Part shown: piece by piece, positions 1 through 64,000 of the stretch | Numbering within the stretch: the first letter of the stretch is position 1 | Layout: each line of letters begins with the position of its first letter | Assembly (NCBI GenBank): GCA_002069785.1 | Contig: MWCA01000002.1 | Location: 62,001-126,000 of the forward strand | Source of the DNA: Lentisphaerae bacterium ADurb.Bin242 | GTDB taxonomy: Bacteria; Verrucomicrobiota; Lentisphaeria; Victivallales; UBA1829 | Direction: 5' to 3' | DNA length: 64,000 nucleotides | Made by a program: the position numbers and the translations under genes | The notes under the pieces: model-generated | The model's database searches: none | What the model saw: the letters and a program-made list of their open reading frames with translations, nothing else | Told to the model about the DNA's origin: nothing

Positions 1-1532
1 CGGAAACACGTATTGCGCTTGAAGTCATAGGGAAAAATGACCAGAAATATTACCAGGCATCCCGCGTGCTCTATCTCCTGTTCTCGTCATATGCACGGCA
101 CAACAAGGCGATGGAAGTTTATCCGAAATACAATATATTTACAGAGAAGGACAAATATGTCGAACTCATCGTCAACATGGATAAAAAAATATTCGACAGG
201 CTCAAGGTAACTTTGATTGACTCAAATGGGAAAACAGCACATTCCGCAGAAACGGATTCGGATTTGTTTCTTCCCTCAACCAGGATCGCAGATGGAATGT
301 ATAAAATCAAGGTCGAAGCCCTGAAAGATGGTAAAATCGCGGATGTCCGCTGCCATGAATCATTCATGAAATTACCATTCCGACAGGAACTTGTGCGCAT
401 GAATCGTAAAATGATATGTCTTGCGGATGCAAAAGGCAACTTTATATCCATGTCGTATTATTCGTCTGGGGATCATTCATATGCCTACGACCCCGATTAC
501 GGCCCTGTAAATGATGCTCTGTTTATCGGTGCAAAGAAGGCAGGCTTCAATTCCGTGAAAAAAGGGTTCTGGCTTGCATCACAGGAGAAAATCGACGAAT
601 GGCTTGCCAAAGCGGTAAAACACGACATGCCGTATCTGATCGATATGTCGGCAGTTTTTCCGCGCGGGTATTATGACGGAACATTTGCCGACAACTTGAG
701 TGGCCCGGAGACAGAAAAAATCATGGTTGAATATACACGGAAACTTCAAAAAATGACATTTGGAAAACCGGGCATTCTGGCATATGCCCCGTATCACGAG
801 CCCGGCTATTACCGCGGCGGCAAAGGGATCATTGATTCTTACCGAACGGCGGCAATCCTGCCCGAAATCAAGAAAAACGATCCCTACCGCCCAATCACAG
901 GCTTTTGGGCGCCTCCGCACTGGGATACGAACGGAGAACCTTTCGGTTCAGTCGATGGAGCCGATTTTTTCATCGTCGACGTCTACACACGCAATCTCCG
1001 GAAGCACTGTGATGAATTGTTCCGGATTGCGAAAGCTTCGCGGATCGCACGGCGTCCTCTGGGACAGATATTCAATATAGACAATCTCGGCGAGGATGCG
1101 CGCGAATGCCCGACTCCGGCGGAATATCGTGCGGAAGTTTATACGGCGCTGATTGCCGGATACCGCGTATTCTACAACTACATCGGCATAGCACCGGTCC
1201 GAGAGACCTGGGAAGAAATGATCGAATGCAACCGGCGTCTCCCGCTCTTTGCGAAATTCATCTGTGACGATGCCTGTCGTGAACTCGCGTCTGTGAATGA
1301 GCAGGAAGTCTGTTACGCCGTCTATGAACGAAAAAACGAATTCCTCATCATAGCGGCAAGCAAGAGCAATGATACGAAAACAAACTTAAAAATTGATCTC
1401 GGCAAGTTCACAAAAACAAGCTTGAAAGAATGCCGCGAATTCTTCGACGGCAATCAAGTCACCATGGACGGCAATGTATTCACCATGGAACTTGTTCCTG
1501 CCGGAAGCGGAGCATGGCTCTTTCGAAAATAA
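1..1532 (+). CDS. Partial TIM-barrel glycoside hydrolase-like protein (5' end outside window)
   Basis: The frame is open from base 3, with no stop before the first possible GTG at 66, so the gene starts upstream of the window. The visible part has a beta-sandwich-like N-terminal stretch, then a TIM-barrel-like region. The motif ILAYAPYHEP (near base 770-805) resembles the acid/base Asn-Glu-Pro strand of clan GH-A glycosidases, with His in place of Asn. A later strand ends in DFFIVDVY. The C-terminus looks like a small beta domain. It lies 18 nt before the peptidase/acetyltransferase fusion and is probably in the same operon. The exact family and substrate are not recognised. Its base composition looks more A+T-rich than the next two genes. 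Confidence 0.7.
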   Translation, partial: ETRIALEVIGKNDQKYYQASRVLYLLFSSYARHNKAMEVYPKYNIFTEKDKYVELIVNMDKKIFDRLKVTLIDSNGKTAHSAETDSDLFLPSTRIADGMYKIKVEALKDGKIADVRCHESFMKLPFRQELVRMNRKMICLADAKGNFISMSYYSSGDHSYAYDPDYGPVNDALFIGAKKAGFNSVKKGFWLASQEKIDEWLAKAVKHDMPYLIDMSAVFPRGYYDGTFADNLSGPETEKIMVEYTRKLQKMTFGKPGILAYAPYHEPGYYRGGKGIIDSYRTAAILPEIKKNDPYRPITGFWAPPHWDTNGEPFGSVDGADFFIVDVYTRNLRKHCDELFRIAKASRIARRPLGQIFNIDNLGEDARECPTPAEYRAEVYTALIAGYRVFYNYIGIAPVRETWEEMIECNRRLPLFAKFICDDACRELASVNEQEVCYAVYERKNEFLIIAASKSNDTKTNLKIDLGKFTKTSLKECREFFDGNQVTMDGNVFTMELVPAGSGAWLFRK

Positions 1533-1550
1533 GAATTACATCGGAGTAAA

Positions 1551-4220
1551 ATGATTACATTATACAAGGAGTTCCGCGCGGAAGTCGATGCGGACAGGAT
1601 TCTCAAAAACACGGAAGAACTGCTGAACCTTGAACTCGGACAGACTTTTTCCTGTTATCACGCTTCGGCACGAAAGACACTTGAAATCCTGCGGGAAACA
1701 GGTATTCCGAACGCGGAAAAGATCACCTTTCCTGCCGACGGAAGAACCGCGTATCAGGACAAAATTACCCCGCTCGGGTGGGAGGCGTCCGTCGGCAGGC
1801 TCACGATCCTGGAGGGAAACGGCATCGAACCCGGATTCGTGGCGGCGGATTATCAAAAACACCCATTCCACCTCATCAAAGGCTCGGTTTCGACCGCGCC
1901 CGGCGGGGAGATTGTCCGCCTTCTTTCCCACGAACAGCTTCTTGCGGGGGAAGACCCGCGGGACGCCTTTGTGATGATCCCGCCCGGAGGAGGCCCCACT
2001 GTCTCGGATGTCATTGCGCGTTGTCTCGACCTCGGCGCTCGCGGGATCATTTCGGACTTCGCCAAAAACGCGGAGGAAGCGCCCGACGGCATCCAGTGGT
2101 GCAACGCCTTCACCGAACGGGCCAACTGGCATGTGACCGTTGACGACCGCCCGTTCATCGCGTTCTCCGTCACGCCCGCGACAGGGAAGCTTCTGCGGAA
2201 CGCGCTGGCGAACGGCGAAGTCAAGGCAAAGGCCGAATCCGACGGACATCGCTTCGAAAGTACGGTGGACGTGGTGACCGCGCTGGTGCCGGGCCGCCGC
2301 AAGGAGGAATTCTGGATTCTGGCGCACCTTTACGAACCCCTCGGCAACGACAACTCCAGCGGAGTCGCGGCGGCCGTCGAGACGGCGCGACTGGTCATGA
2401 GCAAAGGAACACCGGAATACTCGCTGCGGCTGATTTTCGGGCTCGAATATTACGGCTTTGCGGCCTACGCCTCCACGCGGGGCGGCAATCTCTCCCGGGA
2501 AGTGATCGGAGCATGCAATTACGACGCCATGTATCTCCGGAAAGGCTGGTCGATCCTTTTCCATTGCGCCGGGCCGGCCTCGCCGTTCCACGGAAACTAT
2601 CTCTTCCAAATGCTGGCCGACGACTTGAAAAATGAATCCGGCGTGCCGGAAATCATTTTCCAGAACAGCTTTCCGAGCATGTATGACGACGATTCGTTCC
2701 TGAGCGACTCCACCACGGGAGTCCCGACCGTCTGGCCCATCCGCACGGGAAAGAATTTCTGGCACAATTCCGTACAGACGATCGACTATGTGCAGAAGGA
2801 AGAATTCGCCACCGGAATCGCCATCCACACGGCCTTTGTATCGGCGGTAATCCGTCCGGAGGAACGGATGCTCGCCCGGGTACTGCCGTCCGCGCTCGAA
2901 CAGCTTGACCGGGAGCTTCCGTTTGCGGTCGGTTCCGTGAAAGAACACCTGAGCAGACGTTTCGAAATTCTCCTTCAGGACATGGAAAATTTCAAGCGCA
3001 GTTATCCGGCGGAAAAAATCGATCCGATGAAAAACGCGCTCCGGGCGGAATTCGAAAAAAGAGTCGGCTTGCTTTCCGATGAAATCTCGCATTCGCCCTG
3101 GCGCGATTATGCGGAAAAAATCGTTCCGCTCCGCCTCAAAACAGGCCTGCCGCACGACCTCGCCGACGTTCCTCCCGAAGAACGCATCCCCCTCCCGAAC
3201 CGCGTGCTCCACGGTCCGCTGGCGGCCGTCCTGGCCGACATGGACGGCAAGCGGAATCTGGCGCAAATTCTGCGCATGGTGGAGCATGAAACCCGTCAAC
3301 TGTTGAGCGAAGCGGAAGTCAAACAGCAGATCCGCGCGGTCCTGTATCTGGCCAATTATGGTTATCTTTCCCTGCCGGGATTCCGCGGCATTACGAAAGA
3401 AGAAATCGTCGAGTCTCTCCGGCGCGCGGGCGTTGCGGAAGGGGATTTCCTGCTGGTGCACTCCTCGCTTTCCGCCTTCGGACGGATCGACGGCGGCACG
3501 GAAACGGTCATTGAAGCGCTGAAGGATGCCGTCGGACCGGAGGGAACCTTCCTTCTGCCGGCCTTCACCTCTTCCTTCGTGTTCATCGGCGGACCGAACC
3601 GGAATCCGGGATACCGCCCGTTCGATCCCACGGATCGGAAGCAGATCTGGACCGGGTCGCTGCCGAAAACGCTGATCGCGGAACACCCGGAAGCGGTCCG
3701 GAGCCGACACATCACGCACAGCTGGTGCGGGCTCGGCAAACTCGCACGCGAGGCCTGTTCCGCGCATCTCCCGGCCGATCCGCCAACGGGAGAACGCAGT
3801 CCGCTCGAATTCGCCTTGAAACAGAATGGAAAAATCGTGCATTTCGGCAGTACGATCGGTTCGACCACCTTCCTTCACCTGCTGGAGGACCGCCTTGACC
3901 TGCCGGGCATGGAAACGGTATTGTGCAAGGTGAAAAAAAGCAACGGTTATGCGGAATGCGCCGCGGTCCCGCGCAACCTCCCGGGACACCGTGATTTCTA
4001 CGGGGGCGTCAAAGACACGATCAAATTTTTCAAGGCCGCGGTTCCGGAAGGGCTCCATATCCGGGAAACCAGGCTCGGCCCCGGAAAAATCCTGTCGATG
4101 GAACTCCGGGAACTCTACGACATCGGAATCAAACTGCTGAAAGAAGACCCGTTCCTCCTGTTGTGCGATTCGGAGGAATGCCTCTCCTGCCGGCGTCTAA
4201 AAAGGGCATATGGAAAATGA
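1551..4220 (+). CDS. M28-like aminopeptidase fused to AAC(3)-type N-acetyltransferase
   Basis: This 889-residue protein has three parts. Residues about 230-430 have an M28/DUF4910-like zinc peptidase core: AHLYEP then GNDNSSG (252-275), GLEYYG (about 297), CNYDAMY, and WHNSVQTIDYV (about 403), which supply the His, Asp, Glu, Asp and His expected of the family. Residues about 540-610 look like a small winged-helix segment. Residues about 615-889 match aminoglycoside 3-N-acetyltransferases: VHSSLSAFG (635), HITHSWCGLG (719) and TTFLHLLED (770), the last carrying the family His. No signal peptide is seen, so it is probably cytoplasmic. GGAG lies 4 nt before the ATG. The stop overlaps the next start (ATGA). 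The substrate is unknown; an amino-sugar or glycopeptide is an inference. Confidence 0.8.
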   Translation: MITLYKEFRAEVDADRILKNTEELLNLELGQTFSCYHASARKTLEILRETGIPNAEKITFPADGRTAYQDKITPLGWEASVGRLTILEGNGIEPGFVAADYQKHPFHLIKGSVSTAPGGEIVRLLSHEQLLAGEDPRDAFVMIPPGGGPTVSDVIARCLDLGARGIISDFAKNAEEAPDGIQWCNAFTERANWHVTVDDRPFIAFSVTPATGKLLRNALANGEVKAKAESDGHRFESTVDVVTALVPGRRKEEFWILAHLYEPLGNDNSSGVAAAVETARLVMSKGTPEYSLRLIFGLEYYGFAAYASTRGGNLSREVIGACNYDAMYLRKGWSILFHCAGPASPFHGNYLFQMLADDLKNESGVPEIIFQNSFPSMYDDDSFLSDSTTGVPTVWPIRTGKNFWHNSVQTIDYVQKEEFATGIAIHTAFVSAVIRPEERMLARVLPSALEQLDRELPFAVGSVKEHLSRRFEILLQDMENFKRSYPAEKIDPMKNALRAEFEKRVGLLSDEISHSPWRDYAEKIVPLRLKTGLPHDLADVPPEERIPLPNRVLHGPLAAVLADMDGKRNLAQILRMVEHETRQLLSEAEVKQQIRAVLYLANYGYLSLPGFRGITKEEIVESLRRAGVAEGDFLLVHSSLSAFGRIDGGTETVIEALKDAVGPEGTFLLPAFTSSFVFIGGPNRNPGYRPFDPTDRKQIWTGSLPKTLIAEHPEAVRSRHITHSWCGLGKLAREACSAHLPADPPTGERSPLEFALKQNGKIVHFGSTIGSTTFLHLLEDRLDLPGMETVLCKVKKSNGYAECAAVPRNLPGHRDFYGGVKDTIKFFKAAVPEGLHIRETRLGPGKILSMELRELYDIGIKLLKEDPFLLLCDSEECLSCRRLKRAYGK

Positions 4221-7200
4221 CAACTCACTACACGTATTCGGAAAGCGGCGCCTCTATTTTCGGCTCGTATGAACGGTTCAACCGGGTGTTGTACGGCGGG
4301 CACGGAAACGACGGAAAACAGGAGCGTTTCTTCACCTTCGCCGGGGACACGCCCATTTTCATGGGAGCCTCCAGCGATTACACGAAGGACACCTGGTGCT
4401 ATCAGGCGAAAAACGGCGTACTGATGAGCGGACTGGCGCTGACGCCGGGGCACGCGGAAATGGGTTCGCACGACCTCTTTTCCGGCTGGTTCCACGAATG
4501 TTCCGACATTCTGGCCGTGTGGCGTCACGGATATATGTCGTATGAGTTCACCCGTTTTTCGCCGTGGTTCCCGGACGTGCGTGTCGAAATGCAGATATAT
4601 CCGCTGAATCCGGACGACGGTTTCCTGGTCCATTACGGGATCACAACCGACCAGCGGGTGATCTTCTGCGCCGGATTCGGCGGCATCACGCCGTTTTTCG
4701 GACGCTTCGAGTATCATACTTCCGCACGGCGCGATTTCAGCGCGGAGGACTGCGAAAACACGCAGGCCGAAGCCTTCGGAAACTGCGCCTCGGTCCGCGG
4801 TCCGAACGAGGTCGCAATGTGGATCGGGACGGATTTTTCCTGCGAGTATTCCACGGATTCCGCCGAGGCCATGACGGAAAAATATCCGTCGCTGTTTCTG
4901 ACGGAACACGAAAAGGCCAGACAGATCGTCAAACTGCGGCGGATTCTTGCTCCGGGCGAAACACTGTCCGGGAATCTGGCGGTCGTGCGCAACGGTTCGC
5001 CGGAAATCCTGCAGAAATATCTGACGATGGACGATCCCTGTCAATTTCTGCGCGGAAAAATCCGGGAAAAATTCGCGGGCGTTTCTTTCCATACCCCGGA
5101 TACCGTGCTGGATTCGAGCGTGCCGGACACCCTGATCGCACTCGACGCCTCGTTCCACGGCAGGAGCTTTTATCACGGCGCGATCGGCTATCATGCGCCG
5201 TTTCTCGGCTGGCGCGGGTGGTATGCGCCGACGCTTCTCGGCTGGACGGAACGGGTCCGGAAAGCGATCGAAAGCCACTTCGCCACGATTACCCGGAGTC
5301 CCGGAAAGGAAAGGGTCTGGTGGGACGGCGCGGACCGCCCCGATCTCGATCACGAAGGCACGCAATACCACCATCTTGAAAACTCTTCCGGTCATTTGAC
5401 CGCCTTGCTGCACCGCGACGACATCTACGACATGCAGGAAGTGGCGGTCGATATGACGCTTTTCCATCTCGACCACACCGCCGATCTGGAAACCGGCAAA
5501 CTCATTTTCGATCGTCTGTGTGAAATCCTCGACTGGGAGGAACGCATTCTCGATCCCGACGGCGACGGCCTGTATCAGAACTTTCTCAATACATGGATAT
5601 CCGACGGGCATTCCTACAACGGCGGCGCATGCGCACAGGCCAGCGCCTACAATTATTATGCGAATCTCCGGGCGGCCAGGCTGGGACGCCAGATCGGAAA
5701 AGACGTCGAAAAACTGGAAAAACGCGCTCAAAAGATTCGGGCCGCCTTTCAGGAAAAACTGTGGCTGGAAGAGAAAGGCGTTCTTGCCGAATCCATCGAT
5801 ACTCTCGGAAACAAACAGGTGCATCCGTCGCCCGAGCTCTCCACGATTTACCTTGCGGCCGATTGCGAAACGGTCGATTCCCTCCAGACCTTCCGCATGC
5901 TGCGATGGGCCGAGCGGAACATCAAAAGCGTATTGACCGCGAACCGGAAAGGGCGTCTCTATTTTTCCTCGAACTGGCTTCCGAAAAAATATTCCACCTG
6001 CGGAATTTTCCCGGCGGAGAACGCCTGTCTCGCGCTCGCGTATTTCCGGAACGGTCAGCGGGAAAAAGCAATGGAAATCGTAAACGGGCTGGCCGACGCT
6101 TTCGCCCTTTCGCCATATCCCGGCTCGATCACCCATGTGCTTTCCGCGCAGGGCGGCACGGACAACGGCGACATCGATTTCACGGACGTTTCCAGCTGTT
6201 ATCTGAGGATGCTGATCGAAGGATTGTGGGGCGTCCGGTTCGAATTGTCCGAAGACCGGATTCACCTCACGCCCCAGCTCCCGGACGACTGGCCGCAGGC
6301 AGACTTGACGCTGCCGGAAATCGCTCTGCATCTGAAACGGAGTGAACTGTCGGACACCCTTTCCGTATTCACGCAGAGCGAAGCGGAAAAGATCATCCGT
6401 CTGCCGATGCGTCACGCCGGAATCGATCAGGTGTTTCTGAACGGAAAAGAGACCGGATATTCCGTCGTGCCCGGCATTCGCACTTGTTTTCTGGAAGTCC
6501 AGACCCGGGAGACCGGGAAGATCGAACTTCAGGTCTTTTATCGGAAAAGTGTGCTTCCCGTTCTGAAACAGAATATCCTTCCGGTATTTCCGGGAAACAT
6601 TGCGGAAATCGAAGTGGTCAACGGAACCCTGACAGACTTGACGGGCGGTTGCGGACTCTTTGAAATTCTACACGAAACCCGGCAAAGAAAAACCGTGAAA
6701 ATCATGGCGGAGAATCCCGGACTTTACGATTGTTTCGTGCACGCGGAACAGGAAGATGCAAAGGGAATCCTGCCGCTGACTTTTGAAGTCAAAACTCTTG
6801 CCGGACCGGAAAGAATTTTTTCCTTTTCAAAACAGGAAACGGTCGATTTATCGTCCTGTTTCAACGCTTCCCTGACGGAGATCCATCAGCAGGAATTCCG
6901 GTCGCCGCGTCCGGAAGGATATTCGATCGGAATGCGCCTGAACGGCCGCTACGCCTGGGAGTGGAACCATTACGGACACAATGCGCTGAAAGTCGACGAT
7001 TCCGGCTTGCGGAACAGCGGCGGGATCATTACCTCTTCCTCCGGGGTACAATTCAAGACCCCGGAAACAGGGCGCAACGCGCTGTGCGTCTCCCTGTGGG
7101 ACAACTTCCCGACGGCGGCGGAGATTCCGCTTTCGGGAAAAGCCGAAGGACTCGCCGTTCTCTTCTGCGGCACAACCAACGCCATGCAGTCGCATGTGGT

Positions 7201-7465
7201 GAATGCCCGATTCTCCGTATTGTACACGGACGGCACATCGGAAACGGTCGAACTTGTGCATCCGGAAAACTTCGATGACTTCCTGGTTCCGGCCTTGCAA
7301 AAGGAAAATGAATCGCTCTATTTCAGCGAAGGAACGCACGGCACCGTGCAGAAAATCCGCCTGAACCCGGCCAGAGAACTGAAAACATTTCGTGCGGAAG
7401 CCGTTGCAAACGAAGTGATCGTCAGCATTCTCAGCCTGACGCTTTTCCGACAGGAACACTGTTGA
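4217..7465 (+). CDS. DUF4450-like large glycosidase (six-hairpin type)
   Basis: The ATG at 4217 overlaps the preceding stop as ATGA and gives a 1082-residue protein without a signal peptide; an in-frame upstream codon at 4163 lies inside the previous gene and is less likely. The N-terminus (FNRVLYGGHGND, FTFAGDTPIFMG) resembles DUF4450 proteins. The middle is rich in aromatic, helical stretches typical of an (alpha/alpha)6 barrel, for example EGTQYHHLENSSGHLTALL and NGGACAQASAYNYYANL. After about residue 730 it becomes beta-sandwich-like. DUF4450 proteins occur in polysaccharide-use loci of Bacteroidetes and PVC bacteria. With the two upstream genes it likely degrades an imported oligosaccharide. 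The bond cleaved cannot be told from sequence. Confidence 0.75.
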   Translation: MTTHYTYSESGASIFGSYERFNRVLYGGHGNDGKQERFFTFAGDTPIFMGASSDYTKDTWCYQAKNGVLMSGLALTPGHAEMGSHDLFSGWFHECSDILAVWRHGYMSYEFTRFSPWFPDVRVEMQIYPLNPDDGFLVHYGITTDQRVIFCAGFGGITPFFGRFEYHTSARRDFSAEDCENTQAEAFGNCASVRGPNEVAMWIGTDFSCEYSTDSAEAMTEKYPSLFLTEHEKARQIVKLRRILAPGETLSGNLAVVRNGSPEILQKYLTMDDPCQFLRGKIREKFAGVSFHTPDTVLDSSVPDTLIALDASFHGRSFYHGAIGYHAPFLGWRGWYAPTLLGWTERVRKAIESHFATITRSPGKERVWWDGADRPDLDHEGTQYHHLENSSGHLTALLHRDDIYDMQEVAVDMTLFHLDHTADLETGKLIFDRLCEILDWEERILDPDGDGLYQNFLNTWISDGHSYNGGACAQASAYNYYANLRAARLGRQIGKDVEKLEKRAQKIRAAFQEKLWLEEKGVLAESIDTLGNKQVHPSPELSTIYLAADCETVDSLQTFRMLRWAERNIKSVLTANRKGRLYFSSNWLPKKYSTCGIFPAENACLALAYFRNGQREKAMEIVNGLADAFALSPYPGSITHVLSAQGGTDNGDIDFTDVSSCYLRMLIEGLWGVRFELSEDRIHLTPQLPDDWPQADLTLPEIALHLKRSELSDTLSVFTQSEAEKIIRLPMRHAGIDQVFLNGKETGYSVVPGIRTCFLEVQTRETGKIELQVFYRKSVLPVLKQNILPVFPGNIAEIEVVNGTLTDLTGGCGLFEILHETRQRKTVKIMAENPGLYDCFVHAEQEDAKGILPLTFEVKTLAGPERIFSFSKQETVDLSSCFNASLTEIHQQEFRSPRPEGYSIGMRLNGRYAWEWNHYGHNALKVDDSGLRNSGGIITSSSGVQFKTPETGRNALCVSLWDNFPTAAEIPLSGKAEGLAVLFCGTTNAMQSHVVNARFSVLYTDGTSETVELVHPENFDDFLVPALQKENESLYFSEGTHGTVQKIRLNPARELKTFRAEAVANEVIVSILSLTLFRQEHC

Positions 7466-7543
7466 GGGCAAAATCAAAAACGGATACTTCCGCCGGAAAT
7501 CCCCCTGTATCAGGAATGTGAAACGGCGGACCCTCACTTTTTC
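7463..7543 (+). terminator. Bipartite hairpin with short T run after the DUF4450-like gene
   Basis: An outer stem TGAGGG (7463-7468) pairs with CCCTCA (7531-7536), and an inner stem TCCGCCG (7489-7495) pairs perfectly with CGGCGGA (7524-7530); CTTTTTC follows directly. The outer arm includes the stop codon. The inner loop is long (28 nt), so this is a plausible but not textbook Rho-independent terminator. It separates the glycosidase operon from the next transcription unit. Confidence 0.4.
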
Positions 7544-7597
7544 GTTCCCCTCCCCTCCGGTCCCGCCTCTTTCCTCCCAAAAATCCATTTTTTTTCT

Positions 7598-7656
7598 TTG
7601 ACGGACTTGAACTGTATTATTCGAGTGATACAGTTTAAATAAAAGAACAACGGAGG
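7598..7656 (+). promoter_or_regulatory. Promoter, palindromic operator and RBS of the GntR/ABC operon
   Basis: AACTGTAT (7610-7617) and ATACAGTT (7628-7635) form a perfect 8-bp inverted repeat with a 10-nt spacer, the kind of site bound by YtrA-type GntR repressors. A possible -35 TTGAAC (7607-7612) and -10 TACAGT (7629-7634), 16 bp apart, lie within the palindrome, so binding would block transcription. CGGAGG (7651-7656) is a good ribosome site 4 nt before the ATG at 7661. Autoregulation is inferred from this position. Confidence 0.6.
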
Positions 7657-7660
7657 TTGC

Positions 7661-8038
7661 ATGAAAGTCGATCCGGCCAGCAATATTCCGCTTTACCAGC
7701 AGATCGCGGACGGAATCCGGGCGGAAATCCTCTCTGGACGGAGGCGCGAGGGGGAACAAATCCCAAGCGTCCGCGAACTGGCGTCCGCCCTGCGGATCAA
7801 CCCGAACACCGTTGCGAAGGCCTACCGGATGCTCCAGGAAGAGGGCGTGATCGAAAGCCGTCCGGGCGGCGGCAACTACATTGCGAAACGCGATGCCTCC
7901 GCGGTTCGCTCTGAACGCGCGGCCCGTCTGGACGCTGAAATCATCTCTTTTCTCGCACAGACAGACTCTTGCGGAATTCCTCGTACGGACGTATTGAAAC
8001 GGCTCATGGAAATCATCGATAACAGGAAGGATTCGTAG
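7661..8038 (+). CDS. GntR-family regulator, YtrA subfamily
   Basis: This 125-residue protein has the GntR winged helix at residues 1-75 (IPLYQQIADGIRAEILSG, then SVRELASALRINPNTV and GVIESRPGGGNYIA). The effector tail is only about 50 residues, which is the YtrA subfamily layout. YtrA members usually repress an adjacent ABC transporter and often respond to cell-envelope stress. Two bases separate its stop from the first permease gene, so it leads the ABC operon and probably controls it through the palindrome at 7610-7635. The inducer is unknown. Confidence 0.88.
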   Translation: MKVDPASNIPLYQQIADGIRAEILSGRRREGEQIPSVRELASALRINPNTVAKAYRMLQEEGVIESRPGGGNYIAKRDASAVRSERAARLDAEIISFLAQTDSCGIPRTDVLKRLMEIIDNRKDS

Positions 8039-8040
8039 TC

Positions 8041-10113
8041 ATGGACTTTCTCAAAATCGGACGCTTTGAACTCCGGAGACAGCAAATGAACCTCTGTATT
8101 GCACTTCCTGCGATTCTGGTGTTTGCCGGGTTGGTGTACGGCGGGTTCTTTCCCTACACATGGAAAGACAATCTGGCAGGAATTTTTCTTATCGTCGTGC
8201 CTCTGGGCGTACTTTTCCTTTCCCTCGATGTTTTCACACGGGATTTCCAGCAGGGGACAGCTCCGATCCTTTTTACGCTCCCGGTGAAACAATGGAAAGT
8301 CTACCTTGCGAAATACCTTTTCAGTCTTTTTCTTTTTCTTCTTATTGTCTTCCTCGTTTATGCAATCACGCTGCTTTCCTGCGACGACAACTCTCTGCCG
8401 AAGATTATTGGACGGCTCAACCAGTCGCGGGAAACCAACGTTGCGTTTGCCGCAGTATTTTATCCGCTGCTGCCTTTTACGATGATATTGCTGTATCTTC
8501 ATGCATCGATCACGATGTGGTGCATAGCCTTCAGGGGAACGGGCGGGATTGCCGCCGCTTTCTTCCTGATTCCGGGCGTGTTATTTCTGCTGCTGCCTTC
8601 TTTCATCTGGTTCACTCGTGACTATTCTGCTGCATTTTATGAATCGATTCCCCAGATTCTGATGTATGTAGTGATCTTCGTTTTCATCGGCGGAATCTTC
8701 TGGTGCCGCGGGATCGGGCTGGGACGTCCGATGTGGATTCTGGCGCTCAAATCGCTGGGCATTCTCTTTGCCGCCTCCCTTCTTTCGTTTGTCGTTTTCT
8801 ACGGGATTCAGATCACGGAATATATGACCACGCTCGCCAAGTTCGAAAAGACACCCGGCATCGAAATCCCGATGGGAAAGCTCTCCGTCATCCACGCAAT
8901 ATGGGAAGGCAAGGTTCCGAAGTCAGCCGACGATGTGCTGAATACCGACCTCAAGACCATGATTGAAATTCCCGTCGAAGACTACGGAAAATATTACGAC
9001 AGAGAACTGGCTTTCGTCGGTAATTCAAATCACTTCATTAACGAAGCTGTAAAAGCGAAGAATTTCGACAAGGCGCTCCGTCTTCTGGACGCCTATGAAA
9101 GCATACCGGAATACGTCATTCCGAAGGTCACATGGCAGACACGGATTCATACGGTTTCGGAACCGACGGGAAAGCCGGGAAAAATCGTTCAGCGGAAAAA
9201 GAAGGAGTTTATTGCTTTCTCCGATCCTTACACACCCGGATATTTCATCCAATACAAATATCTCCTCGGCACACCTTCTTCCGGGAAAGAGAAACAACCG
9301 TATTCCTATCTCGCGCTGCCGTTCGAAAAAGACACTCTGCCGATGATCGACGCGATGATCGCACGACTCGAAAAAAAGCCGGTCTGGAAAGACACTCCCG
9401 TCAAAATTCTGCCGCTGGGAGAAAAATCTCTATATTCTTCCGACGGAAAAAGATTTTCGACGGATAGAGCCTTGAGAGATATTCTTCCCGGCCTCGACAA
9501 GCAGGGTTTCGAACGTTTCCGCGCGGCCGCCGCATTCGTCTTCAAACCGTGCCAACAATATGAAAGCCTCTGGTTTCTGATGAGCGGGGGACGTCTGGCT
9601 CCAGCGATCACCTCCATGAAAGCCTGGATGTGGAGCGCACGCCTGCGCGCCGATATTGCGAAAGACGCGACATGCCATGAGATTCCTCGTTTTCCTGACC
9701 CGGCACAAAACAGCTCCGTCATTTACGATGACTATATGATGCACCAGAAATACCAGAACGGCATCCTCCGGAAATATCTCTGGCTGCCGCGCCTCAAGCT
9801 CCGGAAATACGCGCTGGAACACGGAACCCTCCCGGAAAAATTGTCGGACGCTTTCCCCGAAAATGAAATCATTCATACGGCAGGTGACAAAATTTATAAA
9901 CTTGAATACTGCGTCAACCCGAAACAGGAAGATTCCTATCCTCCGAGAAGCATCAACTGTCACGATTACACAGGAACGAGACGGCATCCGCATCTTCACC
10001 TGACTGAGAGGCAATACAAAGAAGGGAAGCAGTTTTTTTATAGTCCGTTTTTTGAAAAATGTGAACTCGATGAACCGGAACCGCCGCTTCCGGAAAAAAG
10101 AGGCGCGAAATGA
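8041..10113 (+). CDS. ABC-2 type permease paralog 1 with large C-terminal domain
   Basis: This is a 690-residue protein. About six transmembrane segments lie in the first 265 residues and include the ABC-2 signature TRDFQQGTAPILFTLPVKQW, the coupling region typical of such permeases. About 400 mainly soluble residues follow, far more than a usual ABC-2 permease. Near the C-terminus, LRKYALEHGTLPEKLSDAF resembles the start of the GspG-like head found in several other proteins in this window. AGGAAGG lies about 13 nt before the ATG. It is the first of three tandem paralogs served by one ATPase gene at 14309. Confidence 0.8.
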   Translation: MDFLKIGRFELRRQQMNLCIALPAILVFAGLVYGGFFPYTWKDNLAGIFLIVVPLGVLFLSLDVFTRDFQQGTAPILFTLPVKQWKVYLAKYLFSLFLFLLIVFLVYAITLLSCDDNSLPKIIGRLNQSRETNVAFAAVFYPLLPFTMILLYLHASITMWCIAFRGTGGIAAAFFLIPGVLFLLLPSFIWFTRDYSAAFYESIPQILMYVVIFVFIGGIFWCRGIGLGRPMWILALKSLGILFAASLLSFVVFYGIQITEYMTTLAKFEKTPGIEIPMGKLSVIHAIWEGKVPKSADDVLNTDLKTMIEIPVEDYGKYYDRELAFVGNSNHFINEAVKAKNFDKALRLLDAYESIPEYVIPKVTWQTRIHTVSEPTGKPGKIVQRKKKEFIAFSDPYTPGYFIQYKYLLGTPSSGKEKQPYSYLALPFEKDTLPMIDAMIARLEKKPVWKDTPVKILPLGEKSLYSSDGKRFSTDRALRDILPGLDKQGFERFRAAAAFVFKPCQQYESLWFLMSGGRLAPAITSMKAWMWSARLRADIAKDATCHEIPRFPDPAQNSSVIYDDYMMHQKYQNGILRKYLWLPRLKLRKYALEHGTLPEKLSDAFPENEIIHTAGDKIYKLEYCVNPKQEDSYPPRSINCHDYTGTRRHPHLHLTERQYKEGKQFFYSPFFEKCELDEPEPPLPEKRGAK

Positions 10114-10154
10114 ACAAAAAATCTGAAACAACAGGAAACAGGAACAACGAATGA
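10110..10154 (+). other. Possible 14-codon coupling ORF between permeases 1 and 2
   Basis: ATG at 10110 overlaps the permease-1 stop, and its own TGA overlaps the ATG of permease 2, so both junctions read ATGA. The predicted peptide is MNKKSETTGNRNNE. The same arrangement recurs at 12208-12252 with one residue changed. It may keep ribosomes translating across the junction, or may be a chance ORF preserved by recent duplication. It has no domain. Confidence 0.3.
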
Positions 10155-12211
10155 CGGACTTTCTTAAAATCGGACGTTTCGAACTCCGGAGACAGCGGTT
10201 GAACCTCTGTATCGCGTTTCCTCTGATTCTCCTGTTTGCACTGGCGATATTCGGCGGCTTTTTCCCGGAAAACTGGAAGGAAAATATGGTCACGTTTTTT
10301 CTGGTTATTGTGTCATTGGGAGGCTTTTTTCTGTCGCTCGACGTCTTCACACGGGATTTCCAGCAGGAAACGGCTCCGGTCTTTTTCACTCTTCCGGTGA
10401 ATCCGTGGAAAGTCTATCTGGCAAAATACCTCTTCAGCGTCTTCCTCGTTTTCCTGATCCTGTTTCTTGCATTCATGCTGCATGCGTTCTTCGGAGAAGG
10501 AAGAACCCTGCAATGGTTTCTGTCCCGTCACGACATGTCCGGCCAGTTCCGGGATGCAGTATCTTCCACACTGTTTTTCAGCGCTCTCCTGTTGTATTTT
10601 CACGCCTCGATTGCGATGTGGTGCATTGCGTTCAGAGGCATATCCGGAGTGGCCGCCGCTTTCTTCCTAATCCCGGGCGTATTTCTCCTGTTGTCGCCCT
10701 CTCTTGTATGGGTTTCCCGGGAATACCACCTTGTCTCATTAATCGATCTGGAAGTCGCTCTTCAACTCTTCCTCTATGCCCTGGTCTTCGTTTTCATCGG
10801 CGGAATCTTCTGGCGGCGCGGAATCGGGTTGGGACGTCCGATGTGGATTCTCGCGCTCAAATCGCTGGGGATACTCTTTGCCGCCTCCATCCTTTCGTTC
10901 GTCGTTTTCTATGGAATTCAAATCAATGAATACATGAACGTGCTTTGCAAGTTCGAAAAAATGCCCGGCATGGAGATTCCGAAAGGGAAAATCTCCGTCA
11001 TCCGCGCAATCTGGGAGGGTCAAGTCCCGAAGTCAGCCGACGACGTGTTGAACACCGATCTCAAGACCATGGTCGAAATCCCCGTCGGGGACTATGGAAA
11101 ATATTTCAGCCGTCAATTTCATTTCATGCGGGAAGCTTCCCGTTTCATCAATGACGAAGTCAAGGCGAAGCGCTTCGGCAGGGCGATTCAGCTCATGGAT
11201 GCCTATGAAATTCTTCCGGACTGCATCATTCCGGGAATCTCGTGGAACGCGTATATCCTTTTCAATCCCGGCACCATGCAGGACGGTATATCGGGAAACT
11301 CGAAAACAAAGAAACTGCGCCTGTGGGTTGAATCCAAACAGCCCAAAATCAATTTCAGCCGTCATTTCATATTGGAAACGCGTGATCTGAAGTCGATCTG
11401 GTCCACCGGGCTGACACTGCCGTTCGGGAAAGATACGCTGCCGTTTCTCGACGTCATGATCGCACGGCTTGAAAAGGCTCCGGACTGGCAGGAAATCCCT
11501 GTCAAAGTTCTGCCGTCCGGCGGAGACATCTTTTATGTTTATTCCTCGGGAGGAAAAAAACACACATGGAAGGTAAGAACCTTGCGGGATATTCTGCCCG
11601 GAGTTGAAAAACAAGGATTCGGCCGGTTCTGCGCGGCGGTTGCCTTCATTTTCAGAGTCGATAGCCCCGACGAATTCTTCTCCAGCATTCTGCAGGGAGG
11701 CCGCCTGATGCCCTCGATTTATTCGATGAAAGCATGTATGTGGAGTATCAAGAGACGTGCCGATTTGGCAAGGCGCATCCGGGAGAAAGGACTGCTCGTC
11801 TTCCGTTGGCCGCACCAGGAAAATGACGAATACACGGAAGACATCAACCTGATAATGGCTTACAAGTTTTCTGTCCGCAGGAAATATCTCTGGCTGCCGC
11901 GCCTCAAACTGCGGAAATACGCGTTGGAACATGGAACTCTTCCTGAAAAACTTTCGGACGCCCTTTCCGAAGCTGAAATTACACATTCTTGTCACGACGG
12001 AGTTCTCAAGCTGGAATATTGTGTGAACCCGCGATATGCCAAAGACTATCCGGAAGGAACGATTGTCTGCAGCGGATATGACGGTCCGAGACGTTTTCCG
12101 CATCTTCACTTGCTGCAGCGGGGCGGCAAAAATATAGTGGGTAGCCTTTATGGAGAATTCGGACTGGACGAGCCGGAACCGCCGCTTCCGGAAAAAAGAG
12201 GCGCGAAATGA
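10151..12211 (+). CDS. ABC-2 type permease paralog 2 with large C-terminal domain
   Basis: This 686-residue protein aligns with the preceding gene throughout: N-terminal FLKIGRFELRRQRLNLCIAF, the ABC-2 signature TRDFQQETAPVFFTLPVNPW, conserved segments GLGRPMWILALKSLGILF and VPKSADDVLNTDLKTM, and the tail motif LRKYALEHGTLPEKLSDAL. The middle third of the soluble part differs most. The ATG at 10151 is preceded by an AACAGGAACAACGA stretch that also precedes permease 3. It probably forms a homo- or heteromeric channel with its paralogs and the ATPase; the substrate is unknown. Confidence 0.8.
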   Translation: MTDFLKIGRFELRRQRLNLCIAFPLILLFALAIFGGFFPENWKENMVTFFLVIVSLGGFFLSLDVFTRDFQQETAPVFFTLPVNPWKVYLAKYLFSVFLVFLILFLAFMLHAFFGEGRTLQWFLSRHDMSGQFRDAVSSTLFFSALLLYFHASIAMWCIAFRGISGVAAAFFLIPGVFLLLSPSLVWVSREYHLVSLIDLEVALQLFLYALVFVFIGGIFWRRGIGLGRPMWILALKSLGILFAASILSFVVFYGIQINEYMNVLCKFEKMPGMEIPKGKISVIRAIWEGQVPKSADDVLNTDLKTMVEIPVGDYGKYFSRQFHFMREASRFINDEVKAKRFGRAIQLMDAYEILPDCIIPGISWNAYILFNPGTMQDGISGNSKTKKLRLWVESKQPKINFSRHFILETRDLKSIWSTGLTLPFGKDTLPFLDVMIARLEKAPDWQEIPVKVLPSGGDIFYVYSSGGKKHTWKVRTLRDILPGVEKQGFGRFCAAVAFIFRVDSPDEFFSSILQGGRLMPSIYSMKACMWSIKRRADLARRIREKGLLVFRWPHQENDEYTEDINLIMAYKFSVRRKYLWLPRLKLRKYALEHGTLPEKLSDALSEAEITHSCHDGVLKLEYCVNPRYAKDYPEGTIVCSGYDGPRRFPHLHLLQRGGKNIVGSLYGEFGLDEPEPPLPEKRGAK

Positions 12212-12252
12212 ACAGAAAATCTGAAACAACAGGAAACAGGAACAACGAATGA
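12208..12252 (+). other. Possible 14-codon coupling ORF between permeases 2 and 3
   Basis: This is the second copy of the short ORF at 10110-10154. It encodes MNRKSETTGNRNNE and has ATGA overlaps at both ends. The surrounding junction is almost identical to the first, so recent duplication alone could explain its conservation. Confidence 0.3.
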
Positions 12253-14312
12253 CGGACTTTCTTAAAATCGGACGTTTCGAGTTGCGGAGACAGCGGTTGA
12301 ACCTCTGCATCGCATTTCCCATGATCTTTGTGCTTGCCGCGCTGGCGTTCGGCGGAATTTTTCCGCATACTTGGAAGGACGATCTGGCGGGATACTTCAT
12401 GCTCATCGTGCCGCTGGGCGGACTTTTCCTTTCCCTCGATGTCTTCACCCGGGATTTTCACCAGGGAACGTCTCCGATCTTCTTCACGCTTCCGGTAAAA
12501 CCGTGGAAAATCTACCTTGCGAAATACCTTTTCAGCGCATCCCTTTTCCTCGTGATTCTGCTGATTTCCGTCGCGCTGACCGCATTCTTCACCAGCATCG
12601 GCACTCTGCCGTGGATTTTGGGACGGATCGACCGTCCGCACGATACGCATTCCGCGGTTATCGCCGCCTTTTATTCCATAACGTCTTTTGCCGTGATCCT
12701 GCTGTATCTTCATGCCTCGGTCATGATGTGGTGCATTGCGTTCAAGGGAAGCAGCGGGATTGCCGCATCTTTCTTCCTGATCCCGGTTGTGTTCTTTCTG
12801 CTTCTGCCTTCCTTTATCTGGTTCTCGCGGGATTATCCGGTGACGCTTTATGGATGCATTCCACAGATTCTGGTATATGTGCTGATTCTTGTTTTCATTG
12901 GAGGCCTTTTCTGGCGACGCGGAATCGGGATGGGACGTCCGATGTGGATTCTGGCGCTTAAATCGCTGGGTATCCTCTTTACCGCTTCCGTGCTTTCATT
13001 TGCAATCTTCTACTCTGTCCAGATCACGAAATACATGGTCACGCTCGCCGAGTTCGAAAAGACGCCCGGCATCGATATCCCGGTGGGAAAGATCGCCGTT
13101 GTCCGCGCAATCTGGGAGGGCAAAGTCCCGAAATCGGCCGACGATGTGCTGAATGCCGACCTGAAGACCACAATTGAAATCTCCGTCGGAGACTACGGGA
13201 AATACGCGGACCGTCTTCAGCGGTTCTTCCTGGATTCGAATCTTTTCATCACTCGCGAAGTCAGCCTCAAACACTACGACAGGGCGCTCCGACTTCTGGA
13301 CGCTTACGAAAGCATACCGGAATCCATTATCCCGCAAGTGACATGGTTCACATTCTTCCAGGAAAGAGGAAAATTCGACGAGAATGGAAGGTGGAAAAGG
13401 AAATACCGAAAAGAAATATTTGTCCAGGCGGATCACTTCATTCCCGGCAGTTTTTATCAGGGCAAATACAGGCTGAAAGGAAAGAGCAACGATGAGAAAA
13501 AAGACATGCCTTATCTCATTCTTCCTTTTGAAAAAGACACCCTTCCATTTCTGGACAGAATGATCGAACGAATGAAAAATCAGTCGGTATGGAGGGAGCG
13601 TCCCATCAAGGTTCTGCCGCTCGGAACGGAAGTCATCTCGACATTCTCCCAGAAAACCTGGGAAAGATATTATTTCGAGCAAGGCTTGCGGACATTTCTG
13701 CCCGGGATCGAGAAACACGGTTTTTCCCGGTTCCTCGATGTGGCCTTGTTTGTCTTCCGAATGGTTCCTGAATGGAGGTTCGCTCTGAATTATCCGCGGG
13801 GAGGAGATTTGAGACCGTCCATCCGATCGATGAAGGCATGGATCTGGAGCGTCGGGAAGCGCGCTGAGATTGCAAAAAGTGCCGCAAGCGGGGAAATTCT
13901 ATCTTGCCTTAATTGGTCGCAGGATACCGGGGCCTTCTATTATAACGACGTCAGGTTGAGAGAGGATTGGTACAATGATGTATCGAAAAAATATTTCTGG
14001 CTGCCGCGTCTCAAGCTCCGGAAATACGCGCTGGAACATGGAACCCTCCCGGAAAAACTCTCCGACGCCCTTTCCGAAGACGAGATCATCCATAAGGTCA
14101 ACGGCAGACTGTTCCGACTCGAATACAGCGTCCATCCGAAATACAAAAAATCCTATCCGCGCGGAAGCGTCATCAGCGGTGATTACAAAGAAACACGACG
14201 ACATCCCCGTCTGCATCTGGTAGAGAGGAAACTGCCTTTTTATGATTTTATCTATGAATGTGAACTTGATGAACCGGAAGAGCCGCTTCCGGAAAAAGGA
14301 GTCTTGAAATGA
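12249..14312 (+). CDS. ABC-2 type permease paralog 3 with large C-terminal domain
   Basis: This 687-residue paralog has the same architecture: N-terminal membrane block with TRDFHQGTSPIFFTLPVKPW, then GMGRPMWILALKSLGILF, a divergent soluble region, and LRKYALEHGTLPEKLSDAL near the end. Its stop overlaps the ATPase start as ATGA, so translation is probably coupled to the ATPase. Three unequal copies beside one ATPase suggest either subunits of one complex or alternative permeases sharing an engine. Only the family assignment is firm. Confidence 0.8.
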   Translation: MTDFLKIGRFELRRQRLNLCIAFPMIFVLAALAFGGIFPHTWKDDLAGYFMLIVPLGGLFLSLDVFTRDFHQGTSPIFFTLPVKPWKIYLAKYLFSASLFLVILLISVALTAFFTSIGTLPWILGRIDRPHDTHSAVIAAFYSITSFAVILLYLHASVMMWCIAFKGSSGIAASFFLIPVVFFLLLPSFIWFSRDYPVTLYGCIPQILVYVLILVFIGGLFWRRGIGMGRPMWILALKSLGILFTASVLSFAIFYSVQITKYMVTLAEFEKTPGIDIPVGKIAVVRAIWEGKVPKSADDVLNADLKTTIEISVGDYGKYADRLQRFFLDSNLFITREVSLKHYDRALRLLDAYESIPESIIPQVTWFTFFQERGKFDENGRWKRKYRKEIFVQADHFIPGSFYQGKYRLKGKSNDEKKDMPYLILPFEKDTLPFLDRMIERMKNQSVWRERPIKVLPLGTEVISTFSQKTWERYYFEQGLRTFLPGIEKHGFSRFLDVALFVFRMVPEWRFALNYPRGGDLRPSIRSMKAWIWSVGKRAEIAKSAASGEILSCLNWSQDTGAFYYNDVRLREDWYNDVSKKYFWLPRLKLRKYALEHGTLPEKLSDALSEDEIIHKVNGRLFRLEYSVHPKYKKSYPRGSVISGDYKETRRHPRLHLVERKLPFYDFIYECELDEPEEPLPEKGVLK

Positions 14313-15181
14313 GCGATATGGCAGTCAGTTTTCAGAACGTCGAAAAGAAATTCGGGCGCAAACAGGTGCTCCGGTCCATGAACATGAACGTCCCGGCGGG
14401 AAGCGTTTACGCGCTCCTCGGCTGCAACGGCGTCGGCAAATCCACGAGCGTGAAAATGATGGTCGGCCAGCTCGAACCGAACGCGGGCGAAATCCGCGTT
14501 CTCGGACGCGATCCGGTCCGGGACGGCGTCGAGCTCCGGCGCGAGACCGGTTATGTAGCGGAAAACCAGCGTCTTTTTAATGAACTCACGCTGGCGGAAT
14601 ACTGCGCTTTCCTGAAAAAATTCTATCCGGACTGGAACGACGAAATGTGTTCCTCCATTCTCCGGCGTTTCAAACTTCCGGCGGACGCCAAACTCGGCTC
14701 CTTCTCGCGCGGGATGTATTCAAAGGCGGCGCTGGTCGGGGCGCTCTGCCGGAAACCGAAACTCCTCGTGCTGGACGATCCCACGCTCGGACTCGATACT
14801 GCCGCGCGTCATGAATTCATGGACATGATTCTGGAAACCTTTTCCGATTTTGAACACACTGTCCTGATTTCTTCGCACATCATCAACGAACTGGAAGGAC
14901 TCTGCGACCACGCGGGAATCGTCCGGGACGGGAAAATGGTGCTCGAGGGAGACCTCGATTCGCTGAAACGCAACACCTCCAGACTTGTCATCCGGAAACC
15001 GGCGAAGGAACTGCCTCCGCTTCCGGGCGAAGTCAAGCGGATACCGAAGCTGGACGACCTCGAAATCGTGTTCGGCGGCGCCCGGGAGCCGGTCGAAAAA
15101 GCGCTGGCGGAAAACGGGATTGCGAACAGTGAAATCCATTCGCTCTCTCTGGAAGAAATCTTCCTTGCATATTCGGAATAA
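14309..15181 (+). CDS. ABC transporter ATP-binding protein
   Basis: This 290-residue nucleotide-binding subunit has Walker A GCNGVGKST (about residues 36-44), Q-loop region YVAENQ, the signature segment GSFSRGMYSK in place of LSGGQ, Walker B LLVLDDPTLGLD and the switch His in LISSHI. FSRGM-type signatures are usual in YtrB/BcrA-like exporters. A C-terminal extension of about 75 residues follows, as in that group. It is the only ATPase in the operon, so it likely powers all three permeases. Confidence 0.93.
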   Translation: MSDMAVSFQNVEKKFGRKQVLRSMNMNVPAGSVYALLGCNGVGKSTSVKMMVGQLEPNAGEIRVLGRDPVRDGVELRRETGYVAENQRLFNELTLAEYCAFLKKFYPDWNDEMCSSILRRFKLPADAKLGSFSRGMYSKAALVGALCRKPKLLVLDDPTLGLDTAARHEFMDMILETFSDFEHTVLISSHIINELEGLCDHAGIVRDGKMVLEGDLDSLKRNTSRLVIRKPAKELPPLPGEVKRIPKLDDLEIVFGGAREPVEKALAENGIANSEIHSLSLEEIFLAYSE

Positions 15182-15235
15182 CGGGTGTATAATTAATCCA
15201 TCGGTTTCGAGCGGAACGAAAAAAAGGGGGTGGTA

Positions 15236-15706
15236 ATGGTTTTATTATTGGAATTCCTGCTTTTCCGCTTCGGCTGGAAGCAATACCGCGCAGATAAACG
15301 CACCGGCGGCATGATATGGATGGCGGTGGCCGTTCTCTTCCTTCCACTGGGAGTCATCTCGGCGTTCTTTGGAGACATCTTTTTTCTGTTTCCTCTGGGA
15401 CTCATCTGGCTGGCCGTCAATAAAATACCGGATGGACGCCTCACCAAAGTGATCCTTGTCCTGCTCATCCTTCTTTCCGTCGTCGGAAGCTTTCTGATCC
15501 TGCGTTCCGCCGAATTGTTTCTGAAGGAAGCCAAGACCGACACGGACGCCCTCGTGGACAACATCATTCTCATTCTGGAACGGGGAAAAATCAGCGAACT
15601 TGCCAAACGTCTTGAAAAAGATACTGACAACCACATCCTTCATGCCGGACTGAAACGCTTCCGGGCACTTTCCGCGGATGTTGTGAAACAGACGGAGGGA
15701 AAATGA
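15236..15706 (+). CDS. Small membrane protein of unknown function
   Basis: The start is placed at ATG 15236 because AAGGGGG ends 5 nt before it; a GTG at 15230 is also in frame. The 156-residue product has three or four hydrophobic segments (LLLEFLLFRFGW; MIWMAVAVLFLPLGVISAFF; FFLFPLGLIWLAV; VILVLLILLSVVGSFLI) and then a charged helical tail of about 60 residues. No family is recognised. It lies 54 nt after the ATPase gene on the same strand and overlaps the next start by ATGA, which suggests it belongs to the operon. Confidence 0.6.
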   Translation: MVLLLEFLLFRFGWKQYRADKRTGGMIWMAVAVLFLPLGVISAFFGDIFFLFPLGLIWLAVNKIPDGRLTKVILVLLILLSVVGSFLILRSAELFLKEAKTDTDALVDNIILILERGKISELAKRLEKDTDNHILHAGLKRFRALSADVVKQTEGK

Positions 15707-17238
15707 TGGAAACGGCAAGGCCCACTTTCGGCATCCTGCCTGGAGATATTTTCGTTAACCTGCTGCTCATCACACCCTTGCTGGGATTCTTATGCGGAAT
15801 CGGATTTTATTTTTATGTGATCTGGAGTTCAAAAAACAGCAGGTTGACACGAGTTCTTTATACGCTCCTTTTTCCTGCATTATTTGTTCTGATCGTGTTG
15901 CCTCCTCTTTATTCGGTCAAAACAGGGTACAGGCACAACGCTAACGGTTTGGGCCTCACAAAACTCAGACTTGCCATTTCCCGATCTTCGAATGATCCCG
16001 CCGAGTCCGCCGAACTTCTCAAAATTCTGCGGGAATGGCGGAAAAATGAAGATCGCGATTACAGGGATTTATGGAACACCCTTCACAACCGCTATCAGGA
16101 TAAGATGTCTCGAGTGCAGATGTTTCCGGAAGAAATTGAACTCAAACTCCCCCCGGATGAAACTCCCGGATGCCTTCCGATCATCAAAGCGCCGCCGATC
16201 AAGCCGGGTCCGGAAGTGGATTATTCCATGGTCAATGGCTTTGCCGAACGGGTCGATGAGAGGAAACAGAGAATGGCGGAACCCTATTGGAGAGGGAAAG
16301 GGATTCTAGTGACCGGAAAACTCAATGTTGAGGGGATGAAGAATGTGAAACGGGTGGCTGCAAAAACTTCGTTTGTCACGGAGGACGGTGTTTTTGCACA
16401 ATCCGTCTGTATTGGAAAAACGCTGCGCTTTGTCCAACACGGTTATGAGCCGCTGGACATCCATCTTGCCCCGGAACGTTTCCGCGGAATACGTTCTTTT
16501 GATGTGGGCAATATCGTGCTCCGGAAGGCGTCTCCGGAACACCTTTCTCAAATATCGTTCACCGTCGAGCTGCCGCGGGGAATCAAAAATGCCCTTGTCA
16601 CCCTGAGGAACGGCAATCTCCCCTCCTGTTCGAATGACGACGGTCATGAATGCGCAGCGCCGACCCGTGTCGTGATGGAACAGTTCAGAGTCGAACCCGG
16701 AAAGAAGACGGTCATCACCGGTCTTTCCCGGATTCCGTATGAACTGGAATTCACCGCCAATAATTGTGTCCGGCGGACCAAATATTTCAACGGTGGAATA
16801 CGATCAATCGATTTCGGGACGGTTGCGCTGGCGGAGGCAAAGGAAGCCGTTTTCCGGGTGCTGAACCTGAAAGATAAAAAACCGGAGTGGAAAAAGTCGA
16901 AAATCCTGATCGACGGAGGAAACCAAAGCGAACTGAACCTGACGACATACCATATTGGTTCGAATGCATATTGGTATCGAATTTACTTGCAGCCTGATCC
17001 GAAGTCGGAAAAGATATTCGGAGAATTTCATTGGGCTCCGACCATCTTCACCGACTACGGACGTATTCAGGACGGGACAACCCTCCGTCCGGAAGCGCTG
17101 CCTCAGCCCATCGGAAAATTCAGGCAGAATGTTTTTCTTGAACCCGATCACTTATACCGGCTTGAATCGGATTCATTCCAGCTGGACTTGCTGATCGAAA
17201 TGCTGCCGACTTCCGAACGACAGCCGCTGATGAAATGA
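15703..17238 (+). CDS. Membrane-anchored protein with carboxypeptidase-regulatory-like beta domain
   Basis: This 511-residue protein has two transmembrane segments near the N-terminus (residues about 15-40 and 50-70). A charged helical stretch follows, then a mostly beta region. The segment KGILVTGKLNVEGMKNVKRV to GKTLRFVQHGYEPLDIHL has the pattern of carboxypeptidase-regulatory-like repeats: a short name-strand, a variable loop and a GY-containing strand. This domain usually sits outside the cytoplasm. It is translationally coupled to the preceding gene through ATGA. No enzymatic motif is visible. Confidence 0.6.
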   Translation: MMETARPTFGILPGDIFVNLLLITPLLGFLCGIGFYFYVIWSSKNSRLTRVLYTLLFPALFVLIVLPPLYSVKTGYRHNANGLGLTKLRLAISRSSNDPAESAELLKILREWRKNEDRDYRDLWNTLHNRYQDKMSRVQMFPEEIELKLPPDETPGCLPIIKAPPIKPGPEVDYSMVNGFAERVDERKQRMAEPYWRGKGILVTGKLNVEGMKNVKRVAAKTSFVTEDGVFAQSVCIGKTLRFVQHGYEPLDIHLAPERFRGIRSFDVGNIVLRKASPEHLSQISFTVELPRGIKNALVTLRNGNLPSCSNDDGHECAAPTRVVMEQFRVEPGKKTVITGLSRIPYELEFTANNCVRRTKYFNGGIRSIDFGTVALAEAKEAVFRVLNLKDKKPEWKKSKILIDGGNQSELNLTTYHIGSNAYWYRIYLQPDPKSEKIFGEFHWAPTIFTDYGRIQDGTTLRPEALPQPIGKFRQNVFLEPDHLYRLESDSFQLDLLIEMLPTSERQPLMK

Positions 17239-17281
17239 AACGCCTATTGTTGAATGACAAAAACGCCAAGGAGGTGCCTGA

Positions 17282-17572
17282 ATGAACCAGATAGTCTTCA
17301 TGGACATCAAAAGCAGGAATGCCAATTTCATTTATCTCGCCGTTCTATGGCTTGCGGTTCGCGCGTTCATGGGCTGGAGCTACACCAGCTGGCACTGGCT
17401 CAGGCCGAGAGACGCACGGCTGGATAAAACGTCTTTTTTATGCTTCGTGACCGCCTTGACACTGCTCGCGGTCGAATTCATTTTGAATTATCCACCGGAC
17501 AAACTCTGGCTCCGGATCGTCAGTGCCGTTCTTGCTTTGCTTTTCCTGGGATTTTCCATGCCGACCTCATAG
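17282..17572 (+). CDS. Small three-helix membrane protein
   Basis: This 96-residue protein consists almost wholly of three hydrophobic segments (FIYLAVLWLAVRAFMGW, SFLCFVTALTLLAVEFIL, IVSAVLALLFLGFSM). A strong ribosome site, AAGGAGGTG, precedes the ATG. It lies in the same co-directional run as the ABC genes. No family is recognised. Confidence 0.55.
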   Translation: MNQIVFMDIKSRNANFIYLAVLWLAVRAFMGWSYTSWHWLRPRDARLDKTSFLCFVTALTLLAVEFILNYPPDKLWLRIVSAVLALLFLGFSMPTS

Positions 17573-17662
17573 CATTCGGGGGAGAAACAAACGCAAAAAA
17601 ATATGGACAGGAACAGAAAAACTTACGGGAATATCAATCCAATAATGAAACAGGAGGCGGCT

Positions 17663-19504
17663 ATGAACTTTTTATCGGACAAACGGCTTTTCTATCCGGG
17701 GGTTCTGGTGCTGGCATGGATCATTCTTACACCACTGCACAGCTATCCGTGGTGCATGTTTGCCCTGACGGGTCTCCTTGCCGCACTTGCCGGAGTCTGG
17801 TTCGCCGGAGAGCGGAGCATGAAACACTTCCTGATCGGGCTCGGAGGCACAATCCTGCTTTCCTTTCCCGCCGTTGTCGCCAATGCACTGGAAAACCGTC
17901 CGCTCAAAACCATGTTGAAAGAGCTCCTTCCGAACGATTACCAATGGCGAAGAGCCTTTCTTGCCTCCGAGACGATCCCCGACTGGACGACATGGACTTT
18001 GATCTGCCTCGTAATTCTGGTAACCATTGTCCTTTTCATCGTATTCTTCAACTGCCGTATTCTCGTCGGCAATCCATATCTTTCATTTCCCGCCGCCATT
18101 GTCGCGCTTGGGATTGCAAGTCTCACCTTCACATGGACCTTTTACGGTCTTCTGGCATTTCACGTGTTCCTCACCCCGAAAAGATATACGGGAATCTTTT
18201 TCATGGAAAAACACATGATTCCCGCGCTCTGCATAACGATCATCCTCTTATTTCTGCTCCTGTTTTTCTGGACATTCCTGAATCTCCGCCGCAACGGTCC
18301 GAACTGGAAAAAGCTGCTGAAGGACATCGGACTCACCGCGGGGGTCTGCGTGTTTGTCTGGCTGGCAGCCGCGGTGGTCGCCCTCGCCTACGGACACGCC
18401 GCCATCGCGGAATCGGCGCACCTGTTTCCGATGGCGAAACGTCCCGGCGTTCCGCAGGCCATGCTCGACGCGGATGAAAAACAGAACGAATGGTTCCGTA
18501 AGTTCAATGAAGAGAACCCGGATTTTCAGCTTCCAATGGAATCGGTCCGTTCCTGGTTTACCGGTATTGGGAATCCCGTCACGGAAAAAATGAGAAAGAC
18601 GACTCTCGACATCTTTCAGTCCCCGCAAGGGGCGGATTACTTCCGCCGGAATTCGGAACTGATCGCCCGTTACAAAGAAGAACTTCCGCTGTATGACTGG
18701 AACTTCTCCGGTTCCATTTCCGCACTGAACGGATGGCGCGCTTCCGCAAGACGCACCTGTTCACGGGCCGAGCTTCTGGCCTATCTCGGACGCGAAAAGG
18801 AAGTGCTGCCGGCGCTGGAGGAACTTGTCGGATTTGAAAATGCAATTGAAAAAAATCAGCAAACGCTGTATGAATCCATCATTCTCAGGGCAATCTGGTT
18901 CATTCGTTCCGTGACGATCATTCAGTTCGGCCCGTTATCGCCGGAATATGCTTCGTTTTACCGGAAGGAACTGGACACGCTTCTCAACTCCCGTATCCGC
19001 ATCCCGAATGAAGCCCCGCGGTATGCACGGGAAATCGAAAGGGTATTCCGTCTGTGTCCTTATAATCCGGAATCCGGCAATTCTTTGTACAATCGTATTC
19101 TTTCCTTTCCATTTTCGGCAATCATTTTCGGACGAGACGCATTCGCGCTCATGAAGCACAAAGAAGAAATCGAGCGGCTTGCAAACCAGTCGGTAATCGG
19201 TAAAACGGAGACCGATTCCTCCCGGACAACGGCTGTCGAAGAAGCCAGGATGACCTGTCTCCATACGGCATACACGAAATCAATCATGACGGCCGCGCTA
19301 GCCTTGAAATGGTATCGCTGCGAAAAGGGGCATTACCCGAAAACGCTTCAGGAACTGACACCGGAATTCCTGAAACAGCTCCCGGTCGATCCGGCCGACG
19401 GCGCGCCGCTCGTCTATGAACTTCTGCCGGACGGTTCTTTCCGTCTGGATATGCCGTCATCCAAACACCTCAAGATCAAATCAAGATTGGAGTTTCTCGA
19501 ATAA
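17663..19504 (+). CDS. Multi-pass membrane protein with C-terminal pseudopilin-like head
   Basis: The ATG at 17663 is chosen because AGGAGG lies just before it and because the downstream paralog starts with the same MNFLSDKRLFYPG; an upstream ATG at 17603 is possible. The 613-residue protein has about seven transmembrane segments in its first 260 residues, a helical soluble middle, and a C-terminal segment beginning ALKWYRCEKGHYPKTLQEL and continuing PVDPADGAPLVYE. That pattern resembles the head of GspG-type pseudopilins. Many planctomycete and Lentisphaerota proteins end this way, to my recollection without a known role. Confidence 0.65.
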   Translation: MNFLSDKRLFYPGVLVLAWIILTPLHSYPWCMFALTGLLAALAGVWFAGERSMKHFLIGLGGTILLSFPAVVANALENRPLKTMLKELLPNDYQWRRAFLASETIPDWTTWTLICLVILVTIVLFIVFFNCRILVGNPYLSFPAAIVALGIASLTFTWTFYGLLAFHVFLTPKRYTGIFFMEKHMIPALCITIILLFLLLFFWTFLNLRRNGPNWKKLLKDIGLTAGVCVFVWLAAAVVALAYGHAAIAESAHLFPMAKRPGVPQAMLDADEKQNEWFRKFNEENPDFQLPMESVRSWFTGIGNPVTEKMRKTTLDIFQSPQGADYFRRNSELIARYKEELPLYDWNFSGSISALNGWRASARRTCSRAELLAYLGREKEVLPALEELVGFENAIEKNQQTLYESIILRAIWFIRSVTIIQFGPLSPEYASFYRKELDTLLNSRIRIPNEAPRYAREIERVFRLCPYNPESGNSLYNRILSFPFSAIIFGRDAFALMKHKEEIERLANQSVIGKTETDSSRTTAVEEARMTCLHTAYTKSIMTAALALKWYRCEKGHYPKTLQELTPEFLKQLPVDPADGAPLVYELLPDGSFRLDMPSSKHLKIKSRLEFLE

Positions 19505-19570
19505 GAAACAGAAAAAGCTCAAATTGACTATTGCGTCTGTTTTCAAACCGCGGATGAACAGGGGAAGACA

Positions 19571-19903
19571 ATGAATTTTTTATCGGACAAACGGCTTTTC
19601 TATCCGGGGATTCTGGTGATTGCGTGGATTATCCTGGCTCCGTTGTACACCTATCCGTGGCTGATGTTCTCCCTGACGGGTCTCCTTGCGATGGGCGCGG
19701 GAATCCTGTTCGCCGCAGCCCGAATCGGAGTCGGCAGGAACGTGACTACGGGCAAAGTGGTCGAACTCCGTGGAAACAAAAAATATGTCATCGCGCACGC
19801 AACAACGCCCCTGCGTGCGCTCTATCTCGCCGAGTGGATCAACGGACGTGTCTTCTTCCCGGATGAATCGGACCCGGACGCGGATCATGAAAACAACAGG
19901 TAA
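19571..19903 (+). CDS. Short chimeric paralog of the preceding membrane protein
   Basis: This 110-residue protein begins MNFLSDKRLFYPGILVIAWI, almost the same as the gene at 17663, for about 50 residues and two hydrophobic segments. It then has a different, soluble tail (VGRNVTTGKVVELRGNKKYV and onwards). GGGGAAG precedes the ATG. It is either a partial duplication that gained a new C-terminus or an independent short gene sharing the membrane leader. Function unknown. Confidence 0.5.
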   Translation: MNFLSDKRLFYPGILVIAWIILAPLYTYPWLMFSLTGLLAMGAGILFAAARIGVGRNVTTGKVVELRGNKKYVIAHATTPLRALYLAEWINGRVFFPDESDPDADHENNR

Positions 19904-19924
19904 GTTTGCCGGAAAGGGGATACC

Positions 19925-20608
19925 ATGAAGTTCAGCAGGACTTTTTTTCGCAACCCGTGTCATTATGCGGAAGGTGCTTTTTTTGTTTTCCTGACCGGAA
20001 TCATTCTTCTGCCGATGATCCTGAAATCCAACATTCTGGACAAAAGCCGTATCCTATCCGAAAACTTTCAGCGGGAACTCGTTGAATTATTCATCGGGAA
20101 CATACTGGAAACGTATGGCGTGCTCTGGTCCCTGTGTTTTTTGTTGATTCTCACGGCGCTTGTGCTGGAATTTTATTGGGAGCCCCACACGGGCAAAAAG
20201 AAAGTACTCGCTTTGATCGGGTATTCACTGGCTCTTTTTTTCGTGCTGTTCAACCTTTTTCTACTCAGCTGTACAGACTATTCGGAGATATCGCGGAGAA
20301 TCTCCTGTATCAGCAGGTTGAAGGTCATCGGACTTTCCCTGAATCAGTATGCGGCGGAGAACAACGGTTATTTTCCCCCCGATCTGGAGACACTCAGTCT
20401 TGACAAGGCGTCGATCCGCTGTCCGGGCGGCAGGAACGATTCGGACTGCGGCTCAAACTATCGCTACCATGGAAAAGGAAAGAAAAATACGGATGAACCA
20501 TTCATTATAGTCGAAGACCGTCCGGAAAATCATCCGGGGACATTTCACGGCATTCTGTATTCTGACGGTCAGGCGGAAAAGTCCCGGCGATCTCTCCGAC
20601 GGAAATAA
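19925..20608 (+). CDS. Three-helix membrane protein with H-X-DG pseudopilin-like head
   Basis: This 227-residue protein has three transmembrane segments in residues 1-115 (FFVFLTGIILLPMIL; LWSLCFLLILTALVLEF; LALFFVLFNLFLLS). The segment ISCISRLKVIGLSLNQYAAE follows directly and matches the post-helix region of pseudopilins (compare [18 protein letters not shown] at 38261). The tail HPGTFHGILYSDG resembles their C-terminal H-X9-DG signature, with spacing X10 from the first His. It thus carries a pilin head on a multi-pass anchor, without a prepilin cleavage motif. AAAGGGG precedes the ATG. Confidence 0.6.
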   Translation: MKFSRTFFRNPCHYAEGAFFVFLTGIILLPMILKSNILDKSRILSENFQRELVELFIGNILETYGVLWSLCFLLILTALVLEFYWEPHTGKKKVLALIGYSLALFFVLFNLFLLSCTDYSEISRRISCISRLKVIGLSLNQYAAENNGYFPPDLETLSLDKASIRCPGGRNDSDCGSNYRYHGKGKKNTDEPFIIVEDRPENHPGTFHGILYSDGQAEKSRRSLRRK

Positions 20609-20629
20609 TTACCCACGGATCTGAAAAAC

Positions 20630-21253
20630 ATGAAAAAGTTTCTGAAAATTATCTGGCGGACCTGGATTTCATTGCTTGCCTGTGCGGCTCTTTTCTTCGG
20701 AGTGATGATTGTGGTGCAATATCACAATCTATCCTTATACCAGAAGCCTTATCTGAAGATTCCCATCTCCCCGCCCTTTCCGAAGAAAGAGGTTATTCCG
20801 CTTGAGATCAAAATTTTGACTGAAGTGCGGACAATGAAAGTTTTTCTGGTTCCCGCGTTGAAAGACCCGCTTTCCAATTGGTTGGAACTCTCCCTCGTCA
20901 GTCCTTCAGGAGAAGATTGGAGACTTCTGCTTTTTCCGGCGCAGTGTGAATGGGAAGGAAAAAATTTTCCAGCCTGTTATGTTTCCATGCTCAGAAAATG
21001 CCGCTATCAGTTGAAACTGAAAATCAAGGAGCCGCCATCCGATCTGCCGTCCGAAACAACACTCATTCTGGCGCCATGTTCCGAATTCGGCGGCCTGATT
21101 CTTGTATTTTACAAGGCGGGCCTCCTAGCAGCGCTCTTTCTGCTGGCGGGATCCTTCATTATCTTCAGCTGCGTGAAGCCTCCCGCTCAACCCGTTGCCA
21201 GAACGCGGAATTTGAATTCAGACACGGAAGAACCGAAAAACCGGAAACAATAG
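20630..21253 (+). CDS. Two-helix membrane protein of unknown function
   Basis: This 207-residue product has transmembrane segments at about residues 10-32 (WISLLACAALFFGVMIVV) and 158-180 (AGLLAALFLLAGSFIIFS), with about 125 beta-rich residues between them that should lie outside the cytoplasm, and a charged tail. No recognised family. It is the last gene of the long plus-strand run and starts 21 nt after the preceding stop. Confidence 0.5.
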   Translation: MKKFLKIIWRTWISLLACAALFFGVMIVVQYHNLSLYQKPYLKIPISPPFPKKEVIPLEIKILTEVRTMKVFLVPALKDPLSNWLELSLVSPSGEDWRLLLFPAQCEWEGKNFPACYVSMLRKCRYQLKLKIKEPPSDLPSETTLILAPCSEFGGLILVFYKAGLLAALFLLAGSFIIFSCVKPPAQPVARTRNLNSDTEEPKNRKQ

Positions 21254-21303
21254 TTCGACTGCCAGACACAATGAAACGTTTTCCTGTTTATTTCCTCCGC
21301 TTC

Positions 21304-21385
21304 CTCATTTCTCCCGTGACGAGTGGAAATGAGTCATTCTCATCCTCCCCTAGAAAACTCCTGGGAAAAATGGGGAGGGTTTCCT
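21304..21385. terminator. Hairpins between convergent genes 21253 and 21530
   Basis: CTCATTT (21304-21310) pairs with AAATGAG (21327-21333), and CCTCCCC (21344-21350) pairs perfectly with GGGGAGG (21372-21378), followed by GTTTCCTTT. They lie in the 276-bp gap between two convergent genes, where termination is expected. The T run is interrupted, so this is a candidate only. Nothing else was seen in this gap. Confidence 0.35.
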
Positions 21386-21529
21386 TTAAAACAGAGAAAA
21401 TCACTGTTCCAAAAGCAATCATTCCGGTTTGCGACGGAATCACGAAGCCGTCGGCACGGCATATCTCTGCCTATTTTAAGACCGGGCATAAAAACAGGAT
21501 GGAATCCGAAGTAAAAAAGCTGCGCCGGA

Positions 21530-22681
21530 TCAGCACACGCGGAAGTGATCTTCCGGCCACATGGGATTGTGAATGCCGAACGGGGCGCCGTCCAACTCCA
21601 GTTTCAGCACACGCGGCAGTTCGTCTTTCTTTTTGAACGGCAGACCGGTCAACGTAAGTTTGTCGGCGTTCTGGACGAATCCGATTTTTTTCCCGGTGGA
21701 AAGCAAGGTGATGTCTTTGATCCGGTTGCCGATCCCGCAGATCATTCTTTCCGGACCGCGGTAATCCGCCTGAAGCTGGATGTATGCGGTGTTTCCGTGC
21801 GCCACGGAAATTTCCTGATCCTTGTAATCGAAGGGATGCGGCACCACCTCGTAGACCGCTTCGCCATTGCGGTCCAGCCATGCCTTCACCTGATTCAGAA
21901 TTCCGACTTCTTCCTCCCCGATCCGGCCGTTTCCATCCGGGCCGACATTCAGCAGAAGGTTGCCGCCGTTGTGCCGCAGCGTCATCAGAAGCTCGATGAT
22001 CTTTTCCGGCGTTTTCCAGTTTTGATCATAGCGGTTGTAACCCCAGGAATCGTTGAGGGTGTAGCAGCTCTCCCAGAGGCCCGCATGAGAACCGGAATGC
22101 TGTTCGGACGAGGCGACATCCTCCTCCAGTCCACAGCGACAGGAGATCAGCAGTCCGGGCTGGAGACGCCGCAGCTCGCAGTGAAGCTCGGCCGCCTTCC
22201 AGGATTGAGGCGACGGACAACCGTCATAGAAGAGATAATCGACCGGACCGTAATCCGTCATCAGTTCTTTCAACTGGCGGTGCGTCTTTTCGACGAAACG
22301 GCCCCAGTTCGGACCCTTCGCTCCGCCCCGGAAATCGAAGTCGCTCCAGTCGCCGACAGAATAATATAATCCGATGCCGAGGCCGTGTTTGCGGCACGCA
22401 TCGCAGAAACTCCCGACCAGTTCGTCCCCGATGAAGCAGCCGTCGTGGTGCCGCGTCGTGAGGACAGCATATCGCATTCCGGAACGGGCGGCGATCCCGA
22501 CCCATTCTTCGGCGAGAAAAGCATGATTTTTGAACTGCGGGATGACCTTGAAATATTCTTCGTTGGACATCCGTTCCTTGCTCATGACCCACTCGCCGCG
22601 CTCATAAAGCGTATACAATCCATAGTGAATGAACATCCCGTAAGCGAACTCGAGAAAACGTTGTCTGATTGTGTCGTTCAT
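21530..22681 (-). CDS. GH29 alpha-L-fucosidase-like enzyme, short form
   Basis: The start is placed at the ATG at 22681, giving 383 residues; the open frame upstream overlaps the preceding gene. The N-terminus FAYGMFIHYGLYTL matches the GH29 hallmark FIHWGLYS. TTRHHDGCFIGDEL matches the HHDGF motif. The segment GPVDYLFYDG carries the Asp at the nucleophile position. LLLNVGPDGNGRI is the usual GH29 segment near the barrel end. No signal peptide is seen, unlike its upstream neighbours. It starts 13 nt after the SGNH gene and is the last gene of the LacI-linked operon. It probably acts on fucosides; other GH29-like specificities are possible. Confidence 0.85.
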   Translation of the reverse strand: MNDTIRQRFLEFAYGMFIHYGLYTLYERGEWVMSKERMSNEEYFKVIPQFKNHAFLAEEWVGIAARSGMRYAVLTTRHHDGCFIGDELVGSFCDACRKHGLGIGLYYSVGDWSDFDFRGGAKGPNWGRFVEKTHRQLKELMTDYGPVDYLFYDGCPSPQSWKAAELHCELRRLQPGLLISCRCGLEEDVASSEQHSGSHAGLWESCYTLNDSWGYNRYDQNWKTPEKIIELLMTLRHNGGNLLLNVGPDGNGRIGEEEVGILNQVKAWLDRNGEAVYEVVPHPFDYKDQEISVAHGNTAYIQLQADYRGPERMICGIGNRIKDITLLSTGKKIGFVQNADKLTLTGLPFKKKDELPRVLKLELDGAPFGIHNPMWPEDHFRVC

Positions 22682-22694
22682 GGCAGATCTGTTA

Positions 22695-23393
22695 TTATTT
22701 TTTTCCAGGAATTTGATTGAAAACAGGAATGAGTTTGTCCGCGACAGCCTTGTATCCGGCCTCATCGGGATGAAGTCCGTCATGCAGATTTTTCGTTTTT
22801 CCATCCACGCCCAGAAAAAGAGGCGCGAGATTGACATAAACGATTTTGTCATTGTCCGCCAATTTTTCAATCAGCGGATTCAATGCGGCGGATTCTTTCA
22901 TTTTCCATGCGACGGGCGGGATTCCCAGAAGAATGATTTGTGCGTCCGGCTGCTTTTCACGGAGGATTTTCAGAAGGTTTTGAATACCGTCCGCGATATC
23001 CTGAACAGAATCGCCCTTGATGATATTGTTGGTTCCGATCATAAGCACAATAACGGCCGCCCTGGTCCCATCCAGCTGCTTGCCTTCCGTGATTCTCCAC
23101 AGGAGATTCTGAACCTTGTCGCCGCTCAAACCGAAATTCAGTTTTGAATAGCCGCCAAGTTCTCCTTTCCAGATATTCATGCCATTGTGTTTCATCCATG
23201 TCATTGTCCAGCCATGCATGATCGAATCGCCGAGAAACAGCAGATTGACGGATTTCGTTTTGGAAGCCTCCTTCGTGTAGCTTTCCGAAATCTTCATACG
23301 CCAGTCGAGGTCATATTTTTCCGGCGTTAGAGTGCCGGCGGCACATACCGCGCTCACGAGCGCGACCGAGAGCATTGCAATTCTCTTTTTCAT
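22695..23393 (-). CDS. Secreted SGNH/GDSL hydrolase
   Basis: This 232-residue protein has a signal peptide (MKKRIAMLSVALVSAVCAAG). It shows the SGNH blocks: FLGDSIMHG (catalytic Ser), GLSGD (oxyanion Gly), IGTNN (Asn) and DGLHPDEAGY (catalytic Asp and His). Such enzymes often remove acetyl esters from polysaccharides. It lies between a DUF4838 gene (17 nt upstream) and the GH29 gene, so a role as carbohydrate esterase is likely but inferred. Confidence 0.88.
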   Translation of the reverse strand: MKKRIAMLSVALVSAVCAAGTLTPEKYDLDWRMKISESYTKEASKTKSVNLLFLGDSIMHGWTMTWMKHNGMNIWKGELGGYSKLNFGLSGDKVQNLLWRITEGKQLDGTRAAVIVLMIGTNNIIKGDSVQDIADGIQNLLKILREKQPDAQIILLGIPPVAWKMKESAALNPLIEKLADNDKIVYVNLAPLFLGVDGKTKNLHDGLHPDEAGYKAVADKLIPVFNQIPGKK

Positions 23394-23410
23394 GATTCTT
23401 TCTTTTCCGT

Positions 23411-25726
23411 TTATTTTGCTTCAATAAGAAGAAGCTGATCGATATACACCCTGTTTTTTCCCGTTGTCCCGTTGTAAGCCGGACCGGTGAATTTCAGCGA
23501 AACATACATATCCCACCGTTTGTCCGGCTTGTCGATGTCGAAAAACCGGCCGAGGTCGCAGCCTGTCGCCCAGGACGGATGAACCCATATTCTGCAAATC
23601 GACGACAGCTTATGAGTCCCGATTTTATAGAAAGCGAAAGTTCCTTTTTTCAGATCGCGAGGCGGAATGTCCAAATGAAAGAATTTTTTCGCAACGCCAT
23701 CGTAAAACCCGCAGTTGAACGGCTTTTCAGGCGTCTCCACCTCCACACCAAACGCCAGGCCGTAAGCGGCATCTTTCATCTCATTCTGCACCGTCAGCCG
23801 GGATTTCTGAGGAAAAAGACGGATGACCTTCCGATCCGTGATGGAACCGAACTGTTCCGGGAGCGGCAGAGGAATGACTTCCGCGACAGTCAGAGAATCT
23901 TTCAATCCTTTCAAAATGAGATTTGCCACGGCGGGATTTCTTTTTTCCAGGCCGGTTTCCTTCATCCGCACTTCAATGCGTTCATATACGGCCTTCGATC
24001 CGCTCTTATATGCAGGATACTTTCCGATCATTTCCGGGTATGACTTGATCAGCTCGATATCCGACCCGATCCGCAAGGCTTTTATGTTGCGGTTCGCCAT
24101 CGGTTCACGGGCAGTCATGGCCTCCCATTTGTCAAACATTTTCTGGACCTCGATATTTTTTTCCGGAGTGTAATATCCCCAGGAGGCCGAACCATCGGAC
24201 CAGAGCAGATAATTGCGGATTCCCATCCGATGCTTTTCGAGATCCGCCAGCCATGCGACGACCTCTCCGGACGCAGAGCCGTAGTAAAAGTCGCAGAATT
24301 CGCGGATTTTTTTCTTCGCGTCCAGGCGCGGATCCCAGTAGGATTTCATGACGAGCCATGTATTCAAATCGGCAAAATTCAACCCGACTTTGAAATCGTT
24401 ATTGAACTCATAGAAGGTGCCGTTCGCTCCAGCCTCGCGGAACAGCGCCGTATCTTTCATCATACGCCCGGCAACGCCGCACGGCCCTCCGTAATACACG
24501 TAATACCAGATCCACACATTCTTCGACAGCTTCGTCCATTTCTTCAGATTTTCATAAGTTCCGATATTGTTCGAATGATCGAGCGTTTTTGTGACGTCGT
24601 CGTCGATCGGAGCAAAAATAATAAGCAGATTGTCCGGCAGTTTTTCGACGTTCGGGGGGAATTCGGTCTGATTTTTTCTGTAGGCCAGTGTGGACAGCAT
24701 TGCTTCCGGATATTTTGTCATGAATCCGTTGCAGGCTTCGATGAGATAGTCAAAAAGCGGGCCTCCGGAACAAGCATATTTCTTTTCGAGTGCCTTGCAT
24801 CCACCACAGCAGCAGAAAGGCCCTGGAACATCCTGCGCGGAAAAATTGAAAACCCCTTTTCCGCCGTTCCTCGACGCAACCTGAATCTCAAGGCGGCGCG
24901 AGAGCTCCTTGCGCATTTCCCGGCTGCTGAAACAGAGCTGTCCGGGAAATCGCTTTCCATCCGCGCCCATGGAGAAATATTCAGGGTGATCTTTGAAGTA
25001 AGTTCTGCTTTTTTCCGATGGATCGGGCCATTGCAGTTCCCAGACATGCGCATTCATGTCCGGCCTGATATATGAAAAGAAAGTATGGCACTGTGCGTAT
25101 TCCAGCGGGAGGGTGGAATATTCGCGGGAGGGCGCGTTCTGGTTTTCATTGATTCTGTTCCGAAGATAAAACTTGGCCTTGTCCGGGGCTTGCACATACC
25201 AGTTCGGCTGATAGCGGTATTGAAACACCGGGGCGCTTCGGATATTGAGTTCGGGAATGATCAGTTTCTCATGTTTTGGAATCCATGTGCCGTTTTCGTA
25301 AGGAGTAAACCAGCGGATTCCGAGCTGAGTTTCAAGAAATTCATAAACGCCGTAAAGAGTTCCGAACTTCCCTCCCCCGAAAATGTAGAGATTGCCGTCA
25401 TGGGTTCTGATGAATAATTCCTGGTCGCGCGGCTCAATCCCCCGGAAGAATTTCCGCGTTTCCGGAGTCATCCCAAGGTAAATATGCCGTCCGCCGGTCC
25501 CGGTCCGGGAAACGGGCAGCTCCGCGCCGGTCGACGCCCTGAAGAAATATTTCAGGTCGTCGACTGCCATTTTCCCGAAGATGGAATCCGGATCAGCCGC
25601 GACGATTGAATACGCGGTTTTTCCATTTTCAGCCAGCACGAGATCACGTCCGGAGAGATCGGCAAAACAGAGTCCGAGTGCGAGCAGTCCGAAAACGTTT
25701 TTCAGGCAAAAATCCGGAAGTTTCAT
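23411..25726 (-). CDS. Secreted DUF4838 family glycosidase-like protein (copy 1)
   Basis: This 771-residue protein has an N-terminal signal segment (VFGLLALGLCFADLS). An N-terminal alpha/beta domain follows, like those of GH20 and alpha-glucuronidases, with GTLYGVYEFLETQLGIRWF. A TIM-barrel region carries the DUF4838 pattern FSAQDVPGPFCCCGGCKALE. The C-terminus is beta-sandwich-like. Its ATG overlaps the stop of the pseudopilin gene by one base (TAATG), so the two are translationally coupled. It is homologous to the protein at 27411-29720. Known DUF4838 members occur in glycan-use loci; the bond attacked here is unknown. Confidence 0.85.
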   Translation of the reverse strand: MKLPDFCLKNVFGLLALGLCFADLSGRDLVLAENGKTAYSIVAADPDSIFGKMAVDDLKYFFRASTGAELPVSRTGTGGRHIYLGMTPETRKFFRGIEPRDQELFIRTHDGNLYIFGGGKFGTLYGVYEFLETQLGIRWFTPYENGTWIPKHEKLIIPELNIRSAPVFQYRYQPNWYVQAPDKAKFYLRNRINENQNAPSREYSTLPLEYAQCHTFFSYIRPDMNAHVWELQWPDPSEKSRTYFKDHPEYFSMGADGKRFPGQLCFSSREMRKELSRRLEIQVASRNGGKGVFNFSAQDVPGPFCCCGGCKALEKKYACSGGPLFDYLIEACNGFMTKYPEAMLSTLAYRKNQTEFPPNVEKLPDNLLIIFAPIDDDVTKTLDHSNNIGTYENLKKWTKLSKNVWIWYYVYYGGPCGVAGRMMKDTALFREAGANGTFYEFNNDFKVGLNFADLNTWLVMKSYWDPRLDAKKKIREFCDFYYGSASGEVVAWLADLEKHRMGIRNYLLWSDGSASWGYYTPEKNIEVQKMFDKWEAMTAREPMANRNIKALRIGSDIELIKSYPEMIGKYPAYKSGSKAVYERIEVRMKETGLEKRNPAVANLILKGLKDSLTVAEVIPLPLPEQFGSITDRKVIRLFPQKSRLTVQNEMKDAAYGLAFGVEVETPEKPFNCGFYDGVAKKFFHLDIPPRDLKKGTFAFYKIGTHKLSSICRIWVHPSWATGCDLGRFFDIDKPDKRWDMYVSLKFTGPAYNGTTGKNRVYIDQLLLIEAK

Positions 25727-26433
25727 TATTTGAGCCCCCTCAGTTCATCCCAGGCAAGATTCGAGTTCATCATGGAATAGGAATAGGGTGAAACGTGACC
25801 GTCCAGAAGCAGCACGTTGGCTCTGGAACTGTGACGGAATTCCACGCCTGTGACCGGGTTGAAATCGCTCATGTACCAGATCATCATGGCTCCGGTGGAA
25901 ATTGCTTTCGCCCATGCACCGGCATCGGTCAGCCGACCGGTTTTGCTTGGAAACTTCAATGCCCCGAGTTTCTTGTATTGATAGTTCCAGTTGGTCGGGT
26001 AGGCGGCCTGTCCGTAACCGTTTCCAAGCGAATAAGAATAAATGTAGGACATCCGGTAAGTCGTGTTCCAGAGCGGAGCCTGGGGTTCCTTGTCCGTCGG
26101 ACAGAGAAAAGCGGTTGTTCTCACCGAAGTATTGGGTGGATTCATGTATGCGACCAGTTTTGTGAACCAGACCCTGTCCCCGGCATTGCCGAAATTGTTG
26201 GGAAGAATCCATTCCTTATAATCGTTGGAATACATGGCGCACTGAAGGCCGATCTGTCTTTCCTTGCTGACACATGCGGTCGAACGTCCCCGCTCGCGGG
26301 CATTATTCAGTGCGGGCAAAAGCATTCCCGCCAGAATGGCGATGATCGCGATTACAACCAGGAGCTCTATTAATGTAAAGTTCCCGCGAACACCTGTCCG
26401 CACCCACTCTTTTTCTTCTGCACAATGTTTCAT
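25726..26433 (-). CDS. Pseudopilin-like protein, H-X9-DG type (LacI locus, copy 1)
   Basis: The start is set at ATG 26433 since AAAGGAG lies about 8 nt before it and inside the frame of an earlier ATG at 26454. The 235-residue product has a charged leader, the prepilin helix [19 protein letters not shown] with Glu at +5, the neck segment CVSKERQIGLQCAMYSNDYK and the C-terminal signature HSSRANVLLLDG, an exact H-X9-DG. The residue before the cleavage site is Asn, not the usual Gly. It is coupled to the DUF4838 gene. Such proteins are very numerous in Lentisphaerota; their role is not settled. Confidence 0.88.
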   Translation of the reverse strand: MKHCAEEKEWVRTGVRGNFTLIELLVVIAIIAILAGMLLPALNNARERGRSTACVSKERQIGLQCAMYSNDYKEWILPNNFGNAGDRVWFTKLVAYMNPPNTSVRTTAFLCPTDKEPQAPLWNTTYRMSYIYSYSLGNGYGQAAYPTNWNYQYKKLGALKFPSKTGRLTDAGAWAKAISTGAMMIWYMSDFNPVTGVEFRHSSRANVLLLDGHVSPYSYSMMNSNLAWDELRGLK

Positions 26434-26468
26434 TTCCGGACTCTCCTTTCGCATCGAATATCAATCTC

Positions 26469-26521
26469 TTTTTAATAACGTTTTCATTCCTTAAATTATA
26501 ATCTCATCCATGAAAAAACAA
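26469..26521 (-). promoter_or_regulatory. Promoter and LacI-type operator before pseudopilin copy 1
   Basis: On the minus strand a -35-like TTGTTT (26521-26516) and a perfect -10 TATAAT (26500-26495) are 15 bp apart. Just downstream is ATGAAAACGTTATTAAAAA (within 26488-26469), with the central CG and TGAAAACG half typical of LacI operators. It closely matches the site at 30513-30533. Its place after the -10 suggests repression by the LacI protein at 30664. Confidence 0.55.
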
Positions 26522-26559
26522 GAAGGACATGAAAAAAAACAGAAAAAACAGAGAAACCG

Positions 26560-27357
26560 TCACCAGTCAGTGTTGATTTCTGAAATTTTGAGTCTGGACA
26601 GTCTGATCGATTTCTCGGCGGCATCTCCATGCAGGATTACCTGAAGCGAAGCGCTTTTCGCGTCCGGCCACCATTTGTTGGCTTCCGCTGTATTTGAATG
26701 ATCGGCATGAAGAGTAAAGGAAAGTTCCACCGGTTTTACCGGCAGACGATACTGATTCGTCAGGATTTTTCCGTCGCTGCAAAACGTCTGAACAATTTTC
26801 GCCCCCTGTGCGGCCTTGATGCCGAACGGTTTTTTCAGCTCAATTTCCCAAGTCCCGTCTTTTTTCCGGATCTCCTTGATTCCTTTTCGGGCGGAATATA
26901 CGGAAGGCGCGGGAGGAGTTCCGGTTTCAACGGAGATGGAATTTCCGTTCTGCCATTGGGAGGCGTCCTTCACCTTGATGACCGTTTCCCCGCCATCGGT
27001 TGCGGCAACGAGTTCAGTCGCGGAGCCGGGCACGAGACGAAAGTCTTCCTGATTGATCAGCTTGCCTTTGTCATTCAGAAAATACAATTTGATATAATAC
27101 AAGCCATTTGCTTCGATTCTGCCTTCAATTCTGAAACTCTTTCCTTTTTCAAAATTCAGGTTCCTCGTCAGATAACAAACCGGACTGTTTGTATTCAGAG
27201 TGAGGGAGTCGTCCTTATTTTTGACAAATTCCGCCTTGCAATCCTTTGCAACATTCGCAAGCGTCCAGTTTTCCGGGAGCGTAAGGTCAACCTCTGCCGC
27301 CGCGACAGCGAAACACGCCGCGCCCAGAACGATCATGCCGGGAATCATTTTTTTCAT
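26560..27357 (-). CDS. Secreted protein of unknown function, carbohydrate-locus associated
   Basis: The start at 27357 gives a clear signal peptide (MKKMIPGMIVLGAACFAVAAA) and follows a GAAGG ribosome site; longer versions run into the upstream gene. The 265-residue mature protein appears all-beta: two jelly-roll-like halves with NLNFEKGKSFRIEGRIEANG near residue 70 and VELSFTLHADHSN near residue 210. This is compatible with a carbohydrate-binding or lectin-like role, which is only an inference. It lies 53 nt after the DUF4838 gene (copy 2) in the same operon. Confidence 0.6.
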   Translation of the reverse strand: MKKMIPGMIVLGAACFAVAAAEVDLTLPENWTLANVAKDCKAEFVKNKDDSLTLNTNSPVCYLTRNLNFEKGKSFRIEGRIEANGLYYIKLYFLNDKGKLINQEDFRLVPGSATELVAATDGGETVIKVKDASQWQNGNSISVETGTPPAPSVYSARKGIKEIRKKDGTWEIELKKPFGIKAAQGAKIVQTFCSDGKILTNQYRLPVKPVELSFTLHADHSNTAEANKWWPDAKSASLQVILHGDAAEKSIRLSRLKISEINTDW

Positions 27358-27410
27358 GGAGATACCTTCTTTACTTTCAGGGATACTGACTGAAAATATG
27401 TTCAATTTTC

Positions 27411-29720
27411 TTACTTTTTGCGGTCGATGAGAAAAACCCGGTCGCACAGCATGCGGTCCTTGTTGTCCTTGGTCTGAATGCCGAACGAGGGACCGACAAA
27501 CTTCAGAGAAGCCCATATCTCGAATTCCCGGAACTCATCGCCCTCCGGATAATAAGGAGCCAGCTTGACACCGATTCCCCACCAGGAATCGAAAGCGAGC
27601 AGACCTCCCCGCGGGATAATCGATTTTGCCACAAGATACAGTTTGTATTTCCCCGGAGTGCATTTTGAAACATCGATTTCACCATGCTTCAACATCCGTT
27701 TCACCGCCTCGTCGTAAATATCAAAGGCGACTTTTTTTCCGGACTCCTTCATCTGTCCCGGACGGAAAGGCTGAGATTTGGCCTCGCCGCAGGCGGCATC
27801 CGGGTCCGTCATATTATATTGACCTCCGCACTGTGGAATCTGAACCACCTGTTCTTTCGGGAATTGATCGAGAGGCGCCGGAATCGGTTTTGCCAATGCT
27901 TTGCAGATCAGCCAGGCCGTTTCCGAACGCTGCCTGATATTGGATTGACTGTATGTTTTCGGAAGTTCAACTTTTCGCATCCGCGCAATGACGGAATCGG
28001 GTGTGATTCCGCAATCCGGATATTTTTCCTTGATCTTCGCCCAGTGGTCCAAGGTGAGCATATCGACATCCCAGCGGGCGAGAGAAAGATTTTTCAGCTC
28101 GAACGGCTTGTCCGCGAGTTTCTTCTCCAGAGTGTCGAACATCTTCTGCCAGCGGATCAGACGCTCCGGCGTATAATTCATGATGACGGCGCCGGGTCCC
28201 GTGAGTCCGATATATTTCTTGGGTTCCCGCCAGACCTCTTCCAGTTCACGGATATAGGCATTGATCTCCGGCGCGGCGTCGCCGTACATGTGCCGGTTGT
28301 AATCTTCCACAATCGCCCACGGGTCCTGGCAGGGATCGATCATCAGGCGGAACAGCAGATACTCCTGCATGGGATACATTCCCGGCGTGCCGACCCCGCA
28401 AATTCCGACCCCGCGCACCCCGTTTTCATACATCAGCTCCATATCTCTGGACAAGCGCTCCACCAACCCGAACGGAGCGGAATCCATACAGATGTAATAC
28501 CAGTAGGAGATATGTTTGGCCAGCTTGTTCCAGTCCTTGAGGTTCTGCAAGGTTCCGAGGTTGCGTGTTCCGTCCAGAGCCTGTCCCTGATCGTCGTCCA
28601 CCGGCGCAAAGTCGCAGATCCAGTTGTCCGGCATTTTTGCAATCCCTTTCGGCGGAACTTCACTCTGTCCCTTGCGATACGCGAGGGTGGAAATTTTGAG
28701 CTCCGGAAGTTCCTTTGCGACTACTGCGCAAAGTTCCGGGAGATAATCGATAAACGGTCCGGCCTTGGTTCCGTATTTCTTTTCCAACGCCTGACACTCC
28801 GGACAGAAACAGAAGGGACCGGGAACGTCATTCGCGCCGATCACAAGATACCCCTTTCCTCCCATGCGCCGCCCGCGTTCGAGCACGCGTTTCGTAAATT
28901 CTTTCCGTAAATCCCTGTTGGAAAAACAGAACTGAAGACGGTTGGTCCGCTTGCCGTCCCGGTTCAGGCTGAAATATTCAGGATTGCTCTTGAAATAATC
29001 CTTCGGTTCATTCCATGAATAGTAATTCACATATCGTTCATCCGGAACATAAAGAAAGAAACCGTGTCCGGAATCCAGATTCGGACAATCGTCTTGCAGG
29101 AGCCCCTTCATTTTGGTCGCCCTAGCCTTGTCCGCGTTGGGACTGCCGCTGTTGCGGTAAACCCAGAGAGCCGCGTCCGGATGATAAAGAAAAAGCGTGT
29201 GGGCCGTCCGATACAGATCGAACGCGATTTTTCTGCGGAGTTCTTTTCCGGAGGTCGAAAAATCGGGATGCTTCGGAACCCTTTCGCCTCCGGGGTTCGG
29301 ACTGAAGCAGCGGTATCCGAGTTCGGACTCCAGGAAATGATAAACTCCATAAGCCGTACCGTGATTTCCTCCGCCCGCAATCGCCAGAGAATCGCCATTT
29401 TCCATAACGAGAGATTCCAGATTGACGAACGTCTCTGGTTTCAGCTTCGGGAAGGCTTTCCTCATTTCAGGGGAATCGCCGATGAAAATACGCTTCTTTG
29501 CGGAAGAAGCCTCCGGTGAACCGGACTTCACGCGCACGAAATCGGCGCCGGTGGAACGCTGCATGATCCCGGTGAATTCTCCGGCGGCAAACCGGTCATA
29601 AAGTCCATTCGTTCCGATGACGACAATAAAATCGGTCTTGCCGTCCTTCACGAGATCGAGACAAACCCCTTCCCAGGCGAACAAAACCGTTAAAATCAAT
29701 CCGCACAGTGCTTTTCTCAT
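27411..29720 (-). CDS. Secreted DUF4838 family glycosidase-like protein (copy 2)
   Basis: This 769-residue protein begins with a signal peptide (MRKALCGLILTVLFAWEGVC). It shares the plan of the 23411-25726 protein: N-terminal domain with GTAYGVYHFLESELGYRCF, then IGANDVPGPFCFCPECQALE with a conserved Cys pair, then VDDDQGQALDGTRNLGT and a beta C-terminus. GAAGGATGG precedes the ATG. It starts 30 nt after the pseudopilin stop. Two diverged DUF4838 enzymes in one locus suggest different linkages of the same glycan. Confidence 0.85.
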   Translation of the reverse strand: MRKALCGLILTVLFAWEGVCLDLVKDGKTDFIVVIGTNGLYDRFAAGEFTGIMQRSTGADFVRVKSGSPEASSAKKRIFIGDSPEMRKAFPKLKPETFVNLESLVMENGDSLAIAGGGNHGTAYGVYHFLESELGYRCFSPNPGGERVPKHPDFSTSGKELRRKIAFDLYRTAHTLFLYHPDAALWVYRNSGSPNADKARATKMKGLLQDDCPNLDSGHGFFLYVPDERYVNYYSWNEPKDYFKSNPEYFSLNRDGKRTNRLQFCFSNRDLRKEFTKRVLERGRRMGGKGYLVIGANDVPGPFCFCPECQALEKKYGTKAGPFIDYLPELCAVVAKELPELKISTLAYRKGQSEVPPKGIAKMPDNWICDFAPVDDDQGQALDGTRNLGTLQNLKDWNKLAKHISYWYYICMDSAPFGLVERLSRDMELMYENGVRGVGICGVGTPGMYPMQEYLLFRLMIDPCQDPWAIVEDYNRHMYGDAAPEINAYIRELEEVWREPKKYIGLTGPGAVIMNYTPERLIRWQKMFDTLEKKLADKPFELKNLSLARWDVDMLTLDHWAKIKEKYPDCGITPDSVIARMRKVELPKTYSQSNIRQRSETAWLICKALAKPIPAPLDQFPKEQVVQIPQCGGQYNMTDPDAACGEAKSQPFRPGQMKESGKKVAFDIYDEAVKRMLKHGEIDVSKCTPGKYKLYLVAKSIIPRGGLLAFDSWWGIGVKLAPYYPEGDEFREFEIWASLKFVGPSFGIQTKDNKDRMLCDRVFLIDRKK

Positions 29721-29750
29721 GCTTCCATCCTTCTTGTTGTAAATGCAAAC

Positions 29751-30473
29751 TCAATAATACCAGGTATTGAGAAAACAGGCTTCGTAACAAAGCCCTCGCA
29801 TGAGGCGATTTTCCAGGTATTTATCGACATTTCCGGCAATGGCGCCGACATTGACGCTCCGTTTATGCCGCGCCAATCCCCATTGCACCGGCCACCCGGC
29901 TTTGAACTGGATAATCATATAGACCTTGATGTAACTCATATCCCAGAGACCGCTTCCCCAGGCGGCGAGGCACTGTTCGGGGGTATCGTTCGTTTTTCCA
30001 TCCCCCAGATACGGCACGACGCTGGGTTTCCGGATGCTTCCGATTTTCCTCGGCGGATAATTGTTGTTCAGATATCCGAGACCGTCATTGTATGCGTAGG
30101 AACCGACCACGTCGTTTCCACTTTTCACCGGAGTGTTGTCGAGAGGGCAGACCAACGTTTTTTCAGCTGTCTTGCCAAGATAATTGGAGTCCCTTAATGT
30201 TGCAAACCACTTCTGTTTCCGGGCATCGGGCGTGCAAGCCTCCAGGATCCATTCCTTGCTGTCGGCAAGATAAAGATTGCAGGAGAGCGTGATCTGTTTC
30301 AGATTGTTGACGCAAGCAATATTTTGGGCTGACATCCGCGCTTTGTTCAAAGCGGGGAGAAGCATTCCCGCCAGAATGGCGATGATCGCGATCACGATCA
30401 GGAGTTCTATTAATGTAAACTCTCCGCGCGCCCTTGTCCGCACCGACTCTTTTTTCCATGTCTGACTTCTCAT
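29751..30473 (-). CDS. Pseudopilin-like protein (LacI locus, copy 2)
   Basis: This 240-residue protein has a leader, the helix [19 protein letters not shown], the neck [20 protein letters not shown] and an altered C-terminal signature [12 protein letters not shown], where Ala replaces the Asp of H-X9-DG. Glu stands at the position before the presumed cleavage site, unlike canonical prepilins. AAAGGAGTTCCGGA precedes the ATG, the same spacing and bases as at 26433. It leads the operon with DUF4838 copy 2 and is divergent from the LacI gene. Confidence 0.86.
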
Positions 30474-30512
30474 TCCGGAACTCCTTTCATCTGCGCCACA
30501 TTCAATATAAAG

Positions 30513-30565
30513 TTTTTAATAACGTTTACATAATTTAATTATAATCGAATTTCCACAAAAAACAA
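30513..30565 (-). promoter_or_regulatory. Promoter and LacI-type operator before pseudopilin copy 2
   Basis: On the minus strand a -35-like TTGTTT (30565-30560) and -10 TATAAT (30543-30538) are 16 bp apart, followed by ATGTAAACGTTATTAAAAA (within 30531-30513). TGTAAACG is the LacI-family half-site. The bases GATTATAATT around the -10 and the operator repeat the layout at 26469-26521. The region is shared with the divergent LacI gene. Confidence 0.6.
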
Positions 30566-30604
30566 GGGGAATATGAAAAAAAAGCGAAAAAAATCAGGAA
30601 AAGT

Positions 30605-30657
30605 TTGAAAACACACATGACAAGGTGTATATATAATCGTTATTAAAAAAAAGGATT
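30605..30657 (+). promoter_or_regulatory. LacI gene promoter with overlapping operator-like site
   Basis: A perfect -10 TATAAT (30632-30637) lies within ATATAATCGTTATTAAAAA (to 30648), which shares CGTTATTAAAAA with the two sites in front of the pseudopilin genes. The -35 is poor (TTGAAA at 30605-30610 is 21 bp away). AAAGGA precedes the TTG start. Autorepression is suggested by the overlap. Confidence 0.45.
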
Positions 30658-30663
30658 TCTCCG

Positions 30664-31728
30664 TTGAAAACAAGAATCACCATCAAAGACATCGCACGCG
30701 AGACCGGCTTGAGCCTGGCCTCCGTCAGCAACATCCTGCGCGGCGGAGAAATGTATGCCGAAGCCACGCGCAAACGGGTCTGGGACACCGCCCACAAACT
30801 CAATTATGTGCCGAACCGCCAGGCGCAGGAGCTTCGCCACGGAGCCAATCCGGAAGTAAAACGCCTGAACCATCTCATCATGCGGATCGACCACATGGGC
30901 GGACCGTCCATCGAAGACAATCCGTTCGAGGCGGTGCGCCAGCAGATTTTCGACTGGGAAACGCTTCAGAGGGGGTTCTTTCCGACCGTCTACTGGTATT
31001 ACCGGGAACAGGGCTTCAAGTGTCCCCCGCTGATCGACAACCTGATCGACGGTGTTGTCTTTGGCATTCCGCACCTCGAAATCATAAAAATGTTCCACGG
31101 GCGACTCCCCATGGTCCTGATGGACGTTCCGATTCCCCCCTCCATCCAGAACATTCCCCGCGTGAACGTCAATATGAGAAGCGGCTTCATCGATGCCGTC
31201 GACAAAGCGAAATCGCTCGGACACAGCCGTTTCGCCCTGGTTGGCAGTTCCGAAAAAAAACATTTTATTTCGGGCGATGTCTCTTTCCGGAACGATATTC
31301 TGTCCGCGCTGAATTTCCACAACCTCGAGATTTCCAGAAATCAGATATTCTGTCCGGAAATTTCGCCGGCCACCCACTGGACGGTCATGAATGAAACCGC
31401 GGATGAAATCGCCGTCAGAGTCAGAAAAAAACAGATTACCCTGATTCTGAGCGTGAATCTCTCCTATGCCTCCACGCTGTATGAACTGCTCCCGAAACGT
31501 GGAATCCGCATCCCGCAAGATGTGTCCATCATTTCCACAGAATCCAGACTGGGGTTCTCCGATCCCCAGCCGGTTACGAGCCTCTGCTACGACTGGAAAA
31601 AAATCATTCAGCAGACATTGGACGTCCTTGTCAAACAAATTCAGGGAGATGCCCCGGATAACTGCACCGAATACCTGATCCAGCCCGTTTTCAATCCCGG
31701 AAAGACCCTTGCGCCTCCCAAATCCTGA
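30664..31728 (+). CDS. LacI-family transcriptional regulator
   Basis: This 354-residue protein starts at TTG 30664, since the HTH begins immediately (ITIKDIARETGLSLASVSNI) and no ATG is available upstream. Residues 1-60 are the LacI helix-turn-helix with hinge; the rest is a periplasmic-binding-protein-like sensor with RFALVGSS and QDVSIISTESRLGFSDPQPV, where LacI proteins bind sugars. It is divergent from the pseudopilin/DUF4838/GH29 operon and likely represses it via the CG-centred sites at 26469-26488, 30513-30533 and 30629-30648. Confidence 0.9.
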   Translation: MKTRITIKDIARETGLSLASVSNILRGGEMYAEATRKRVWDTAHKLNYVPNRQAQELRHGANPEVKRLNHLIMRIDHMGGPSIEDNPFEAVRQQIFDWETLQRGFFPTVYWYYREQGFKCPPLIDNLIDGVVFGIPHLEIIKMFHGRLPMVLMDVPIPPSIQNIPRVNVNMRSGFIDAVDKAKSLGHSRFALVGSSEKKHFISGDVSFRNDILSALNFHNLEISRNQIFCPEISPATHWTVMNETADEIAVRVRKKQITLILSVNLSYASTLYELLPKRGIRIPQDVSIISTESRLGFSDPQPVTSLCYDWKKIIQQTLDVLVKQIQGDAPDNCTEYLIQPVFNPGKTLAPPKS

Positions 31729-31912
31729 TCTTCCCGGAAATCCCATCGGCAAGCTCAAATCAGCCTCGAATAAGAACTTTCCGCTTCGTGCGTCTCCACT
31801 CGGAAAAGTCACGGAACTGTTACCGGAAAAGTGATTGCCGAAAACACGGATCGTTTCAACTCTCTCTTTTCATCCCCCGACACGACGCTCTTCCGGCTCG
31901 ACCCGTGACCTC

Positions 31913-31937
31913 ACGCCCGAAAAAGCGTTCCGGGCGT
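31913..31937. terminator. Hairpin between convergent genes 31728 and 31951
   Basis: ACGCCCG (31913-31919) pairs perfectly with CGGGCGT (31931-31937) around an 11-nt loop. It lies between the ends of the LacI gene and the large glycosidase-like gene. There is no T run on either side, so Rho-independent termination is doubtful. The rest of the 222-bp gap shows nothing I can name. Confidence 0.3.
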
Positions 31938-31950
31938 CCTGCGTCCGGTA

Positions 31951-34900
31951 TTATAAAGAATTGGAAAGTTTGACCAGCTTGATGTCGCCGACCGTTATCG
32001 TGTCAAGACTGTTCCGGTTGTAGATGTAGAGGCCGCAGGAATCCAGTTTGTCGGAGGTCGTGAACGTCCCCTGGCACCGGTGAAACTTGCCGTCCCCTTC
32101 AATCGAGGCGGCCAGCGTGAGATAGGTTTCCAGCTTGCGGTCTTTGGTATAGTTGCAGACCGCCACCATGCTTTCGTGGGCAACCTTGCTGACATTGAAC
32201 CCTTTCCGTATGGAAAACGAGATTCGGTAGGTCTGCCCGGGTTCGAGTGTCAGGGGAATCTTCCGCTGGAGGTATTTGCCGTTCCCGGTTACCCGGATCA
32301 CCGTCTTGTTTTCCAATGGAACCGAATCATCAACGACGGTTTCCCCCACGTCGATCGGAATCATTGTCTCCCCCTGAACGGAGGCCGGTTTCTCCTGCGG
32401 CTTTGAAACCGCGACGGGAGCGGCGCGGCTGATCTCGACGATCTTCACATCATCAATCGAAAGCGTTCCGGCGGAATTATTGTTGTAGATATAAAGCCCG
32501 GCGTTGAAGACATCGCCGTCCGTATCGAATTCCGCCTTGAGGTTGTGGAATTCGCCGTCGGCGGCGACATTCCCGCCCAGCGTCACCAAGCGGACCAGCT
32601 TCTTTTCCTTGGTGTAGTTGGCCACCATGACGAAGCAGTCTCCGGCCCTGGGCGAGACATCCGGAGATTTCCGGAGCGCGAGCGTCATCTCATAGTGCGC
32701 GTTCGGGGCCAGATTCAGGGGAATTTTGTACATCTGTGTTTTTCCGTTTCCAGTCAGCAGCAGGCCGCGTTTTCCCGAGAAGGCCGCCTTGTCCGAATAG
32801 ACCGATTCCTCGAAGTCGAGCACCAGCGGATTGGATTGGGAAATCTCTTTCGCCGGAAATTCGGGCATCGGAATGCGGCTGCCGGTCTCGCCGATCGAAA
32901 TAATCCGGCGGAAAGCGGGCATTCCCTTCGCCGAAACGGTGACCGGAACCACTCCGAATTTCGTGCCCTGCCCCGGATCAGTGAAAGCGACGGTCTTTTC
33001 CTCATACGCGGGGATGCGGACCTTCCGGCTCATTTTTCCGGCTTCGATGAAGAACTCGGTTTCCGCCGGGCTAAAGTTGAAAACCGCCGCGGTGAAGGTG
33101 TCCGTCGCGGTCTGCTCGGCCACGGCGGTGAACTGGTGAACACCCTTGACCTCGTCGATCAGGAGGACGGCGGAAGCGGAGCTTTTCGGAGCCGGGAAGG
33201 TAATTGTATCGCCTTTCCGGGTGAACCGGAGCGGGACCGGGTCCTTGTAAATCTCGCAGAGGAGCGCTTTTTTCAGCCGGAACGATGCCGGGAGAGTATA
33301 GGAGATCGAAGCGTCCTTGAGATCGGGATTCCCGATCGTGAGCGTGACGGCCTTCGTCCCGCCGTTGGGAATGACGGCATTCGTTTCCGGCAGCATCCGG
33401 TGCACGAAGGCCTGGACGCCCGGATCGGAGACATCGAGGCCGCGCACGTCGTCGAACACGGCGCGGTTCAGGAAGGGGCTGATCCGCTGGTGGAGCCGGA
33501 GCATATAATAGGTCTCCGGGTAGATGAGGACGAGGTCGAAACGGTTGCCGCACAGGAACGCCTGGAGAATGCTCTTCTGGGTCAGCGGCTTGCTCCAGAG
33601 ACCATTGCAGCTTCCCTGGAAAATGATCTGGTCGGGCAGAGTGTAGCGGAAGATGTTCGGATCGCGCGCGAATCCTGAGAGCAGGAAATACAGATGCGTA
33701 CCGAAGACGTCCGCAATGCCTTCCGTGAGGGCGCAGAACTCGGGTTCCTTTTTGCGCATCGCGGGAATGAGTTCGTCCAGGAACGCCATCTTGAAGACGG
33801 GCTTGTCGCCCTCTCCGTTGAGTTTCATGTAGGGATTGAAATCGGCGAGATCGTTGCGGAAGGCGAAGGTGTCGAGATAGGCCGTGTTGCAGTTGTATTT
33901 CTCCACATAGATGGAGATCCACTTGCGGAGGAATCCGGCGAAGGAGCCGTTCCGCCACGACATCGGCATATATCCGGTCAGGCTTTCCTCGTAGTTGCCC
34001 CTGACGATCTTCTTCTGGCGGTGGACCTCGTTGATCCGGGCGGTTTTCTCCCGGAGGTCGGCCTCGTCGACATTCACGCCGTCGGAGATGTATTCGCGGT
34101 TTTTGACATACCAGTCGAAGGAGGGGGGACGGTATTCGGCCGGATACTTCGACCACGGCACCCCGAAATACACGTCGGTCAGGAGATAGTAGGGAGAAAT
34201 TCCGTTGGCGAAATAATAGTGTCCGATATAGCCGCCTTGCTCGCGCCAATATTTCATTTCCGAGGCAAAGAGGGTTTCGCCGCCCTTGTCGAGACGCGGC
34301 AGATAGAAGGAGGGGCACGCCCCGTTGAAGATGCTTCCCCACATCTGGATATAGTCGAGCGAAAGGAACGCCGCACGCTTGAAGTCGCGCTGGAATTCGG
34401 AATAGCTTTCATACTGCTTCATGAGCCCGGCATGTCCCGCCGCGCCGCCTTGAAGCCAGGCGTCGCTGTTCCGCAGCCAGGGACGGTAGGCGTTTACGGG
34501 GTAGACCGAATAGAAAAATTTCCGGTAGAGATCGGCGCCCTTGTGCCAGGTGCCATGGAAGGCCGCCACGATAAAGGTGTCCGTCCGGGAACTGCCGGAG
34601 GCAATCCGGTGCTTCCGGGTAATGCTCAGTTCGACGGCAGTCGAAGAGGCATTGGCCCTGGAAGTGAAACGGGTGATCAGCAGTTTTTTGTCGTGACATC
34701 CGAAATACAATCCCTCCCGGCCGCTTCCCAGGAAAGTGAACGGCAGCCCCGCATGGTCCGGATAGGTGATGGAGAATTCGCCCTTTTCTGCCGGGAACGG
34801 AATGAATTCGCCCGCGGAGAAAGGCCAGATCAGCGTGTCGTCCAAAGCATTTTCCGCTGCCTTCAGTTCCGAAAGGATCGGGGCCTCGACTTCGATGACG

Positions 34901-36171
34901 TCGGAGGACGGATGGCGGTTGTCGACCGTGACGTTCCACTCGAAAACGCCGTCCTTCGTGGTGATGTCGAATCCGACGCCGATCTTTTCCGCCGGGAATT
35001 CCCAGCGGATCGCCAGCTTGTCCTTCCCGGAGGTCCGGAGTCCGGCGAGCTTCGCCTCTTTCATACTCAGATGACGCTTGTCATTTTTGCCCGGCGACTT
35101 CAGCAGAAGTTCGAACATATTGCCGTCGTATCCGGCGGGCTGGTAACAGGTCGAAGTTTCCGTATTGACGATTCCGGACAGCGAGCCTGTTTTCCGGGAG
35201 AAGGAAAGGAGCGTCGTCCCGGAAACGATTTCGGCGAACTGGGCGGCGTCATAGGCGTAGGAGGCTGCGGCATAGGAAATTTCAGGGGCTTTGCCATTCA
35301 CGCGGACCATTTCCAGTTTCAGCGTCAGCGGTCCGGAACCGAAGGCGGAAAGCTCCCTCCCCTTCATCGGAACAAACGTCTTTCCGGCGTCGACGGAGGT
35401 GGAGAACAGGAATTTTCCGCCCTTTGCGGTTTCCTCATATTGAAGTTTTTCCCACTGCCGGAGACCGGCCGGATGGCTGGTTTTGAAAAGAACGCTGCCT
35501 TCCGAGATCGCATGAAGCGGCGTAGGACGAAGGTCGCCTTCAGGCACAAAAGAAGGATCGCGGGTGAAAAGGATGGCGGAGATGCGTTTTCCATTCAAAG
35601 CGTCGGCAATCTGAAGCTGATGATTGCCTTTTCCCAGTTCGGTCGAGTATCCCTTTTTCCAGAACCATTTGCCGGGAGCCGGAATGGATTCCAGAAGATT
35701 GACGGCGAACTTGCCGCCTTTGTCGTCCAGGACGCGGAACTCCCAGTTCGCCTTGCTGGGCGCCCAGACACGGAACCAGACGGTGTATCTCCCGGACGTA
35801 TTGATCTGATACTGGTAGGAGGCCAGCTTCGCATAGTCGATATAGCCGCAGGACGCTTCCGGATCGTCTATCTGCGGGGTGTATTCGGCCGCGCTCTTCT
35901 TAATCTGGATCAGTTCATCCGCCTTCGCCCCGGCCTTCCGCGCGAAAACATCCTCCTGAAAGAAAATGTTCATCGGTCTGGCACAGGCCAGGATCAGGTT
36001 TCCGCCGCCTTCCTGGGTCGGGAGTTCGCGGTGGAGTTTGATGACTCCCTTCTCGATATAGCATCCGGTCAGGGTTTCCGCCTCCAACGGAACAACGCGT
36101 TCGGCGGCCCATGAACTCCAGCCTGATAGAAGCATTCCCATAAAAACGACAATCCTTTCGATGTGTTTCAT
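31951..36171 (-). CDS. Very large secreted glycosidase-like protein with two C-terminal binding modules
   Basis: The ATG at 36171 follows AGGATTGAA and yields a signal peptide (IVVFMGMLLSGWSSWAA); the frame upstream overlaps the previous gene. The product is 1406 residues. It has beta-rich N-terminal domains with an LEAETLTGCYIEKG start like a binding domain, then a TIM-barrel-like region at about 560-960 (WLQGGAAGHAGLMKQY; YNCNTAYLDTFAF), which resembles DUF6259-type proteins related to alpha-galactosidases. Two homologous modules end it, at about 1110-1250 and 1267-1403, each with NYTK(E/D)(K/R)KL and GLYIYN(N/R)NS. These look like CBM4/9-type jelly rolls. It is probably an extracellular depolymerase. 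Confidence 0.75.
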   Translation of the reverse strand: MKHIERIVVFMGMLLSGWSSWAAERVVPLEAETLTGCYIEKGVIKLHRELPTQEGGGNLILACARPMNIFFQEDVFARKAGAKADELIQIKKSAAEYTPQIDDPEASCGYIDYAKLASYQYQINTSGRYTVWFRVWAPSKANWEFRVLDDKGGKFAVNLLESIPAPGKWFWKKGYSTELGKGNHQLQIADALNGKRISAILFTRDPSFVPEGDLRPTPLHAISEGSVLFKTSHPAGLRQWEKLQYEETAKGGKFLFSTSVDAGKTFVPMKGRELSAFGSGPLTLKLEMVRVNGKAPEISYAAASYAYDAAQFAEIVSGTTLLSFSRKTGSLSGIVNTETSTCYQPAGYDGNMFELLLKSPGKNDKRHLSMKEAKLAGLRTSGKDKLAIRWEFPAEKIGVGFDITTKDGVFEWNVTVDNRHPSSDVIEVEAPILSELKAAENALDDTLIWPFSAGEFIPFPAEKGEFSITYPDHAGLPFTFLGSGREGLYFGCHDKKLLITRFTSRANASSTAVELSITRKHRIASGSSRTDTFIVAAFHGTWHKGADLYRKFFYSVYPVNAYRPWLRNSDAWLQGGAAGHAGLMKQYESYSEFQRDFKRAAFLSLDYIQMWGSIFNGACPSFYLPRLDKGGETLFASEMKYWREQGGYIGHYYFANGISPYYLLTDVYFGVPWSKYPAEYRPPSFDWYVKNREYISDGVNVDEADLREKTARINEVHRQKKIVRGNYEESLTGYMPMSWRNGSFAGFLRKWISIYVEKYNCNTAYLDTFAFRNDLADFNPYMKLNGEGDKPVFKMAFLDELIPAMRKKEPEFCALTEGIADVFGTHLYFLLSGFARDPNIFRYTLPDQIIFQGSCNGLWSKPLTQKSILQAFLCGNRFDLVLIYPETYYMLRLHQRISPFLNRAVFDDVRGLDVSDPGVQAFVHRMLPETNAVIPNGGTKAVTLTIGNPDLKDASISYTLPASFRLKKALLCEIYKDPVPLRFTRKGDTITFPAPKSSASAVLLIDEVKGVHQFTAVAEQTATDTFTAAVFNFSPAETEFFIEAGKMSRKVRIPAYEEKTVAFTDPGQGTKFGVVPVTVSAKGMPAFRRIISIGETGSRIPMPEFPAKEISQSNPLVLDFEESVYSDKAAFSGKRGLLLTGNGKTQMYKIPLNLAPNAHYEMTLALRKSPDVSPRAGDCFVMVANYTKEKKLVRLVTLGGNVAADGEFHNLKAEFDTDGDVFNAGLYIYNNNSAGTLSIDDVKIVEISRAAPVAVSKPQEKPASVQGETMIPIDVGETVVDDSVPLENKTVIRVTGNGKYLQRKIPLTLEPGQTYRISFSIRKGFNVSKVAHESMVAVCNYTKDRKLETYLTLAASIEGDGKFHRCQGTFTTSDKLDSCGLYIYNRNSLDTITVGDIKLVKLSNSL

Positions 36172-36172
36172 T

Positions 36173-37396
36173 TCAATCCTTTCTGACAAGCCGGAGATTC
36201 TGAATCCGCAGAACATCGGCGGTGTTGCTGTTGTAGATGTAGACGGCGGGAGAATTCAACTCGGCCGGAGCCCGGAACTTTCCCGAAACCTCGTGATATC
36301 CGCCGTCCTTCGCGATCCCGGAGGCAAATGAGGCGATTACCTGGAATTTCGTGCGGGCGCGGTCATACTGGCCGACCAGCACGCAGTTGTCGGAACTTTT
36401 CAGGCTCACTTCTTTTCCTTTGGCGATCCGGAAGGAAATTTCATACTCTTTTCCGGGCATCAGCTCGACTTCCAGTTTTTTGCAGAGGAAATTACCGTTC
36501 CCCTGAAGCGTCAGGTTCTTCGCCTCTTCCGGCTCGATGACCTTCGGCGGCGGGGGCGGCGAGAACTGTTTTTTCAGCTCCGAAGCAATCTCTTTCGCCT
36601 TCGACTGCCAGGCATCCGGCGGCGAGGAAAACCCTTTGAGAATCATCACGTATTCGGGCGAACGGTATCCCTTTTCCGCGATCTTCGGGGTTTTGGCGCT
36701 GAAATAGAACTTATGGTATACCTTTCGGTCCCAGAACATATAGGTTCCCTGCCCCGGGAAATACTTTCCGAAGTAGCCGAGAATGCCTTTCTTTTCGTCG
36801 CTGTTGAACTGGGCGAACCAGAGCAGTTCCGGTTCCTTGTCCTGCCGGCAGAGGAACCAGCCCTCGTCGCTGTTGAAACGACCGTCGCGGAAAGAGCCGT
36901 AGGGCCTTCCGATCAGCCACGAATCATTGTTTTTCGACCAGCAGAACTGGAAGATGTAGAAGGAATGGATCGGCTGGGCTTCGACCGCTTCATACTGTTT
37001 CCGGATGACGATCCCCTCCGGGGTGATCGTGAAGTTCACGTTCAGCTTCAGGCTGCCGAGCATGGAAATCTTGTCGAAAACGATCTTCTTTCCTTCAAAG
37101 AGATTGTTTTCCACTTTCTTTTCGGCGCCGTCAACGTTCAGTTTCAGGGAAACGAGTTTTTCAACTCCGCCCTCCTTGTGACCAGACCCGATAAAGCGGT
37201 TCGGTCCCGTGGTGGACAGAATCGTGCCGTAAAACCCGGTCCGGGTTCCAAGTTCGGCTCCTTCATAAAAATATTGGGCGCTGCAATAGAACTCCTTTTC
37301 CGAAAAGACCACTTTATAGGGGCCGGATTCCAGAATCATGTCGTTTGCGGAAAGGATTCCCGCCGCGGCAAGCATCAGGAAGGTGAATGATTTCAT
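36173..37396 (-). CDS. Secreted protein with C-terminal binding module
   Basis: This 407-residue protein has a signal peptide (MKSFTFLMLAAAGILSA), a beta-sandwich-like domain to about residue 275, a proline linker (PPPPP near 280), and a C-terminal module of about 125 residues that matches the two modules at the end of the downstream protein (GNGNFLCKKLEVELMPGKEY and AVYIYNSNTADVLRIQNLRL). Only one base separates it from the next start. It may bind the same glycan as its partner. No catalytic motif is evident. Confidence 0.7.
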   Translation of the reverse strand: MKSFTFLMLAAAGILSANDMILESGPYKVVFSEKEFYCSAQYFYEGAELGTRTGFYGTILSTTGPNRFIGSGHKEGGVEKLVSLKLNVDGAEKKVENNLFEGKKIVFDKISMLGSLKLNVNFTITPEGIVIRKQYEAVEAQPIHSFYIFQFCWSKNNDSWLIGRPYGSFRDGRFNSDEGWFLCRQDKEPELLWFAQFNSDEKKGILGYFGKYFPGQGTYMFWDRKVYHKFYFSAKTPKIAEKGYRSPEYVMILKGFSSPPDAWQSKAKEIASELKKQFSPPPPPKVIEPEEAKNLTLQGNGNFLCKKLEVELMPGKEYEISFRIAKGKEVSLKSSDNCVLVGQYDRARTKFQVIASFASGIAKDGGYHEVSGKFRAPAELNSPAVYIYNSNTADVLRIQNLRLVRKD

Positions 37397-37469
37397 GAAG
37401 ATATCCTCTTGCTCATCGGTTCCTGTTTCAGATAAAATAATTCACGGTGTGCGGGGGACAATCCCGTTT

Positions 37470-38261
37470 TCACATATCCGCGCGGAAGTGCATGCTCAGA
37501 TTGTTTTTGAGCCCGTTGTTGGTCGGAACAGTCCAGGCTTTCAGGGTCTGGGACTTGACGGAGTCGACGTTGCCGCCAAGATAGAGAAGGTTCACGCTTC
37601 CGTTATGGTGCGGATAATAGGAGGTTCCGGAATCGGGCCAGAGATAAGCCAGCAGGAAGAGCTGTCCGTTCGGGTTGTTCTGCGCGCCGTAAAAAGCGGA
37701 ATCGCTGCCGGTCGCGTCGCCCGCGTAGATCAGGCTGGAGGCATGCTGAATCTTCGTGATCTTGTAATTCGTATAGGCGAAAGCACGGTCGCTGGTCACT
37801 CCGTTGTAGCTGTTGATGCCGATCGTCTGGCAGCCGGCCAGGGAAGAGTACATCTCCGTGCCGGACGGGTCTTTGCGCGTTTTCAGGTCATTGAACTCCT
37901 TTTTGCCGTAATCCTTTGAAGCGGGGCACACCCACAGAACCGCCGTCTTCGTATAAGGGACCAGCACCCCGACCCAGCGGCTGGTGGTGACCGTGTTTCC
38001 CTTTGCCGTATAATAGCCCGGAATGTAGTCGCTGAAGTCCGAAATATACATATGCAGCGCCGTTCCGATCTGCTTGAGATTGTTGACACAGGCAACTTTC
38101 CGGGCCGTGTTTCTTGCATTGTTCAGCGCGGGAAGCAGCATTCCCGCCAGAATCGCGATGATCGAAATCACGACCAGCAATTCTATCAAAGTGAACCCGA
38201 ACCATCCGGCCATTGTTCTCCGGAATCCCTCTTTCCAGCAAACGTTTTCTTTTCTCTTCAT
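37470..38261 (-). CDS. Pseudopilin-like protein (GntR/LacI-hybrid locus)
   Basis: The start at 38261 follows AAGGAGGATGAA. The 263-residue protein has the canonical Gly before the cleavage site ([17 protein letters not shown]), the neck [18 protein letters not shown], and a degenerate C-terminal signature [12 protein letters not shown] where Gly replaces Asp. Its operon continues with two secreted proteins (73 nt gap to the next). The divergent order seen in the LacI locus is replaced here by a co-directional regulator just upstream. Confidence 0.88.
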
Positions 38262-38300
38262 TTCATCCTCCTTGCAATTACGAGATACTCTGTTTATGAA

Positions 38301-38364
38301 TGTAAAATCCGTTCTTATCTGTTTTACAACGTCCATATCATACAGACCGCCATTCACATTACAA
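38301..38364 (-). promoter_or_regulatory. Promoter and inverted repeat before the pseudopilin gene
   Basis: On the minus strand TTGTAA (38364-38359) and TATGAT (38342-38337), 16 bp apart, make a fair promoter inside the end of the regulator gene. Downstream, TGTAAAA (38328-38322) and TTTTACA (38307-38301) form a perfect 7-bp inverted repeat with a 14-nt spacer between the -10 and the start codon, a likely operator for the adjacent regulator. Confidence 0.45.
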
Positions 38365-38376
38365 TGTTCGGCAGCG

Positions 38377-39474
38377 TCACGATTCACGAATAATCAGCTC
38401 CGGCTCGACACGAACCTCGCGGCCGGTCCATTTTCCGAGGATCGCCTGGGAAAGAACCGCTCCGATCTTTTCCTCGTTCAGCGACACGGAGGAAAGCGGC
38501 GGGACAAGCATCGTTGCAATGGGAATATTGTTCATCCCGACCACCTCGATATCCTTTCCGACCGCGAGCCCCAGTTCGGCGGCCGCTTCGTAAATCGTCG
38601 TGACCCACGCATCCCCCATGGAAAAGAAAGCCCTCGTCCCGTCCCGGATAGCGTCGCAGATCGTCTTCCGGGAAATATCCAGTTCCCGCGGAATAATCTT
38701 CACATGGGAGTAGAAATCGACTCCGGCTTCGCCGTAAGCCTTCTCGATCCCGTTCAAAATGGAGGTGCCGTGATCGTTGTTGGCAACCCCCATCCGTCGG
38801 CGATAGACCTCATCCAGATGCCGGAGGGAAAGCACGCCGAGCCTGCTTTTCTTCCGCGCCAGGAAATGGCGGGCGACCGCGATCCCCGTTTTCTCCGTAT
38901 CCACCAGAATCCGGTTGGCATACCCGAACGGGACTTCCGTATCGTCGAAAAACACAAAGTTGATCTGCCCGGCGAGGAGTTCATATTTCTTGAACTGTTT
39001 GAAGGGAAAATGACGGTCCCCGAAGATCACGATCGAATCCCAGTGCGTGCGGAAAATCCCTTCGAGCCAGGCCTCGTGTTCCTCCATGGTGACCCCCTCC
39101 GTCGCCGGCAGCAGTTTCAGGGGAATATTGTAGTACGGCTTGCCGCTGGTCTGCGTCAGGACGGAAGAGAAAAAACGGCCGAAGATGCTCGTGTTCACAT
39201 CCACGAAGTAGCCGACCCGACAGGTGTTGTCCTTTTTCCTTCTTGGATTGGCCTTGCATACAAACGTCCCGACTCCGGGAACCCGCCGGACGTATCCCTC
39301 TTCCTCCAACGCGCGGAGCACATTGTTGGACGTCACATAGCTGATGTCCATCAGCGACGCCAGCTGGCGGCTGCTCGGAAACCGGGCTCCCTCGGAGTAG
39401 ACTCCGTTATGGATGTCTCCGATGAGCTGTTCCTTGGCCCGGAGATATTTCGGCTTGGCTGTTTTCATTTTCAT
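38377..39474 (-). CDS. GntR-type regulator with LacI-like sensor domain
   Basis: This 365-residue protein has a GntR winged helix at residues 1-75 ([47 protein letters not shown]) joined to a periplasmic-binding-like domain ([39 protein letters not shown]). This hybrid plan is known from AraR-type sugar regulators. It lies directly upstream of the pseudopilin gene in the same direction and likely controls that operon in response to a sugar. A palindrome at its own promoter suggests autoregulation. Confidence 0.88.
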
Positions 39475-39500
39475 GGGATACTGTATATATCACCTTTTTT

Positions 39501-39554
39501 ACCGTTATATATCGGTTTCTTTTTAAATTATAATCCGTCCCCGGAAAAAAACAA
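39501..39554 (-). promoter_or_regulatory. Promoter and palindromic operator of the GntR/LacI-hybrid gene
   Basis: A -35-like TTGTTT (39554-39549) and -10 TATAAT (39532-39527), 16 bp apart, are followed by ACCGATATATAACGGT (39516-39501), a palindrome with one mismatched pair. The CTTGTTTTTTT and GATTATAATTTAA surroundings match the two promoters of the LacI locus. The palindrome sits at about the transcription start, so autorepression is likely. Confidence 0.55.
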
Positions 39555-39626
39555 GGGGACATTTGAAAAAAAATCAGTTTTTCAGTTTTTTCGTGTCTTT
39601 CTTCCGGATATGTCTCCGGCACAGGG

Positions 39627-39655
39627 TTGCTTTTTCGCGGATCCGGATGTAAACT
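39627..39655 (+). promoter_or_regulatory. Weak candidate promoter for 39712-41318
   Basis: TTGCTT (39627-39632) and TAAACT (39650-39655) are 17 bp apart, upstream of the ATG at 39712. Both hexamers match the sigma-70 consensus at four of six positions, so support is weak. Confidence 0.3.
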
Positions 39656-39711
39656 ATCCCGGAAGACGTGTTTCCGTGCTTTTCAGAGTAAGCCAGATTC
39701 AGGAGAAGAAT

Positions 39712-40407
39712 ATGCCGCATTCTTTTTTCACGATTCCGCTGACAATTCTGGCGATCTCCGGCTGTTTCGTCTGGTGGATCTGGAAGAAGCTCCCTCCGGA
39801 CAACCCGTTTTCGGATGCCGAAAAGCGGACGCTCGGAGTCCTCGCCGGGATCATGGGCTGCGGAACATTCATCGTGCTGATCGGCGGATTCGATCTGTCC
39901 CTGTCGATGCTGCGGTTCCCGGATGTCGGCTTCGGACGCGGCGTCATTGAAATCACCGGAAGCAACCATCTGGACGGCGTGAGCCGCTTCAAATACCTTT
40001 ATTACTTCTGCCTGTGGTTCGGATTGCTTTCACCTCTGGTCATCGGACCGGCGGCGATTTTGCTCCGGAAGCGGAAGGTCCTTCTGCTTTCCCTGCTTTG
40101 TCTTCTGCCGGTTTTCAGCTATTTCGAGGTGAATACCGGCGTACAGGCGGGATTCCATTACCGGGCCCAGCTTCTCGAGCGTTTCGGCAAGGACAGGAAG
40201 GGATATCTTGCGGCGGACCGGCTCATGCCGCCGGACATCCGGCAGGAATACGCCGGGGGACCGCGAAGCAAAACCTGCAAGGTTGCAGCACTTCTCGGCT
40301 GGGCCTGCTGGCCGTTCTGGAATCTCCTGTGCTTTCCTGTCGTCCTGCTTGTTATGAGTTTGTTGTTCCATGTCGGGTCAAAAACGGAAAGGAAGGACTC
40401 CGAATGA
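39712..40407 (+). CDS. Multi-pass membrane protein of unknown function
   Basis: The ATG at 39712 follows AGGAGAAGAAT. The same frame is open far upstream, but that part lies antisense to the regulator gene and is not credible. The 231-residue product has about five transmembrane segments (FFTIPLTILAISGCFVWWI; LGVLAGIMGCGTFIVLIGGF; YYFCLWFGLLSPLVIGPAAI; LLLSLLCLLPVFSYF; FWNLLCFPVVLLVMSLLF). No family is recognised. It overlaps the lipoprotein gene by ATGA, so the two are probably made together. Confidence 0.65.
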   Translation: MPHSFFTIPLTILAISGCFVWWIWKKLPPDNPFSDAEKRTLGVLAGIMGCGTFIVLIGGFDLSLSMLRFPDVGFGRGVIEITGSNHLDGVSRFKYLYYFCLWFGLLSPLVIGPAAILLRKRKVLLLSLLCLLPVFSYFEVNTGVQAGFHYRAQLLERFGKDRKGYLAADRLMPPDIRQEYAGGPRSKTCKVAALLGWACWPFWNLLCFPVVLLVMSLLFHVGSKTERKDSE

Positions 40408-41318
40408 AAAGAATCCTGTTGTGTCTCGCCCTCCCGATTGCCGCCGGACTTCTGCTTGTCGGGTGCAGAAGCACCTTCAGCGAAGATTTCGGATGCAAAT
40501 GCGGGGCCGTCTACGGCAATTACGATACCATGCAGAAGAATCTGGAACAGGGATTCACCCATCCGGAACAGAAAGCCTTGCTGGAAGAAACGCCTCTTAC
40601 CTCCGCCTATTATCACCAGATGTATTTCATCGCGCTGCTCCGGAACGGACTGATTCCAGAGGCGCTGGCGGAATCGGAAATCTCGCTCAAGGCGCAGGAG
40701 ATGCCACTGACCCGTTATTTCCGGGCGGTCCACTATCTGAGGGAAAGCGATCCGGGCGCGGCGGCGCGGGAACTCGCGGCTCTCGACATATTGCTTGCAA
40801 AAAAATACGTCCCGCCGATCAATTATTATCAGTTCCTGCTTGCGCGCGAGCCGGATGAACCTCATGACAAGATGCTGAAGATTAGTGCATCGGACTTCCT
40901 GAACAGCCGCGCAAACCGGATCCGGAAGGAACTGGAATCTTGTAAAAACATGCCGGCGGGAATCAGTTTCGTATTCCGGGATATCCAATCCGAATCCTTC
41001 CGGAAGCTCCGGTTCGGCGCTTTGCGCACGGATACGGAAAAACAACTCGGAAAGCCGGATTTCGTATATGCCTTCCGGGGTGCCGCAGCCCCGTGCATGA
41101 AAGGACGCGATGTGCTTGTCTATCAGCTGCCGGAAGAAGGCAAAGTTGTTGAACTGTATTTCTCGCGCCAGACCAACCGTCTCGGAGACGTCCGGATTCT
41201 GCCGGAATCAGGCTATCGGCCGAGAGATGGAAAGCGGGACGGGCCGACCTGGTTCCGTCCGAAAGACGCGCCATTCACACTCGGGACAATCTCCTCTCCG
41301 GAAACTTCCGGAAAGTGA
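40404..41318 (+). CDS. Lipoprotein with helical repeat region
   Basis: This 304-residue protein begins MKRILLCLALPIAAGLLLVGC, a lipoprotein signal with lipobox LLVGC, so it should be lipid-anchored at Cys 21. The first half is helical and TPR-like in feel (YYHQMYFIALLRNGLIPEAL; YFRAVHYLRESDPGAAAREL). The second half has short beta segments (FGALRTDTEKQLGKPDFVYA), like the small domains that follow a beta-stranded lipoprotein fold. GGAAGG precedes the ATG. Function unknown. Confidence 0.7.
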   Translation: MKRILLCLALPIAAGLLLVGCRSTFSEDFGCKCGAVYGNYDTMQKNLEQGFTHPEQKALLEETPLTSAYYHQMYFIALLRNGLIPEALAESEISLKAQEMPLTRYFRAVHYLRESDPGAAARELAALDILLAKKYVPPINYYQFLLAREPDEPHDKMLKISASDFLNSRANRIRKELESCKNMPAGISFVFRDIQSESFRKLRFGALRTDTEKQLGKPDFVYAFRGAAAPCMKGRDVLVYQLPEEGKVVELYFSRQTNRLGDVRILPESGYRPRDGKRDGPTWFRPKDAPFTLGTISSPETSGK

Positions 41319-41366
41319 GTTCAGGAAGAAGCGCCCGGAAAGCTCCGAAGGGCATGAATCCGCCGT

Positions 41367-42242
41367 TCACGGGAGGTTCGCGGCAATATACGCCGTGGGG
41401 GTGACTCCCAGCGTTTTCCGGAAAATCCGCGTGAAATAATTCGGGCTGTTGAACCCGGAGGCGAACGCGGTCTCGCGGACGGTCATGCCCGAGGAAATCA
41501 ACAGGTGCGTTGCCTGCGCCAGACGCCGGTGCAGAATGTATTTATTGACCGACATCCCCAACTCCTTCCGGAACAGTTTTTCCAGATGGTTCGGCGTGAC
41601 CGGAACTTTTTCCGCAATGGCGGACAGGTTCAAATCGGGGTCCGGATAACAGGAATCGATGAAGTTTTTCGCCATGAAGAAATAACGGTTTCCTCCCCCG
41701 GAACGCTTCCGTTCCGCCGTCTTTTTATTACCGAGAGCCAGCGACAGAATCCGCAGCAGCATGGACTGATATTTGAGTTCGGAGGCAAGGGAATCCGGGT
41801 AGAAAGTGAAGAATTCGCGGAGCAGCGGAAGCATCTCCGGAGAAACTTTTTCCGTGAAGTAAGGGAAAGAGACGGGCAGCTCCTCCGGCACCGATGCGCA
41901 CAGCGACGGCTGGAAAGCGTTCCGGCTGTCCTCGAATACATAAATCGTATCCTTCCGTCCATGGGCCGGACAGTCGTTCTTCCAGTCGAAATGAATGCAC
42001 CAGCGCTCCACGGCGGAATCGGCGATCGTGCAATGAATCCGGTTCGGAGGAAGGATGATAACGCTTCCCCGGGAGCAGAAAAAAGTTTCCTGTTCGGTGA
42101 TAACCCGCCCGTTCCCTCCGGAAAAATACACCAGTTCGAAGTCATAGATCCGGCGGTTGCGCTCGATCATGCCTTTTTTCCAGAGACCGTGCCAGCGGGG
42201 GCCGTGTCCGGGGTTCAGCAAGGGTAAATAATCAAAATGCAT
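41367..42242 (-). CDS. AraC-family transcriptional regulator
   Basis: This 291-residue protein has an N-terminal cupin-like sensing domain (FELVYFSGGNGRVITEQETF; GSVIILPPNRIH) and a C-terminal AraC double helix-turn-helix: LNLSAIAEKVPVTPNHLEKL, then TVRETAFASGFNSPNYFTRI and FRKTLGVTPTAY. It is divergent from the GHL6-like gene at 42348 across a 105-bp gap, so it likely activates that operon when a sugar is present. No clear ribosome site is visible before the start. Confidence 0.92.
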   Translation of the reverse strand: MHFDYLPLLNPGHGPRWHGLWKKGMIERNRRIYDFELVYFSGGNGRVITEQETFFCSRGSVIILPPNRIHCTIADSAVERWCIHFDWKNDCPAHGRKDTIYVFEDSRNAFQPSLCASVPEELPVSFPYFTEKVSPEMLPLLREFFTFYPDSLASELKYQSMLLRILSLALGNKKTAERKRSGGGNRYFFMAKNFIDSCYPDPDLNLSAIAEKVPVTPNHLEKLFRKELGMSVNKYILHRRLAQATHLLISSGMTVRETAFASGFNSPNYFTRIFRKTLGVTPTAYIAANLP

Positions 42243-42273
42243 GGATTGTGCTATGAATGATTGTTTTCGCTTC

Positions 42274-42301
42274 TTGTTGATTTTCGTATTTATTTTATAG
42301 T
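42274..42301 (+). promoter_or_regulatory. Candidate promoter of the GHL6-like operon
   Basis: TTGTTG (42274-42279) and TATAGT (42296-42301) are 16 bp apart, 46 bp before the ATG at 42348. This lies in the A+T-rich gap shared with the divergent AraC gene. No clear AraC direct repeat could be picked out by eye. Confidence 0.45.
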
Positions 42302-42347
42302 AAAGAAATATACAGCCGGAAATCCGAAACGCAAAGGAGAAAATTCA

Positions 42348-44396
42348 ATGAAATGGATAAAAAAATGCTATTCAAGACTGCTGATCGATAATCATATTAC
42401 GGACCTTCTGCCGCACTTCATGACAAAGTTCGATCCGCGGGAATATGTCCGGCTGGTCCGGCTTTCCGGCATGGAAGCCTCCATGGTCTACGCGTGCGAC
42501 CATAACGGAAACTGTTATTATCCGACGAAAGCCGGACACACGCACGGCAACTTGCACGGACGCGACATCTTCGGAGAAACCGTGGCCGGATTGAAGGAAG
42601 CCGGGATCGTTCCGGTGGCGTATTACACGGTCATTTACCACAACGATTCCGCGTTCCGCCTTCCGGACTGCCGGATGCGGGACATCCTCGGAAAAGACCA
42701 TGACGGCCGTTACCATTACTGCTGTCCGAACGCGGAAAAAGCGGTTGAATTCCATGAGCGGCAGATGGAGGAGATTCTGGCCTATCCCGTGGAAGGAATC
42801 TTCATCGACATGACTTTCTGGCCGATGGTCTGCTGCTGCGGCGCCTGCCGCGAAAAATATCGGGAAACGTCCGGAAAAGAAATTCCGGAAACAGTCGACT
42901 GGGAAAATCCGGAATGGGTGAAATTCCAGCGGTTCCGGGAGAACTCGCTGGCCGCGTTTGCGAAACGGCTTTCCGCACTCGTGCGGAAACTCCGTCCGGA
43001 AATCACGGTAACCCATCAGTTTTCACCGGTCTTGCACGGGTGGTATCTGGGGCAGTCCTCCGGGATCGCGGAGGCGTCCGATTACGCCTCGGGAGACTTC
43101 TACGGAGGCATCCTCCAGCAGCGTCTCGGCGTGAAGGTTTTCGATGCCTGTTCCGCACAAAAACCGTTTGAATTCATGACCTCCCGCTGTGTGACGCTCT
43201 GCGACCATACTTCCACGAAGTCGGAGGAGGAACTCTTTCTTCATGCGCTGACGACCCTTGCAAACGGCGGCGCGTATTTCTTCATCGACGCGATTCACCC
43301 GGACGGCACACTGGAAGAATCCTTCTATGAAAGGCTCGGAAAACTTTCGGCAAGGCTGAAGCCCTTCGAGGAACGGATCAAAGCATTGCGGCCATCCCTG
43401 CGGGCGGAAGCCGGGGTTTATTTTTCCATGAAAAGCGGCATCGACGAGGCGCAGAATCACAAAAATCTCCGCGAACTGAGCGATCCCCGCGGAAACATGG
43501 CGCACCGTGAAAACGCCGTTCTCGACGAGATTCTCGGAACCGCCGAAATCCTGACCCGGTGTCACATTCCTTATCGGATCGTCACGGACCGGACCCGCGA
43601 TTTCCATTCGCTGAAAGCAATCATTGTGAACAACGCGGGGTATCTTTCCGAAGAGGAATGCGGACGCCTCCGGGAATTCGTCCGGAACGGCGGAACCCTT
43701 CTTGCGACCGGACGGACCTCCCTGTTCCATCCGGATGGAAACGGAGGAAAAGAATTCGCACTGGCGGACGTTCTGGGAGTATCCTTCTCCGGGAAACGGA
43801 GCGACGGGACGAATTATCTTTCTTTCGGAAACTCCCTGATTTCTTCGGAGGACCGCGCCCCGCTGGCAACGGCCGGGAAAGACACGAAAATCTTCGGAAA
43901 AGTCGTCCTGCCGGAGTTTCCGGTCAATGATCCCGTGCGGTATGCCTCCATCCACTCGAATCCGCCCGGAAAAGAGACCGGTTTCGCCGGGCTGACGGAG
44001 CATCCGTTCGGGAAAGGGCTCTGCGTCTATCTCTTTTCGGGACTTCTCGGACGCCGTTTTCATTCCCAGCGAACCTTCGGCGAACAGCTGTTCCGGAAAT
44101 ACCTGCCCGCTTTTCTGGAAGCCTCGGAAAACCTGCCCGGTTCCGTGGAAGTCACCCTGCTGGAAAGTTCGGACGGCAACACCCTTGTTTTTACAATCGT
44201 GAATGCCCAGGCGGAACTGCCGCCGATCCCGCTGCACGATGTGAACATAGTTTTACGTCTTCCGGAAAAATTCCCGGTAAAGGAACTCCGTCGCCTCTCG
44301 GACGGAAAATCCCATCCGTTCCGGCGGGAGAAAAATTTGCTTTCGTTCACGGTTCCGGAAATCCGGGCAGGCGAGTTTTTTGAGCTGAAAAAATGA
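42348..44396 (+). CDS. GHL6-like glycoside hydrolase with trimerisation-like domain
   Basis: The ATG at 42348 follows AAAGGAGAAAATTCA. The 682-residue protein has no signal peptide. Its first 400 residues resemble hypothetical glycosyl hydrolase 6: VEGIFIDMTFWPMVCCCGAC with the paired Cys typical of that family, then EITVTHQFSP. At about residues 415-560 there is a beta-galactosidase trimerisation-like segment (LKAIIVNNAGYLSEEECGRL; FVRNGGTLLATGR). A small beta domain ends it. It likely hydrolyses an intracellular sugar chain, perhaps a fucoside since GHL6 relates to fucosidase-like annotations. It pairs with the cupin gene after 57 nt. Confidence 0.75.
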   Translation: MKWIKKCYSRLLIDNHITDLLPHFMTKFDPREYVRLVRLSGMEASMVYACDHNGNCYYPTKAGHTHGNLHGRDIFGETVAGLKEAGIVPVAYYTVIYHNDSAFRLPDCRMRDILGKDHDGRYHYCCPNAEKAVEFHERQMEEILAYPVEGIFIDMTFWPMVCCCGACREKYRETSGKEIPETVDWENPEWVKFQRFRENSLAAFAKRLSALVRKLRPEITVTHQFSPVLHGWYLGQSSGIAEASDYASGDFYGGILQQRLGVKVFDACSAQKPFEFMTSRCVTLCDHTSTKSEEELFLHALTTLANGGAYFFIDAIHPDGTLEESFYERLGKLSARLKPFEERIKALRPSLRAEAGVYFSMKSGIDEAQNHKNLRELSDPRGNMAHRENAVLDEILGTAEILTRCHIPYRIVTDRTRDFHSLKAIIVNNAGYLSEEECGRLREFVRNGGTLLATGRTSLFHPDGNGGKEFALADVLGVSFSGKRSDGTNYLSFGNSLISSEDRAPLATAGKDTKIFGKVVLPEFPVNDPVRYASIHSNPPGKETGFAGLTEHPFGKGLCVYLFSGLLGRRFHSQRTFGEQLFRKYLPAFLEASENLPGSVEVTLLESSDGNTLVFTIVNAQAELPPIPLHDVNIVLRLPEKFPVKELRRLSDGKSHPFRREKNLLSFTVPEIRAGEFFELKK

Positions 44397-44453
44397 AAAG
44401 GATGAATATTCCGTCCGCACAACATCAACCTATGAAATGAAGGAAAAGTCATC

Positions 44454-45668
44454 ATGTCCAATGCAGCCGCCATTCACCATGCCTTCGAGGCCGGAAAAGG
44501 GATTTTCCGGCTGGCCCCGAACTGGGTTCCCCGCTCGTTCTGTATTCCCGGACGCCGGATCAAACTCCATCCCGACGATTATTACGCGCCGGGCGGCAAA
44601 CGCGGCGGCATCGATGAACGCTGGCTCGGCTGCACCACTCCGGCGGACAACGGTCCGCTGACCGCCCCGAACGAAGGAATCAGCCACCTGATCGATCCGG
44701 AGGACAGGCTGATTCCCCTGACGGATGCCGTGGCGGAACTCGGCGCGGAACTGCTGGGCGAACGGCTCTGGAAAAAATACGGCGGATGGCCCGTTTACTC
44801 TAAATTCTTCGACAATCTGGGCCCCCTGCCCCATCATGTCCATCACCGGGAGGAACACGCGAAAAAGGTCGGCCGGCGCGGCAAAAGCGAGTGTTACTAT
44901 TTTCCGCCCCAGCTGAATAACCACAACGGTCATTTTCCGTTCACCTTCTTCGGGTTCGAACCGGGCACGACGCGGGAAGAAGTCCGGGAATGCCTCGTGA
45001 ATTTTTCGAAAGGCGACAACAAAATCACGAATCTCTCCCGCGCGTACCGGCTCGAACCCGGCACAGGCTGGGATGTCCCGCCGGGCGTTCTCCACGCGCC
45101 GGGCAGCTTCTGCACCTATGAACCGCAGCAGGCAAGCGACGTCTACGCGATGTATCAAAGTCTGGCGGACGACCAGATCGTTCCGGAAGAACTGCTCTGG
45201 AAGGACTGTCCGCCGGAAAAGCGGGGCGACTTCGATTATCTGGTGGAAGTCATCGACTGGGAGCTCAATGTGGACCCCGAATTCGCCAAGCACCGCTTCA
45301 TGCGTCCGCTCTTCGCAAAAGAAGAAGTCTCGATGCGTGCGGATGGGTACCTCGACCGCTGGATATGCTACCGTTCCGGAGAAGTCTCCGCCAAGGAATT
45401 GACAATTCTGCCGGGCCGCACCGCGGTTATCCGGGACGAGGCGGCCTATGGATTGATCATGATGCAGGGACACGGCACGCTCAACGGAATGAAACTGGAA
45501 ACCCCGGTGCTGATCCGTTACGGACAACGGACCAACGATGAATATTTCGTGTCGGAAGGAGCGGCACGGGAGGGCGTCGCGATCGTCAATGAATCGGACA
45601 CCGATCCGGTTGTCATGCTGAAACATTTCGGCCCCGAAAATCCGGAATGGGTCCGCTTCACGGCATAG
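44454..45668 (+). CDS. Cupin protein related to mannose-6-phosphate isomerase
   Basis: This 404-residue protein resembles class I phosphomannose isomerases: metal-binding motif PHHVHHREEHAKK at about residue 125, and a second cluster around DVPPGVLHAPGSFCTYEPQQ near 205. The C-terminal half is a second cupin-like barrel (LTILPGRTAVIRDEAAYGLI; MMQGHGTLNG). It is somewhat remote from true ManA, so the sugar may differ. It is co-directional with the GHL6-like gene and would take the released monosaccharide onward. The AraC regulator probably controls both. Confidence 0.7.
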   Translation: MSNAAAIHHAFEAGKGIFRLAPNWVPRSFCIPGRRIKLHPDDYYAPGGKRGGIDERWLGCTTPADNGPLTAPNEGISHLIDPEDRLIPLTDAVAELGAELLGERLWKKYGGWPVYSKFFDNLGPLPHHVHHREEHAKKVGRRGKSECYYFPPQLNNHNGHFPFTFFGFEPGTTREEVRECLVNFSKGDNKITNLSRAYRLEPGTGWDVPPGVLHAPGSFCTYEPQQASDVYAMYQSLADDQIVPEELLWKDCPPEKRGDFDYLVEVIDWELNVDPEFAKHRFMRPLFAKEEVSMRADGYLDRWICYRSGEVSAKELTILPGRTAVIRDEAAYGLIMMQGHGTLNGMKLETPVLIRYGQRTNDEYFVSEGAAREGVAIVNESDTDPVVMLKHFGPENPEWVRFTA

Positions 45669-45683
45669 AATGCCGATTTCATT
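45661..45683 (+). terminator. Short hairpin at the end of the cupin gene
   Basis: CGGCAT (45661-45666), loop AGA, and ATGCCG (45670-45675) form a perfect stem that includes the stop codon, followed by ATTTCATT. It lies between convergent genes. The stem is short and the T run is broken, so this is tentative. Confidence 0.35.
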
Positions 45684-45691
45684 CCGGCAAA

Positions 45692-48600
45692 TCAGGGAGG
45701 GGATTGCTTGCTGTATCCGTCACGCGGTTCCCGGAGCGTCAGCGCCAGCAGATAGGGCGTGACCGGCACAAGGTCTCCCATGGAAGTGAACTCGATCCGC
45801 TCGATCGGAACTTCCGGCCTCGGATTCACCCATTCATACTGGTAGAGAAGGCCGTCTTTCCCGTCGTTGTCGTCGCGGACGAACCGGGCGTCCGGAACAT
45901 AGCGCATTCCGATCTCCGAAGCGCTGTAGCCGCGCACGGGATAGACATTGCCGTTGTTGATCGTATTGCGCGAATAAACCGGAATTTTCCTCCCATCGGA
46001 ATAACAGACCCGATAAACGGCGGTTTTCCTGCCGTTCATCCAGCCGGTGATCCGGTGACCGAGCCTGAGTTTCGGAAGATTTTCCGGAGCGCAGTACTGC
46101 GTGTGGAGAAAAATCAGGGAAGCCGCTTTCGCTCCGACCGGAATGACGGTCGGCCGAACTTCTCCGCGAACCGCTCTGGAAGGAAAAAGCCGGGTCGGAA
46201 CGCCGCCCATCGCGGTTTCTCCGGACGGCAGATTCCGGAGTTTCAGGAGTTGCGCATCGTCGTTGAAGATTTTTCCGAGGTCGACGGGAATGAATTTCCT
46301 GGAAGCCGCCGGGTTCGGGCGGACGCTGTAAAGCGCCATGACATTGAGCCCGTTTTCCATGAGCCAGTCATCCAGCGGAGTCTGTCTGCCGTGGAAAAAA
46401 TTCCACGCGCATTCCGCCGATGCGATGAGGGATGGAATTCCGTAGGAAGCGTCCATGCCGTGACTTCCGGAAAGAATGGTTCCAAGCCCCTGAAAACTCC
46501 GGACATCCTTGAGCTTCGAAGGGTCCAGTATCCCCATGGCGGTATAGTTGAAGATTCCCCACTGGGACTGATAGCCGAGACGGTCGAAATGCCGGATGGC
46601 GTCCTCGCCGCCGGACCATCCCGCCAGGACGATATCGCGCGGGAGTTTTTCCGCGTTCAGGGAATTGTCGAACGGTTTTCCTCCGTTGTGTGCGCGCTGG
46701 AGCATATCGGAAAACATGATCATCCGGGCGCCTTTCGACTTCAGGTAGTCGTGTTCCTTCACGATGGTGTCGTAGAAAATATCCCGGCGGAGACGCCCGT
46801 TCTGGTGAGTCGTCACCGGTCCCAGCGGCTTGTGCCACCATTCGTCTTCCAAAGTACAGAAATACCGGGCGGAAGAAGCTCCGATCAGCTCATCATAGAG
46901 GGCGAAGAGATACGGAAAGAAATTCGGATGGGTCGGATCGGCGTCCCAGTGCAGATATCCGGGCAAAGCCAGCGCCTGCTTGTCGACCCGTGTCAGCATA
47001 TAGTCCGCGTGGGAAGCGCCGGACATGGCCGGCACGTATTCGATGAAATTCTTCCGGCAGCGTTCCGCCATTTTCCGGACTTCCCCAATCCCGACCATCG
47101 ACATGGCGTGATTGAAGCGTTGATTCCGCGGGTCCTCGTAACGGATCTGGTCCGGATTCTGCATGAGGACCATGTTCAGCTTGGAATCGCCGACAAACCG
47201 GTCCAGGAAATCATACATCCCCTGAATGATTTCCCCGTCGGTATCCGCCGTGGCGGCATACTTCCCCTTGTCGGCGAATTTCCATTGAAAATAACTGCCG
47301 TCGATCCAGCGGTGAACGGCCCGGACGGGCAAGTCCGGTCCGTCTTGAATCATTGTGCATGGCAGGGAACTTTCATTGTGCAGAAACGCATATTTCTGGA
47401 GCTGCGCGAGGGTCCGGACCGCATGAACCAGCCCCGCCGGATCGTGTCCGCGCAATACAATTCCATCCGGTGCGATGTTCAGCGAATACCCTTCCGGCCG
47501 CGCGGGCGCGGCGGGAACTTCCGCTTTACCGACAATGATCGTGAATTCGGGCAGTTTCGGGTCGGAAACAACGGCTGAATCCGTCTGCATGAATCCGAGC
47601 AAATCTTTTTTCAGGAGTTCCGCCGCTTCCGGAGAGGATTTTTTCGGATTCACGGCAATCTTCAGGACGCCCGAAACGGGAAAGACGCCCTTCCCCGTCT
47701 TCCGCTCCTTGGGAGCCGGACAAAGCAGACGCTCTCCCCACGGGCGTTTGGGGGCGAAAGAAACCGTGTCGGTGCGGGCCGCGTAAAAATAGCGTCCGTC
47801 GGCGGAAAGCACGGCAATGCGCTGGACTCCGGAACTTCCCGCGAATGAACCGATCTCCACGACATGGCTGCCGGTTCCGGAAAAAGTCCTGCCGTCCGGA
47901 GAGGAAAGATGCCACACAAACGACCCGGGCGCGGCGATGATCCCTTTGTCGCGATTGAAGACAAGCAGCGGTTCCGGAGTATCGACGGGCAGAGTTCCGG
48001 CATCGGCGGCAAGACGCATGACGCCGAAATCAGCCGGAGCAATGGCACGCACAGCCTCCTGAAAAAACCCTTTTTCCTTGAGGGAGCCGAGCGAAATGAA
48101 AATCTGGAGACCGTGAATCTTTTTTTCGTCGAGACCTCCCAGCAGACGCCGGGGGATTTTCCATTCCGCCTGCCACAGATTCGGGCTGAGTTTCGTTCGG
48201 CTCTCCCAGTCGGATTCCTGGAAGAGGTTTTTCTCCCGAACAAACGTATCGGCAACCTGGTTGAAATAAAAATGATACGTTTGTCCTACATTCGCCGAGT
48301 TGACGACGAATTGGTGATACGTCCGGTTGTCGTTGCCCGGCGAAACGATCAGTTGAAGGGAATCATCCTCCCAGACCTCCCCGTCCCGATTCTGCTTGCG
48401 GACCAATTCACCGGTTTTGCACTCGACGGAAAAGAATACATAAAGATTGTCCCGGTCGTAAGCCAGCCGGACGGAAACCGGACGGGACAAATTGCCGCTC
48501 CAGCTTTTGACTTCCGCCGTTTTCTCCCAAATGGCATCTTCCGGCGAGCCGTCCATCACCGGCGCAGCCGCAACCGGGCCGATGCCAAGCGTCCGGACTT

Positions 48601-49165
48601 TCCGCAGCCCGACAGTACCCTTGATGTGAAATTCGAGAGGTCCCATGCGGAACTGCATCGGCTTGTCCACTTTTCCGATGATGTTAATGAACTTGAACCG
48701 ATCGAAGCGCAGGGGACCTTCGGATGGGTATTTGCTCCAGAGGCCCCTCACCGTGACCTTCTGCCAGCCTTTCTGCAATAACTTGACCGGCATGGAGAAC
48801 AAACGGTTTTCATCGCAGAAAAACACAAAGGTGAAACTTTCTCCGCCTCCGTCGCTCTTCAGCCAGAAGGAAATACTGTCCCACGGAAGATTCAGTTTCC
48901 GGAGTTCCTCCAGAAAAGCGGGATCATCTTTTCCGTTCATGATAACGGCATTTTCAGAGGGGCGGACTTCGAAGCCGAAGGAAGGCTGTCCGTCCGGCGT
49001 CTTCTCGGGATCGGAAAGCAATGTGACGAATTTCGTGTTGTTCCATTTTTTGGTGGAGAAATCCAGCACGACACATCCTTTCTCCAGGCTCACGCTCTCC
49101 GCGGGGAGCCATTGAGATGCAGAAATCAGAAGGAATGAAAAAACGGACAGCAGATATTTGTTCAT
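45692..49165 (-). CDS. Secreted GH20-like enzyme with CBM9-like domain
   Basis: The start at 49165 follows GAGGT and begins the signal peptide (MNKYLLSVFSFLLISASQW); ATG 49180 is in frame and overlaps the preceding stop, and is also possible. Of 1157 residues, about 200-390 look CBM9-like (APVMDGSPEDAIWEKTAEVK; RLAYDRDNLYVFFSVECK). About 530-630 resemble the GH20 N-terminal domain (GYSLNIAPDGIVLRGHDPAG). The TIM barrel carries CTLEDEWWHKPLG, near the GH20 Asp-Glu catalytic pair but diverged. The C-terminus is beta-rich. It likely cleaves amino-sugar or related linkages outside the cell. It is downstream of a pseudopilin in the same operon. Confidence 0.78.
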   Translation of the reverse strand: MNKYLLSVFSFLLISASQWLPAESVSLEKGCVVLDFSTKKWNNTKFVTLLSDPEKTPDGQPSFGFEVRPSENAVIMNGKDDPAFLEELRKLNLPWDSISFWLKSDGGGESFTFVFFCDENRLFSMPVKLLQKGWQKVTVRGLWSKYPSEGPLRFDRFKFINIIGKVDKPMQFRMGPLEFHIKGTVGLRKVRTLGIGPVAAAPVMDGSPEDAIWEKTAEVKSWSGNLSRPVSVRLAYDRDNLYVFFSVECKTGELVRKQNRDGEVWEDDSLQLIVSPGNDNRTYHQFVVNSANVGQTYHFYFNQVADTFVREKNLFQESDWESRTKLSPNLWQAEWKIPRRLLGGLDEKKIHGLQIFISLGSLKEKGFFQEAVRAIAPADFGVMRLAADAGTLPVDTPEPLLVFNRDKGIIAAPGSFVWHLSSPDGRTFSGTGSHVVEIGSFAGSSGVQRIAVLSADGRYFYAARTDTVSFAPKRPWGERLLCPAPKERKTGKGVFPVSGVLKIAVNPKKSSPEAAELLKKDLLGFMQTDSAVVSDPKLPEFTIIVGKAEVPAAPARPEGYSLNIAPDGIVLRGHDPAGLVHAVRTLAQLQKYAFLHNESSLPCTMIQDGPDLPVRAVHRWIDGSYFQWKFADKGKYAATADTDGEIIQGMYDFLDRFVGDSKLNMVLMQNPDQIRYEDPRNQRFNHAMSMVGIGEVRKMAERCRKNFIEYVPAMSGASHADYMLTRVDKQALALPGYLHWDADPTHPNFFPYLFALYDELIGASSARYFCTLEDEWWHKPLGPVTTHQNGRLRRDIFYDTIVKEHDYLKSKGARMIMFSDMLQRAHNGGKPFDNSLNAEKLPRDIVLAGWSGGEDAIRHFDRLGYQSQWGIFNYTAMGILDPSKLKDVRSFQGLGTILSGSHGMDASYGIPSLIASAECAWNFFHGRQTPLDDWLMENGLNVMALYSVRPNPAASRKFIPVDLGKIFNDDAQLLKLRNLPSGETAMGGVPTRLFPSRAVRGEVRPTVIPVGAKAASLIFLHTQYCAPENLPKLRLGHRITGWMNGRKTAVYRVCYSDGRKIPVYSRNTINNGNVYPVRGYSASEIGMRYVPDARFVRDDNDGKDGLLYQYEWVNPRPEVPIERIEFTSMGDLVPVTPYLLALTLREPRDGYSKQSPP

Positions 49166-49176
49166 AACATTATACC

Positions 49177-49896
49177 TCATTCGCCCATGAAAAAGGACGG
49201 TGTTTTCAGATAAGGACGGTGTGAATCCACATGGGTGTCTCCCCAGAGGACGTTGGCGGTTTTCCCGTGACGGTATTCGATTCGCGTCGGGGAAGTGAGG
49301 GGCTGATTGTAGGTCTGATAATCCAGATTGCCTGTAATTCCATCAGCCATCTGAATCAATCTGGACGGCGCTTTCACCTGGGAGAGTTTCCGGATATTGG
49401 CAATCGTTGTTTTTAAGTTGCTGCAAATGTATCCGTTCCATGCGAAATTGTTGCTCGACACCACCATGCTGTCCGTCGCGGGACAGAGATAAACCGGGGA
49501 AGCCGCATCATAAAGATGGGGCTCGGGAAGGCATTTAAACGAACTGTAGGAACCCGGAGCGGAAATCGCGTTTGCCGGCCTTCTGGAACCGATGTAGGGA
49601 GCCAGAGAATTCACCTGAGAAACCCCATCCCCATAAAAAGGCGGATTCAGATACGTGTTCACCTTGTCCGGGAAGAATTCCTTGTAGTCGTTCAGATAAT
49701 GAGTCACCGCCGTTCCGAGTTGTTTCAGCCGGGAAACGCAACTGATTTTTTTAGCGGTTTCCCGCGCCTGGTTCAAGGCCGGAAGAAGCATCCCGGCCAG
49801 AATCGCGATGATCGCAATCACGACCAGGAGTTCTATGAGCGTAAACCCCCTTGCCCTTCCGGAAATGAAGAGATTGCCCATTTGTTTCTTTTTCAT
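49177..49896 (-). CDS. Pseudopilin-like protein (GH20-like locus)
   Basis: The start at 49896 follows GGAGGATATC. The 239-residue protein has canonical Gly before the cleavage site ([18 protein letters not shown]), the neck [20 protein letters not shown] and a modified C-terminal signature [12 protein letters not shown], with Asp kept but Gly replaced by Thr. It sits between its GntR-type regulator and the GH20-like gene, the order seen in the other cassettes. Confidence 0.88.
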
Positions 49897-49918
49897 GATA
49901 TCCTCCTTTTCTTTTATT

Positions 49919-49971
49919 TTGACACCCGTTTTATTTTTTCGATGGTTCATTATGGAAAATGCTTGACACCC
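49919..49971. repeat. Direct repeat TTGACACCC before the pseudopilin gene
   Basis: TTGACACCC occurs at 49919-49927 and again at 49963-49971, 44 bp apart, in the gap between regulator and pseudopilin. About four helical turns separate them, which would suit two bound regulator molecules, but chance is possible. Confidence 0.35.
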
Positions 49972-49972
49972 T

Positions 49973-51076
49973 TTATTGGTTTTCCGTAGAATTCGATGCG
50001 GCCAGGGAATGCCCGGTTCTGGATTCCAGCGTGACACGGGACAGTTCAACGACTTCTATCTTCTTCCCGCCTGGATTTTTTTTCGCATGCTCCACCATGG
50101 ACAGAACTCTATCGAAGAGTGGATCGTAATCGATTTGCAGCCAGGGAGTTTCCGAATCCGGAAGCCGGACGCCGTTGATGTGTTCCGGCAGCTTGAAATC
50201 CATCTTCGGAAACGGCAGCCAGTCGCTGAACAGGAGGTCGGCCGAACAGACTTCCTTGCGGTTTTTCTCCAGTATGAACGGCAGAATCCGAACAGATTCC
50301 GGATAGTTTTTCCCCGGAATCATCAAGGTGGTGAAGCGGAGACCGGCGCGGTGCGCTTCTTTCCCGAACAACTCGTTATTGGAGACTTCAAATTGCGAAT
50401 TCCGGGTCATTTCCGCCACGATGTTGACCAGACTCCGGTAACCGCGTTCCCTTGCATATTGAACAATGGATTTTTCACGGTGACAGGCCAGGGAAATCCG
50501 GTAGTAATTCAGATCCTCGTAGTCGCCGTCGTTGAAATCCCCGAGAAAGATCACGGGATACGGCAGTTTCAGACACTGCTCCACCTCTCTGCGGGTGAAG
50601 CTGATCGGAATGATGATGGCGCAGTCCGGATATCCGAATTTTTCCATCCGGAAAAGCTCCTCTTCCAGATGTCCGATGTTTTCTTCGCTCTGGGAAGAAG
50701 CCAGGCGGATCGTGAAATTGAATTTTCCGTGCGTGTGCGGGGAATGGATCAGCTGAAGCATCTGTGTGACAAAGGCACTTTTCGCCGGTTCGCGGTCCAT
50801 CGCGAAGAACAGGATGTCGGTCATCCCCTCCCCGGCGGACTTTCCCTTGATGAACAGTCCTTTCCGGGAGATTCGGGTGATCAGGTTCTTCCGTTCGAGA
50901 ATGTCCAGCGCGCTGCTGATGACAGTTCGGGTAACCTTGTAAACCTTCGCCAGTTCCCGGATGCTTTTCAAAGGGGAATTCGGTGCCAGCCGTCCGCTCA
51001 GAATATCATTCTCGATCATCACCGCGACATACGCCGACTGACTGCCGTTTCCCGAAGCAACGCTGGATCGTGTCAT
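49973..51076 (-). CDS. GntR-type regulator with sensor domain
   Basis: This 367-residue protein has a GntR winged helix at residues 10-80 ([52 protein letters not shown]). The remaining 280 residues look like a LacI-type sensor but are diverged ([34 protein letters not shown]). It lies upstream of and co-directional with the pseudopilin and GH20-like genes, separated by 76 bp, and likely controls them. Confidence 0.82.
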
Positions 51077-51087
51077 TTTTTGTCTCC

Positions 51088-51136
51088 ATCTGACTTAATC
51101 TGTCTTATATTATATCCGGAAAAAGGGCTTTGTCAA
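51088..51136 (-). promoter_or_regulatory. Strong promoter with direct-repeat operator for the GntR-type gene
   Basis: On the minus strand TTGACA (51136-51131) and TATAAT (51114-51109) are both perfect consensus hexamers 16 bp apart. Downstream, AAGACAGAT (51106-51098) and AAGTCAGAT (51096-51088) are direct repeats one base apart, with 10-bp period. They cover the expected start of transcription, so they may be the binding site for the encoded regulator. Confidence 0.6.
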
Positions 51137-51165
51137 GGCGCTCGAAAAAGAAAAATGAAAAAAAA

Positions 51166-51540
51166 TCAGGGGGTAGAGTTTTTCTGCTTCATGACAGCGT
51201 CATACAGTTCCTTTTCATTCCGGAACGAACCACGGTAACGCTTGCCGTGATACGAGGAGATGATCCCGTCCGACCACAGGACCAGCGTGCCACCAGGATG
51301 CGGGGCCTCGATACTGTCGTAAACCATCGGATACTCATGATCGCTCTTTTCCGGAAAAGGGAAAAATCGGTATGACCTGCCGTGCCTTCCGGTACAGTTG
51401 CGAATCTCCGGTTTCAGAGCGAGGACCTCAAATCCGGAGGGCTCGGCATCATGATCGCTCCTGTAATTTTCGATGGCAATATAAATCAATCGGAGCTGAT
51501 TGCGGCAGGACATCTCCAACGCTTTCGGGCGGGCGTAACA
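51166..51540 (-). pseudogene. Pseudopilin-like head, out of frame with the upstream membrane gene
   Basis: This frame encodes ARPKALEMSCRNQLRLIYIA followed by ENYRSDHD, which matches the neck of pseudopilins, and ends with APHPGGTLVLWSDG, an exact H-X9-DG signature. The ATG at 51513 lies inside the neck and has GGAG directly against it, so it is a poor start. The last helix of the 52316 gene ends at the same place in the other frame. A single-base indel between about 51530 and 51560 therefore best explains the split. It may be a true mutation or an assembly error. Confidence 0.55.
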
Positions 51541-52316
51541 GGGCAAGGGATAATGGAATAAAAAAACAAAAGAGCAACGGCAATTCCCTGGATCCAGTTT
51601 CCGATCCGTGCATGAGACATGGGATGCCCCCAACGATCTTTTTTCGGCAGAAGTCCCAGAAAGGCCAGCAGAAGAAGAAAAAAGAAAATCAGAGAAACGC
51701 TGCCGCCATAAAAGAAAAAACAGGAGAAAACGACCTGAAGGACCGCAAACGGCCAGCGTCCGATATAAAGCCAATGAAGTCCGGCGACACCGCCGAAAAC
51801 CCACAAAAGTGCGTAAATCTTGCGGGACCGCGGCGGAAGGGTATCGTGACGGCGATCCAGTTCGAAAGCAATACAGCCGAAAGTCCCCAGCAGAACACCG
51901 TACAACATGCCGGGACTGGAGCCGCCCGCACGGGCATACTGCCGCAGGAGTTCGGGCTCTTCCGGAACCGCGAGGAAAACATTCCTGAAAGTTTCCGTAT
52001 CCAGATGCGCATACAGAACGCCGATTTCCCCGCCGATCAGAAATCCGGCCGCGGCGCTTCCGGCAAGCACGGCAAGCTGAATCCAGCGAAAATCCCGGCA
52101 GAAGCCAAGAATCAGCAGGGCGGCCGCCAGACCGGCCAGAGCACCGTCACGCATCCCGATCAGGAGCGCATCAAATCCGGATCCGATCGCAAAATACGTA
52201 GGGCGGACACAGATGTCGAAGTAAATCGGACTGAGATACACATTGATCGCATTCAGAAGCAGGCCGGTAACAGCCCCTCCGGCAACCGCCGCAAGAAGAA
52301 AGAAGATCTTTCTCAT
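51486..52316 (-). CDS. Multi-pass membrane protein, probably frameshifted from its pseudopilin head
   Basis: This 276-residue frame has six to seven hydrophobic segments (FFLLAAVAGGAVTGLLLNAI; GALAGLAAALLILGF; LAVLAGSAAAGFLIGG; IYALLWVFGGVAGLHWLY; LIFFFLLLLAFLGLLP; IQGIAVALLFFYSIIP) and then an implausible tail of about 20 residues (VTPARKRWRCPAAISSD). In the neighbouring frame the sequence goes on as a pseudopilin-like head (51166-51540). The intact protein would be about 380 residues, a larger relative in plan of the 19925-20608 protein. The start overlaps the preceding stop as ATGA. Confidence 0.6.
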   Translation of the reverse strand: MRKIFFLLAAVAGGAVTGLLLNAINVYLSPIYFDICVRPTYFAIGSGFDALLIGMRDGALAGLAAALLILGFCRDFRWIQLAVLAGSAAAGFLIGGEIGVLYAHLDTETFRNVFLAVPEEPELLRQYARAGGSSPGMLYGVLLGTFGCIAFELDRRHDTLPPRSRKIYALLWVFGGVAGLHWLYIGRWPFAVLQVVFSCFFFYGGSVSLIFFFLLLLAFLGLLPKKDRWGHPMSHARIGNWIQGIAVALLFFYSIIPCPVTPARKRWRCPAAISSD

Positions 52317-54397
52317 GGTTTCAATCTCCTGATCACATGAATATCGTCGGAATATTCGTTTCGCTTATCGGTCTTTCCGGTTGGCAGTCCGCCGCTGTCC
52401 TTCCGGTCCGCACCGACACTCCAGACCTGAACGGCGGGGACAACAGTTTCCGTGTCAACAACTCCACCCAAAAAGAATTTTTCGGAATCATTTGTGACCG
52501 TATTCCAGACAATCTTTGCATTTTCGACACGGCATTCCCCCACGCGATAATTCAACGGTTTTCCATTGTAAGGATCAAGCGGGAGATTCTCCATCCGGTC
52601 CGGATAACGGTCGTGTTCCAGCTTGTATCGTTCCGCGCAAACCAGAACTTGCACCGCACGCAATTCCGCAATATAATGTCTAAAGTTATGAACAAGTGAT
52701 TGCATCCCGGTTATAGCATGAATGACAATCGGAAGTTTTTCGCAACCACGGGACAAGTCAAACTTGTCGAATGCCGTTTCTCCGATTCCATTGACGACGA
52801 TCAACTTAAGTTGCAATCCATACCACCATAGTTGCGGAAAGAAAAAGCGGAATGCCCCCAGAGGGAAAAAAAGGACTCTCTCTATTTTATCTGAACGGGA
52901 AATAATTCCATCGGATAAAATCCGCAGAACCCCGAGTTCAAAAACACTGTTTCCGAAATGCACATGCTCAAACATTGCCGGAATTTGCTTCTCCATCCGC
53001 TCCAGAGAACCGGCAATCGTCTCCAGCTCCGCGACGGTGAGTCTTCCGGATTCCAAAAGCATTTTTACTTCCGTCAAGCGCAAAGTCCCATAACGCATCC
53101 ATACAGATAATCCGGTAAAGTCATTTTCCCGAAGAAGCCCGTTCTGCACCTTTTCCACTCGGCGCCAGATGACAAGAGCCGTTTGAGTATCGCCGTCCGC
53201 CAGGGCAAAATACAGTTTCCAGAATTCCATTCTGCAGAATTGAGTCATCAAATTCAAATTTTTGAGGTCCGTATTAAACATCTTTTCAAAAACATATTCC
53301 CGTTCACAGGGCGGAATGGGAGCGGAAAACAGAGTCTCCCATTCCGCGGATACCTTCCCGGCCTCTTTCAATTTTGCCCGGAGTAAATTTGCATCGGCTT
53401 CAGACAGGTATTTGAACGGTTCCGAAACCGGAAATGCTTCCGGCATATCAACTTCATATTTCCGGCTCAGTTCAAATGCCCTGCGCCAGAAATCCTTGTC
53501 AGGACGGGCATTCCCGTAGTAGGCCTTGCTTTTCTCTTCAAATGAAAGCGGACGCCCAAAGCGTTTTTCAAGCAAAGCCGTTTTTTGCGACACCTCCCGC
53601 ATTGAAGTCAAGGCAAGGACAAGGAAAATCAGATAGACGATTCCGGAAAGAATCCAAAGCAGAACGGTCCCTTTTCCGAATACGGCGCGCAATGAAACTT
53701 TTCCCTGTGCCGCCAGCAGCCTTGCCGTCAGAAAATACCATGCAAGAAAAAAGAACAGGATTACCAGTCCGCAAACGCCAAGAACGGCAGGCAGGGACAC
53801 TCCGAAAAACTGCCCCGCAGATAGGAACAAATCGATTCTATGTCTCACAGGACTTACCAGACTTTCCTCCGAGTCAATTCCTCTCGCACAAAACAACAGA
53901 AACAGGGTCAACCCTGCTGAAACCCCGCCGCAAAAAATATTCCATAAAGCAATTTTCCAATGACGCCCGCAAAAAGCCAATGGGAGCAGAATAAAGAAAA
54001 AACCGAAAAGCAGGATTGGAATCCATCTGGATGAAAGGTCCCACATGAAGCATGACCATCCGCCGATCAACAACAAGACGGGAAGTCCGAAGCGGAGAAT
54101 ATACTTATGAAAATCGAAGCCGGATTCACAACTCCTCAGATGGTAAAAACGGAACGTCAGGAACATATAATATATCAGAAATATCCAGAAACTGGCTTTA
54201 ATAACCAGGAACCCGATTTCAGCCTCGGTATTTCCGCACATGCATACAGATGGAGTCCCATAAAAAATATAGAGGACAGAATGATCGACAAGAACTGACA
54301 TGATGATGTAAGGTCCGATCCCCAGAAGAGTCAGGGCAAAGAAAACTCCTTGCGCCGGCGAATCCCAGAAAAACAGCTTTTTCAGAAATTTTTTCAT
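52313..54397 (-). CDS. Multi-pass membrane protein with GspG-like C-terminal head
   Basis: This 694-residue protein has about seven transmembrane segments up to residue 270. A helical region follows with LEKRFGRPLSFEEKSKAYYG, RPDKDFWRRAF, LERMEKQIPAMFEHVHFGNS and FFFPQLWW, all shared with the 59033 family. The C-terminus has YKLEHDRYPDRMENLPLDPY, then PLNYRVGE and VWSVGADRKDSGG with a final DDI, closely like the GspG pattern DPWGxPY...SxGADGxxGG...DI. ATGA overlaps join it to both neighbours. The role is unknown. Confidence 0.72.
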   Translation of the reverse strand: MKKFLKKLFFWDSPAQGVFFALTLLGIGPYIIMSVLVDHSVLYIFYGTPSVCMCGNTEAEIGFLVIKASFWIFLIYYMFLTFRFYHLRSCESGFDFHKYILRFGLPVLLLIGGWSCFMWDLSSRWIPILLFGFFFILLPLAFCGRHWKIALWNIFCGGVSAGLTLFLLFCARGIDSEESLVSPVRHRIDLFLSAGQFFGVSLPAVLGVCGLVILFFFLAWYFLTARLLAAQGKVSLRAVFGKGTVLLWILSGIVYLIFLVLALTSMREVSQKTALLEKRFGRPLSFEEKSKAYYGNARPDKDFWRRAFELSRKYEVDMPEAFPVSEPFKYLSEADANLLRAKLKEAGKVSAEWETLFSAPIPPCEREYVFEKMFNTDLKNLNLMTQFCRMEFWKLYFALADGDTQTALVIWRRVEKVQNGLLRENDFTGLSVWMRYGTLRLTEVKMLLESGRLTVAELETIAGSLERMEKQIPAMFEHVHFGNSVFELGVLRILSDGIISRSDKIERVLFFPLGAFRFFFPQLWWYGLQLKLIVVNGIGETAFDKFDLSRGCEKLPIVIHAITGMQSLVHNFRHYIAELRAVQVLVCAERYKLEHDRYPDRMENLPLDPYNGKPLNYRVGECRVENAKIVWNTVTNDSEKFFLGGVVDTETVVPAVQVWSVGADRKDSGGLPTGKTDKRNEYSDDIHVIRRLKP

Positions 54398-56337
54398 CGT
54401 TTGCCCTCTTCCAGAGGAAATACAATGTCAGAAGTCGGATTATCCCTGCCCCACTCCCGCCCGTTGTCATCCTTCAGATCGGAATCAACGCTGTAGAGTG
54501 CCCGGCCCGGAAGATAGCGCAGAGGTTTGCCGTCGAAGGGATCCTTCGGCAGGTCCGGTTTCTCCGGAAAATGCCCGTGCCGACGGCGGTATTGTTCCAG
54601 TTCGATTCCGGACTCCGCCAGACGGCAGACGGCACGGAGCCGGGACGCCCGGTTGAATTGAGGAGAAACCGGCAATGTCTCACCATCGGATGCTTCAGAA
54701 ATCTTTTCTGCTCTGTCAAGAAAACTCGCCCACATCCAGTGGATGCCGCCAAGCTGTCCCATCCGGGTCTGGAATTTTCTGAAGTCGTTCCGGGACTGCC
54801 AAGCGTCACGAGAAAGGATATCGGTCAGTTCCCGGGAGTATTCCAGAAAGGTCGCCCGCAAACTGTCGGCAAAGAAAAACAGGAGAATCCGGTTGAATAC
54901 GTTTACATTGAAATCAGGAATCAGCATTTCGGTCACCTGAGCGTTTTGTGCAAGCACATTTCCGGAAATCACGGAATCGCTCAGCGCCGCGAGTTTTTGC
55001 CAGCGGACCTTCTCCTGCGCCAGCTCCTCATCGGAGAATCGACAAAGATGTCCGGCGATAATTTTCATACGGGTTTCCAGTTCAAGATGAAAGATTCCGA
55101 AAGTCGGTTCCTCTGCCGCATACTCGGCCCGGCGTTCCAGATCGCGCAGAAGCGCACGGAAATCTCCTCCGGTTCGAAGTTCCAGCCGACGCCACCGCAG
55201 ATATTCACGTAGTTTTGCATTGCAAAGATCAATGGACTGTTTCTGTTCAGAATGGAAAATCCGGCGCAAGCCGAGCGTCGGATATTTCCACAGAATTTCG
55301 CGGATGGCGTTCAGTTGAGGTTCGACTTTCTTCAATTCGGTTCGGATGTCAGCGGGGACTGTCTCTCTATTCTGCAAAAATTCGATAGTGCGAATGGAGA
55401 TTTTCGGCAGGACGATTTTTTCCAATTCCGGCGCGGCATGAGGCTCCGGCAGAGCGGGGAGCTCATATTTCACCGCCCTGTCCCAGCGGATTTCACCAAT
55501 GATCCGCCAAGGAATCAGAAAAACAAGTGCGGCGACCATCAGACAGAGCAGAAAACGAAGCACATCAGGCACACCGCTCCGAACAAACTCGCGGTTTTTG
55601 AATTTACTCCACAGAGGAGATTTTTCTTTGCTCTTTGGAGGTTTCGGATTGGAGGTCCGCCATGCGATGTCGCGTCGTTTCAACTCCCGCGAGATCGGGA
55701 TGGAAGAAAGGCAGAGCAGCAGCCAGAAAATTCCGTAACATGCGAAAATCCAGCGTCCTCCGACCGTATCGGGAGACGCCAGAAAGAAGGAACAGTAAAA
55801 TACCGCCAGGCTGATCCAGACGAACGGATTGAGACATCGTAGAAAACGTGCGGAACGGGGCGGAAGTTCCGCGGCGCAATCCTGAAAAAAACGGTATCCT
55901 TCCACACTGTTCCACCATGGAATCATCATCCGGGCCAAACGCCATGCGGAAAAGCCGTTGTTCAGCGGAAAGAGTTCCAAGGCACGAAAGAAAGCAAGAA
56001 GACAGATTGCCCACATAGCACTGTTTTTGAGGCAGAAAAGAGGCCACCACCCCAGTCCCCTGTCCCAGAAAAGGAGAAGGAGCGGAAATGCCAGGAACAG
56101 GAGGCTGAACCCCGGAAGCCACCAGAAGGAACGCCCCAGAGAATACAGAAAAGGAAGGGTTGGCGCGAAGGTCTTCTCTTCGCTGATTTTCCGCCAGTCG
56201 CCACCCTCGACGGGACGGATCAAGGTCTGGAAATCGACTTTGTGAGAACGGAACAGTGCGAATATTTCCAGTGCGTCCAGCTCGACTTCGCCGTCGGGCA
56301 GTCGCACCACATAACGCGGAACCGGATCATTCTTCAT
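54394..56337 (-). CDS. Membrane protein with GYF-like N-terminus and GspG-like C-terminus
   Basis: This 647-residue protein opens with a GYF_2-like domain at about residues 5-55 (YVVRLPDGEVELDALEIFAL; TLIRPVEGGDWRKISE), which would lie in the cytoplasm. About six transmembrane segments follow to residue 290, then a helical soluble region. The end carries YRRRHGHFPEKPDLPKDPFD, PLRYLPG and ALYSVDSDLKDDNG...SDIVF, again the pseudopilin-head pattern. A very strong ribosome site, GGGGGAGGAAA, precedes the ATG. It leads a three-gene operon of head-bearing membrane proteins. Confidence 0.7.
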   Translation of the reverse strand: MKNDPVPRYVVRLPDGEVELDALEIFALFRSHKVDFQTLIRPVEGGDWRKISEEKTFAPTLPFLYSLGRSFWWLPGFSLLFLAFPLLLLFWDRGLGWWPLFCLKNSAMWAICLLAFFRALELFPLNNGFSAWRLARMMIPWWNSVEGYRFFQDCAAELPPRSARFLRCLNPFVWISLAVFYCSFFLASPDTVGGRWIFACYGIFWLLLCLSSIPISRELKRRDIAWRTSNPKPPKSKEKSPLWSKFKNREFVRSGVPDVLRFLLCLMVAALVFLIPWRIIGEIRWDRAVKYELPALPEPHAAPELEKIVLPKISIRTIEFLQNRETVPADIRTELKKVEPQLNAIREILWKYPTLGLRRIFHSEQKQSIDLCNAKLREYLRWRRLELRTGGDFRALLRDLERRAEYAAEEPTFGIFHLELETRMKIIAGHLCRFSDEELAQEKVRWQKLAALSDSVISGNVLAQNAQVTEMLIPDFNVNVFNRILLFFFADSLRATFLEYSRELTDILSRDAWQSRNDFRKFQTRMGQLGGIHWMWASFLDRAEKISEASDGETLPVSPQFNRASRLRAVCRLAESGIELEQYRRRHGHFPEKPDLPKDPFDGKPLRYLPGRALYSVDSDLKDDNGREWGRDNPTSDIVFPLEEGKR

Positions 56338-56389
56338 TTTCCTCCCCCACGTTTCATTTCACCTCATTCCCGGAATGGATCATTTGTAC

Positions 56390-56417
56390 AATATACCTCC
56401 CGGGAAACGGTTTGCAA
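56390..56417 (-). promoter_or_regulatory. Candidate promoter of the 51166-56337 operon
   Basis: On the minus strand TTGCAA (56417-56412) and TATATT (56395-56390) are 16 bp apart, 53 bp before the ATG at 56337. The -10 matches consensus at five of six positions. Confidence 0.4.
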
Positions 56418-56599
56418 CCTTCAGAAAAGGGATATTGCATAAATATAATCCCCATTTGCAATACTGCGTCAATTCAGTTCGCGGCGGAGTCGCGAACCTG
56501 CCTCGGTTTGGGCCTGAACGAAGGATCGTCTTGAAGTCAGGAAAGCTTCCAGAAGAAAAAAGTTCCCTTGAGATCAACGCAACTGGACTGTTACTAACC

Positions 56600-57451
56600 T
56601 TAACGGAATCTGTTCGAAAGCGGAAGAGAATACCGGCAGGGAGCACCCGCCGGAATGTTGGAACGGACGGCGTCATCATCCATACCGCCAACCGGGACCG
56701 TCATCGGGAACAGGCGGAATTCTTTCTGGACGCCGGGAAAAGCGTATTTCTCGACAAACCATTCGCAGGAAATCCGCGCGATGTCTTCCGTCTGCTGAAC
56801 AGACTCCGGAACGGGGTGCGCCTGACCGGCGGTTCCAGTCTCCGCTATTGCCGTGAAAGCGCGGAATTGCTCGCTTTTCCGGAAGCCGAACGGGGCCGGA
56901 TTCATACCGTCTGCGTCTCCATCGGCAACGATGAATTCAATTATGGAATCCACGGATATTCCATGATCTGCGGAATCCTGGGCGGCGGCTCGCTTTCCGC
57001 CCGCTTTCTGCCCGGAACGGAGAAAAAACAGATTTTCATGCGCTGGAGCAACGGCGCCGCTGCGTTTCTCACCTTGGCCAAACCCGCGGCCCTGCCCTTC
57101 AATGCGGCCGTGACCACCGATAAAAAACTCTTCCGGATCACAGTGGACAATCGCGGGATTTACCGTTCCCTTCTGCGAAAAACCCTGCCGTATCTGACCG
57201 GCATGAGCGATGTGCCGCCGACGGCTCCGGAATCGCTCTTCGAACCGGAGCTGCTAGCAATGGCCGCCCGGAAATCCTGGGAAAACGGGGGAGCCGAAAT
57301 GTTTCTCCGGGACCTCCGTCCGGACGATCCCGGCTATGACGGGCACAAATTCGCTGCGGAATACCGGCGTTCCAGATTTCCGGAAGCATCCCTCTGTTTT
57401 CCAGCATGGAAAAAAAGTCCGGCGCATATCTCCGATCGGCCGTGTCCTTAA
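56600..57451 (+). pseudogene. 5'-truncated Gfo/Idh/MocA-type oxidoreductase remnant
   Basis: From about base 56660 the frame encodes TDGVIIHTANRDRHREQAEF and AGKSVFLDKPFAGNP, the hallmark of the second half of the Gfo/Idh/MocA Rossmann domain (Lys-Pro motif), followed by GIHGYSMICGILGGG and the usual beta-sheet domain. The first half of the Rossmann fold, including GxGxxG, is absent, and upstream sequence in the same open frame (from 56375) has no match and no suitable start. It is probably a decayed gene; intact members use NAD(P) to oxidise sugars. Confidence 0.65.
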
Positions 57452-57757
57452 ACTCCGCGGCGGGCTGGAATCGATTGATTCCCCGCCAAGTCTGCCTTTC
57501 GGATAAAAACTTCATGGACCGGATACGGCAATAATGATGAAGATATAATGACGCATCCGGTCATTGCCTCCTTGCAATCCGCAATCCGGAGGAGTATAGT
57601 AAAGAAAGGCCTTTTCAGGAAAAGTTCAGCAGGAGATTTTCCATTTGACAAGGATCGTTGCAAGGGAAACCGTCCGTTCGCAGTTTGTGATGACTTCACC
57701 GGGATTCTTCCCAAAAGCTGAATGGACTGAAGAACACGGAACAGCAGGAAAACAGAG
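57452..57757 (+). other. Intergenic region before the histidine kinase gene
   Basis: In these 306 bp I see a TATAAT at about 57545 with no matching -35, a small inverted repeat CCTCC...GGAGG near 57570-57595, and a lone TTGACA at 57645-57650 with no matching -10. No gene or RNA could be supported. Confidence 0.3.
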
Positions 57758-58918
57758 ATGAGTTTTTCAAATCCTTCAACGCCGAGCGCATTCGCTCCGG
57801 CGGAGAGAAAAGGCCCTTACCTGATAAAAGCGGAATCGGAACAACTCAAGTGGGAAGTGGACCGCTGTTCCTTGCTGGACGTTCTTCCCGACCTGATCGT
57901 TGTTCTCAATGACGAGCGCCAGATCCTTTTTGCCAACCGCACCCTGCTGAAGGCTCTGCACCTGGAAAACGATTCCACCATCCTCGGCATGCGTCCGGGC
58001 GAATTGCTCGACTGCGTCCATGCCAAAAACGATTCGGGCGGATGCGGCACAACGGAATTCTGCAGAGTATGCGGCGCCGTCAACTCGATCCTCCACACCC
58101 GGCAATTCCACGACAACACCTCGCGGGAATGCAGCATCATCACGGTATCGGACAAGGCGCACAACTTCCGGGTATGGACAAGTCCTTTTGACTGCCAGGG
58201 CTGCCATTTTACCCTGGTGGTGCTGCGGGACATCGCCAGCGAGGTGTATCGAAACGCGCTGGAGCGTATTTTCTTTCACGACCTGATCAACATCGTTTCC
58301 GGACTTTACGGACTGCTGACGATCATCAACGACAATCCCGACAATTACCGGGAAAACCATAAACTGCTCATCGGCCTGACGGAAGAACTTCTGGAACAGA
58401 TAGACTCTCAAAAGGATCTGCTGGCCGCCGAGGACGGTTCGATATACGTGACCGCAAGTCCGGTCACAAGCATCGGCATCATGAAATTCGTCGCCGGCGT
58501 GCTCGGCAACCTTCCAGCGGCCGGGAACAAAAACATCTCCCTGGAAAAAACATCGGAGGATACCGAATTCAAGACGGACCCCCGCTTCCTGAAAAGAATC
58601 CTCATCAATATGGGGAAAAACGCGCTGGAGGCTTCCGGTCCGGGCGATCCGGTTGTTCTGAAATCCTCCGTCGCCGGCAGCAAGGTGGTCTTTGAAGTTC
58701 ACAACAAGGGATATATCCAGCCGGAAGTCCAGCTTCAGATATTCAACCGTTTCTTCTCCACAAAAGGCGGCGGCCGCGGGCTCGGCGCCTACAGCACCAA
58801 ATTGCTGGCCGAGAAATATCTTCAGGGCAAAGTTTACTTCACCTCATCGGAGGAAAACGGCACTTCGTTCTTTCTGGAACTGCCGCTTCAGTTGGAGAAA
58901 ACGGATTCTCCCGCCTGA
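57758..58918 (+). CDS. Orphan sensor histidine kinase with Cys-rich PAS domain
   Basis: This 386-residue protein has no transmembrane segment. Residues about 35-175 form a PAS domain (LPDLIVVLNDERQILFANRT) with a cysteine cluster DSGGCGTTEFCRVCGAV (four Cys counting C84 nearby), a pattern seen in some PAS domains and possibly metal- or redox-linked. The H-box is FFHDLINIVSGLYGLL. The ATPase domain has N-box NMGKNALEAS and G-boxes VHNKGYI (Asn for the usual Asp) and GGGRGLGAYS. No response regulator gene is nearby. It precedes the tandem membrane-protein array by 114 bp and might sense a signal for it. Confidence 0.85.
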   Translation: MSFSNPSTPSAFAPAERKGPYLIKAESEQLKWEVDRCSLLDVLPDLIVVLNDERQILFANRTLLKALHLENDSTILGMRPGELLDCVHAKNDSGGCGTTEFCRVCGAVNSILHTRQFHDNTSRECSIITVSDKAHNFRVWTSPFDCQGCHFTLVVLRDIASEVYRNALERIFFHDLINIVSGLYGLLTIINDNPDNYRENHKLLIGLTEELLEQIDSQKDLLAAEDGSIYVTASPVTSIGIMKFVAGVLGNLPAAGNKNISLEKTSEDTEFKTDPRFLKRILINMGKNALEASGPGDPVVLKSSVAGSKVVFEVHNKGYIQPEVQLQIFNRFFSTKGGGRGLGAYSTKLLAEKYLQGKVYFTSSEENGTSFFLELPLQLEKTDSPA

Positions 58919-59032
58919 CTCCGCAACAGCGGGAGGGATGTCCGGAAAGCTCCGCCGTATCCCATGACGCGGCAGGACTGGAATTCGATGTTCTTTTTGA
59001 ACAGTCGTCTGTTTGAATGAAGGGGGAGAAAT

Positions 59033-61141
59033 ATGAAGAATCCGTTTCGGGAAATCTCATCGGGAGGCATGGAGATGTTCGTGCTCACCATGGCCACCTT
59101 CGGGGCATATACGATCATTTCGATTTTTCTCCTTTTCTGGATTCCGGGTTTCATCCCCTTGGAAAGCATTTTTCTGATTCCGGCTGTCTTTCTGATTCTT
59201 CTTCCGTGGTGGGGTATCCGGAGCGTCCGGTTTTACAACCGGCTCAACCGTGAACTCTTCACCGGCTGGCTGATGCCGCATTATGCGTTCAATGCGTTTC
59301 TGGTTCTGCTGGTCTTCGCCTGGATTATCGTAATGCTTCGGCTCCGTGATTCGGATTTTCCGGAATACTGGGGTCAGCTTCTCGGCGCGGTGCTGATCGT
59401 TTATTTCTTCGGAATCCTCCCGATTCCGGCTGCGTTCAAAAAATCAAGGAAAGCCGGGATGTATGCCGTCGCATGTCTTGTCTGCGTTACGCTCGGATTC
59501 CTTCTGCTGTTTCTGGCATGGAAAATACTGTATTATAACCTTTCTTCGGCCTTTATCATCATTGAAGAGATGTATGAGCATGGGGAAATCATGGTTACGG
59601 ATGTCAACAGATGGTTTTCTCTTTTTGGACAAAAGGTTCCGTTCACCTGGCTCCATTTCGGATGGCTGACGGGACTCGGCCTTCTTCTGCTTCTTGCGGC
59701 ATATCTTCTTTACGCCAAGATGCTTTCCGAACTCACCGGGGACTCTCTTCGAAAAATGTTCCCGAAGCCGGTTCTCTGTCTCATCGGCTCGACGGCGACA
59801 TGTCATCTTCTGTTCTTTCTCCTGATGGGAATTGCAGCAATTCAAGGCGAATCCGGCCGACGTAAGATTCAGGACCGTTTCGGACGTTATCCTTCCGCAG
59901 AAGGCATGAACGAACTTTACTTCGCAGGACAGAAACCGGACAAGGCTTTCTGGGATTATTTTTGCATGGGCAGGTTTTTGGACGATAATGGGATAAGCAA
60001 ACCACCCGAAGAAAAAGAGGTTGTGTTGGACGAAATTATCACACATCGATTTTCGGAGCTGACGGGGGAAGAAAAACGCATTTTCAGTGACACTATTACA
60101 AAACTCTCGTCATCACTGATGAAGCTGGATAATCGCCTGAAAAACGGCATCCCGAAATTCCCGCTCGAAATGAAGACTGACAAAATGCTCGCCACACAGA
60201 TCCCGCACCTCAATAGCATGCGGGTTTTCTGCTACCAGACGAAATGGAGAACTTATATGGCGCTGGAGGCGGAAAACAAACAGGAAGCGTTCCGCATTCT
60301 GGAGATTACCCGCAAAATGGCACGATATGGAGAAGGCGAAGCATTCATAATCGGCGCATTCGTCGATATTACCTGCTATAACATTTACCTCGATACACTC
60401 GAACAGCTCGTGGAAAAACATATGCTCACACGAGAACTGATTCAAATGATCTCTCAAGAACTTCTTGCGTTGGAAAAGAGAATTCCGCAGATGGAAAAGA
60501 GTTCTCTCTATTCGGAGGCCGTCTGCGGTAATGATGTTTTCAGAGCCGTTCTATCCGGACAACTGCAAATGATGCGGGATGAAAACACACTCATCATTCC
60601 AATCCGGAGTCTGCCGTTCTTTCTGCCGCAGTTCCAATGGCTTCTCCTGCAAAATCAGGTCTCGCTGCTTCGGTTTTATGACGCGGAGAACCTTGAAGCA
60701 ATTCCGGATGTCAGAAAAGAGAAAAGGACGCCAAGTAATTGGGTTGCTTATCTATTTACCCCTTCACTACGCTCGGCATATATTAAATTCCGGGGGCTGA
60801 TCGCCCGCAGTCGGGCGGAACGCGTGATTCTGGCCTGCGAACTCTTCCGCATGGACACGGGGAAGTATCCGGCATCTGCTTCCGAGCTCGTTCCGAAATA
60901 TCTGGACAGCATTCCGGAGGATCCCTTTACCGGGAAGCCTCTTCTTTTCCGGGCAGGAAAAATCCGGGTGGAAGTATGGAAAATCGCGGAAAAAGACAAG
61001 ATCGTCCGTGTCGTCGGCGAACCGAAGGAAATCGAAGGAATTCAGGTCTGGAGCGTCGGGCCGAACGGCAAGAACGATGACGGTATTTACAACAATCAGA
61101 AAAACCAGAACGACATCCGCGCTGTAATTCAGACACGATGA
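59033..61141 (+). CDS. Multi-pass membrane protein with GspG-like head, tandem copy 1
   Basis: This 702-residue protein starts MKNPFREISSGG after GGGGGAGAAAT. About seven to eight transmembrane segments fill residues 12-275. The helical middle has DRFGRYPSAEGMNELYFAGQ, KPDKAFWDYF, LEKRIPQMEKSSLYSEAV and FFLPQFQWLLLQ. The C-terminal head reads CELFRMDTGKYPASASELVP, then PEDPFTGKPLLFRAG and VWSVGPNGKNDDG...NDIRAVI, the pseudopilin GspG pattern. It is homologous to the next two genes and, more distantly, to 52313-54397. Confidence 0.75.
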   Translation: MKNPFREISSGGMEMFVLTMATFGAYTIISIFLLFWIPGFIPLESIFLIPAVFLILLPWWGIRSVRFYNRLNRELFTGWLMPHYAFNAFLVLLVFAWIIVMLRLRDSDFPEYWGQLLGAVLIVYFFGILPIPAAFKKSRKAGMYAVACLVCVTLGFLLLFLAWKILYYNLSSAFIIIEEMYEHGEIMVTDVNRWFSLFGQKVPFTWLHFGWLTGLGLLLLLAAYLLYAKMLSELTGDSLRKMFPKPVLCLIGSTATCHLLFFLLMGIAAIQGESGRRKIQDRFGRYPSAEGMNELYFAGQKPDKAFWDYFCMGRFLDDNGISKPPEEKEVVLDEIITHRFSELTGEEKRIFSDTITKLSSSLMKLDNRLKNGIPKFPLEMKTDKMLATQIPHLNSMRVFCYQTKWRTYMALEAENKQEAFRILEITRKMARYGEGEAFIIGAFVDITCYNIYLDTLEQLVEKHMLTRELIQMISQELLALEKRIPQMEKSSLYSEAVCGNDVFRAVLSGQLQMMRDENTLIIPIRSLPFFLPQFQWLLLQNQVSLLRFYDAENLEAIPDVRKEKRTPSNWVAYLFTPSLRSAYIKFRGLIARSRAERVILACELFRMDTGKYPASASELVPKYLDSIPEDPFTGKPLLFRAGKIRVEVWKIAEKDKIVRVVGEPKEIEGIQVWSVGPNGKNDDGIYNNQKNQNDIRAVIQTR

Positions 61142-63390
61142 ATTGTGATTTCACATAACCGATGAATGTAAAACAGGATAAATGGAGGCAGGAAATATGA
61201 AAAATCCGTTTCGGGATATCTCTCCGGGCGGCAGGATGATATTTGCACTCACCATGCTCACCTTCGGGGCTTATGCGCTCACTTCGGTCTTTCTGCTCTT
61301 CTGGATTCCGGGCGTCATTCCCATGGGAAGCATCTTTTTCCTGCCTCCGGTATTGCTTATCCTCTTCCTCTGGTATTGCATCCGGAGCATCCGGTTTTAT
61401 AACCGGCTCAACCGCGAACTCTTCACCGACTGGCTGATGCCCCATTATGCGTTCAATACGTTTCTGATTCTGTTGATTTCCGGATTTTTCTTCGTGGTGT
61501 TTCGAATCCGCAATTTTGATTTTCCGGAATACTGGGGCCAGCTTTTCATCACGGTGTTGATCGCTTATTTCTTCGGGATACTGCCTCTTCCCGCCGCCTT
61601 CAAGAAGTCGAGGAAGGCCGGAATTTATGTGCTTCTCTCGCTCTTTTGTGCATGGATCGGTTTTCTGTTTCTGTCTCTGGCGTGTAAAATGATGCTGCAC
61701 GGATTTTTTTCCCTCTACAGAGTTATTGAAAAATTGTCTGCCGACCCTATGGAAACCGATTTTCGCTGGTTTTCACTGTTCGGACAGAAGGTTCCTCTCG
61801 CGTTCCTTCATCTGGAATGGCTGATAGGGATTAGTCTTGCATTGCTTCTTGCTGCCTGTTTTTTCTATGCGAAAATGCTTTCCGAACTCACCGGAGAACC
61901 GTTGAGAAAAATTTTCCCGAAGCCGGTTTTTTATCTGGTCGGTGCGACGGCCGCATGTCATATTCTTTTCTTGCTTCTTTGCTGGTCCGCCGCATCTCAA
62001 CTTGAATCCGCACGGTTGCAAATTCAAAAACGTTTCGGTCGTTACCCAAACGCGGAAGAATTAAGCAAGCTATATTTTTCAGGAATGAAATCGGACAAAA
62101 ATTTCTGGTTTTCCCTTGAAAAAGCACTTGAAAATCCAAACGAAGATAGGTTCCGTACACCAAAAGCATCAGACATTCCGTATGATTTCTTTCCCGACCG
62201 ATTCATCTTATTGACCGATCAGGAAAAACGTATGTTCGATATTGAACTGTCTAAAAAATCTTCCGCTCTTGCTGAAATGCTTCTCTTCATGAATGCGGGA
62301 ATCCCGAAATATCCATTCAATATCAAAAAAGGAGAGATAATGATTTGCAATTTTCATAATCATATGATCATGCGTTTATTTTCCCGACACACATCATGGA
62401 AAAGTTGCATAGCGTTGGAAGGGGGAAACAAAAGCGAAGCCTTCCGCTTTGCGGAACTCACACGAAAAATGGCGCAATACGGAGAAAACCACCCCTTTCT
62501 GATAGGTGCGCTGTCCAACATTAAAAGCTACAACCATTACTTCGATTCCCTCGAACGACTTACTGAAAAACATTTTCTGACCCGTGAACAGATTCAAATG
62601 ATCTCAGGGGAACTTCTTGCCATGGAAATGAGACTTCCGCGCATGGAGAAAGACACTCTTTTTTCGGATGCAGTCGGAGCTAGTGAAGACCTGACGGAAT
62701 TAATTCTGAATCCTCCAGAAGAGTATGGACAAGGCTATTCCATTCGTCGTATGCCGTTGTTTCTGCCGCAGCTTTACTGGCTGCTCCTTCTTAATCAGAC
62801 ATCACTCGTAAAAGCTTATGATGTTGATGATTTCGGTAAAATTCCTTCTTCAAGAAACATTCCGCTGAAACCGTCCTTGATGGCAAAAAGAATGTTCACT
62901 GGCTCATCGGAATCCGTGCACATTAAATTTATGAATCTGCTTGCGCGAAGCCGGGCGGAACGCGTGATTCTGGCCTGCGAACTCTTCCGCATGGACACCG
63001 GAAAGTATCCGACAGCCGCTTCCGAGCTCGTTCCGAAATATCTGGACAGCATTCCGGAGGATCCCTTTACCGGGAAGCTTCTTCTTTTCCGGGCAGGAAA
63101 AATCCGGGTGGAAGTATGGAAAATCGCGGAAAAAGACAAGATCGTCCGCGTCGTCGGCGAACCGAAGGAAATCGAAGGAATTCAGGTCTGGAGCGTCGGA
63201 CCGAACGGCAAGGACGATGACGGTATTTACAACAATCAGAAAAACCAGGACGACATCCGCGCTGTAATTCAGACACGATGAATTGTGATTTCACATAACC
63301 ATTGAATGTAAAACAGGATAAATAGAGGTAACGAAAATGAAGAATCCGTTTCGGGAAATCTCTCCGGGCGGCAGGATGATGTTTGCACTC
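60812..63390 (+). repeat. Near-identical tandem segment in copies 1, 2 and 3 (2140-bp period)
   Basis: The stretch from about 60812 to 61240 recurs at about 62952 to 63380 with few changes, at an offset of exactly 2140 bp. It covers the 3' end of one gene, the gap (with TGAATTGTGATTTCACATAA) and the 5' end of the next. The coding sequence between is much less alike, so gene conversion or repeated unequal crossing-over is likely. Confidence 0.8.
61197..63281 (+). CDS. Multi-pass membrane protein with GspG-like head, tandem copy 2
   Basis: The start is set at 61197 (MKNPFRDISPGG) by comparison with copy 1; GGAGG lies 8 nt before, inside an earlier in-frame ATG at 61182. The 694-residue product shares the plan of copy 1: membrane block, KRFGRYPNAEELSKLYFSGM, MRLPRMEKDTLFSDAVGAS, FLPQLYWLLL and the head PEDPFTGKLLLFRAG and VWSVGPNGKDDDG. 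The middle is well diverged, but the last 110 residues are nearly identical to copy 1. Confidence 0.75.
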   Translation: MKNPFRDISPGGRMIFALTMLTFGAYALTSVFLLFWIPGVIPMGSIFFLPPVLLILFLWYCIRSIRFYNRLNRELFTDWLMPHYAFNTFLILLISGFFFVVFRIRNFDFPEYWGQLFITVLIAYFFGILPLPAAFKKSRKAGIYVLLSLFCAWIGFLFLSLACKMMLHGFFSLYRVIEKLSADPMETDFRWFSLFGQKVPLAFLHLEWLIGISLALLLAACFFYAKMLSELTGEPLRKIFPKPVFYLVGATAACHILFLLLCWSAASQLESARLQIQKRFGRYPNAEELSKLYFSGMKSDKNFWFSLEKALENPNEDRFRTPKASDIPYDFFPDRFILLTDQEKRMFDIELSKKSSALAEMLLFMNAGIPKYPFNIKKGEIMICNFHNHMIMRLFSRHTSWKSCIALEGGNKSEAFRFAELTRKMAQYGENHPFLIGALSNIKSYNHYFDSLERLTEKHFLTREQIQMISGELLAMEMRLPRMEKDTLFSDAVGASEDLTELILNPPEEYGQGYSIRRMPLFLPQLYWLLLLNQTSLVKAYDVDDFGKIPSSRNIPLKPSLMAKRMFTGSSESVHIKFMNLLARSRAERVILACELFRMDTGKYPTAASELVPKYLDSIPEDPFTGKLLLFRAGKIRVEVWKIAEKDKIVRVVGEPKEIEGIQVWSVGPNGKDDDGIYNNQKNQDDIRAVIQTR

Positions 63391-63882
63391 ACCATGCTCA
63401 CCTTCGGGGCATATACGATCATTTCGATTTTTCTCCTTTTCTGGATTCCGGGTTTCATCCCCTTGGAAAGCATCTTTTTCCTGCCGCTGGTATTGCTTAT
63501 CCTCTTCCTCTGGTATTGCATCCGGAGCATCCGGTTTTATAACCGGCTCAACCGCGAACTCTTCACCGGCTGGCTGATGCCGCATTATGCGTTCAATACG
63601 TTTCTGATCCTGTTGGTTTCCGGATTGATCTTCGCTGTGCTCCGAATCCGCGATTTTGATTTTCCGAAATACTGGGGACAGCTTCTCGGCATGGCTCTGG
63701 TCGTTTATTTCTTCGGGATCATGCCGCTTCCGGCCGCGTTCAAAAAGTCGAAGAAAGCAGGTCTTTATGCCATTGCATGTTTTGTCTGCGTGCTGATCGC
63801 TTTTCTGCTGTTGTTTCTGGCATGGAAGATCCTTTATTATGACATCGTTGCGCCATTCAGCATTATCGAGAAAATGAACTGA
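63337..63882 (+). CDS. N-terminal half of tandem copy 3, ended by an in-frame stop
   Basis: This 181-residue protein (MKNPFREISPGGRMMF) equals the first five transmembrane segments of copies 1 and 2. It stops at TGA 63880-63882 after FSIIEKMN, at the place where copy 1 continues EEMYEHGEIMVTDVNRWFSL. The same frame stays open after the stop and resumes the homology. AGAGGT lies before the ATG. It may be a split gene or a recent nonsense mutation. Confidence 0.6.
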   Translation: MKNPFREISPGGRMMFALTMLTFGAYTIISIFLLFWIPGFIPLESIFFLPLVLLILFLWYCIRSIRFYNRLNRELFTGWLMPHYAFNTFLILLVSGLIFAVLRIRDFDFPKYWGQLLGMALVVYFFGIMPLPAAFKKSKKAGLYAIACFVCVLIAFLLLFLAWKILYYDIVAPFSIIEKMN

Positions 63883-63897
63883 GGAAAGGAGGGAACC

Positions 63898-64000
63898 ATG
63901 ATTACGGATATTTACAGCTGGTTTTCTCTTTTCGGACAGAAGATTCCGCCCGCCTGGCTCCATTTCGGATGGCTGGCGGGAATCGGCGTTCTTCTGCTTT
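63898..64000 (+). CDS. Second half of tandem copy 3 (cut by window edge)
   Basis: From ATG 63898, in the same frame as the stopped first half, the sequence reads MITDIYSWFSLFGQKIPPAW and LHFGWLAGIGVLLL, matching copies 1 and 2 at the start of their next loop and helix. A very good ribosome site, AAAGGAGGGAACC, stands directly before the ATG and after the stop, so this half can be translated as a separate protein. The rest lies outside the window. Confidence 0.6.
   Translation, partial: MITDIYSWFSLFGQKIPPAWLHFGWLAGIGVLLL

Follow-up and report, generated by a model that had tools for sequence, protein, structure and literature searches.

The window, by which we mean the whole 64,000-nucleotide stretch of DNA analysed, encodes a protein of 227 residues, P0001, whose C-terminal head shares homology, by profile comparison, with the DUF1559/H-X9-DG heads found on ordinary prepilins and stands on an anchor of three transmembrane (TM) helices. 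Polytopic anchoring of such heads has had more than one origin. We consider it probable that P0001 is a pseudopilin-derived protein that is neither cleaved nor polymerised and displays its head in a fixed position, likely for docking or regulation. The purpose of the large sets of DUF1559 pseudopilins in the genomes of this group is an old question, and a version of the head that is unable to enter a filament would separate the role of the head from that of the filament. In Planctopirus limnophila, DUF1559 paralogues form the largest group, and two of them are essential (PMC10632474).

Head, neck and anchor of P0001

The reading frame of P0001 (Table 1) starts with the ATG at 19925, downstream of a purine-rich stretch, and its stop codon ends at 20608. 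Hydropathy places TM3 at residues 94–112. This helix is followed by the neck ISRRISCISRLKVIGLSLNQY and by a C-terminal part with RCP, Y-R-Y-H-G and then NHPGTFHGILYSDG, so the third TM segment followed by a DUF1559-like neck and tail, as given in the preliminary description of this DNA, is present in the frame. The H-X9-DG spacing given there for P0001 was not found: ten residues separate H203 from D214-G215 in the alignment, which makes the motif H-X10-DG. The one-residue insertion is common to P0001 and its close relatives of the NHPG form, whereas canonical prepilins have nine residues at this place. Cys128 of the neck and Cys166 of the RCP motif are a candidate pair for a possible disulfide.

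Table 1. Features of P0001, its neighbours and the second candidate locus (positions in the window)
Feature	Position	Strand	Basis
P0001, 227-aa protein with three TM helices and pseudopilin neck and head	19925..20608	+	ORF, homologues, model
TM1 (residues 15-33), added anchor helix	19967..20023	+	Hydropathy; model helix 11-41
TM2 (residues 65-83), added anchor helix	20117..20173	+	Hydropathy; model helix 46-85
TM3 and neck (residues 91-145), predicted as one long helix, positional equivalent of alpha1 by alignment, without G|FTLIE	20195..20359	+	Models; prepilin alignment
Cys128 of the neck	20306..20308	+	Invariant column in four alignments (A1, A3, A4, A7)
Head (residues 146-227), with RCP motif (C166) and Y-x-Y-x-G	20360..20605	+	hhalign against canonical heads
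H-X10-DG motif, NHPGTFHGILYSDG	20528..20569	+	N202 and H203 unchanged in every alignment
633-aa upstream neighbour, 7 TM, GspG-like tail, co-directional with P0001	17603..19504	+	
110-aa ORF, an incomplete copy of the beginning of the 633-aa protein	19571..19903	+	BLASTP, 45% identity, 115 columns
207-aa neighbour, TM at each end	20630..21253	+	
TM2-like polytopic part and DUF1559 neck and head, in two overlapping frames	51166..52316	-	Frames, Pfam

When the neck was left out, the profile of P0001-family heads aligned with that of canonical prepilin heads (Victivallales pseudopilin heads with a class III signal) at an hhalign probability of 95.8, an E value of 7.6e-9 and a score of 52.0. As controls, the canonical profile was column-shuffled 200 times, with a best score of 21.8, and reversed, with a score of 11.8. 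The H-X-DG pseudopilin head that had been proposed to sit on a polytopic anchor in P0001 is thus upheld, as none of the 200 shuffles came near the real score. Positions common to the P0001 family and the canonical heads include the neck Cys, P, L, CP, Y-x-Y, D and NH.

Like the prepilin-like DUF1559/H-X9-DG-CTERM (TIGR04294) proteins of Planctomycetes and Lentisphaerae, P0001 combines a neck of the form RRISC-x2-LK-x-I-x5-Y with CP, Y-x-Y-x-G and NH...DG, and like them it belongs to a large family of paralogues within the same genome. In contrast to these proteins, it has no G|FTLIE class III signal, two additional TM helices and H-X10-DG, and it falls under the Pfam cut-off: DUF1559 (SBP_bac_10, PF07596) matches residues 122–152 with 15.9 bits against a cut-off of 23.3 (E 0.014), and no pilin-type NCBIfam match to P0001 was found. 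Relatives with the same layout match the Pfam family at up to E 3.2e-10. A Pfam match of P0001 to O-antigen ligase (E 0.019) was rejected as driven by hydrophobicity.

TM3 is an internal, third helix. In alignments with canonical prepilins it falls on the prepilin alpha1 helix and is, on this evidence, its positional equivalent. Both the cleavage site and Glu5 of pilins matter for subunit packing; P0001 has no class III/PilD cleavage motif ahead of TM3, and its Glu5 is also gone. The earlier statement that the cleavable prepilin helix is missing therefore holds for the cleavage motif and Glu5 but not for the helix itself, which is kept as TM3. A lone pattern match in one relative (GWRQAE in L003) was considered as a cleavage motif and dismissed as coincidental, being charged and not conserved. 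Two intermediate forms, L180 and L177, keep the string GMLLPAL..AREKARRI.C, so that the first part of the helix alone is new; in L180 this string is preceded by an N-terminal part that is DUF4190-like and zinc-ribbon-like. In most members with three TM helices, the segment before TM1 and the TM2-TM3 loop are positively charged and the TM1-TM2 loop is neutral or negative (exceptions are L174 and L028). Hydropathy and charge together suggest a cytoplasmic N terminus and a periplasmic head for P0001.

The AlphaFold model of full-length P0001 has helices at residues 11–41, 46–85 and 90–145, followed by four short strands, and a second run on residues 90–227 with a deeper alignment agrees with it, the helix spanning model residues 2–56; confidence is moderate for both (pLDDT 72.5 and 79.6). 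As in pilins, a single long alpha1-type helix is predicted to run into the periplasmic head. The predicted combination of a long pilin-type helix and a small strand-containing periplasmic head is shared with GspG/GspH pseudopilins and type IV pilins, from which P0001 differs in being polytopic and in lacking the cleavage motif and Glu5, and to which its models show no significant PDB fold match. Foldseek searches of PDB with these moderate-confidence models gave no significant pilin match, the best pilins lying in the noise (PilV 5v23, E 3.2, TMt 0.58; PilA5 6xxe, E 7.4). A structural match to pseudopilin heads, suggested earlier as a check, was thus not obtained, although the homology of the head is strong by sequence. 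Given the strong sequence link, and since no head of the DUF1559 type was found among solved structures, we do not take the absent fold match as a refutation. A search of PDB sequences with a mixed family profile that included canonical members matched GspG, geopilin and pilins through the N-terminal part and detected no DUF1559 head. The corresponding search with heads only returned weak matches to nanobody frameworks (C...Y.Y pattern), which were judged spurious.

Relatives, selection and other anchors

A search of 61 genomes with P0001 found two paralogues arranged in tandem in the genome of P0001 itself (G000:C197, E 5e-23 and 2e-21) and proteins from other genomes of the order at up to E 5e-22. 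A scan of contigs with P0001 as a single protein found no relatives, and a four-member alignment as the query did find them. Of 198 genomes of the class, 11, from five genera, encode proteins of the full-length P0001 type, with anchor and head (defined by E < 1e-40). These paralogues and genomes supply the further TM blocks followed by such a neck for which a search had been proposed. The relatives belong to Victivallales/Lentisphaeria and include a protein (L088:8007-8570, with a provisional start) of the cultivable Victivallis vadensis DSM 14823. In genus g5, most genomes have one member of a second sub-family with three TM helices, which has a His-rich N-terminal stretch. DUF1559 loci number at least 119 in the genome of P0001, which also encodes two peptidases of the PilD family; in a crude census of 50 of its DUF1559 loci, 29 had a prepilin motif, and most of the others had been missed by the neck pattern.

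The ratio dN/dS (Nei-Gojobori), calculated for pairs of orthologues and paralogues, was 0.06–0.32 for the head and 0.08–0.60 for the anchor, and was lower for the head in all pairs except L009/L013 and L011/L013. The head is under purifying selection in the pairs of relatives tested; P0001 had no close orthologue to pair. It is very unlikely that P0001 is an evolutionary prepilin relic with no current function, even though the full-length family is narrowly distributed and the second candidate in the window is frameshifted, since purifying selection acts on both head and anchor of the relatives, residues are conserved across families, and most genomes of genus g5 have one orthologue each.

That second candidate (51166–52316) is not one open reading frame. 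Frames 52316–51486 and 51804–51166 overlap, and a -1 shift near 51525–51530 would bring the TM2-like polytopic part into frame with a DUF1559 neck and H-X9-DG head. A search of 30 relatives yielded no intact homologue, and the shift may be an assembly error, a pseudogene or a true frameshift.

In a tree of 77 necks with heads, polytopic anchors require nine state changes, a count that comes from few columns and many weak forks and does not distinguish gains from losses. The 14 rows of the P0001 type cluster, and the remaining polytopic rows are scattered among prepilins. Forcing the polytopic rows, minus the frameshifted one, into a single clade cost 92 log-likelihood units (p-AU 0.00025); this set had been defined on anatomical grounds, prior to inspection of the tree. 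The preliminary description had spoken of two independent cases in the window: independence of polytopic anchors is borne out by their scatter and by the rejection of one clade, but its second case is the frameshifted one.

DUF1559-type heads also occur on single non-prepilin anchors. A tandem array in Victivallis vadensis mixes polytopic and single anchors; it comprises four heads on different anchors (L034:5491-8121 (+), then 8455-9477) followed by a trypsin-like protein. Two proteins of 769–773 aa with 16–18 TM helices (L114:6162-8483 (+) and L136:4398-6707 (-)) have a C-terminal DUF1559 head and no other Pfam family. Exported proteins of about 510–650 aa with an internal pilin helix and a head are encoded at L137:3018-4796 (-), L149:3361-5163 (-), L150:3498-5447 (-), L135:13959-15692 (-) and L138:1969-3492 (+); they have a signal- or lipoprotein-like start and ..MLPALxxxREKxRR.xC with the head at the end, L138 being more divergent. 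DUF4190-like, zinc-ribbon-like or other parts precede the pilin helix and head at L180:1459-2445 (-), L143:3241-3957 (+), L142:3336-4199 (+) and L177:868-1998 (+). At L006:1465-1905 (-), the head follows a lipobox-like LISC, a possible lipoprotein anchor.

In Tuwongella, 91 proteins combine N_methyl with SBP_bac_10, while a few have Sec/SPI signals or carry SBP_bac_10 alone (PMC8567305). Non-prepilin signals must therefore be regarded as already known for this domain; polytopic SBP_bac_10/DUF1559 anchors were not reported in the literature searched, mostly papers available without subscription. Modular pilins, among them PilB of Streptococcus sanguinis, show that pilin parts recombine with other domains (PMC8179133). 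There, a module has been added to a pilin that is still processed and polymerises, whereas in P0001 the change lies in the membrane region ahead of the pilin module, and the processing signal is lost.

Possible role and genomic surroundings

The two extra helices and the lost cleavage site would keep the P0001 head permanently at the inner membrane, and we infer that the protein is neither processed nor polymerised. P0001 would present in a fixed position the head that its DUF1559 paralogues, which number more than 100 and are mostly prepilin-like, carry on extractable subunits. Its head would bind whatever the mobile heads bind, a likely docking or regulatory role for which a secreted substrate, an envelope ligand or a partner in the secretion platform are candidate partners. 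Counted against fixed display are the missing significant PDB pilin fold match, the moderate confidence of the models, the lack of a conserved neighbourhood, and the presence of PilD-family peptidases and type II/IV-type ATPases in every genome checked.

The repeated rise of anchored versions in the class suggests that the head is useful beyond filament building, and argues for the head as a useful binding module in itself. On a wider scale, we suggest only tentatively that in Lentisphaeria the DUF1559 head has repeatedly been freed from filaments and rebuilt as a fixed inner-membrane receptor, with ligands in common with the more than 100 mobile paralogues; helices would have been added ahead of a degenerate pilin helix. 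A reading of the head as a general ligand-binding module, spread by fusion and serving as a sensor or adhesin unlinked to type II secretion or pili, appears rather unlikely. The range of carriers would fit such a module, as heads are found on proteins with 3–4 TM helices, on those of about 770 aa with 16–18, on exported proteins of about 510–650 aa, on a lipoprotein-like anchor and next to DUF4190 or zinc-ribbon parts, and there is no conserved partner gene. However, the neck and TM3 retain a pilin helix that a free module would not need, and PilD-family prepilin peptidases and type II/IV-type ATPases were present in 17/17 relatives' genomes checked, none of which had an anchored head without PilD or the ATPase.

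The same machine components, together with the alpha1-like helix retained in TM3, would fit a stationary role of P0001 within a type II/IV machine, such as that of a subunit at the base or for initiation, on which pseudopilins nucleate via alpha1. We regard this as improbable, since Glu5 and the cleavage site are gone, the full-length family is missing from most genomes of the class, and no recognisable machine component is found among the neighbours of P0001 in the window. The gene lies 22 bp after the 110-aa ORF and 22 bp before the gene for the 207-aa protein, and a scan of positions 17200–21500 found no sigma-70-like promoter. With the ABC ATPase left aside, the window neighbours have no homologues in the relatives' loci, and no neighbourhood is conserved. 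In genus g5, a 5-TM protein is encoded next after the orthologue, but the sub-family there differs from that of P0001. Farther upstream in the window (8041–14312 (+)), three tandem proteins of 686–690 aa resemble ABC-2 permeases and have similar tails; the ABC ATPase (14309–15181) comes after them.

Follow-up and report, generated by a model that had tools for sequence, protein, structure and literature searches.

What has become of a gene when its reading frame stops at a TGA codon and, a few nucleotides later, resumes without a change of frame behind a strong ribosome site? This is the situation of the last of three tandem gene copies in Lentisphaerae bacterium ADurb.Bin242, at the right end of the window, by which we mean the whole analysed stretch of 64,000 nucleotides (positions 62001-126000 of a 141,929-base contig, G000:C2). 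Lineage-specific fission or an early pseudogene in a family of tandem paralogs is a known concept. Gene fission is familiar as a kind of event, and so are cistrons that lie close together and each have a ribosome site. The locus resembles these cases in that one of three copies is interrupted and the others are whole, and differs in that the restart has a near-ideal ribosome site and no other damage accompanies it. A literature search on gene fission returned nothing relevant. We consider here the reading frames, the site, its predicted RNA structure, the relatives and the constraint on both parts of the gene.

Results

The three copies are spaced by ~2.15 kb (Table 1), which bears out the description of a third tandem copy in an earlier sequence-only reading of this DNA. 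Copies 1 and 2 are uninterrupted single frames of ~700 codons each when their ORFs are read, as had been stated. Copy 3 starts at ATG 63337, and the stop and the same-frame reopening behind AAAGGAGGGAACC were both found as described. The gene runs past the window edge in the same contig, where a decayed frame would have spoken against a restart; what follows is a clean frame of 516 codons without further stop, with the same C-terminal end as copies 1 and 2. Thus, copy 3 has exactly one interruption, and it otherwise keeps every gene feature. A MATE-family gene adjoins the array 3′ of copy 3. A histidine-kinase-like protein (57758-58918, + strand), whose NCBIfam matches are weak to moderate with none above cut-off, also adjoins the array.

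Table 1. Features of the tandem array, its distant paralog and the predicted hairpin, in window positions (L005 position + 56000 = window position).
Feature	Position	Strand	Description
Distant paralog	52313..54397	-	Uninterrupted, 694 aa; 27% identity to copy 1 (matched part)
Copy 1	59033..61141	+	Uninterrupted, 702 aa
Copy 2	61197..63281	+	Uninterrupted, ~694 aa from ATG 61197; 699 aa from alternative ATG 61182
Copy 3, first ORF	63337..63882	+	181 aa, hydrophobic N-terminal part, stop TGA 63880-63882
Copy 3, gap	63883..63897	+	15 nt, GGAAAGGAGGGAACC, contains Shine-Dalgarno sequence, duplex -12.4 kcal/mol
Copy 3, second ORF	63898..65448 (window-equivalent; L005 7898-9448)	+	ATG 63898, 516 aa
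Hairpin 5′ arm	63884..63898	+	Predicted 15-bp RNA helix covering the Shine-Dalgarno sequence
Hairpin 3′ arm	63919..63933	+	W-F-S-L-F codons; similar in copies 1 and 2

Searches of the whole proteins against Pfam and NCBIfam gave nothing above cut-off for the family. The C-terminal stretch DTGKYP...DPFTGKPL matches T2SSG (PF08334) weakly in three of the four proteins (E 0.083-0.24), at 13.4 bits against a curated cut-off of 21. Of 11 weak PDB profile matches, five are type II secretion G-like chains. A model of the C-terminal domain (pLDDT 72.6) has a type IV pilin as its best fold match, with an E-value of 0.76, and a whole-protein model made with four sequences has a mean pLDDT of 51 and was set aside. 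The likeness to the major pseudopilin GspG domain of the type II secretion system is therefore below threshold, and it concerns only the extreme C-terminal end of a protein that spans the membrane several times; the family is uncharacterised, and we make no claim that it belongs to T2SSG or to the pilins. Further large uncharacterised proteins that are hydrophobic at least N-terminally and carry a C-terminal stretch YP...DPF.GKPL are encoded at 52313-56337 (- strand) and 17603-19504 (+ strand). Several YP...DPF.GKPL proteins, some of them in tandem, are found in this genome and in a genus mate.

By hydropathy, the stop falls in a loop of ~45 residues between hydrophobic segments, in agreement with the earlier placement of it between transmembrane segments. 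Four segments of the first part rise above the hydropathy threshold of 1.6; residues ~15-39 stay below it, and the stretch near them is taken to span the membrane too. Nowhere in the region is variation greater than in this loop. Its length differs among the three copies (E-M-Y-E-H-G-E in copy 1, E-K-L-S-A-D in copy 2, split in copy 3), it varies across the family, and it is gapped in an alignment of eleven family sequences. Compared with copy 1, the copy 3 loop has 3 extra nt and many changes, so it does not look like the copy 1 loop with one fresh change. Whatever its cause, a break in this loop is at the least harmful location.

The anti-Shine-Dalgarno duplex at ATG 63898 is stronger than those at the own starts of copies 1, 2 and 3 (-11.2, -9.3 and -7.2 kcal/mol). 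Among 2118 internal in-frame ATGs of the same genome, taken from 267 long ORFs (>=200 aa, greedy pick, uncurated) in 474 kb, only six have a site as strong, and ATG 63898 exceeds the other 2112. Some of these six lie inside uninterrupted coding sequence, and strong internal sites do occur inside long ORFs; others may be the true starts of over-extended ORFs. When single-base nonsense changes were placed at random, 25 of 35,289 (0.07%) fell 0-30 nt upstream of an equally strong in-frame site, a share that rose to 1.2% (425/35,289) when the limit was loosened to -9 and three different start codons were allowed. Neither these figures nor the internal-ATG count is a clean test, because the split was noticed for being striking. 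The claim that the site was selected rather than accidental stands in part: the site is too strong for a typical accident. Selection itself finds no support, with no split homolog seen among the 38 other long matches listed and with unsplit copies that fold at the same place. At that place copy 1 has an ATG (59591) with a weak site of -5.5 kcal/mol, a strength reached or exceeded by 394 of 2051 internal ATGs (19%), and copy 2 has no site (+0.2 kcal/mol).

The ribosome site is predicted to be hidden in RNA structure, the feature that coupling by RNA unfolding calls for. The hairpin has a loop of 20 nt and, folded alone (56 nt), an energy of -17.9 kcal/mol (z -3.84), and the total energy of the 121-nt stretch around it is ordinary (z -0.08). 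A helix of 15 bp was reached at none of 1506 other ATGs and at none of 387 other ATGs with a Shine-Dalgarno sequence (one of which has 14); when the upstream side was shuffled, 18 of 5000 sequences reached it. The same loop also folds in copy 1 (-12.3 kcal/mol, z -1.46) and in copy 2 (-19.3 kcal/mol, z -3.17), which weakens the hairpin as a hallmark of the split. The three predicted hairpins (59576-59629, 61734-61790 and 63880-63935) share the pyrimidine-rich 3′ arm and differ in their 5′ arms. Since the unsplit copies fold with the same 3′ arm, the hairpin seems to predate the split, and something other than translation may account for the purine-rich arm. This arm may have arisen by template switching between the hairpin arms; three of the 15 pairs are G-U, a kind that one round of copying would not produce.

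Searches for an ortholog of the array in 3 genomes of the genus, 36 of the family and 137 of the order, and in the scanned collection of genome contigs, found none. The family profile does match 64 of the 137 order genomes, in distant members. Among the matches listed, 39 span the model from position <=104 to >=583, and 38 of these are uninterrupted with copy 3 as the sole exception. Split homologs were thus sought in the order and none besides copy 3 came to light among these long matches; the split is shared by no relative examined, and the test for a conserved split failed in a comparison limited to distant relatives, close orthologs being absent. Four of the 38 matches had been flagged with one TGA (in G104, G103, G114 and G095) and were rejected as split relatives because the stop is at the match edge in each: it is the end of the frame in G103, G114 and G095 and lies just upstream of the frame in G104. 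Outside these four, a weak family match with a TAA occurs in G034:C135. As a base-rate control for stops we used ABC_tran, which replaced Sulfatase since the latter gave only 2 matches. None of the 47 ABC_tran matches in the own genome has an internal stop, and the assembly is therefore not full of false stops.

Both parts of copy 3 look constrained. Between copies 1 and 3, dN/dS is 0.24 in the N part and 0.30 in the C part. With copy 2 as the third point, three-point dN in one part is 0.037 for copy 3 vs 0.105 for copy 1, and in the other 0.059 vs 0.102; bootstrap intervals for the lower copy 3 value exclude zero in both. Copies 2 and 3 have exchanged sequence, which affects the estimate for the first part. 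Copy 3 retains all 12 residues that are near-invariant in the family. A search of copy 3 for signs of a pseudogene (further stops, frameshifts, relaxed constraint) found none, a result that a very young lesion would give too. Under untranslated drift, a new stop is expected after a median of 19 substitutions, with a 95th percentile of 80, or 5.2% divergence. Copies 1 and 3 differ at ~20% of sites, so the second part has been coding through most of the history of copy 3. Constraint would look alike, however, whether the split is recent or has been maintained, and with no array ortholog found it may predate the stop.

The array also bears marks of exchange. The junction between copies 1 and 2 (60797-61577) is 73-98% identical to that between copies 2 and 3 (~62937-63717), mostly >90% and with a sharp left edge, while copies 1 and 2 share only about 50-60% identity in their middles. 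This contrast points to gene conversion or unequal exchange that has recently crossed the junctions. The split falls outside this tract.

Discussion

We favor, at a probability of roughly 0.55, the reading that copy 3, a gene for an uncharacterised multi-span membrane protein, has undergone a lineage-specific fission and that two cistrons are read from its mRNA. Ribosomes would finish the 181-aa membrane part at the TGA, and translation of the 516-aa part, with two hydrophobic regions and a large C-terminal region, would begin 15 nt further along from a strong Shine-Dalgarno site of its own. The restart is probably real, inasmuch as it allows the second piece to be produced. Judged from the sequence, both pieces would be translated. 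Ribosomes would initiate anew at the strong site, and coupling may contribute in part: a ribosome that terminates at the TGA would sit over some of the 5′ arm of the hairpin and so expose the site. An internal promoter was also looked for as a source of the second ORF. The weak match at L005 7839-7866 (9/12) is one of 4 found where 6.4 were expected in shuffles, which gives no evidence of such a promoter.

Translationally coupled (termination-reinitiation) gene pairs offer the closest comparison (PMC6728339; PMC10666635; PMC12548453). In them, as in copy 3, a stop is followed on the same strand by a short gap, a ribosome site and a start, and the site is under predicted structure that the upstream ribosome could open. 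The usual arrangement in them is an overlap of -4 or -1; the spacing of copy 3 is +15 nt, in the range of variable or reduced coupling and beyond the overlap or gap of <= ~10 nt by which coupled pairs are recognized. According to PMC10666635, a gap of +14 nt cuts reinitiation by 40-80% in E. coli pairs, and distances of -8 to +10 are treated as predictive with +11 to +20 left out as variable. PMC7518266 describes stable structure directly behind a stop as lowering reinitiation; such structure insulates, and is depleted where the next gene is <25 nt away. Copy 3 is like the termination structures described there in having a stable hairpin, here beginning 1 nt behind the stop, and differs from them in that its hairpin contains a strong start. 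The review PMC12548453 sets out two models of coupling: the upstream ribosome unfolds the structure, or that ribosome itself reinitiates. Either could act at copy 3. Since structure behind the stop and a gap of 14 nt are both reported to lower reinitiation, new initiation is the simplest source of the second piece.

The alternative that carries most weight is that a young mutation has inactivated a redundant member of the tandem array, with the second frame intact for want of time. We consider it possible, at somewhat long odds. The ribosome-like sequence would then be purine-rich Gly/Lys/Glu codons that happen to pair with the conserved, pyrimidine-rich W-F-S-L-F codons, and the hairpins of the unsplit copies, which share the 3′ arm, fit this. 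So do the isolation of copy 3 as the only interrupted gene among the matches listed, the cover that copies 1 and 2 could give to its function, the variability of the loop, and the other internal ATGs with sites as strong. What a young lesion explains poorly is the rarity of a chance stop this near to such a site, whether equal strength or the loose limit is applied. Nor does the copy 3 loop look like a copy 1 loop with one fresh base change; on this point, the ancestor of copy 3 may have differed from copy 1. Another idea, that an internal start at the loop is ancestral and gave every copy a short second form, copy 3 having lost the long one, draws on the ATG at the same place in copy 1. Sites of that strength are commonplace among internal ATGs and copy 2 lacks one, and we regard the idea as very improbable.

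Two further explanations would do away with the interruption itself. A sequencing or assembly error deserves thought in an incomplete assembly of 303 contigs with completeness of 91.48% and contamination of 5.08%, but we think it unlikely. Collapse of copies 1 and 3 is unlikely because they are only ~80% identical at the DNA level here; the whole frame has one stop only, the ABC_tran control showed no internal stop, and there is no reason why an error should fall next to a strong ribosome site. Readthrough or recoding of the TGA, which would give one full-length protein, seems most improbable. The frame is indeed open between the TGA and ATG 63898, but TGA serves as the terminator of both unsplit copies and of the MATE gene that follows the array. 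We rejected recoding to selenocysteine, as there is no selA match in the own (incomplete) genome, with a selA model that matched 4 of 14 control genomes (1 over cut-off), and neither copy 1 nor copy 2 has a Cys at the corresponding place.

The suggestion that the two parts of copy 3 fold and join again found no support, and that the pieces assemble is only a guess. The fuller version, in which a site masked by an old hairpin at the loop is unmasked by terminating ribosomes, the ratio of the halves is fixed and the halves assemble in the membrane, is in our view doubtful.

It is useful to consider what either outcome would mean for this family. A young lesion would be ordinary, and neither result would greatly surprise specialists. 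If the pieces are made and do assemble, the array would hold one-piece and two-piece forms of the protein side by side as a small natural experiment, the break falling in the most variable loop of the family. The array would also illustrate a route by which a gene can be split without loss of function, through a ribosome site arising in a coding loop.
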